IMG/VR virus record: IMGVR_UViG_3300025879_000078
Coordinates: 1 to 28,283 of that record
Length of the DNA: 28,283 nucleotides
Source of the DNA: a virus
Reading direction: 5' to 3' (one strand)
Shown: one piece after another, positions 1 through 28,283 of the stretch
Layout: each line of letters starts with the position of its first letter
Numbering within the stretch: the stretch's first letter is position 1
The notes under the pieces: generated by a model
Told to the model about the DNA's origin: nothing
Database searches by the model: none
Seen by the model: only the letters and a program-made list of their open reading frames with translations
Made by a program: the position numbers and the translations under genes

Positions 1-551
1 TCTTCGAACTGTTCGACCCAATCGATGTTACGACTAATAGCTTTCGATGCTGACTGTGCGCCATTCGGTATGCTCACCACTGGCCAGGTTTTGGTACACT
101 GTTGGTATGACAGGGCATCAATTTCTCCCTCGACAATTACCAACCGCTTACCAGCTTTCCAGAGATGCTGTCCGAATAGTTGTACATCAGTCATGTCACC
201 ACGGGTCTGGAACTGTTTGCCCTCGAACCGTAGCTTCTGTCCACACACGTCACCTTGTTTGTTTCGGTACGGTGCAACGTGGCAGACCTTGCCACCGACC
301 TTCGCAAGTCGGTAGCCAAATTTCTTACAAGTGTCTTCTGTGATACGCCTGTTCTGCAATGCGCGGAACACACCACCACTTATTAAATCAGAGTCCATAG
401 TTTTCCTTACGGTCTGTTGTTCACCTGTCCACCTATGCTCCTGACAAGAGAAGCAATAGGTATGATCTTCGTAGACTGTGAGTGCGTCACTCGACCCACA
501 GTCTTCACACGGGTTGTGCGTCTTAATCACGGACGATTGCGTATCGTACAT
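1..551 (-). CDS. Primase-helicase (T7 gp4-like), N-terminal part
   Basis: The gene runs off the left edge; 183 codons are visible. It matches the primase half of T7 gp4. A zinc-ribbon lies near the N-terminus (CEDC, then about 17 residues later CFSC), followed by a TOPRIM segment with the metal-binding VEGEIDAL motif. The protein would make RNA primers and, in its missing C-terminal half, unwind DNA at the fork. I chose the ATG at 551 because an AGGA stands seven bases upstream; a GTG at 530 is an alternative. The start overlaps the end of the small winged-helix gene by 29 bases, which fits translational coupling. The order polymerase, SSB, resolvase, primase matches T7. Confidence 0.93.
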   Translation of the reverse strand, partial: MYDTQSSVIKTHNPCEDCGSSDALTVYEDHTYCFSCQEHRWTGEQQTVRKTMDSDLISGGVFRALQNRRITEDTCKKFGYRLAKVGGKVCHVAPYRNKQGDVCGQKLRFEGKQFQTRGDMTDVQLFGQHLWKAGKRLVIVEGEIDALSYQQCTKTWPVVSIPNGAQSASKAISRNIDWVEQFE

Positions 552-726
552 ATCGTTGTCCTGTCACATCTGTTTTGCGAATACGGTTGAACTTGAATTT
601 ACCAGTTGCTTCCATGTCGCTGATGCGGCGGGGCAATGCACGAATGCGATATAGGTTTTGTGCTTCGATGTTCGTGATTGATGAACGCATACTGAAGTGT
701 CTTTTTAGTAATTCGATCTGTGTCAT
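523..726 (-). CDS. Small helix-turn-helix protein (HTH_39-like)
   Basis: This 67-residue basic protein fits the small winged-helix family found in many phages and prophages. It has an N-terminal helix, an 'xNIEAxxLYRIRALPRRISDM' core (residues about 19-39), then a basic beta-wing ending in a conserved Tyr-x-x-Tyr-Ala-Ile strand. Its ATGA start overlaps the stop of the RusA-like gene. In T7 the lysozyme/RNA-polymerase inhibitor gene 3.5 sits at this place, between the resolvase and the primase. Here that amidase is absent and this putative DNA-binding protein stands there instead. The target is unknown. Family assignment is by pattern recognition only. Confidence 0.7.
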   Translation of the reverse strand: MTQIELLKRHFSMRSSITNIEAQNLYRIRALPRRISDMEATGKFKFNRIRKTDVTGQRYVRYAIVRD

Positions 727-1118
727 ACTGACTCCACATAAGTTATGTTAATGCCAACCGGCTCATCCGGTTCGGCGTATCGTTTCGTCACCGCTAGTGC
801 GATGATCTGGTCGTCATCGTTCCAAAAGAAACCATTGCTGGTCATGGAATCGAGAGGGCCTTTGGCGAAATTATCCACGTCTCCACGCGGGTAATCTCTC
901 TTTGATGTCTTCGGGCGTTTAGCCACGACTTCTATAAGACACTCGATGGGTTGTTCCATGTGCTTCACCGTGTCCTGAAATTGACGCAGTGCTTCTCTAC
1001 ATTTTACCCTGAAGTTGTCATACGTTTTGCCGTAGTAAGTACCCCACCTCGACACACGAGGTCTGGATGCGGGAACTGGTTCTACTTCTAGGAAGATGAC
1101 CGTTGCCCCGCGCTCCAT
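723..1118 (-). CDS. RusA-family Holliday junction resolvase
   Basis: The protein has RusA hallmarks: an early 'PVPASRPRV' strand-and-turn and the acidic catalytic motif GDVDNFAKGPLDSM, followed by NDDDQI. These supply the three aspartates that hold magnesium in RusA. The enzyme would cut branched DNA during replication and recombination, before packaging. It occupies the position of T7 gene 3, whose unrelated endonuclease I does the same job, so this looks like non-orthologous replacement. The start is uncertain. The ATG at 1118 lies just after the SSB stop and gives 131 residues with the RusA fold near the N-terminus. An in-frame ATG at 1172, inside the SSB acidic tail, would add 18 residues but has no visible ribosome site. 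Confidence 0.88.
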   Translation of the reverse strand: MERGATVIFLEVEPVPASRPRVSRWGTYYGKTYDNFRVKCREALRQFQDTVKHMEQPIECLIEVVAKRPKTSKRDYPRGDVDNFAKGPLDSMTSNGFFWNDDDQIIALAVTKRYAEPDEPVGINITYVESV

Positions 1119-1146
1119 CAGATAATTCCGTACCTGTTCCGCAAAG

Positions 1147-1704
1147 CTAGATTGCGATGTCGAAGTCGTCATCGTCAGATGAGTCGTTCTGTACCGCTTG
1201 GTGTTCACCAAAGTCTCCGGCTGCGCCCTGACCAAGATTACGTTTCTCGATCAGCATTACGTTGCGTAGCTGGCTGGTGACACCTTTGTTCCCACCGGTG
1301 TTGTATGCTTTCAGTTGGAACGATGCTTTGATTAGGTCACCGGAAGAAGGACAGTCATCGACTGCCAGTTGCTTCTTGTCTACATCGACAAATCCTGGCT
1401 GGAACTTTGTCTTCGCAGTGATGAGCCACTTGCCTTGGAAGTCTTCCTTCTCTGTGTCATCGCCATCCTTGAATGGCATCCGAAGATTGGAAGGTAGCTT
1501 CTTGAACTCAGCGGTCGCGAGATCATTGGACACTTCAGTCAGTGTCTCGATGAACTTCTCGATCTCTGGGTCGCCTTTCTCCATGACCATAGTCACTTTG
1601 TATTTACCGTCAGAGAACTCTTGACCCTCGTCAGGCTTTGCCAACCATGCATAGGCGGCTACTACATTTGGAGAAACTTGGATGCTTGCTTTATTGCTTG
1701 CCAT
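1147..1704 (-). CDS. Single-stranded DNA-binding protein (T7 gp2.5-like)
   Basis: At 185 residues this protein resembles T7 gp2.5 in size, position and architecture. A beta-rich OB-fold-type body is followed by a flexible glycine-rich linker and a strongly acidic tail, SSDDDDFDIAI, ending in hydrophobic residues. In T7 that tail docks on the polymerase and primase-helicase and competes with DNA for the binding groove. The protein would coat single strands at the fork and help annealing. It sits directly after the RNA polymerase and a 63-residue gene, and directly before the resolvase, as in T7-like phages. Confidence 0.88.
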   Translation of the reverse strand: MASNKASIQVSPNVVAAYAWLAKPDEGQEFSDGKYKVTMVMEKGDPEIEKFIETLTEVSNDLATAEFKKLPSNLRMPFKDGDDTEKEDFQGKWLITAKTKFQPGFVDVDKKQLAVDDCPSSGDLIKASFQLKAYNTGGNKGVTSQLRNVMLIEKRNLGQGAAGDFGEHQAVQNDSSDDDDFDIAI

Positions 1705-1717
1705 AGTTTTGATTACC

Positions 1718-1909
1718 TCAGTGTTTTGTTTCAGTTAAGTCGGGGTGAAACATCAGGGCTTGTGACATGAACCAATCAACGTCCACGCCGATGTCCTGAA
1801 GTTTCTGTTTGTAGTCGTCAGGCAGATAGCCCAACTGCCAGAAGATAAATGCCATGCGCGTAACCAACTCTTCTGCTTCTTGAGTACGCGGTGGATATGT
1901 AGTTGGCAT
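1718..1909 (-). CDS. Small protein between RNA polymerase and SSB
   Basis: This 63-residue reading frame has good codon use and sits tightly between the polymerase gene and SSB. It is mainly helical (residues 10-35) with several aromatic residues and no recognised domain. The first residues, MPTTYPP, are preceded by an element that recurs before two other short frames at about 6.78 and 7.50 kb. No strong Shine-Dalgarno sequence is visible. The promoter-like motif at 1937-1946 lies 28 bases upstream, so this may be the first gene of a transcript covering SSB and the replication genes. Function unknown. Confidence 0.65.
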   Translation of the reverse strand: MPTTYPPRTQEAEELVTRMAFIFWQLGYLPDDYKQKLQDIGVDVDWFMSQALMFHPDLTETKH

Positions 1910-1926
1910 AAGGATGCTCTATTTGC
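1905..1926 (-). repeat. Leader element, copy 1 of 3
   Basis: On the minus strand this reads GCAAATAGAGCATCCTTATGCC and includes the start codon of the 63-residue gene. Closely similar 22-base copies lie at 6773-6794 and 7501-7522. All three sit in gene-poor gaps and end in ATGCC. It could be a translation-start or transcription signal. Confidence 0.5.
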
Positions 1927-1936
1927 TAGTGCTAGG

Positions 1937-1946
1937 TTTACTGTAC
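1937..1946 (-). promoter_or_regulatory. Candidate phage RNA polymerase promoter (GTACAGTAAA)
   Basis: The minus strand reads TTTGTACAGTAAACC in the short gap after the RNA polymerase stop, pointing at the 63-residue gene and SSB. The ten-base core recurs exactly at 5689-5698, 9573-9582 and 10551-10560 on the same strand, and once inverted at 4626-4635. It resembles the 3' part of T3-type promoters (CACTAAAG). That it is the phage polymerase promoter is inference. Confidence 0.5.
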
Positions 1947-1951
1947 AAAGA

Positions 1952-4435
1952 TCAAGCAAAGAAGTATTTAGCTTTAAGTACTTCAGATACATCGAATGAT
2001 CCTTGCTCTGGTATGTCCGGTAGGTCTACGTCTGGTGCATACTCTTGTATATACGGTGCGAAACTATCAGCTATCCAATTACCTTTGAACATACTATACG
2101 CTGTATCGCGAATGACATCACGCATCACATCCACATTGTTAGGCAACACCGCGAAGCTGTCATGAATCGCAGCGATGCTATGGATATGATGTTCCTCTCG
2201 TAATTCCACCACCACCTTCTGCATCAATGCGGCATCGAGTGAGTGAATGATATTCGGTGAGGAAGACAGCATCTGTTTTCTGACATTCAGTCCGCCGTCA
2301 GGGTTTTCATCCCACATAAAGTAAGAACCCATGACAGTCTTCACGTCAGACTTTGCGACATTCCAATAGGATTGCTGGATGGTAGAACCAACCGGCGTTA
2401 CCCAGCGCAATGGCTTATCGAATTCAGCTAATGCTGTTGCACACTTCTGGAAGTAATCCATGATCGGGCGGCTGGCGACAATAGTCTGGTCGAGAGCAAT
2501 CAATAGTTTGTCTCGCATATACGCCGCGTTCTCTAGTTTATTTCCATCGAGTACATCACAGAAGCCATCCTTGATAAGCTGGTCTTGGATGCCGCGAGGT
2601 GTCACACCGTAGCTGGTCGTCATACAAGCCCGCTTACATACAGACCTGTTGATGTGACCAATCCACTTGTGTGCTTGCTCAAGGTTCACGCCGTTCTGAA
2701 TATCATCAGCGACAAGACGCATTACCACATCAGCCGTTGCACTGTAGATATCAAACCGCTCTGGATCAGCAGAACAGTTTGTCAGCTTTGCACCTACAGC
2801 ATCGCGACCGATAAGAGATAGCAGTTGTAGTCCGTTGTTCGATCCATCCTGATGAACAGGCAGGGTGCAAACAAACTTAGCTGGGTTGTCCATACCAGTA
2901 GCTTGTGTCCAATCCACACACGTCTGCCAGAATTCTAGTTCTGACTCAGCGTGTGTCCATAGACGGTCACCCGATCCGAATGGATCTGTAGCGGACTGAA
3001 CGATCAGGTCATGGTTGTCTGTCGCCCACGTCTGCATCTCTTCGAAAGTGATCTTGTCTTCACCGTATGTATTACACAGACGGACTGCCAACCAGAATAG
3101 ACCACGTTCTCCTAACGGTTCACCGTCAGCAAATCGCATCACGCCTCTGGCTAGGCTATCACCTTGAGGGTTGAGGTCTGGGGTCACATAGTACATACGT
3201 CCGCGACTGTCACACTTGATGACATTGTATAAGTCACGACCTTTGATCTGTTCACCCAGAGTTATCTTACGAATGGTAGCTTCACGTTTAGAAATCTCGC
3301 GTGAATTCTTATCGTGAATATTCGTAAGTTCGTACTTCCATTCAGCCCGCTCGACCTTCGACATGGCATCCCATTCGATCTCGCTCTTACGCGCTGGTAG
3401 TGGTTGTGGGTCTGGCGATGGGATGCATGAGATAGCTTGCGTGTCGTTTATGAAACAATCACGCGCCATCTGTAATGCATCTTCATCAATCCGGAATGGA
3501 CACCAGCCCAGATAGTTGGCTGCCCGTGTAGTAGTACGAGACAGCGGGTCATTCAGGACAGACGTGTGCTTGTGCAATCCGCCGCGAATGAATTCAATAT
3601 CGACCATCATGTAGCCACCATCGTACCGCTGGTTCTCTTCATCCCATGACCACGGGCGTGGCTCAATGATCATTGGCTTTAGAACAGGAGCGGCTAACTC
3701 CAAGCGGCTGTTGATGTCTTCCATCATGGCACGACAGGCATCACTCAGGAATACTTGTCGTTCTGTTTTGTTTCTGACTTGGACGTACCGGAGTTCGAAG
3801 AAGCCCCCACCGTTCTCGATGACGAGGTCGAGGATCTTTGCACCGATGTGCATCCGGACATCTCTTCGCCAATCGAGAGTTTCGATTGACTTGATGCGCC
3901 GTGACCAGTTGCCCCACTGACGCTGGTTGAAGTTCTTCGCCGTCCTGACGAGACGAGCCGCGACATCAATGCCGCCCGACTGTTGTGCTTCATCTTTAGA
4001 ATTCCTTAACCACGTCTCGAACTCGACCTGTTGTTTCATAGCCAGACCAATATCGAGACAGACGTTACGCGCTGGGCGACCAAGGCTGGCTTTCGCTAGA
4101 CGGATAGCCAACACTGAGCGCAGTGCGATGTATGCGATCTTCTCTGGTGACACGAAGCTGATGTACCACCACCAAACGGGGCGTACCCCTGGCCCGCTGT
4201 TGGCAATCCCTTCGATAGCTTGTTCTTGTGCATCACGGATAGCAGGGATAATCATCTGCATTGTTTCCGTGAATATCTTACGCCCAGCCCCAGCGTCTGA
4301 GATACGTCCTTCCGCAAGTAGCTTACGGAATTTCTGAACGCCCTCTTCAACGCCAGCTAGTTCAACCCTGCGCTGTTCTTCTTCTGCCGCCGGATCGAGC
4401 GTGTGTGCTAGTAATGTGCCGAATTGTTTACTCAT
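1952..4435 (-). CDS. Single-subunit phage RNA polymerase
   Basis: This is the T7-type DNA-dependent RNA polymerase that would transcribe the phage middle and late genes. With the start at 4435 it has 827 residues, against 883 in T7. Landmarks in order: the catalytic Asp in HQDGSNNG (about residue 530), the O-helix NRSVCKRACMTTSYG with Lys about 601 and Tyr about 609 (T7 Lys631 and Tyr639), the second catalytic Asp in AIHDSF (about 759), and the C-terminal YFFA that matches the 'foot' of T7 RNAP. The start at 4435 has AAGGG a few bases upstream; a further in-frame ATG at 4486 would add 17 residues without support. The gene follows the integrase and attP, as in temperate cyanophage and pelagiphage relatives. 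Confidence 0.97.
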   Translation of the reverse strand: MSKQFGTLLAHTLDPAAEEEQRRVELAGVEEGVQKFRKLLAEGRISDAGAGRKIFTETMQMIIPAIRDAQEQAIEGIANSGPGVRPVWWWYISFVSPEKIAYIALRSVLAIRLAKASLGRPARNVCLDIGLAMKQQVEFETWLRNSKDEAQQSGGIDVAARLVRTAKNFNQRQWGNWSRRIKSIETLDWRRDVRMHIGAKILDLVIENGGGFFELRYVQVRNKTERQVFLSDACRAMMEDINSRLELAAPVLKPMIIEPRPWSWDEENQRYDGGYMMVDIEFIRGGLHKHTSVLNDPLSRTTTRAANYLGWCPFRIDEDALQMARDCFINDTQAISCIPSPDPQPLPARKSEIEWDAMSKVERAEWKYELTNIHDKNSREISKREATIRKITLGEQIKGRDLYNVIKCDSRGRMYYVTPDLNPQGDSLARGVMRFADGEPLGERGLFWLAVRLCNTYGEDKITFEEMQTWATDNHDLIVQSATDPFGSGDRLWTHAESELEFWQTCVDWTQATGMDNPAKFVCTLPVHQDGSNNGLQLLSLIGRDAVGAKLTNCSADPERFDIYSATADVVMRLVADDIQNGVNLEQAHKWIGHINRSVCKRACMTTSYGVTPRGIQDQLIKDGFCDVLDGNKLENAAYMRDKLLIALDQTIVASRPIMDYFQKCATALAEFDKPLRWVTPVGSTIQQSYWNVAKSDVKTVMGSYFMWDENPDGGLNVRKQMLSSSPNIIHSLDAALMQKVVVELREEHHIHSIAAIHDSFAVLPNNVDVMRDVIRDTAYSMFKGNWIADSFAPYIQEYAPDVDLPDIPEQGSFDVSEVLKAKYFFA

Positions 4436-4535
4436 GTTAACCCTTTGTGTTTGCTGTATTATTAACTTAGGTTCACTGTAGTTCATTGATATAGCAGTGA
4501 AAAAACTAATGGGTTCAATAGGTTAGTCGGGGATT

Positions 4536-4586
4536 GACAGACTCATAACCTGAAGGTCGTTGGTTCAAATCCAACCCCCGCAACCA
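4536..4586 (+). other. Putative attP: 3' half of tRNA-fMet (CAT)
   Basis: The plus strand carries the anticodon loop CTCATAA, then AAGGTCG, a T arm with stem GTTGG/CCAAC around TTCAAAT, then the 3' acceptor strand and ACCA. This is the 3' half of a bacterial initiator tRNA. No convincing 5' half precedes it: the acceptor 5' strand and D arm are missing. It lies about 260 bp past the integrase stop, with one small gene between. Tyrosine integrases commonly recombine at tRNA 3' ends, leaving a repaired host tRNA. It is therefore probably the attP core rather than a working tRNA gene. Confidence 0.8.
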
Positions 4587-4592
4587 ACTTAA

Positions 4593-4844
4593 CTACTTAT
4601 CTTTCCTAGATAAATATGCACCGGTGTACAGTAAATACTTGTTATGCATTTGCTGGATGTGCCGGTAGTGTGCCGACTTCTGCCACCACACCATGAAGAA
4701 TAGGAATAGTGTGAGTAGCGGATGCGCCACAATGAAGATCCAGATGTTCAACTCTTCGTATGTCCAGCCCATTAGACTAGCCCATTCGTTAAGTGCATCA
4801 ACGCACATCCAAAAAATTTTATTCATGAATTGATCGTATGTCAT
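4593..4844 (-). CDS. Small membrane protein next to attP
   Basis: This 83-residue protein has one long hydrophobic stretch (residues about 33-54, WIFIVAHPLLTLFLFFMVWW). An amphipathic N-terminal segment and a basic C-terminal tail (YRHIQQMHNKYLL, ending RKDK) flank it, which suggests the tail faces the cytoplasm. The start has AAGGA upstream (AAGGAACTAACTGTATG). It is directly downstream of the integrase and next to the candidate attP. It could be a superinfection-exclusion or lysogeny-linked protein, but nothing in the sequence proves it. Confidence 0.7.
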   Translation of the reverse strand: MTYDQFMNKIFWMCVDALNEWASLMGWTYEELNIWIFIVAHPLLTLFLFFMVWWQKSAHYRHIQQMHNKYLLYTGAYLSRKDK

Positions 4845-4848
4845 ACAG

Positions 4849-5985
4849 TTAGTTCCTTAGATTGTTAAGTATGGTTGCCGCCTCGTTTGCCACTTGGCTA
4901 GGCGACAGGTGTGCATAGCGTTGTGTCATTTGGGTATCACTGTGTCCAAGCAGCCGGCTGACTGCGTAGAGTGACATCCCTGCTTGCACCAGACGCGAGG
5001 CGAAAGTATGGCGAAAGCAGTGTACGGTGAACCGACCGTGCCGACTGATAAGAACCTCAGAATTCAGACCGGCACGGTCGATTGCTTTGCGGATACCCTT
5101 CGTTGAGTACCCGCGTGGTTTTGACGGATCGCTTGGGGAGTAAAAGACATAGTGACTGTTGCCGCTAACTCTAAAACGGCGTTGCATTATGTCTTTCAAA
5201 CGATCCGTCATGACTAGCTGACCCTCATTGCCTACCTTCGAGCGGTAAACATTGATTGTCGTCCAGCCGGTGGTGTCTACGCTTGACCACTGGATGCCAG
5301 CGGCTTCGGAGTAGCGGACACCGGTATCGATTAGCACGATAGCTAGGTCGTACTGATCCTGTAGTTTCTGTTGTGTCTCAGGATGCCGGTTGCCAAATCC
5401 TGGCTGACCCTTGATGTCACGTTCCGGATGCAGTTCGGCTAACAGCCGTTCCTCTTCACCGGTCATGAGATACCTTGTCTTATCCTGAGTAGACATCTTG
5501 ATGTTCTTAAAGTTTGCCGACAGATCGACCGCCATGTTGTATTCATCACGGGCTTTCATAAAGACAGACACCCAGAACGTCAGTTCGTTGTTGATGTATC
5601 GCGGTGATAGACCCTCGCGTACCCGCTGGTTCTTCAGCTTGGATAGCCAGTGTTTATTCAGCCGACTGATGGGTTCGCTGCTGTCAGGTTTACTGTACAG
5701 CTTGGACATAAAAGTACGAGCGTCCTTGGCTGATGGCTTACCTGTTGCAATGAGTTCATCAGTGTACATCTGACCAGCTTCAGCAATCGAGCCACTCTCG
5801 CGAACACCAAGTTGATCACGGTCAGTAATCTTCTTGGATATCGCTTGAGCAACCAGACGTGCCTCACGCTTGTCTTTACGTTTCGTTGAGCCACGCTCAT
5901 AGCGAATGACGTGTCCATCATCATCCAGTACTGGCACTTTGTACCACCAGTACGGACTGTTAGGTCTACTGTAGATGTTATCCAT
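4849..5985 (-). CDS. int: Tyrosine integrase
   Basis: The enzyme would integrate and excise the phage genome by tyrosine recombination. With the start at 5985 it has 378 residues. The C-terminal catalytic domain is intact: Arg in DTGVRYSEA (about 224), Lys about 250, His-x-x-Arg in HCFRHTF (322 and 325), His in LLGHSD (348) and the nucleophile Tyr in TQRYAHL (357). Upstream are an arm-type N-terminus and a SAM-like core-binding domain. The start at 5985 has AAGGTGG six bases upstream and overlaps the previous gene by eight bases; an ATG at 6015 is less likely. The fMet-tRNA segment just downstream is its likely attachment site. Confidence 0.96.
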   Translation of the reverse strand: MDNIYSRPNSPYWWYKVPVLDDDGHVIRYERGSTKRKDKREARLVAQAISKKITDRDQLGVRESGSIAEAGQMYTDELIATGKPSAKDARTFMSKLYSKPDSSEPISRLNKHWLSKLKNQRVREGLSPRYINNELTFWVSVFMKARDEYNMAVDLSANFKNIKMSTQDKTRYLMTGEEERLLAELHPERDIKGQPGFGNRHPETQQKLQDQYDLAIVLIDTGVRYSEAAGIQWSSVDTTGWTTINVYRSKVGNEGQLVMTDRLKDIMQRRFRVSGNSHYVFYSPSDPSKPRGYSTKGIRKAIDRAGLNSEVLISRHGRFTVHCFRHTFASRLVQAGMSLYAVSRLLGHSDTQMTQRYAHLSPSQVANEAATILNNLRN

Positions 5986-6349
5986 TGGATGCCACCTTGT
6001 GATACTCTTCGACAACTGTTTCAGGTAGTGTCTGAAGTAATACGTTTTGTATTCTCAGGTGTGGTTTAGCAGTACCAAACTTTCCAGTGTGATGGATAAG
6101 TCCTTCATCGATAAATATCTGTGCCACTGGGTCACCAGCGTAGTCATGGTTGTCATAAATGACACACCAGCCATCACCATATTCGGTAGTACCAAAGACA
6201 TACCAGCAAGGGCGATAAAGATTACCGAATGATTTACACACATCAGTTATAACTTTCATCTCTTCTTTAGTGAAGTTTCTGAAACGTGTTCGCCATTCAT
6301 CCAGATCAACTACGTTGTCTACATAATTATCTAATACACTTCGGCTCAT
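5978..6349 (-). CDS. Unknown protein upstream of integrase
   Basis: This 123-residue acidic protein has no recognised family. It contains an aromatic-rich middle (residues about 48-70, with CWYVFGTTEYGDGWCVIYDN). The start has GGAG eight bases upstream. It sits between the Cro/CI-type regulator and the integrase with minimal gaps, ending eight bases inside the integrase gene, so the three are probably co-transcribed. A role in lysogeny control or excision is a guess from position; it lacks the small basic winged-helix look of known excisionases. Confidence 0.7.
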   Translation of the reverse strand: MSRSVLDNYVDNVVDLDEWRTRFRNFTKEEMKVITDVCKSFGNLYRPCWYVFGTTEYGDGWCVIYDNHDYAGDPVAQIFIDEGLIHHTGKFGTAKPHLRIQNVLLQTLPETVVEEYHKVASNG

Positions 6350-6352
6350 ACA

Positions 6353-6673
6353 TTAGTCTCCATTTGTTATTGCTTTATGTGCGTATGGGTCATAGAAACT
6401 CAGCATCTTTAGGCTGAATTCCTTTGGGTCTTGTCCAAGGGCTTTGGCGGTAGCCACCCAGAGTTTTGGTGGTAGTCTTCCTTGACCACACTCAAGCTGC
6501 GAGACAAAAGTGTAGTACTCAAGTCCAAGGATGTCTGATAGTTTTCTTTGTGTTAGTTCAGCTCCAATCCTAAGACGCTTGATGTAATCGCCAGCATCGG
6601 CTCGAAGTAATCGCGCCTCTCTGGAAGACGCATCATATGCGTTATATGTCATAGTGTTACTTTCTGTTGTCAT
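6353..6673 (-). CDS. Cro/CI-type (XRE) transcription regulator
   Basis: The 106-residue protein has a Cro/CI helix-turn-helix at residues about 28-92: DYIKRLRIGAELTQRKLSDILGL, then a recognition helix around YYTFVSQLECGQGRLPPKLW. This is the usual XRE core, with an N-terminal extension of about 25 residues and no peptidase domain for SOS cleavage. It is a candidate lysogeny repressor or Cro-like switch. The AT-rich stretch immediately upstream (6674-6783) has an inverted repeat and near-repeats that could be its operators. An ATG at 6652 is a possible alternative start, and neither has a strong ribosome site. Confidence 0.85.
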   Translation of the reverse strand: MTTESNTMTYNAYDASSREARLLRADAGDYIKRLRIGAELTQRKLSDILGLEYYTFVSQLECGQGRLPPKLWVATAKALGQDPKEFSLKMLSFYDPYAHKAITNGD

Positions 6674-6783
6674 ACGTTAGTCTTAAAGTTTCTATATGTT
6701 ATTCTATATGATGATACTCTAAGGAACTAAAGGTACTTTAAGTTAGTCTTTAGGAACTTAGGGTAGGCTTTAGGCATAAGGAT
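6674..6783 (-). promoter_or_regulatory. AT-rich promoter/operator region of the regulator gene
   Basis: The gap upstream of the XRE gene holds a perfect inverted repeat, TAAAG-gta-CTTTA at 6728-6740. Minus-strand near-repeats are GACTAAC twice, CCTAAAG twice and related ACTTAAAG and CCTTAG words. An AT-rich TATAGAAT lies closer to the gene. The arrangement suggests operators for the adjacent regulator. It also holds a 16-codon frame (MPKAYPKF...) that follows leader-element copy 2. Confidence 0.45.
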
Positions 6784-6794
6784 GCTCTAATTGC
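6773..6794 (-). repeat. Leader element, copy 2 of 3
   Basis: On the minus strand it reads GCAATTAGAGCATCCTTATGCC, differing from copy 1 by one base. It is followed by a frame of only 16 codons, so it is either a decayed gene start or a signal independent of coding. Confidence 0.5.
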
Positions 6795-6800
6795 TAGAGC
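6784..6800 (-). terminator. Hairpin at end of the 36-residue membrane protein gene
   Basis: GCTCTA and TAGAGC form a perfect six-base-pair stem with a five-base loop, and the stop codon of the small membrane protein gene lies inside it. There is no T-run after it on the minus strand, so it may be a pause, processing or RNA-stability site instead of a terminator. Confidence 0.35.
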
Positions 6801-6904
6801 AACCCAATGACTAAGAATAGAATGGCTTGGAGTGCCACGAAGTAGCCTGTCAGATTATCCACAGGCCAGTCGCGTGGGCAGCGTTGGTCATATAATTTCT
6901 TCAT
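6794..6904 (-). CDS. 36-residue membrane peptide
   Basis: A short frame starts with ATGA overlapping the stop of the preceding gene and encodes MKKLYDQRCPRDWP, then a hydrophobic C-terminal segment ending LFLVIGLL. That segment (residues about 20-36) is long enough to span or anchor in a membrane. The ATGA overlap and placement in an otherwise unexplained gap support it being real. No family is recognisable. Confidence 0.5.
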   Translation of the reverse strand: MKKLYDQRCPRDWPVDNLTGYFVALQAILFLVIGLL

Positions 6905-7242
6905 GCATTCTCCTGTCTTACGTTCTGCTTGTACTGGTACATATAGCATTGCTGTACCTGTTCTTCAAGGCCGCGGTCATCCAATTCGTTCTCGACCATC
7001 GGATCTGAGGTGTGACCACGGATACCAAGTGCTTCCATTCGTTCATATGTAGCCTGGTATTGGGTCTGTTTGTTCCGCCAGAACCTGGCCCTAGCTTCCC
7101 ATCCAATCCAATCATATTCATCAGCAAAGTATCTGCACCAAGCAAATAACTCGCGGTCTGTTCTGCCCCAGCCACGGCTGCTTGCAGTCGCTGGCGGCAA
7201 TCGGTGTTCTGTTATTGCAAAAATCTTCTGCGGATTAAGCAT
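6901..7242 (-). CDS. Unknown protein, 113 residues
   Basis: The start is well supported by AGGAG six bases upstream. The protein is rich in aromatic residues and charge: residues 25-60 carry WGRTDRELFAWCRYFADEYDWIGW followed by an Arg-rich segment, then a mostly helical C-terminal half. It has no recognised domain. It belongs to a row of tightly spaced small genes downstream of the methyltransferase, which is typical of accessory early phage genes that modify the host. Confidence 0.7.
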   Translation of the reverse strand: MLNPQKIFAITEHRLPPATASSRGWGRTDRELFAWCRYFADEYDWIGWEARARFWRNKQTQYQATYERMEALGIRGHTSDPMVENELDDRGLEEQVQQCYMYQYKQNVRQENA

Positions 7243-7244
7243 TC

Positions 7245-7466
7245 TTACTCCTGTTCGTCTGCTTCATAGGCATATATTAGTCCGCCTTCACAGTGCGGAC
7301 ATACGCCCGCTGGAATTTCGTCACCGATGCACAATTGCTGTTCGGATAGGTCGATGTCCAGCGCATAGTCGATACCGACAACGCGGTCGCACTTGTCACA
7401 TTCACCCAGCGCATCCGGTGATATGTCAGCCGGTCGCGCAAAGCGAACCATTAAAGATATGGTCAT
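7245..7466 (-). CDS. Small zinc-ribbon-like protein
   Basis: This 73-residue acidic protein has two Cys-x-x-Cys pairs, CDKC (about residues 23-26) and CPHC (about 56-59). This is the spacing of a small zinc ribbon. The start has CAGGAG upstream. It lies two bases before the next gene, so the two are likely co-translated. Zinc ribbons in small phage proteins often bind host proteins or nucleic acids, but the partner cannot be told from the sequence. Confidence 0.75.
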   Translation of the reverse strand: MTISLMVRFARPADISPDALGECDKCDRVVGIDYALDIDLSEQQLCIGDEIPAGVCPHCEGGLIYAYEADEQE

Positions 7467-7500
7467 GGTATTACTCCTGATTTATGGTGGTCGATATATG

Positions 7501-7522
7501 GGCATAAGCATCCCCTATTTGC
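7501..7522 (-). repeat. Leader element, copy 3 of 3
   Basis: On the minus strand it reads GCAAATAGGGGATGCTTATGCC, matching copy 1 at 19 of 22 positions. The ATG it carries opens a frame of only seven codons (MPIYRPP). It lies in the 83-base gap between the 167-residue gene and the zinc-ribbon gene. Confidence 0.45.
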
Positions 7523-7549
7523 AGCATTTTTCAGTTCGGCTGCGCGGTG

Positions 7550-8053
7550 CTAACAGCACTCACAGTCAGCGATTGGCTTACCATTGCGGCACACATCGTC
7601 AGGCTCGAAGTAACTTTCGCCCATGTGATAGTCGTACTGGTCATTGAAGATGTCTTGCGCCCAATCTGAATAGCGAATGTCGCCGTTCTCTTCATGCACA
7701 TAGACAGGCTCACCGTCTTGCATAACTTCTGCATAGAAGATGCCCTGCATGAACAGGTCAGCGCGTTCTGAGGCATTCTCGATGCGCTCTGACTCAGTGG
7801 CATACTTGTCCTGCATTCCCTTGAATGTCAGGGTGTTTATCTCATGCAGTTTTTGTTTGAATTCATCCGCCCTGTTCTGATGCAGATGCTGGATGGCTTG
7901 ATACAGTCTATGCGCTAAGTCCATCTGTTCGGCGTTCAGCCATTCCAATCTCATCAGCCCGTATTCCATATTCTTACGGGCGGCATTTACAGAGCGGTGC
8001 TGTTGCGGCTTGTGGTCGGGATAAGTTTTCCCTGTCAAAATACATTTTGTCAT
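7550..8053 (-). CDS. Unknown protein downstream of hammerhead copy 2
   Basis: The chosen start at 8053 has AGAGGAAA upstream and gives 167 residues. The frame stays open upstream to 8311, but that part overlaps the ribozyme and the 65-residue gene and has unlikely composition. The protein starts MTKCILTGKTYPDHK. The middle (residues about 25-105) is helical and rich in Glu, Gln and Lys. The C-terminus is acidic and ends in a cysteine cluster, CECC. No family is recognised. Its leader is the hammerhead at 8070-8158, so its mRNA would have a self-made 5' end about 63 bases before the start codon. Confidence 0.7.
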   Translation of the reverse strand: MTKCILTGKTYPDHKPQQHRSVNAARKNMEYGLMRLEWLNAEQMDLAHRLYQAIQHLHQNRADEFKQKLHEINTLTFKGMQDKYATESERIENASERADLFMQGIFYAEVMQDGEPVYVHEENGDIRYSDWAQDIFNDQYDYHMGESYFEPDDVCRNGKPIADCECC

Positions 8054-8069
8054 TCTGTTTGTTTCCTCT

Positions 8070-8158
8070 TCGATACAATAGCTGGCATCGTCAGGCACAT
8101 GGAACAACCCATGCACGACCGCCCGCCGGAGCGGGCAGTTTCGCCTAGTTGAAATCGA
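8070..8158 (-). ncRNA. Type II hammerhead ribozyme, copy 2
   Basis: In the minus-strand RNA, helix II is open-ended: outer UCGAU/AUCGA and inner GGC/GCC around an internal loop. Next comes the core GAAA, then helix III (nine pairs, one wobble, with loop UCCG) starting at the A15.1-U16.1 pair. Then comes the cleavage triplet GUC, helix I (eight pairs with loop GUUGUU) and the core CUGACGA. This is the hammerhead fold with helix II open (type II). Predicted cleavage falls between 8117 and 8116. One unpaired U stands between A9 and helix II; extra residues are known there in some natural hammerheads. The last codons and stop of the 65-residue gene lie in the upstream strand of helix II. Core and spacing match copy 1 while the helices differ by compensatory changes. 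Confidence 0.85.
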
Positions 8159-8342
8159 GCGGTATTGGATCACCGCATACCTGATCGTCTGCACCCAGAT
8201 AGAAACAGTCGATGTGATCTTGGGCTTCGTCAGCGCACCGGATATCTGACCGCTGGCTGATATAGACTGGCGCGGGTATCTCGTCCTGTACGCGGTCGCG
8301 TGATGCCGCAATGATTACGGAAATTTCGTTGAGTGATAGCAT
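8145..8342 (-). CDS. Unknown protein, 65 residues
   Basis: The frame starts after AAGGAAT and follows the methyltransferase gene by 23 bases. The protein is acidic, with a short hydrophobic N-terminal helix (LNEISVIIAAS) and two cysteines, and has no recognised family. Its final codons and stop form one strand of helix II of hammerhead copy 2. Translation to the stop codon would therefore disturb ribozyme folding, and cleavage would leave this gene's message with a new 3' end just after its stop. Confidence 0.6.
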   Translation of the reverse strand: MLSLNEISVIIAASRDRVQDEIPAPVYISQRSDIRCADEAQDHIDCFYLGADDQVCGDPIPLDFN

Positions 8343-8365
8343 AATTTTATTCCTTTCTGTATCAG

Positions 8366-9463
8366 CTATGCGACAGCGCGTTTTGCTGTAGCTAGGTTTT
8401 CGAATAGGTACGCAATGACCGGCACAGTCCAGCCATTGCCTAGCATCCGGTAACGCTGGGTGTTTGAGACGTGCGCGGTGTAATCTGTCCTAACGCCCTG
8501 TAAAGCCTCACATTCACGGGGCGTTAATTTTCGCCACTTCACGTCATCGATGGACACCGCGACATTATCTTTTTGGACGGTGGTCAGGCTGTTTGTGCGC
8601 CCGTCTAGCTGTAGTTCTAAACGCTGGCTTGTGCCGCCGTCTGGGTCGTACCGTCCGCGAAATGCACCGCACAAAACTTTCGGCTCTAGATTGCCCCCAG
8701 AATTGGCACACAATGACGGGGCTTTGCCGTCTGGGTGATACACCCGCCGATTATAGTCATGCCCCTTTAGGTCGGCGTGTCCGGCTAGTATTAGCCCGCT
8801 GTCAATCTCAGCGACTAACTGCCGCCTGTTTTTCATGAAATATGACCGCAGATTGCCGCCTTTGAAATAATTCGCATCGATGCAATGCGCCTTGTCGCGG
8901 TCGGTGAAACCACTTTCCAGAATATCGCCCAGCTTTACACCGGCATCGGCTGGCAATTCGTTTAGCGGAATGTTTGTCCAATAGACGCGGTGGCGGTTCT
9001 GAGCGGTAAACCGATTGCTGTTTATATGCACCGGCTGGACGCTATAGCCAGCCTCTGCCAGATAGTCGGTGATAGCCTGTTCGTTGTCTTTTTTCATGCG
9101 GACATTTTCCAGCAAGAAATAGCGGGGCTTTAGTGATTTTAACAGCCGGACATATTCAAAGAATAATGCGCCTCTATCGCCGTTAAAGCCCGCCTGTTTA
9201 CCGGCAAAACTGAAATCCTGACAAGGCGACCCGCCTATCAGCAAATCGATTTCATGCGCCCCGTCATGGGTTAGCAAATAGCCCTCTTCTGAATAGACCG
9301 ACCGAACATCGCCAAGCTGGACGGTATCCGGATAATTCGCTTGCGTTACCTGAATTGCAAATTTGTCTAATTCGCTGGCAAAATATTTTGTGATAGGTAC
9401 GCCCGCCCGTTCTAATGCTTGGCGACCGCAAGACATACCGTCAAATAATGATAAAACTTTCAT
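8366..9463 (-). CDS. C5-cytosine DNA methyltransferase
   Basis: The 365-residue enzyme would transfer a methyl group from S-adenosylmethionine to cytosine C5. All main motifs are present: motif I LSLFDGMSCGRQAL (about 4-17), catalytic Pro-Cys in GGSPCQDFSFAGK (Cys about 81), motif VI LLENV (about 117-121), motif VIII QNRHRVYW, then a target-recognition region, motif IX RKLTPRECEALQG and motif X RMLGNGWTVP. No restriction enzyme gene is visible nearby, so it is likely an orphan that protects phage DNA or alters regulation. The start at 9463 has AAGGAAA upstream; an ATG at 9490 lies inside the ribozyme leader and is unlikely. The leader carries hammerhead copy 1 and a promoter-like motif. Confidence 0.95.
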   Translation of the reverse strand: MKVLSLFDGMSCGRQALERAGVPITKYFASELDKFAIQVTQANYPDTVQLGDVRSVYSEEGYLLTHDGAHEIDLLIGGSPCQDFSFAGKQAGFNGDRGALFFEYVRLLKSLKPRYFLLENVRMKKDNEQAITDYLAEAGYSVQPVHINSNRFTAQNRHRVYWTNIPLNELPADAGVKLGDILESGFTDRDKAHCIDANYFKGGNLRSYFMKNRRQLVAEIDSGLILAGHADLKGHDYNRRVYHPDGKAPSLCANSGGNLEPKVLCGAFRGRYDPDGGTSQRLELQLDGRTNSLTTVQKDNVAVSIDDVKWRKLTPRECEALQGVRTDYTAHVSNTQRYRMLGNGWTVPVIAYLFENLATAKRAVA

Positions 9464-9483
9464 TTCGTTTTTTCCTTTTGTTT

Positions 9484-9568
9484 GATGCATTGGCTGGCAT
9501 CGTCAGGACGGATAAACCACTATCCGCCGACCGGCGACCATTGCCGCCGGTTTCGCCTTTACTATATC
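9484..9568 (-). ncRNA. Type II hammerhead ribozyme, copy 1
   Basis: The RNA runs GAU, internal loop, GGC, then GAAA. Helix III follows with nine pairs and loop AAUG, starting from the A15.1-U16.1 pair. Then come the cleavage triplet GUC, helix I (eight pairs including one G-U, loop GUGGUU), the core CUGACGA, an unpaired U, GCC, a loop and AUC. Predicted cleavage is between 9529 and 9528, inside the gap between the GP88-family gene and the methyltransferase gene, about 65 bases before the methyltransferase start. Forty-two bases separate the conserved AGGCGAAAC from CCUGACGAUGCCAGC in both copies. Most helical pairs differ between copies yet stay paired. Loop I (GUKGUU) could dock on the helix II internal loop, as in fast natural hammerheads. 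Confidence 0.87.
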
Positions 9569-9572
9569 GCGC

Positions 9573-9582
9573 TTTACTGTAC
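9573..9582 (-). promoter_or_regulatory. Candidate phage promoter (GTACAGTAAA) before the methyltransferase
   Basis: The minus strand reads GTACAGTAAAGC, sharing the stop codon TAA of the GP88-family gene. It points towards the ribozyme leader and the methyltransferase gene 110 bases further on. A second AGTAAAG follows 17 bases later. It is one of four same-strand exact copies of this ten-base core. Confidence 0.45.
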
Positions 9583-10431
9583 ATCGACCACAAAGCCGGA
9601 ACGGTCAGTCTTTGCGCCGCCCTTGGCATATAGCGCAACGATAACGCCGGACGGTTCAAGAAACCGCAAATCGGTATCATCGCCATCAATGCAAGGCATC
9701 CCCAAAAATTCCGCCGGTATGCTTTCACGCGTCCGGAAAACTACAGCAATGCGATAGCCTAGCTGGATGGCGGTTTCTACTTGTTTTAGATAGCGGGGAT
9801 TTGCGCCGGAATAGCTGAAAGTTAAATCATAAACGCTAGTATCTGGAATAATGCGATTTGCGATTTTTGTGTAATCGTACCACTTCACCCCGCGCTTGCT
9901 AGTCGCGACCATCAACGACCAGATATGATTTTCCCAACGAATATCGCTTGTTCCGTTAGGGCGAATTGCGGGCGTTAAATCGCGCTTGGCACAATAGGCA
10001 ATCAGCTTGTCCGCCTCTTTTGCCAATAGGGCTTTGAACGCGTCCGGATGGTCAAACCAAAATAGCGTTTTGCGAATACGGTAAATCTGGACTGATTGCA
10101 TCTGCCCGCGTCCGGCAGTGTTTAGGCATCCATCGATGCATGATGCTAGTTTTGCCATAGGGCAGACATTGCGACCGGATAGGCTGGCTGGCGCGAGATA
10201 TAAAACGCCCGTCCGGATTTCTTTTTTCTCGCCTTTAATGGTTTTCGCATTGGCAAAATTTAACAGGCGTTCCGGTAATTTGGTGAAATCCGCCGACCAT
10301 TTATCGCTGGCGACTATTTGGTTTTTTACGTCATCCGGCAAGTTTACGAATGACGGATAAACGTCAATGATGCGCTTTAAGCGCGCTAGTGCTTCGAATG
10401 ATTTGATGAAATCGTTAGATATTGCGTTCAT
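9574..10431 (-). CDS. GP88-family phage protein
   Basis: This 285-residue protein matches the 'gene product 88' family, widespread in phages and without an established function. The family signature is a cysteine-rich segment at residues about 90-109, CPMAKLASCIDGCLNTAGRG, with Cys at about 90, 98 and 102. Later come conserved blocks around RPNGTSDIRWE and WYDYTKIANR. The cysteines could hold a metal. It is the first gene after the non-coding junction region, and AAAGG lies upstream of its start. It is followed by the ribozyme and methyltransferase, so it may act in the same early DNA- or host-directed process. That link is inference. Confidence 0.85.
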   Translation of the reverse strand: MNAISNDFIKSFEALARLKRIIDVYPSFVNLPDDVKNQIVASDKWSADFTKLPERLLNFANAKTIKGEKKEIRTGVLYLAPASLSGRNVCPMAKLASCIDGCLNTAGRGQMQSVQIYRIRKTLFWFDHPDAFKALLAKEADKLIAYCAKRDLTPAIRPNGTSDIRWENHIWSLMVATSKRGVKWYDYTKIANRIIPDTSVYDLTFSYSGANPRYLKQVETAIQLGYRIAVVFRTRESIPAEFLGMPCIDGDDTDLRFLEPSGVIVALYAKGGAKTDRSGFVVDVQ

Positions 10432-10550
10432 GGTTTTAGCCTTTCATTTTGTCTTACGTTATGTCAGCAATATTGACCTATTTTTTATCGGTCGTTGCCT
10501 TGCCCCATTGTAAGACATATTCCGGCGATACAGTCAAATAAAAACTTTGC

Positions 10551-10560
10551 TTTACTGTAC
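10551..10560 (-). promoter_or_regulatory. Candidate phage promoter (GTACAGTAAA) before the GP88-family gene
   Basis: The minus strand reads TTTGTACAGTAAAGC after a run of T residues and points at the GP88-family gene 120 bases away. Thirteen bases (TTTGTACAGTAAA) match the copy after the RNA polymerase gene. Confidence 0.5.
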
Positions 10561-10890
10561 AAATAAAAAAACAGTGTATCGCATCCAAGCGATATCTGGC
10601 AGAAATCCGCCGTTTTTGCGCGTTATGCGCTAGGCAGCTTTTATCTAATCGCCAGCGATTGCCGGACGCGCATTGCCATAACATGAAAGCCCGACCGACT
10701 AACTGCCCGCTATGCCTAGCGATTGCCGGTCGCCGGTCGCTAATGTGCCAGCAATGTGCCAAGCGCGCCGGATTTGACAGCAGAAAAAATCTGCCGGCAT
10801 CTGGCCAGCCTGGTCGAGGGGGGTCACGGGGGGAACTCAATTCGGTTTGGCAAAAAACACCCCATACGAATTGATGTCAATTTTTGAAAA

Positions 10891-10970
10891 TGGTGGAGAT
10901 GTCCGGAGTCGAACCGGAGTCCACACAGATTCCTCACGGCTTTACTGTGTGTCTAACCCTAATCATCCCC
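10891..10970 (-). ncRNA. tRNA/tmRNA-like RNA, about 80 nt
   Basis: The minus strand ends in a T arm (TCCGG, TTCGACT, CCGGA), then CATCTCC, A and CCA, as in the 3' end of bacterial tmRNA. Seventy-nine bases earlier, GGGGATG can pair with CATCTCC (seven pairs, one wobble) and is followed by ATTAGGGTTAGAC, which recalls the tmRNA 5' end (GATT..GG.TT.GAC). Between them, where tmRNA would carry its pseudoknots and tag frame, is a single hairpin, CACACAG/CTGTGTG with a 16-base loop. That loop can pair with CTCACGG upstream at 10990-10996. No normal anticodon arm can be drawn. It may be a reduced tmRNA-like molecule, a degenerate tRNA or an attachment-site remnant. Confidence 0.5.
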
Positions 10971-10998
10971 ATAGTAGCCCATAGAAGCCCCGTGAGTG

Positions 10999-11045
10999 CC
11001 TTAGTACACCGCAAGTGGTACATACCCACTACAGTAGTACTAAGG
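10999..11045 (-). repeat. Inverted repeat with nested hairpin after the endolysin gene
   Basis: CCTTAGTAC at 10999-11007 and GTACTAAGG at 11037-11045 form a perfect nine-base-pair stem. Inside it AGTGG and CCACT form a second five-base-pair hairpin. It stands 23 bases after the end of the endolysin gene and may be a terminator-like or RNA-processing structure at the end of the late transcript. No T-run follows. Confidence 0.5.
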
Positions 11046-11067
11046 ACACTGTACGAGCCTCACACGG

Positions 11068-11478
11068 CTAAACCGGATGACCCTCGATTTCCACGGGATA
11101 ATGCCCCCAAGACAACTGGAAGTGTGGCCCGTCCTTGAAGCTAGTCCAATCGCCGCCCCATTCGATAGGCGTTTTGCATTCATACGCTGCCTGTTTGAAC
11201 GCACTAGCGATCTTTTCGTACAGCGGCATAGCCCATTGTGCCTTACCGTCCACATACGCAAAGACATCAACTGCGTGTCCTGTCAAATGACGTGACTTCA
11301 TAGTTGTTGATGCTCCGGTACGGACGTACTCTTCTTGTGTCTTGATGTCTCTCAAGCCCTCAGAGACACCAAAGTCTATCTCTGTGATCTCTATTGCGCG
11401 TTTGACAACGTCCACTAGGTCAGGGTGTACCCCTTCTAGTCGGCTCAGTGATCTCTCGCTTAACTTATACTGGCTCAT
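11068..11478 (-). CDS. Endolysin, M15-type peptidase
   Basis: This 136-residue protein is a zinc L-alanyl-D-glutamate (or D-Ala-D-Ala-type) peptidase of the VanY/M15 group, which cuts peptidoglycan stem peptides at lysis. The zinc motif is complete: SRHLTGHAVD (His about 64, Asp about 71) and DGPHFQLSW (His about 119), with an upstream SEGLR segment typical of the family. It has no signal peptide or cell-wall-binding domain, so it should need the holin to leave the cytoplasm. AGGAAA precedes the start at 11478, and the gene overlaps the terminase end by 14 bases. T7 uses an amidase encoded elsewhere instead. Confidence 0.93.
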   Translation of the reverse strand: MSQYKLSERSLSRLEGVHPDLVDVVKRAIEITEIDFGVSEGLRDIKTQEEYVRTGASTTMKSRHLTGHAVDVFAYVDGKAQWAMPLYEKIASAFKQAAYECKTPIEWGGDWTSFKDGPHFQLSWGHYPVEIEGHPV

Positions 11479-13330
11479 GTACTTTCCTGTCACTCATCCA
11501 GACTTCGGTGCGTTCACCCCCACGCTTGACTCCACGGAACATACGTCCGCCACCCTGATGCCAATCGATAAAGTCATCGATCTCTTCTTGCATCCGTTGA
11601 TCTCTGACACCCTGGGCTGCCTGATCTACGTCTTGTGCCATCGATCTCATGTAGTGAGCGACAGCACCGGCTAGTGCATCAAGGCGGTCATCGTGTTTCA
11701 ACGCGCCTCTGTCTCTTGTTATATGTGTTAGTTGATATAGAAATGAGTACCTATGGTCATCGGCGCGGGCTTCCGTCCTCGCTAGGTCTTCATCAATGAT
11801 TAGTCTGTGTGCGCTTATGACAGGCTCTAGCGTATCGATGATACGTTGTTCCTTCTGTCCTTTAGCCCACTCAGATTCCACTACCGTACAACCCCCAGGC
11901 CATACGTTACTCAGGATAGGATTGAATGCTGTTACCCACATACCTTGCCCGAAGTTCGGCTCGACCTCTACGGTCTGTACGTCATACTTCTTGGCATCCA
12001 TAGCGATCTTCAGCATAGCATCAGCGGGGTCAGCCGCGTAGCCACCTATATGCAGTACATACAGCATACCGTTCAGTACCCCTACGATAGCCCATGCAGT
12101 CTCGTCTGCACCACGTCCTGACGGGTCAACGAACAGTACCTTAGACTCATAGTCTTCCCAGCTACTGTCCACGAACAGCGGACGTAGGAAGTGGTCACCT
12201 GAGAACCCTAAGTTCGGTATGTCCTTAACGTAGTTATGCTTATCGTTATGTCTGCCCCACTGTACTGTCAGCGGTGCTTTCTGGAAGTTACACGACATGA
12301 CAATAAGATCATGCTGGCGCAGCGGGTATCTCTCCGCATCTGACAAGCTGGTGTCTAGCATATACTGCAATGCGAATGATGCTTTACCTTTAGCCTCAAT
12401 CTTCATGAGTTCTTCGTTGCCAAACCGCTGGTCAGTAGTCTCACCATGCGCTAGTTCCTCATCGACAAACATCTGTTGCAGATAGGGGGCGAGGATGTCT
12501 TTCTCTTGACCGGTGTGGTTGTCGGTCATCAGATAGTTCTTCAGCTTATCAGCGGTCGGATAGCGTACAGGGATCGTAAAGCAGTTGAAGCCCATCTCTG
12601 TGACCAGCTTGTTGTACACAGACTCCTCAGTCTGCGGTGTGCCTAGTAGGATGATGTCACCCTTACCATGCTCTGTCTTTGTAATCGGAACGAAGTCTGA
12701 CTGAATAACCCTGACGATCCGTTGCCTCGCCTCTTCAGTTAGACTGTTACGCTCCACTTCGATGTCATCGGCAACCAACAGCGTTGCACGACTACCTGTT
12801 ATCTGACCGGTGATGCCTCTGGCGGCAACACTGTACGATTGCGACAGAGAACCGCCAGCTACATCGAACTGGTCAGCCATGTCGCGTCTGTTTGCGCCGG
12901 ACTCGCGTGGGCCTTCTAGTAGCCACTGAACGAGTTCCATAGACTCAAGGATACCCTTGGTCTGCGCCACGAACTCTTTAGCTTTAGAGCCGGTCGCAGA
13001 CACAACGAGAATTTTCTCGTCTCTAGGGTTTCTCATGAGTCTCCAGATGGCGTAAGCGGACGTGATGTACGATTTTCCAAGGGAACGAAAGCAACGAATG
13101 ATGTCCTCTCGCGGCCCTTCTATAGTAAGCCCGTTGGCTATTTCCGCCGTATCTACGCCATGCTGAAGTCTGTGTGCTATCTCGTACTGAGCGCGTGTAG
13201 GCTCTGGCAGCCCTAAGTGTTGCCATACGAGAAACAAAAAGTTCCGGAAGTCACCATATGCTCCCCACACTTCTTGTGGAAACGTACTCTTCCAGTGTGG
13301 TTTTCCGTCAATCAGTAGTGGGTTTAGCAT
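11465..13330 (-). CDS. terL: Terminase large subunit (T7 gp19-like)
   Basis: The 621-residue packaging motor couples ATP hydrolysis to DNA movement into the prohead and cuts the concatemer. The ATPase half has a Walker A-like RSLGKS (82-87) and Walker B LLVADDIE (184-191). The nuclease half has an Asp in LFVDPSG (402), a Glu in VEVEPNF (455) and Asp residues in HDDRLDALAG (about 548-551), the usual metal ligands. Length is close to T7 gp19 (586). AGGAAG precedes the start. The gene follows the small subunit and a short gene, as in T7 (gp18, gp18.5, gp19). Confidence 0.97.
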   Translation of the reverse strand: MLNPLLIDGKPHWKSTFPQEVWGAYGDFRNFLFLVWQHLGLPEPTRAQYEIAHRLQHGVDTAEIANGLTIEGPREDIIRCFRSLGKSYITSAYAIWRLMRNPRDEKILVVSATGSKAKEFVAQTKGILESMELVQWLLEGPRESGANRRDMADQFDVAGGSLSQSYSVAARGITGQITGSRATLLVADDIEVERNSLTEEARQRIVRVIQSDFVPITKTEHGKGDIILLGTPQTEESVYNKLVTEMGFNCFTIPVRYPTADKLKNYLMTDNHTGQEKDILAPYLQQMFVDEELAHGETTDQRFGNEELMKIEAKGKASFALQYMLDTSLSDAERYPLRQHDLIVMSCNFQKAPLTVQWGRHNDKHNYVKDIPNLGFSGDHFLRPLFVDSSWEDYESKVLFVDPSGRGADETAWAIVGVLNGMLYVLHIGGYAADPADAMLKIAMDAKKYDVQTVEVEPNFGQGMWVTAFNPILSNVWPGGCTVVESEWAKGQKEQRIIDTLEPVISAHRLIIDEDLARTEARADDHRYSFLYQLTHITRDRGALKHDDRLDALAGAVAHYMRSMAQDVDQAAQGVRDQRMQEEIDDFIDWHQGGGRMFRGVKRGGERTEVWMSDRKVHEPV

Positions 13331-13331
13331 A

Positions 13332-13679
13332 CTATCTTCCTGTCAGTAGTGACGGTTTAGCCCCTCTGGCCGTGTACCGCCGCTTGTTAATTCGCCTGTA
13401 TCCATCGATGTTCGCGCTGACACCATTGACAGTACCAGCCATCGCGTCTTTTTCTTGGCGTGGCAACATAGCGGACTTAGCTTCATTTACTGTGCCGCCG
13501 CCGCCTTTAGCTGTTGTCATAGTCTTTGCGCTGGATGAACCTTGCGCTTGCTGTTGCATATTACTGGTCACCTTCTGTGCGGCTTGTGCCGCCGGTGACT
13601 TAATAGCCATAGGGTCTTGCACCATGACCGGTGTGGTACTTTTACCGGCAGTACCATCGCCCAGACCTGAACGTGCCAT
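13332..13679 (-). CDS. Low-complexity small protein between the terminase genes
   Basis: The 115-residue protein is rich in Ala, Gly, Ser, Thr and Lys, with a glycine run (KGGGGT, residues about 59-64) and a basic C-terminus (YRRINKRRYTARG). It starts at TGATG overlapping the terminase small subunit stop and ends one base before the terminase large subunit. In T7 this position holds the Rz spannin (18.5), but no membrane segment or coiled coil is visible here, so it is not a spannin. Possibly a minor structural or DNA-binding protein. Confidence 0.65.
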   Translation of the reverse strand: MARSGLGDGTAGKSTTPVMVQDPMAIKSPAAQAAQKVTSNMQQQAQGSSSAKTMTTAKGGGGTVNEAKSAMLPRQEKDAMAGTVNGVSANIDGYRRINKRRYTARGAKPSLLTGR

Positions 13680-13897
13680 CAGTGCGCTCCACCATCGAAT
13701 GGCATCACGTTCTGATACTTCTTCAGTGACTCTGCGATCTTCTTTGCTGTCGGTAAGTCTTCCATCTCTTCATGAGGTGGGAATGTTTTCAGAAAGTTGA
13801 CGCAAGCTGACACCATCGAGGGTGACAACTCTTCGTCATCAACAATATCGACAAGCCGGTTTAACAACTTGTCACGCAGTAATTTTGAATCAGTCAT
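13679..13897 (-). CDS. Terminase small subunit (T7 gp18-like, putative)
   Basis: The 72-residue helical, acidic protein has LVDIVDDEELSPSMVSACVNFLKTF, comparable to the short helical small terminase subunits of T7-like phages, where a 'SPxxxxAxxxFL' segment recurs. Its job would be to recognise the packaging site or concatemer and regulate the large subunit. The assignment rests on size, composition and position just upstream of terL. AGGAAAAGG precedes the start, and it overlaps the previous gene by eight bases. Confidence 0.75.
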   Translation of the reverse strand: MTDSKLLRDKLLNRLVDIVDDEELSPSMVSACVNFLKTFPPHEEMEDLPTAKKIAESLKKYQNVMPFDGGAH

Positions 13898-14093
13898 TAC
13901 CTTTTCCTGTCTTGATGTAGTTAGACATATAGTTCCAGCCGTCTTGTGCAGCTTTCAAGATTTCTGATCCATCATTAGTCGGACGTATGGAATTGCGGGT
14001 GTATATGTTGTTGTGATGTCGGGCAAATCGTCCACTTTTGTACCCTTTGTTATTCATCACATACCCCCAGAAAGAACTCCTAGTGTCGCTCAT
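13890..14093 (-). CDS. Unknown small basic protein
   Basis: The 67-residue protein is rich in Asn, Tyr, Lys and Arg, with a basic N-terminal half (GYKSGRFARHHNNIYTRNS) and a helical C-terminal segment with DGWNYMSNYIKTG. It overlaps both neighbours by a few bases, which indicates tight translational coupling in the block of small genes before the terminase. It has no hydrophobic segment and no recognisable family. Confidence 0.6.
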   Translation of the reverse strand: MSDTRSSFWGYVMNNKGYKSGRFARHHNNIYTRNSIRPTNDGSEILKAAQDGWNYMSNYIKTGKGND

Positions 14094-14190
14094 ATTTTTT
14101 CTTCCTGTCTCGATATAGAATTACGTTGATCGAAGTGTTTAGAACTACAGCCACCATCGTTATTAAGTGTAGGATGATATCTGGTGTCAT
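14080..14190 (-). CDS. 36-residue single-span membrane peptide
   Basis: A short frame begins at ATGA overlapping the stop of the preceding gene and ends inside the next. It encodes a hydrophobic N-terminal segment (residues about 4-26, IILHLITMVAVVLNTSINVILY) followed by the basic tail RDRKKKYERH. The layout is that of a single-span inner-membrane peptide. Its position between fibre genes and the terminase is where T7 encodes its holin 17.5, so a lysis role is possible, although a clearer holin lies further upstream. Confidence 0.6.
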   Translation of the reverse strand: MTPDIILHLITMVAVVLNTSINVILYRDRKKKYERH

Positions 14191-14339
14191 TTCTTCTTCG
14201 CTGTCTTCGCACTCCGCGTAAAGTTGGCTTTAGTCGGTGCGCCCTTTGCGCCCGGCTTCCTCATTTTTTCACCCGACCCCGCAGCGATACGCTTACGTTT
14301 GGCGGCGATGTTGGCATATAGCCCAGGTTTTTTTGCCAT
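14187..14339 (-). CDS. Small basic protein, 50 residues (MAKKPGLYANI type)
   Basis: The frame begins with TAATG overlapping the preceding gene. It encodes MAKKPGLYANIAAKRKRIAA, then a Gly- and Lys-rich tail (GEKMRKPGAKGAPTKANFTR). This type of very basic small protein is familiar from T7-like and other phages of marine bacteria, where it sits near structural and packaging genes. It is probably nucleic-acid-binding or virion-associated, but its role is not established. Confidence 0.8.
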   Translation of the reverse strand: MAKKPGLYANIAAKRKRIAAGSGEKMRKPGAKGAPTKANFTRSAKTAKKK

Positions 14340-14437
14340 TACTTCTTCTTCTTTGCTGGTTTCTTCATGGCTGCTTTCTTAGCAGCGGCTTTACCTTTAG
14401 CGGTGTATGGATAGGCTTTACCTTTTACGTTTGGCAT
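14339..14437 (-). CDS. Lysine-rich 32-residue peptide
   Basis: The frame encodes MPNVKGKAYPYTAKGKAAAK followed by a lysine-rich end (KPAKKKK). Lysine makes up more than a third of it. Similar 'MPNVKGKxYPYTxKGK' peptides occur beside MAKKPGLYANI-type proteins in marine phages. The GGAGT just upstream could serve as a ribosome site. It may neutralise DNA charge in the virion or bind RNA; this is a guess from composition. Confidence 0.7.
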   Translation of the reverse strand: MPNVKGKAYPYTAKGKAAAKKAAMKKPAKKKK

Positions 14438-14446
14438 AATGACTCC

Positions 14447-14701
14447 TTATGCTGTCGATGAATTACCACTACAGCCCCAGCGTTTTCGGCTGAGACGTAA
14501 TGGACTGTTTGGATCTGATGCGGCTTTCTTGTGCTTCTTCATCTGTGCATTAGAACGCGCACAGTAAGCATCACCTTTAGATGTTCCGGGCTGAACACGG
14601 GCAGAGCCATCTTTAGCCTTGCCCGCCTGTCCGTAGGAAACCCTTCGACCATCTGCCGTTATCTTTAATTTAGCCTTACCTTTGGCTGGCCCGTTACTCA
14701 T
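14447..14701 (-). CDS. Small basic phage protein (DUF6321-like)
   Basis: The 84-residue basic protein has a conserved-looking C-terminal half: GDAYCARS (about 43-50), then DPNSPLRLSRKRWGC (about 63-77). This pattern is shared by a family of small proteins of unknown function in cyanophages and other marine phages. The paired cysteines could hold a metal or disulfide. The start overlaps the holin stop as ATGA. Confidence 0.75.
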   Translation of the reverse strand: MSNGPAKGKAKLKITADGRRVSYGQAGKAKDGSARVQPGTSKGDAYCARSNAQMKKHKKAASDPNSPLRLSRKRWGCSGNSSTA

Positions 14702-15105
14702 TTGGTTATCCCCTTGATCTTTTCGAAAGTTCTAAGTCCGGCCATCCCTAGCATCGCGAAAGTTAATTCGAGAAGAATATCAGTAGGTATGGTAGGCATA
14801 ACCATGCTGTCGTTCCCAGAGAGCATAACCAGCCATGTAGCAATCGGGTGACCGATAAATAACCAGCCGATCCCCAAGGCACACGCCCAGCCAATCGCCG
14901 GTCGCCAACCCGCCACCCAGACGCTTCTGTGTGACGCTTCAACTTGATTTGTCTTAATTGTTTCGAGAGAAATATTTGTTGCATTATCTACCAAGTTCTT
15001 CTCGATATCCTGTAAGGCTTTAGCTTTCGCGTCCTTATCTGGTATCGTTCTGTCCAGCACCTGACCGACAAGCGGCAGTAACTGAGGGATTAAAGCGGTG
15101 ATCAT
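14698..15105 (-). CDS. Holin (3TM-type, GTA holin-like)
   Basis: The 135-residue protein has a signature VAGWRPAIGWACALGIGW (about 63-80), typical of the three-transmembrane holin family seen in gene transfer agents and many phages. Hydrophobic stretches lie at about 1-17, 68-95 and 107-122. It would form membrane lesions at the end of infection, letting the M15 endolysin reach peptidoglycan. It lies in the same late operon as the endolysin, about 3.2 kb upstream of it. GGAG precedes the start. Confidence 0.88.
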   Translation of the reverse strand: MITALIPQLLPLVGQVLDRTIPDKDAKAKALQDIEKNLVDNATNISLETIKTNQVEASHRSVWVAGWRPAIGWACALGIGWLFIGHPIATWLVMLSGNDSMVMPTIPTDILLELTFAMLGMAGLRTFEKIKGITK

Positions 15106-15106
15106 G

Positions 15107-15565
15107 TCAGACTCCGTTGTTCTTTAGGTACACTGCGAACCAAATCAGCGCGGTCAGTCCTACGCCTAGTACGATAAACGCGAGTGTGTATCCTATAATT
15201 TCTATTAGTTCCTGACGCTTCTTAGCGCGTAACGCCGCGTCAGCTACACGTTGCTTACGGGCTTCAGCTTGGTACTTCACCCAATCCCCGTATAACCCTG
15301 GTCTGCCGTAGTAGATCATGGCTTGTTCAATTTCTTTTTGTTGTTGTTTGACCTGTTCCAACGCCATAAAACTTTCCAGCATCTCTGGGTCTTTGCCTCT
15401 GTGCCAGATTGATGTCTTCTCTACTGTAGCTTTTTTCGTCAGGTCTTCCTTGGCATTGACCCACGCACCAATGGATGACCCCACTTTCATGAGATCAGAT
15501 CCATTGGATATAGCGGTACGGATAATTTTATAGGCGGCGTTGGCGGCTGCGAGTTCCGCCAGCAT
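15107..15565 (-). CDS. Membrane protein with C-terminal anchor, 152 residues
   Basis: The N-terminal two thirds are helical and charged, with a Gln- and Glu-rich coiled-coil-like stretch (ALEQVKQQQKEIEQAM, about 68-83). One strong transmembrane segment lies near the C-terminus (residues about 123-146, IIGYTLAFIVLGVGLTALIWFAVY). The orientation is like a tail-anchored protein. Its place between the XhlA-like protein and the holin suggests a role in lysis or in membrane passage during infection. No family name can be given with confidence. Confidence 0.7.
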   Translation of the reverse strand: MLAELAAANAAYKIIRTAISNGSDLMKVGSSIGAWVNAKEDLTKKATVEKTSIWHRGKDPEMLESFMALEQVKQQQKEIEQAMIYYGRPGLYGDWVKYQAEARKQRVADAALRAKKRQELIEIIGYTLAFIVLGVGLTALIWFAVYLKNNGV

Positions 15566-15574
15566 ATTGCCCCC

Positions 15575-15754
15575 TTACATTTTAGAGAAGATTACAGCGG
15601 CTAGAGACACAACCACTAGGGTAGACCCCATGATCATAGCCTCTAATCGCCACATACGTTTATCTAGAGATCCAAGTTTCTCAGTCATCATCTCATATCT
15701 GACGGCGCACTCAGCTTCATGCTTCTCTAGTTCAGCTTGGGTATCCATAGCCAT
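15575..15754 (-). CDS. XhlA-like small membrane protein
   Basis: The 59-residue frame starts at TAATG overlapping the previous stop. It encodes an N-terminal charged amphipathic helix with heptad-like spacing (residues about 5-40, including TEKLGSLDKRMWRLEAM). A single C-terminal hydrophobic segment (about 41-57, IMGSTLVVVSLAAVIF) follows. This coiled-coil-plus-anchor plan is that of the hemolysin XhlA family of phage lysis accessory proteins. The next genes encode another membrane protein and the holin, which supports a lysis cassette. Confidence 0.65.
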   Translation of the reverse strand: MAMDTQAELEKHEAECAVRYEMMTEKLGSLDKRMWRLEAMIMGSTLVVVSLAAVIFSKM

Positions 15755-16080
15755 TAGACAATCTCATCTTTAACCGCCTGTCGGCGTGTTTGGATTGCCG
15801 CGATGTCGTCAGACGTTAGACCGTCTGTCTCCACCAGTTTTTCCCATAGAGCAACTATGAGTTCATCTATAGACGGGTAAGCCATCCTCCGATTCATGTC
15901 ACGCTCTGCCGCAACATGAGCGGCTTCCATAGTTGCCCACTCTGCTTCTAGTTCTTCTCTTGTAGGGATCGCCCCCTCTTCTTGATGCCATGTTATGCCT
16001 TCGTATGTTGTGTCGGCACAAGCATACAGCTTTCCAGTACAAAGACTGTGCATGGCTAAGTCGTATCTTACTGTACTCAT
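15754..16080 (-). CDS. Possible tail-fibre chaperone, 108 residues
   Basis: The protein has a C-terminal half YPSIDELIVALWEKLVETDG..., ending AIQTRRQAVKDEI (about 67-106). This pattern of a short helical domain after YPSxxEL is seen in small proteins next to fibre genes in many phages, including XkdW-like proteins. The N-terminal half holds two cysteines and is beta-like. It lies directly after the last fibre-type gene, and AAAGGAG precedes its start. A fibre-assembly role is inferred from position and this weak resemblance. Confidence 0.5.
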   Translation of the reverse strand: MSTVRYDLAMHSLCTGKLYACADTTYEGITWHQEEGAIPTREELEAEWATMEAAHVAAERDMNRRMAYPSIDELIVALWEKLVETDGLTSDDIAAIQTRRQAVKDEIV

Positions 16081-16091
16081 GACAGTCTCCT

Positions 16092-16976
16092 TTACGCGAT
16101 TGCTGTGATTGTTAATTTAGGCACACGGAATTGGTCACTTCCGGTTGCGCTAGTACCATCCCACCAAGTGTTCATGTGCGCCCTGATCTGGTAACTGGTA
16201 CTGTAGTCACGCGACATCCATTTCATTGTTTTAGGGGATGTCCAACTTGTGAACGCACCTTTGGATGTATCATCTGCACTAGCGTTGCAATCCACCACCC
16301 AAGTGAAATTACGAATATGTTGCCCATGGCTAGATGTTGAGTACTGGGCGTTTACATTCTGTCGTGCTTGTGTAACCTCAACATTGTCGATGAAGAACTT
16401 ATGGTGCGAAATGCCACCATACGCTTCATCTTCCATTAGCCATTCAAAATCATACTTAACACGGGTTGCACCTGTTGGTGGTGTATACGCAAATTCACTA
16501 CCTGTAATCGTTTGGTAACTGTTAGAGAAATTTTGATATGTAGTCACCAAAGGCATTGTGTAAGTGCCAGAGCGAACAGTCACTTGTGATCCATCACACT
16601 GCCCTGTAAGCACTTCCATAACTTGCCCCGGGTATGTAACGCTACCATACGTTAGACCTGTACCGGCACTATCAACCATTAGGACTTGATCAGTTGCACC
16701 AATAGGTAATCTGACCAATCCGTTGCTGTCACGCAGAAGAATGTCACCTTGTGTGGTCATGATGGAACTTGGGTCACCCCCTTGCGCCATGAGATCCCAC
16801 GCAGGGTGGACACCATTGACATACACAGGAGCAACGGCGGTCGAACTCGTAACCTTTAGGATATGAGACGAACCACCGTAAGACACCACATCGTCTTTAT
16901 AGTAAGTAACGGCGGGATCATAAGCACCCCGCCAGTTGAATTTGATCTTACCTAGATCGATTGTAACTTGTGTCAT
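16092..16976 (-). CDS. Tail receptor-binding-type protein, paralogue 3
   Basis: With the ATG at 16976 (AGGAGGTG upstream; ATGA overlap with the previous stop) it has 294 residues. The N-terminal module, TIDLGKIKFNWRGAY, then YYKDDVVSYGGSSHILK, is shared with the two upstream genes. It is followed by a GDILLRDSNGL linker. The C-terminal part (about 145-294) is beta-rich with many Trp, Tyr and Asn residues, as in a receptor-binding or carbohydrate-binding sandwich. It probably attaches to the fibre adaptor through its N-terminal module. Confidence 0.78.
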   Translation of the reverse strand: MTQVTIDLGKIKFNWRGAYDPAVTYYKDDVVSYGGSSHILKVTSSTAVAPVYVNGVHPAWDLMAQGGDPSSIMTTQGDILLRDSNGLVRLPIGATDQVLMVDSAGTGLTYGSVTYPGQVMEVLTGQCDGSQVTVRSGTYTMPLVTTYQNFSNSYQTITGSEFAYTPPTGATRVKYDFEWLMEDEAYGGISHHKFFIDNVEVTQARQNVNAQYSTSSHGQHIRNFTWVVDCNASADDTSKGAFTSWTSPKTMKWMSRDYSTSYQIRAHMNTWWDGTSATGSDQFRVPKLTITAIA

Positions 16977-19003
16977 AGTAACACCTCCTGAACATTCCAC
17001 TCGCTGTTACCAGTTCTACTGTATGCTTGGGCATTGTATTGTGGATGCCAATTCAAATAGATTAGTGGCGAACCATCTAGTCCTTTGAATTGCAGTTTGT
17101 ATTCATACAGCCGCCCTGAAACGATGTCTTTATCCAAGAAGCTGAATTGTACTTGCTCACCTTGATAGCTGTATGTTGCACCATTCGATGTGTACACATA
17201 CGCACCAAAGTCCACATCTTTTCTAGAACCACCACCAGTGTATGGATTTCGATCTTCAATAGCAGATTCCCATGAACTCCAAGTTGATCCCCCATCTGAT
17301 GAATACCTACGAGCAACTCGACCACCTTGGTGATATGAACCAGAATCCCATCCAACATGGATATTGATGTGGTGCATAAAGCCACTGGCTTCCCCCGCCC
17401 CAGCTAGTGATGTAAGTTGTGGTCTGAAAAGATCACCATTAGTCCAAGGGCCTACACCGTTTGGATAATATTGATTTAGGTCATACCAGACGTTTGCTGT
17501 AAGTCTGCTACCACTATTAGTGTAGGCAAGATCGCGTTGTCTAACGTGAACGTGTTGCAACAACCGCGCACCATTAGTCACATATGACAGCGAGGCTGTC
17601 TGTGGGTGGGCTTGTGGATCAACCGTCAGCGATGTGAACTCGTTAGTTTCAACAGCGTCATACAGATAAACTGTAGGTGATGCCGCTGGAACAGCCCAAG
17701 ATACATTTGCTCCTGTTGTTCCTTCTGTTCCAGTATATGTTAGACCGGTGGTATATGCGTGACCATATGCGCTGATAGTTGTAAACGCTGTACTGGTCGT
17801 TGCACCTGTCTCATCAAATGCAACCCAAGTTCCACCCATACCGGCAATCGTGTCGATAGTATCACCTGTATGTTGATACGCTGGACGACCATTGATCAAT
17901 AGAATTTCTGTTCCATCGGTCAGGGTGTTCTGTGAGATAGTTGCAGTGATGTCAGAGTCAGCGGTTACTGTTCCTGTCACCAGTACATAAGGGTACGTTG
18001 TGCCAGTAAATGTAGGGCTGAAGCCACTATCGTTTACATACGAGTAGATCGCACGTTGTTTAGTAACTGCCGTACCACCATTTGTGTTACCAGCTACGTT
18101 AGACGTAACAGATAGGTACTTATTCCCAGCACCATCTTCTAGATAAGACACATGAGTATTTGACTGACCACCATGTACACCATTCGGAATCTCACTGAAC
18201 CTGACCTTATGACCGGACAATGAGGTATCTTCAGTATTGAAGGTAATCGTGTCCTGTTCGAATGGTTCATACTCAGTCAGTATTGAAGTACCACCGGTGA
18301 CTGTCGCGGAGTTACCCATAGGGTCACCGTGTACTGAACAGTAGTACCGAAGATCATCCGGTGCAGACTGTGGTACTACAAAGGTTACAGTAGCGTTAGC
18401 CGTACCAGAAGTACCTGATGTTGTCACACCATTCGTGTAAGCTGACCCACCGTCTTCCTTAAACACCAAAGGATGCCCTGCGTTAGAAGCATCAGACATA
18501 TCAAAGACGTATGTGTTCCCTCTGACCAGCGTCAGGGCTGGGGCAACTGTACCATCCAGATGAAATTTATTTGTACCCGCGTCTTGAGCAACCGTTACAA
18601 CATAGGTTGTCGAAGTCGCTGCCGCTGCTCCTAAGTATAGTCCGCCAGTATTGACAGTCAGATACTTAGTTACACTAGCTGGCAGGGGTACTGTACTGCT
18701 ACTTGCTAACAGCTTCTTACCGGCTCTGGTTGAACCGGAGTCATTAGCAAAGTTGTAATCGATTGCTAGTCGAGTGTTATTACCACTGGCATCGCCGGTG
18801 ATCAAATCGCCCTGACTTTCGATTACATCAATCCCTGTCAACATGACATCCGCGTTTGACGGATTCCAAGGGCCAAGGTGGTTAGCAGTGAAGAAGTATA
18901 TATCGCCTTGATATCGTACTACGTCACGTTCTTCATAGACAGTTGCGACATCAAAATCACCTTTCCAATCGAAGCGCAATTTGCCAAGATCAACTACAGC
19001 CAT
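16973..19003 (-). CDS. Tail receptor-binding-type protein with cupredoxin-like domain, paralogue 2
   Basis: The 676-residue protein starts with the shared module (VVDLGKLRFDWKGDF, then VYEERDVVRYQGDIYFF). Residues about 150-236 look like a cupredoxin: LVRGNTYVFDMSDASNAGHP, then YYCSVHGDPMG. This gives His177, Cys222, His225 and Met229, the ligand set and order of a type 1 copper site. A second region (about 387-455) repeats the AYTTG...VPAASPTVYLY part of that domain but lacks the Cys-His-Met cluster. The C-terminal third (about 480-676) is aromatic and beta-rich with SSDGGSTWSSW. GGAGG precedes the start, and TAATG overlaps the previous gene. Copper binding is inferred from residues only. 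Confidence 0.8.
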   Translation of the reverse strand: MAVVDLGKLRFDWKGDFDVATVYEERDVVRYQGDIYFFTANHLGPWNPSNADVMLTGIDVIESQGDLITGDASGNNTRLAIDYNFANDSGSTRAGKKLLASSSTVPLPASVTKYLTVNTGGLYLGAAAATSTTYVVTVAQDAGTNKFHLDGTVAPALTLVRGNTYVFDMSDASNAGHPLVFKEDGGSAYTNGVTTSGTSGTANATVTFVVPQSAPDDLRYYCSVHGDPMGNSATVTGGTSILTEYEPFEQDTITFNTEDTSLSGHKVRFSEIPNGVHGGQSNTHVSYLEDGAGNKYLSVTSNVAGNTNGGTAVTKQRAIYSYVNDSGFSPTFTGTTYPYVLVTGTVTADSDITATISQNTLTDGTEILLINGRPAYQHTGDTIDTIAGMGGTWVAFDETGATTSTAFTTISAYGHAYTTGLTYTGTEGTTGANVSWAVPAASPTVYLYDAVETNEFTSLTVDPQAHPQTASLSYVTNGARLLQHVHVRQRDLAYTNSGSRLTANVWYDLNQYYPNGVGPWTNGDLFRPQLTSLAGAGEASGFMHHINIHVGWDSGSYHQGGRVARRYSSDGGSTWSSWESAIEDRNPYTGGGSRKDVDFGAYVYTSNGATYSYQGEQVQFSFLDKDIVSGRLYEYKLQFKGLDGSPLIYLNWHPQYNAQAYSRTGNSEWNVQEVLL

Positions 19004-19827
19004 TATGAGCCTCCATTATATTCGACAGAATTATAATCAGCATTTAATTCTTCTAGGGTGATTGTTGACGGGGCTGATTCATACCCGTTAGTCCATGATG
19101 AATTCATCATTATGTTATTACCGTTCCCTACATATAGACGGAACTTAATCTCATTCAGTGTTGAGAACGATTGAGTTAACTGGAAGTTAGAGTGTGAAGG
19201 TGTTGACGAATAGTCACCACTGTATTCATACCCTTGAAACATCCCGTGATAGTTTTCACCAAAGTTAGTCAACAGCATATTGGTAGCTGTAGTCCAGTTG
19301 TCAGTTGAATATTGCACTCTGTAGGAACAATTGTGACCATCTGGCTCAGAGAACAAGTTAAGTGATACACGAACTAACGAGTTAAATTTACGAGGTGTAA
19401 TCCGTGGGCTATCAGTGATACCAAAATAGTAATAGTTACCATTGTTGACCTGAGTCCGTATAAAGTCACTGAACTGTCGCGTCTGAATGATAGGAGCAAG
19501 TGTATCAACTGCTTGCCATTGTGGTGTATTAAGACCACCTTGAACCATCACTTGACCTTGTGTACCAGCCGCTAAGTTTACAAACGCTGAACCGTTGTAA
19601 TAGAAGATATCACCAGCGTTAGTTGCTACTGACCCAAGGTCAGACCCTAGTGCTAAGACATCCCAAAATGGGTTAGCTGAAGATGTCGGAGCAACACCGG
19701 TTGTGTTTGCTTTACAGATGAATGACGATCCAGAGTAAGATACTACATCGTCTACCTCGTAAGCGGTCGTGTTGACATACGCCCCACGCCACTTGAACTT
19801 AATTTTTCCAAGATCGACTTCAAACAT
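19003..19827 (-). CDS. Tail receptor-binding-type protein, paralogue 1
   Basis: With the ATG at 19827 (GGTGAGG upstream, TAATG overlap with the fibre adaptor stop) it has 274 residues. The shared N-terminal module reads FEVDLGKIKFKWRGAYVNTT, then AYEVDDVVSYSGSSFICK, which recalls small chitin-binding-like modules. A GDIFYYNGSAFVNLAAGTQ linker follows, then a beta-rich C-terminal domain with many aromatic and Asn residues. It is probably a separate adhesin joined to the adaptor. The reading frame extends further upstream, but that part lies in the fibre gene and has no support. Confidence 0.77.
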   Translation of the reverse strand: MFEVDLGKIKFKWRGAYVNTTAYEVDDVVSYSGSSFICKANTTGVAPTSSANPFWDVLALGSDLGSVATNAGDIFYYNGSAFVNLAAGTQGQVMVQGGLNTPQWQAVDTLAPIIQTRQFSDFIRTQVNNGNYYYFGITDSPRITPRKFNSLVRVSLNLFSEPDGHNCSYRVQYSTDNWTTATNMLLTNFGENYHGMFQGYEYSGDYSSTPSHSNFQLTQSFSTLNEIKFRLYVGNGNNIMMNSSWTNGYESAPSTITLEELNADYNSVEYNGGS

Positions 19828-20708
19828 TAGTACCTCACCTTCAGATGTCCATCTGTATCTATCAAGATTGTTATGTCGGACAACGCGAAGAACCAATCAG
19901 CATAATCGGATGTTTCAAACGTGTTGTTTGCAGTGCCATGCGTCCACTGTAGAACACCATCAGAATTGACTGACAGTCCTTGAAACTCAGTTTGTACTGA
20001 CGTGTTGTATGGTTGGAATGTAGCCCCATCACTAACTTTCAGTGTATCCGTCTGTGTATCAAACCACATACGACCTTCAAGTTGCGCTGGCGCAGTAGCC
20101 CCATGCTTATAATAGTTGTTAAACCCAGCGATCTCTGTAGCAGTACCACCAGCCGCGATGTCTGTAATCGCTTGTAGTGTGCCTGAGACAGCCGTGATGT
20201 CCGTGATATTGTTTCCCACGTCTACGATAGCATTTAGGTTAGCGTTGACGTTGTTGATTGCTGGTAGGTTCGTAGAGATAAATCCCTTAGTTACCGCATC
20301 ATTGTTATCAATGGGGGCGGCAAGGTCAGTAAGTCGCCTACTCGATCCATCCCATTGATCCAAGGCGTTCTTCGCCAAGGTAAGTTCTTTAACATCATTC
20401 GCTTCTTGCGCTAGATAAAAGCCCTGCAAGCTATCAGTATCAAGAATTTCTTCAGACAGAACAGAACCTGTCTGGTAGTCAACCAGCCGTGCAGCCGGTG
20501 ATGTCTCACGGGTCAGTACAACGATTGCCCCAAATGGCGCAGTGTTAACCAATTGTATCTGCCCATCGTTAAGCCAGTTGAAATCTGTTGTAGCAACACC
20601 GTTCACTGATACTTTAACGTGAGACTTTTGAAGGTATCCAAAGTTAACATTGAAGTCGGTTTCACCCGCCGCATCGTTAACCGTGTATACATCTCTAGCA
20701 AAAGCCAT
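19827..20708 (-). CDS. Tail fibre adaptor (T7 gp17 N-terminal-domain type)
   Basis: The 293-residue protein begins with the domain by which T7 gp17 attaches to the tail. Its features are FARDVYTVNDAAGETDFNVN at the start, a VKVSVNGV strand, TDFNWLNDGQIQL, a LTRETSPAARLVDYQTGSVL segment, and LDTDSLQGFYLAQEANDV, which leads into a coiled region. After about residue 150 it becomes a trimer-type coil and ends with a short module (MWFDTQTDTLKVSDG). At about half the T7 length it lacks a large receptor-binding tip, which the three following paralogues may provide. AGGAG precedes the start. Confidence 0.93.
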   Translation of the reverse strand: MAFARDVYTVNDAAGETDFNVNFGYLQKSHVKVSVNGVATTDFNWLNDGQIQLVNTAPFGAIVVLTRETSPAARLVDYQTGSVLSEEILDTDSLQGFYLAQEANDVKELTLAKNALDQWDGSSRRLTDLAAPIDNNDAVTKGFISTNLPAINNVNANLNAIVDVGNNITDITAVSGTLQAITDIAAGGTATEIAGFNNYYKHGATAPAQLEGRMWFDTQTDTLKVSDGATFQPYNTSVQTEFQGLSVNSDGVLQWTHGTANNTFETSDYADWFFALSDITILIDTDGHLKVRY

Positions 20709-20727
20709 TTGTATCTCCTGTAAAGAT

Positions 20728-20748
20728 GCGGGGGCATTTCGCCCCCAC
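20728..20748 (-). terminator. GC-rich hairpin between gp16-like and fibre genes
   Basis: On the minus strand GTGGGGGC and GCCCCCGC form an eight-base-pair stem (one G-T) with loop GAAAT, followed by ATCTTTA. It lies in the 44-base gap before the fibre gene. It could terminate or attenuate transcription partly, but the T-run is poor. Confidence 0.5.
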
Positions 20749-20752
20749 GTTG

Positions 20753-23700
20753 TTAGTTGTCTAAAATCACGTCAGCTATCTGCTTGTATAGCTTGAACGG
20801 CATCAGCTTAGTTCCGACCTGACTCATACGGTCACCATCGCCAGCTATTGTGGCATCAGTGAAATCCCAGATGTCGTTGATAAGACCACCTGACGGCCCT
20901 GCAAGCAGAGCCAGACGGTTCTTTTCCATCGAGTATCGGGAAGCCCCTGTCATGCCTAGCTGTTGAGAAGCGGCTGATATTGGTGTCGATAGGAACATTA
21001 AGAACCCAGCGCGATCCACAATATCGTATCCCCACTGACCTAGTGATCTCTGCTTGATCTCACCAGAACGCTTGAGGTCTGTTGCCGCCACAATGCCATA
21101 CCCAAGACCGGCTGCTAGTACCATAGACATAAATGCTTGCATATCTCCGTACCCTGCCATCCGCTGGAATGCGGGAAGCATATACTTATTGAGACTAACG
21201 AAGCCGTATGTCTGGAACTGTAGCACCATCTTTGCGTAGTTATTTGACATCAGGAACGGCGTATCACCTTTACCTGGTGTCATAATGGCTCTTGTAGCTA
21301 CATTGTTTAGTGCGATGTTTACAGCTTCATAGGCTGTCTGACCTTCCTTACCTTCGTCAAGCCAGCGACCCATGTTTAACTCATACACACCCTCAGTAAG
21401 TTCTGGCTCATGTTTAGCCATCATCTTACGAACAGCGCGTATTTCATCTGCACCTATACCCAGACTAGCCATCTCAGCGATGATCTTTTGTGATTGAATG
21501 TTATTGGCAGAAGCCGCCGATAAAATAGAATCCCACCGAAGCATATGTCTGACGAAAGTGTCTTGCATCTGCACCATCGCTAGGGCTTTCATCCGCGTGT
21601 TCCACCACGACATTCCAGAGCCAATATTAGTTGCCTCTGACAGACCACCGATAACACGGTCAGCCGTACTTGTGGTGTAGTGAGTCCAAGTTCCGTAGTC
21701 ACCAACGCCGGTCATTTCCCGCGCAGCTTCCGCTTGGTTCATCTTCATCACAGTACTGTTGTGTAAGATACGTTCAGACCCAATAGCCAACAGACGGATC
21801 TCACGATTGCTCATGCCAGCCATCGTTCTGTTCCATGCCTTAAAGTTCTTAGCAGTGAACGTACCGAAGCCGCTTGTAAACGTGACGTTAGCCAAATCAG
21901 CCGTAGACGGGATCAAGAAGCCAGAGCCATAGCGCACATAGTTAATCTGACGCGCTAATTGTGAAGCCCAGGCCATCATAGACTCAGCCGAATCTGGCAC
22001 ACCCAGAACCCCAAGTGTCCTAGCGAAGCCGTTCTCTACGTCTTTCAACGCAGTCTTCTCTTGCTTCTCTAGCTGACGCAAGCGTCTAGGCTTATTCTGT
22101 GCCTTGGCTTTAAGTTGTCTAAAGTCTTCCCGAATGTCTGCCTGTATATCCTTGATCATCGCATCGATGCCTTTATTGCCAAACACATCATGCAGTGCAA
22201 AGCGTGTAGACAGATCATCGACTGACCGCATCAGAACGCTATACAAATCAGCCTGTAGATATCCTTTCTCGATAGCTACGCGGCGTTCCTCGTTAGTCAT
22301 ACGGATGTGTCTACGCTTGGTACGACCGGACTCCGTAATGATAAGTTCAGAGTCAAACCCACCGAATGGGTCTTTCTTCCGGTTGCCTAGCTTTTGTACT
22401 AGATCCTCGACATACAGATGAAGAGGGGCTTTAGTCTCAGCTTTCTTAGCGTCACGCTTCAGCTTCTTCAGATCACGTTTAGCCTTACGCGCAGTCTTCT
22501 GCGTGTCTTTAGCCATCTTTGTCTTGAACTTCTTGAGGTCGATAAGTTGTTTCTTTCGGGCGGTAGCCTCGCTGAGTGACTTATTGAATGCCTCAAGTTG
22601 TAGGTCGAAAGCCTCTAACTCGCTTTGTTTCTTCTTGATCTGAGCGTTCAGGTTACGAATACGCTCCTGTAGTGTCGCTAAACGCCGACTGCTTACAGGT
22701 TTCTTAGCCGCCTCTTTGACAGCCGCGTCAAGAGCATCATCACCAGACAGCCGTAGTTCGTTGTCAGCTTTGATAACTTGTTCACGGGCAAAGGCATTGT
22801 CAGCTTTTGATGCCTGACCACCTTCGTCCTCAACCATCTTCAGCAATGCTTCAGCTTCTTTCACTTCTGCACCACGCTTAGATTTGTTCTTGGCGGTGGC
22901 TTTAGTGACATCATGAAACTGATTGGCACGGATCTTGACTTCCTCTTCAGCCGCTTTCAGTTCTTCCTTGGCTTTCTTACGTTCAGCGACCAGCTTATCA
23001 ACAGCCGTCTTACGCCGCTTACGCAACGAATACTTCTTGTCTAGTAGCTTCTTGAGTTCATCAAGTGACGCATTCTTAATGTCAGTCCAGTTAGTGCGCT
23101 GGGAACGCCCTGCCAGTACAGCCTCACGGCGTGTCCTAACTACAGCATCTTCCGCTTCTGCAATCTTAGCTTCTAGCTGGGCTTCTTCTAATGTCTTCTC
23201 ACCCGCCATCCACTCTTCAAGCATCTCACGCTTTTGGATCTGACCTTCTTCTGGTGTGAACTTTGTGGTCTTACCGTTCACTGTTACGCTGACATCTTCG
23301 TTACCTAGCTTGGCAAACTGTTCTGCCGTCAGTCCGTACTCACCGATGAATTCATCAGTAGGACGTGTACCGAAGATTTGCATAAAGAAGTTGAATGCAC
23401 CGTCAGGGTCGTTACGAATACCACGCGCATCCCACATCTGGGCAACACCATATTCACGACCTAAGTCTTCGAAGTCGTATCCCTTCTCACGCATCACTTG
23501 AGCGTTGATCTCATTCAGCGTGTGGATACGTTCAGCCTGACGCTTCGCGGCATTCACAATCATGTCAGCCCCATCTTCACCAAAGCGAGAGATTAGGTTG
23601 TCCATTTCTTCTAGCGTAATGTCGTCAAAAAGCTGCTTGAATGTTAGGTCATGAAACTCCCATTCATTCAACACCCTGTCAGATGTTAGTGCGCGTTGTC

Positions 23701-25021
23701 TTGGTTTAGCATCACGCCCTGCTAGTACATCTTTACCTAGCTGTTTAGCACGTTGCCCTGCGTCCGCTGCGGTCGCGGCAGTTTCACTAAACTTCTTACC
23801 ACCGGCTAGATCAACACGAAGCTGAGTGTATTCACTATGTGCCTGTGCCAGTACTTCGTTCTCGAAGCGTTGCATATGCACCAGCTTACGGTCTTCCACG
23901 CTGAACTTAGCGATACCATTCTTGATACCCTCAGTCATGATGCCACCGATGTTGAACATAGAGTCAGTGTAGTCACGCATGGTCTTTGATGCGGATGTTA
24001 GTCCACGGACTACCGGCGACACCTTTGCTCCAAGTTTTAGCGTGGCGTACTCACCAGCTTTACCGATAGCTTTGATAGGAACTCTCGCCGCACCTTGTGC
24101 CATCACACCGCCAGACTTAGCAAGTTGAGTTGTTTTACGCGCCGCTGCGCCCACAGACTGACCAACGTCAGACTCTGCGACAACTTTCCAAGTAGTCTCA
24201 CCGTTCTTGAAGATAGGCTTTAGAACAGCATTCTCTTTCATGCCTGTACCGATACGACCGATACCCAGACTTACAGGGTTATTTGGGTGTAACGGATTAG
24301 CCGCACCTTTGTAGTACAACGGTGACTGTGGATCGAGCGCACGACCGAAGACACCGAAGCCCCCGCCGATTACTGTGCCACCGATGGTGTTGTAGATAGA
24401 CTCATCGAGTGTCCGTAGTTCCTGACGTGTGTGTAGTGCGGCTTCCTGTACGGCTGAGTAGTAACCACCAGCTAACGCCCAGCTACCAATGCGCCGGAAT
24501 GTGTTAGCTTTCTTAGCTAGACCCAAGCCCGGCACAAGTGTGGTGATGTCAGCAAAGCCCGCCAGACCACCAACCAGCATACCGGCGAAGTTGCCGTTCT
24601 GTAACTGGTCGCGGTACATCTGGGCTTCCCGTAGACGTTCTACACGAAGATTGAATTGCTTCTCATCGTACACATCATCGAACAGGTAAGACTTAATATG
24701 ATCTTCCATGTCCTGTAAGCTGTCACGATTATCCACAAAGTATCTATAAGGATTGAAGCCGCCAGGTTTGTACTCGAAGTTGAAGTAACGCTTGTCTGCC
24801 GGTACGATACCGTAACGAAGCATATCGCCGACCAGTGTTTCTTGCATATACATTTCATACGCAGTGCCAACGAAACCTAGTGAACCGGCGGACTGTTGTG
24901 CAATGTAGTCACTCCCAGAAACGGCTTGTCTATTGGCAATGATCTGTTGTCGATCATACATAGACTCAGGCATATCTTGCTGAGTGAAATGACCGCTGTC
25001 CGCAAAAACTGGATCAGCCAT
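20753..25021 (-). CDS. Large internal virion/ejection protein (T7 gp16-like)
   Basis: The 1422-residue protein takes the place and size of T7 gp16 (1318), which is ejected into the host to carry DNA across the envelope. Hydrophobic Gly/Ala segments lie at about 143-165 (GMLVGGLAGFADITTLVPGLG) and about 208-225, and another at about 1310-1335. A very long Lys- and Glu-rich coiled-coil region covers about 600-890. T7 gp16 carries a transglycosylase domain at its N-terminus, and I see none here. The lysozyme domain is in the preceding gene instead. AAGGAG precedes the start. Confidence 0.85.
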   Translation of the reverse strand: MADPVFADSGHFTQQDMPESMYDRQQIIANRQAVSGSDYIAQQSAGSLGFVGTAYEMYMQETLVGDMLRYGIVPADKRYFNFEYKPGGFNPYRYFVDNRDSLQDMEDHIKSYLFDDVYDEKQFNLRVERLREAQMYRDQLQNGNFAGMLVGGLAGFADITTLVPGLGLAKKANTFRRIGSWALAGGYYSAVQEAALHTRQELRTLDESIYNTIGGTVIGGGFGVFGRALDPQSPLYYKGAANPLHPNNPVSLGIGRIGTGMKENAVLKPIFKNGETTWKVVAESDVGQSVGAAARKTTQLAKSGGVMAQGAARVPIKAIGKAGEYATLKLGAKVSPVVRGLTSASKTMRDYTDSMFNIGGIMTEGIKNGIAKFSVEDRKLVHMQRFENEVLAQAHSEYTQLRVDLAGGKKFSETAATAADAGQRAKQLGKDVLAGRDAKPRQRALTSDRVLNEWEFHDLTFKQLFDDITLEEMDNLISRFGEDGADMIVNAAKRQAERIHTLNEINAQVMREKGYDFEDLGREYGVAQMWDARGIRNDPDGAFNFFMQIFGTRPTDEFIGEYGLTAEQFAKLGNEDVSVTVNGKTTKFTPEEGQIQKREMLEEWMAGEKTLEEAQLEAKIAEAEDAVVRTRREAVLAGRSQRTNWTDIKNASLDELKKLLDKKYSLRKRRKTAVDKLVAERKKAKEELKAAEEEVKIRANQFHDVTKATAKNKSKRGAEVKEAEALLKMVEDEGGQASKADNAFAREQVIKADNELRLSGDDALDAAVKEAAKKPVSSRRLATLQERIRNLNAQIKKKQSELEAFDLQLEAFNKSLSEATARKKQLIDLKKFKTKMAKDTQKTARKAKRDLKKLKRDAKKAETKAPLHLYVEDLVQKLGNRKKDPFGGFDSELIITESGRTKRRHIRMTNEERRVAIEKGYLQADLYSVLMRSVDDLSTRFALHDVFGNKGIDAMIKDIQADIREDFRQLKAKAQNKPRRLRQLEKQEKTALKDVENGFARTLGVLGVPDSAESMMAWASQLARQINYVRYGSGFLIPSTADLANVTFTSGFGTFTAKNFKAWNRTMAGMSNREIRLLAIGSERILHNSTVMKMNQAEAAREMTGVGDYGTWTHYTTSTADRVIGGLSEATNIGSGMSWWNTRMKALAMVQMQDTFVRHMLRWDSILSAASANNIQSQKIIAEMASLGIGADEIRAVRKMMAKHEPELTEGVYELNMGRWLDEGKEGQTAYEAVNIALNNVATRAIMTPGKGDTPFLMSNNYAKMVLQFQTYGFVSLNKYMLPAFQRMAGYGDMQAFMSMVLAAGLGYGIVAATDLKRSGEIKQRSLGQWGYDIVDRAGFLMFLSTPISAASQQLGMTGASRYSMEKNRLALLAGPSGGLINDIWDFTDATIAGDGDRMSQVGTKLMPFKLYKQIADVILDN

Positions 25022-25031
25022 TTAGTTCTCC

Positions 25032-26870
25032 TTATAATACCAATTTGAATTTGAATGCTGGCTTATCGCCTCTATCATCCTCACCACCACGCACTTGGCT
25101 ATAAGCTGATTCACGTTTCTTCATGCCGGTGAAATCGTAAGTGTCTTCAATGATAATCCGACCGCTTTCATCGCGTGACCATGTGAACCGACCAATGGTC
25201 AGCCCCAGAGCCATAGCGGGGTCAAAGCTGTCTTGGGCAATCTTAGCCATGCTGATGTATTTATCAGCCGTTTCCCCAAGCAAGCTGTCTGTACCATACG
25301 CGGCTTCGTGTAGTTCCTGATCGTTAGGACGATAGATGCCACGCTTTTCGTACTCATCCTGAATACGCTTTAGACCGGACGCTGCCCCCACAATCTCAGA
25401 CAGATACATACCGTTGACTTCACGGATGCCAAAGAACGTATCGTAGTCTTCATACTGTGCAGAGGTTTTACCTTGCGACTCTAGCCACATGACAAAGTTC
25501 TTCAGGGTATCTATCTCATTCTCGTTAAAGAAATCATTGCCGTATGTTTCTGTCTCATAGTTGAAGGTAGACTTCTGTAACTTGTAGAAACCATACGCCC
25601 GCGCTGGGGTAGATATCTGAGGTCTTGTCAGCTTCTGGAATAGCGTTGGATAGACCACGCGAGACACATCGTTGATGTCGCCCCAGCGTATAGGGTCTTT
25701 ATTAACTGGCTCTTCACCTCTAGTAGACACCCGCACGTTAAGGTCATCAGGACGTGGCTTCGGTGTAGGAATTGGTACATCAGTTGATGTGCTTCGGTCA
25801 TACTTTGGTGCATCATCGTCTAGTATCTGATCCAATGTCTGGTCAGTGCCGGGAACGATACGATCCACTGGTACGTTAGTCCGCGTAGGTGAGTCCGAAG
25901 TATTGTTCGGGTCAAGCGGTGGTAACTCTGTTGCAGTAATCTCAGCGTCATGCCCCTGTACTGCCAGCATCGTTAACAACTTGTTTGGTCTGTTACTAAT
26001 AGGTGCATCAAACAGATTACGTTGACCCATTGGGTTTAGTTCATCTGCATTTGCTGTACTAATACCAAACAGATTAGCAAGTTGAAATCCATTAGACCTT
26101 AGATCATCACCTTTAGCGACCTTCGTCCAATTTTGATCGTATCCGAAGAACATATCGTGTTCTCGCTTACGCCTGTTGTCGAGTCCTTTGAGTTTGTTTC
26201 CGTTGGACAAGTTGAGGATTTCATAGCTGACATCCGCCGCCGAACCAGCCTTGAGATGCTTCGTAAGATTAGGGCCGATAAGGGCGGGCGCGTTGTAGGC
26301 CATACTGACCAGAGCAATCCGTTGGGTAGCATTGAGGGGAACTCCTTCTAACTTTGTTGATACTACTCGTTCTGCGTCCTTGACAGCCGCTTCGAATAGC
26401 AAACGTCCTTGACGCTCTGTTATTGTGGTTTCCCCCGACATCAGTTTGCTGAAGCCTTTATCATCTAGCTTCAGTACTTCTTTAGCGATGTCTGCATTTG
26501 CGTTGAGGTTCAGACCGTACCCAATGTGTGGAACGCCATGTAGCATATATACACTGTTACGATATTGCTCTTCCGCAGCGATAAACTCGAAACGTGAGTT
26601 CATGTAGTTTTGATCTTCAGTATCAAAGGCTTTAGGGCCTTTATGATTTAAGACCATGTTATGGATGTTCTGATTAGCAGACTCGATGTTGTTACCATAA
26701 TAGTGTTGCTTCACAGAGCCATCGGTGGGCGACATATAGCCACCCGCCCGAAGGTTACGAGATAGGTCACTGTAGTACTGATGAGTCCATTCAGACTCAC
26801 TCGTAATCCCGTTATGAGGAGTGACGGTACTCGCACCTTTATTTTCAAAATAGTCGGACATTCCCGCCAT
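25032..26870 (-). CDS. Internal virion protein with lysozyme-like (GH24) domain
   Basis: With the start at 26870 (AAGGAG upstream) it has 612 residues. Residues about 94-250 fit the T4-lysozyme/GH24 fold: FIAAEEQYRNSVY, HIGYGLNL, a later SMAYNAPALIG segment and a basic NRRKREHDMFFG end. Glu101 aligns with T4 Glu11. The second catalytic positions differ: Asp20 aligns with Leu110 and Thr26 with His115. The remainder has a Pro- and Asp-rich linker (about 305-380) and an unknown C-terminal domain. It probably opens the peptidoglycan during DNA entry, taking the role of the gp16 transglycosylase in T7. The neighbouring genes are internal virion proteins. Confidence 0.82.
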   Translation of the reverse strand: MAGMSDYFENKGASTVTPHNGITSESEWTHQYYSDLSRNLRAGGYMSPTDGSVKQHYYGNNIESANQNIHNMVLNHKGPKAFDTEDQNYMNSRFEFIAAEEQYRNSVYMLHGVPHIGYGLNLNANADIAKEVLKLDDKGFSKLMSGETTITERQGRLLFEAAVKDAERVVSTKLEGVPLNATQRIALVSMAYNAPALIGPNLTKHLKAGSAADVSYEILNLSNGNKLKGLDNRRKREHDMFFGYDQNWTKVAKGDDLRSNGFQLANLFGISTANADELNPMGQRNLFDAPISNRPNKLLTMLAVQGHDAEITATELPPLDPNNTSDSPTRTNVPVDRIVPGTDQTLDQILDDDAPKYDRSTSTDVPIPTPKPRPDDLNVRVSTRGEEPVNKDPIRWGDINDVSRVVYPTLFQKLTRPQISTPARAYGFYKLQKSTFNYETETYGNDFFNENEIDTLKNFVMWLESQGKTSAQYEDYDTFFGIREVNGMYLSEIVGAASGLKRIQDEYEKRGIYRPNDQELHEAAYGTDSLLGETADKYISMAKIAQDSFDPAMALGLTIGRFTWSRDESGRIIIEDTYDFTGMKKRESAYSQVRGGEDDRGDKPAFKFKLVL

Positions 26871-26880
26871 TGTTTTCTCC

Positions 26881-28283
26881 TTATGGGTAAACCATATCAT
26901 CTAGGTTTTGATCAGTGCTTCTGTTCTCTGGTGTCCAATTTGATGACTCAGCAAGAGCCTGTAACTCTGTCTCCATCATTGTGTCACCATCCACTTTGTT
27001 GAAGTGTGGCTCTACAGCAAGGCGATAGAAGCTAGGGTTTGTTTTACTATTGGGGATCAGTCGGATAGCAGGGTGCAGATACCGCTTGAGTATCATTTCG
27101 TCAGACACAATATTTCCTGTAAGTGTAAACCTACGCTCATTATTATCTTCTAACTGATACCATGAGTATACTTGCCCATCTTCACGATACTGCAAGTTGC
27201 CTTTGAACTCCTTACCGATCTGTAAGTTAACGCTGACACCATTGGACGTAACAGCATACAAGTTTGCACCCTCTAAGGCGTACATAGTGTTGTATGACAC
27301 ATCGATGTCATCACCGTCTCCGATTATGTCAGTACCGGTGCCAGGTATCACTAAGTTCCGTAAACCATCAGGAATAGCATCCACAGCGTTATTCATGTTA
27401 GCTACTGTGTCCTCAAAGATACCGGATGGATTTCTGACGTGATTACCAATTGGTATGACGTTATTAGGAACTTCACGCATCGGCATAAGCTGTCCACCAT
27501 TGATAACCATTCGTGAAGTAGCTAGAGCTGCTACACGTTTCTTTAGTTCATCAGGGTCAACAGAGCCATCACCGCTGTTACGCATCTTAACGATTTCATC
27601 TTCAGTAATCTGACGCAACATCCTGTTACCAGCGTCACTGATGTTAGGTGTTGAGTTATTTCCGAATAAGAACCAACCATCGTCTAAGTTCATATTCTCT
27701 TCAATTTGCTCAGACACACTGTTGAAGAATTCGTTTACCGCTGGCTGTCTTTCCTTCTTCTCTAGATCCGCATAGTCCTCAACGATGTATGACTCGATGC
27801 CATTCTCACGAACAACTTTACGAGACTCCACCATCTCTGGACTGTTTGCTTGAACCATTTCGAAGTCGATAGTGCCATCACGACTAGCTGTAATTAGACC
27901 TAACTTGCCGAATTCATCTCCCATCATCTGGTTGACAATCTGGTAGTCACCACCACCAATATTACGCAGTACGTTAAGGGCGTTAGCTTGCTTGGCTGAC
28001 TCAGGTGACTGTAGTCCAGCGATGATCATTTGCTTTACATCATCACTGATAGCATCATCCCCAAACCTCGCGTAAGCGGCATTGATAACTTTACCAGCCA
28101 TCTGCCCCGCCATTGGGTCAGGGTTAACTAGGAAGTTATATTTCATCTCCCCCAGCATCTCAGGCAACATTTTCTTAGTGTCTTCTGCCGTCATTCCGGG
28201 GTGTATCTCACCGGTATCTGCGAGATGCTCTAGACGCGCATATCCTGTAGTTAACTCGCGTGTGGTTGTCACATGATCAGTAA
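26881..28283 (-). CDS. Internal virion protein (gp15-like by position), C-terminal part
   Basis: The frame is open to the right edge of the window, so the visible 467 codons are the C-terminal part. A GTG at 28272 could start translation, but nothing marks it as the real start. The protein is soluble-looking and mixed helical/beta, acidic, with DIIGDGDDIDV and LEGANLYAVTSNGV segments. No catalytic motif is seen. It precedes the lysozyme-domain and gp16-like genes, where T7 has gp15, another ejected core protein. That label rests on gene order only. Confidence 0.7.
   Translation of the reverse strand, partial: TDHVTTTRELTTGYARLEHLADTGEIHPGMTAEDTKKMLPEMLGEMKYNFLVNPDPMAGQMAGKVINAAYARFGDDAISDDVKQMIIAGLQSPESAKQANALNVLRNIGGGDYQIVNQMMGDEFGKLGLITASRDGTIDFEMVQANSPEMVESRKVVRENGIESYIVEDYADLEKKERQPAVNEFFNSVSEQIEENMNLDDGWFLFGNNSTPNISDAGNRMLRQITEDEIVKMRNSGDGSVDPDELKKRVAALATSRMVINGGQLMPMREVPNNVIPIGNHVRNPSGIFEDTVANMNNAVDAIPDGLRNLVIPGTGTDIIGDGDDIDVSYNTMYALEGANLYAVTSNGVSVNLQIGKEFKGNLQYREDGQVYSWYQLEDNNERRFTLTGNIVSDEMILKRYLHPAIRLIPNSKTNPSFYRLAVEPHFNKVDGDTMMETELQALAESSNWTPENRSTDQNLDDMVYP

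Follow-up and report, generated by a model that had tools for sequence, protein, structure and literature searches.

We found that positions 9488-9558 of the window (the whole stretch of 28,283 bases analyzed here) almost certainly form a type II hammerhead ribozyme on the minus strand. It is one of a pair of hammerheads on either side of a C5 cytosine DNA methyltransferase gene, and these elements probably punctuate a phage operon, cutting its transcripts by themselves into separate mRNAs with a hairpin at each new end.

Identification of a type II hammerhead

We searched both strands of the 28 kb window with all 4227 Rfam families. Hammerhead 1 matched Hammerhead_II (RF02276) with 51.3 bits (E 5.7e-8) against a gathering score of 37, so that the hammerhead which the original prediction had read from the letters is also recognized by a covariance search. 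The MFE fold of 9560-9488 (minus strand) is an exact three-way hammerhead (-31.7 kcal/mol, z -2.75), in which helices I and III are closed by loops and helix II is open. The type II identity, first proposed on account of the open helix II, is borne out because the covariance model, the MFE fold, and the covariation among related copies (see below) all point to it. Inspection of the sequence recovered every claimed element of the hammerhead on the minus strand and in its place, and the core gave the same cleavage position, 9529/9528. The parts of the element are as follows.

9488-9558, minus strand: hammerhead 1 (type II), whole element, from the RF02276 match
9557-9555 (GGC) with 9498-9496 (GCC), minus strand: helix II of hammerhead 1, 3 bp
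9554-9552, minus strand: GAA of the core, from the sequence
9530-9551, minus strand: helix III hairpin, 9 bp with an AAUG tetraloop, closed by A15.1-U16.1, from the MFE fold
9528-9529, minus strand: predicted cleavage site, 3' of C17 (9529), from the core position in the sequence
9507-9528, minus strand: helix I hairpin, 8 bp and the 6-nt loop GUGGUU, from the MFE fold
9506-9500, minus strand: core CUGACGA, from the sequence
9499, minus strand: extra U, from the sequence
9491-9495, minus strand: 3' tail AGCCA, pseudoknot partner of loop I at 9519-9515 (UGGUU), from covariation in nine copies

The catalytic core expected of a hammerhead (CUGANGA and GAAA, A15.1-U16.1, H at position 17) is present as CUGACGA, GAAA, and GUC in both copies of the window. 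A structural enumerator requiring the core and three helices picked out 2 matches in the window, each on the minus strand. The same search of both strands of 300 dinucleotide shuffles gave 0, which rules out a chance origin of the hammerheads. No ligand domain was detected at hammerhead 1, nor any other Rfam RNA at the site, nor a match to the glmS family. The 3-bp helix II had been regarded as the weakest point of the element, but most of the 150 enumerated copies have a helix II of this length, which makes it usual in the family.

A second hammerhead and the order of genes

Hammerhead 1 had been described as an element in the leader of the methyltransferase gene. It does sit in this 5' leader, but it is not alone, since a second hammerhead, absent from the original prediction together with the pseudoknot between loop I and the 3' tail, lies at 8076-8146. 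These are the only two hammerheads in the 28,283-base record. The leftward gene order is the GP88-family gene, hammerhead 1, the C5 methyltransferase gene, a 65-aa ORF, hammerhead 2, and then a gene of unknown function. Protein family matches agree with the neighbors that had been named, GP88 upstream and a C5 methyltransferase downstream.

9574-10431, minus strand: GP88-family gene, PF17338 (E 7.6e-34), stop codon 16 nt from helix II of hammerhead 1
8366-9463, minus strand: C5 cytosine DNA methyltransferase gene, PF00145 (E 5.8e-53), ATG at 9463, SD-like AGGA at 9476-9473
8145-8342, minus strand: small ORF between the methyltransferase gene and hammerhead 2, 65 aa, without family
8076-8146, minus strand: hammerhead 2 (type II), RF02276 with 39.2 bits (gathering score 37)
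8117/8116, minus strand: predicted cleavage of hammerhead 2
7550-8053, minus strand: gene of unknown function led by hammerhead 2, 167 aa, ATG at 8053

The predicted 3' product of hammerhead 1 starts at 9528, leaving a leader of 65 nt to the methyltransferase ATG, and the predicted cut of hammerhead 2 lies 63 nt from the ATG at 8053. The small ORF terminates in a UAG (8147-8145) that reaches into hammerhead 2, where it covers the first base of helix II. The pseudoknot of loop I with the 3' tail has 5 bp in hammerhead 1; in hammerhead 2 it has one U-U mismatch, with 3 of the 4 counted pairs formed. Given this mismatch and its lower score, hammerhead 2 may be slower than hammerhead 1. Both copies have an extra U after A9 and a 22-nt helix I hairpin, and the letters that they have in common are those of the core only, their helices being different. 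No promoters were found on the minus strand near the hammerheads, with fewer sites than in shuffles.

In another part of the window, a gene for a T7-type RNA polymerase (1952-4486, minus strand) adjoins one for a tyrosine integrase (4849-6015, minus strand). The polymerase has only ~27% identity to known phages. Judging from these two genes, the window phage is a temperate phage that has diverged from its T7-like relatives.

A tmRNA-like gene

The window also carries a tag-less tmRNA-like gene of 80 nt at 10891-10970 on the minus strand (RF00023, 61.4 bits). Its acceptor, T arm, and CCA are complete and G3-U70 is kept, without a tag reading frame. The gene is conserved in L003, L006, L117, and L160, where the long arm shows paired changes, and it always lies between the endolysin gene and the GP88 or GP88-like gene. 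Inverted repeats flank it (10790-11070, minus strand) and are partly kept in L006 (TCAATTCG ... CGAATTGA after the gene); they could serve in processing, as a terminator, or for attachment. The GTDB species genomes searched contain no match to the exact 32-nt 3' end of the gene, and an attachment site at this place is thus unsupported. A similar RNA comprising only the tRNA-like domain occurs in Mycobacteriophage DS6A, and such RNAs inhibit the host tmRNA (PMC4131195, PMC11915505). One possibility is that the RNA of the window acts as a decoy, aimed at SmpB or the rescue system.

Related copies and covariation

The phage collection gave only short matches to the window at the DNA level, one of which is the Issmi hammerhead itself. 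The order of hammerhead, methyltransferase, and hammerhead is also found in the contigs G002, G017, and G072 (the methyltransferase gene of the last is broken by contig ends), and the shorter contigs G001, G003, and G094 have single copies. The hammerhead is absent from 44 of the 48 contigs of the phage's relatives, nearly all of which were found via the methyltransferase. Hence, the ribozyme goes with the phage group and not with the enzyme, and we rejected a regulator specific to methyltransferase genes.

The relatives differ in the small ORF before hammerhead 2 and in which gene precedes hammerhead 1, but retain the hammerheads and the stop-codon overlap. The slot between the methyltransferase gene and hammerhead 2 (8145-8342 of the window, minus strand, and its equivalents in L005 and L020) is occupied by unrelated small ORFs that end at the start of hammerhead 2 or adjoin it, and is a site of gene turnover. 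Tiny predicted membrane proteins are encoded between the GP88 or GP88-like gene and hammerhead 1 in L004 (5776-6042) and L117 (13631-13810), their stop codons abutting the hammerhead. The window has no such ORF at this place.

We assessed covariation in nine copies, i.e., hammerhead 1 of the window, L003, L004, L006, L020, and L117, and hammerhead 2 of the window, L005, and L020. With the copies trimmed by hand to the core, the helices, the pseudoknot letters of loop I, and the tail, a structure-guided procedure that leans towards structure, 95.6% of the pair cells are formed versus 72.8% in shuffles. There are 38 double-change cells versus 12.6 in shuffles, none of the 500 shuffles being as high, and double changes affect 13 of the 20 pairs. 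When the structure is slid along the alignment, pairing collapses. The size of the covariation effect and this control are clear despite the structure-guided trimming. Double changes are found at all 7 counted pairs of helix I, where hammerhead 1 of L020 and of L117 have two U-U mismatches in common. Helix III is 100% paired across the nine copies, and helix II and the catalytic core are invariant. The pairs of the pseudoknot covary as well (91.7% of cells paired), e.g., loop UGGUU with tail AGCCA in hammerhead 1 of the window and AAUC with GAUU in L003. Across the 150 phage copies, the pairing of each loop with its own tail has a mean score of 15.4, versus 13.8 (sd 0.25) when tails are dealt among copies, the highest of 300 deals being 14.5.

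The extra residue after A9 and the length of helix I

The extra U at 9499 had been taken as natural variation, and the wider family agrees: 94 of the 150 phage copies have a one-residue insertion after A9, which is a U in 89. This insertion is associated with the length of helix I. It comes with a 22-nt helix I hairpin in 55 of 81 distinct helix I sequences; copies without it have a hairpin of 21 or 23 nt, and one of 22 nt in 4 of 42 distinct sequences (Fisher p 2e-10, ancestry uncorrected). In copies chosen without the scan pattern the trend holds (32 of 41 versus 7 of 56), and it is repeated in the set from bacterial and archaeal genomes. The extra U may thus compensate for helix I length, so that loop I would stay within reach of the tail.

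Type II hammerheads in a wider family of phages

A pattern scan of IMG/VR gave 62 stretches, and in the records concerned RF02276 matched up to 17 copies per record, and 11 in the Streptomyces phage Issmi. In nine loci of these hammerhead phages, every ribozyme match is of type II, with no other class above threshold. Five annotated genomes of Streptomyces phages contain 41 enumerated copies in sense orientation and 0 in antisense. They lie in intergenic gaps, at a distance from helix II to the start codon of mostly 10-32 nt (median 24).

These positions are regular across the family. Using simple ORF calling and leaving shared ancestry uncorrected, we found an SD and a start codon 6-60 nt after the hammerhead in 124 of the 150 copies (median 25, quartiles 22-28), compared with 22% in a random control, and the stop codon of the upstream ORF within -4 to +5 nt of helix II in 63 of the 150, compared with 3.9% at random positions. 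Among 40 copies from bacterial or archaeal genomes, 37 have the SD and start codon (median 24) and 21 have a stop codon near helix II. The DNA pattern was present in 117 genome contigs, of which 99 lack a copy foldable by the enumerator. Many of these 99 are probably chance matches to the DNA pattern, and the enumerator also misses genuine copies with mismatches in helix I.

The genes led by hammerheads are diverse: their 122 proteins cover 52 PHROG families, mostly of unknown function, with methyltransferases, ArdA, and ArdC in the minority, and no common function emerged from them. Megablast of L135 and L106 against phages gave no match. Head-to-tail doubles of hammerheads, a few nucleotides apart, occur in L103, L121, L122, L136, and L158 (10073-10137 and 10139-10205 in the last) and, as arranged, would release a tiny RNA of ~70 nt. 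In L159, from Streptomyces phage Omar, positions 10768-10885 (minus strand, ~118 nt) match the Rfam bacterial SSU rRNA with 68 bits.

Probable processing of phage transcripts

The most likely role of the hammerheads is the mRNA processing of the operon. From the sequence, fold, covariation, loop I-tail pairing, and position described above, we infer cleavage, its timing, and an effect on mRNA stability. A phage polymerase would make a long leftward transcript, and both hammerheads would cut themselves just 3' of C17 (9529/9528 and 8117/8116), separating GP88, the methyltransferase with the small ORF, and the following genes into individual mRNAs. The upstream mRNA would end in helix III followed by UC and a 2',3'-cyclic phosphate, and the downstream mRNA would begin with a 5'-OH and, immediately after, helix I. 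Since the type II arrangement keeps helices I and III closed beside the cut, each new end would carry a whole hairpin; the median energies in the wider copies are about -13 kcal/mol for helix I and about -11 kcal/mol for helix III. This would amount to operon punctuation and end protection in cis and without protein, a counterpart of the RNase III sites in the early mRNA of T7. The latter are intergenic hairpins where a long transcript is cut into stable gene-sized mRNAs, and they thus resemble our elements in being hairpins between genes, but their cutter is a host protein, whereas in our proposal it is the RNA itself.

The positional rules (a stop codon at helix II, a start codon ~25 nt further on, an orientation that is always sense, many copies, diverse genes) argue for mRNA processing over ligand sensing, and the many families of led genes, with no common class, favor a general processing role. 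Counting against the proposal, most of the operon of the window phage is left unpunctuated by two copies only. A switch at the ribosome binding site was rejected, as the accessibility of the SD is equal before and after the cut: its unpaired probability over 124 leaders is 0.535 in the cut and 0.529 in the uncut RNA, and 0.43 and 0.46 in hammerhead 1.

Cleavage could also be gated by translation, if the terminating ribosome masked the GAAA strand and the cut were made only once the upstream gene is no longer translated. The stop codons within -4 to +5 nt of helix II in the phage and genome sets are consistent with this, as is the UAG that overlaps helix II of hammerhead 2, whose position is kept in relatives though the ORF differs. 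However, such overlap may reflect the mere tight packing of phage genes, and in hammerhead 1 the distance from stop to helix II is 16 nt. We find gating rather doubtful as an account of the pair. It is unlikely, and more so than gating, that cleavage serves to limit expression, with the downstream mRNA losing its 5' triphosphate and decaying, which would confine the synthesis of early anti-restriction proteins, among them the methyltransferase, to a brief period. There is a precedent in Bacillus subtilis, where the ribozyme-made 5'-OH end exposes the glmS mRNA to destruction by RNase J1 (PMC3997798), and for the same reason the end protection of the processing proposal is not assured in every host. 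Some of the led genes are indeed anti-restriction genes (methyltransferase, ArdA, ArdC), and published hammerheads flank ardA. On the other hand, helix I closes at the first nucleotide of the product and should thereby impede decay from the 5' end, the led genes belong to many different families, and the ligand domain and the glmS family match are absent.

The pair might instead mark a mobile cassette, in which DNA or RNA units between copies are swapped among phages via the repeated ribozyme sequences. The neighbors that vary in relatives around hammerheads that stay would fit such exchange, but we hold it to be improbable: the two copies of one phage, alike in their core only, are poor recombination substrates, the close spacing to start codons is needless for a mere boundary mark, and published work detected no circular or spliced product (PMC3088659). 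Finally, a functionless relic or chance fold, to which the lack of hammerheads in most methyltransferase relatives might point, is hardly credible given the invariant core and covarying helices of the nine copies, the empty shuffles, and the positional regularity across phage and genome copies.

Comparison with known systems

The hammerheads of the window, which we take to be engaged in mRNA processing, belong to a known type of element. Perreault et al. described in 2011 type II hammerheads, their pseudoknot, and tandem copies flanking prophage genes, including ardA, and they observed cleavage of the tandem phage hammerheads both in vitro and in E. coli (PMC3088659). The window shares with the RF02276 hammerheads the core, the open helix II of 2-4 bp, the closed helices I and III, the pseudoknot, and the flanking of single genes or short blocks of them in phage DNA. 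Unlike the published cases, its pair stands around a C5 methyltransferase gene, the temperate phage itself encodes a T7-type RNA polymerase, and in both copies a 22-nt helix I hairpin accompanies the extra U after A9. The triple hammerheads at ardA in Agrobacterium tumefaciens and the ardA copies of Legionella, which cut in vitro and in E. coli, are likewise associated with a gene of the anti-restriction type (PMC3088659), but the protein in the window is a methyltransferase and not ArdA, and there are two copies, not three.

The arrays of the Streptomyces phages Issmi, Salutena, Spernnie, Sentinel, and Omar have the same type of ribozyme, likewise placed between a stop codon and an SD, and a window copy is 80% identical to an Issmi copy over 61 nt. 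They differ in their many copies per genome (11 in Issmi versus two in the window) and their unrelated genes. Our literature search on hammerheads in Streptomyces phages found no relevant report. The glmS ribozyme is also a self-cleaving RNA of an mRNA leader that leaves a 5'-OH, as predicted for the window element, but it has another fold, requires glucosamine-6-phosphate, and has no match in the window. A haloviral hammerhead lies 13 nt before a start codon, and the 5' end of the mRNA maps within 3 nt of the cut (PMC3088659). What hammerheads do in bacteria and phages has been called an open question since 2010-2011 (PMC3088659, PMC6155905, PMC10085705). The papers examined contain no earlier statement of the positional rules, nor of the way the extra U is coupled to helix I length.

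We tentatively extend the proposal beyond the window: type II hammerheads could possibly be a general, protein-free punctuation of phage operons, placed at nearly fixed spacing in the slot between stop codon and SD, with hairpins capping both ends and with cutting timed by upstream translation. Under this extension, only type II would be found in these arrays because its own hairpins cap both cut ends, and the timing would follow from the stop codon sitting in helix II. The coupling between the extra U and helix I length offers a structural rule for the design of fast type II ribozymes. From the positional rules, 5' ends can be predicted exactly in cultured Streptomyces phages, which makes the role of the ribozyme easy to test.
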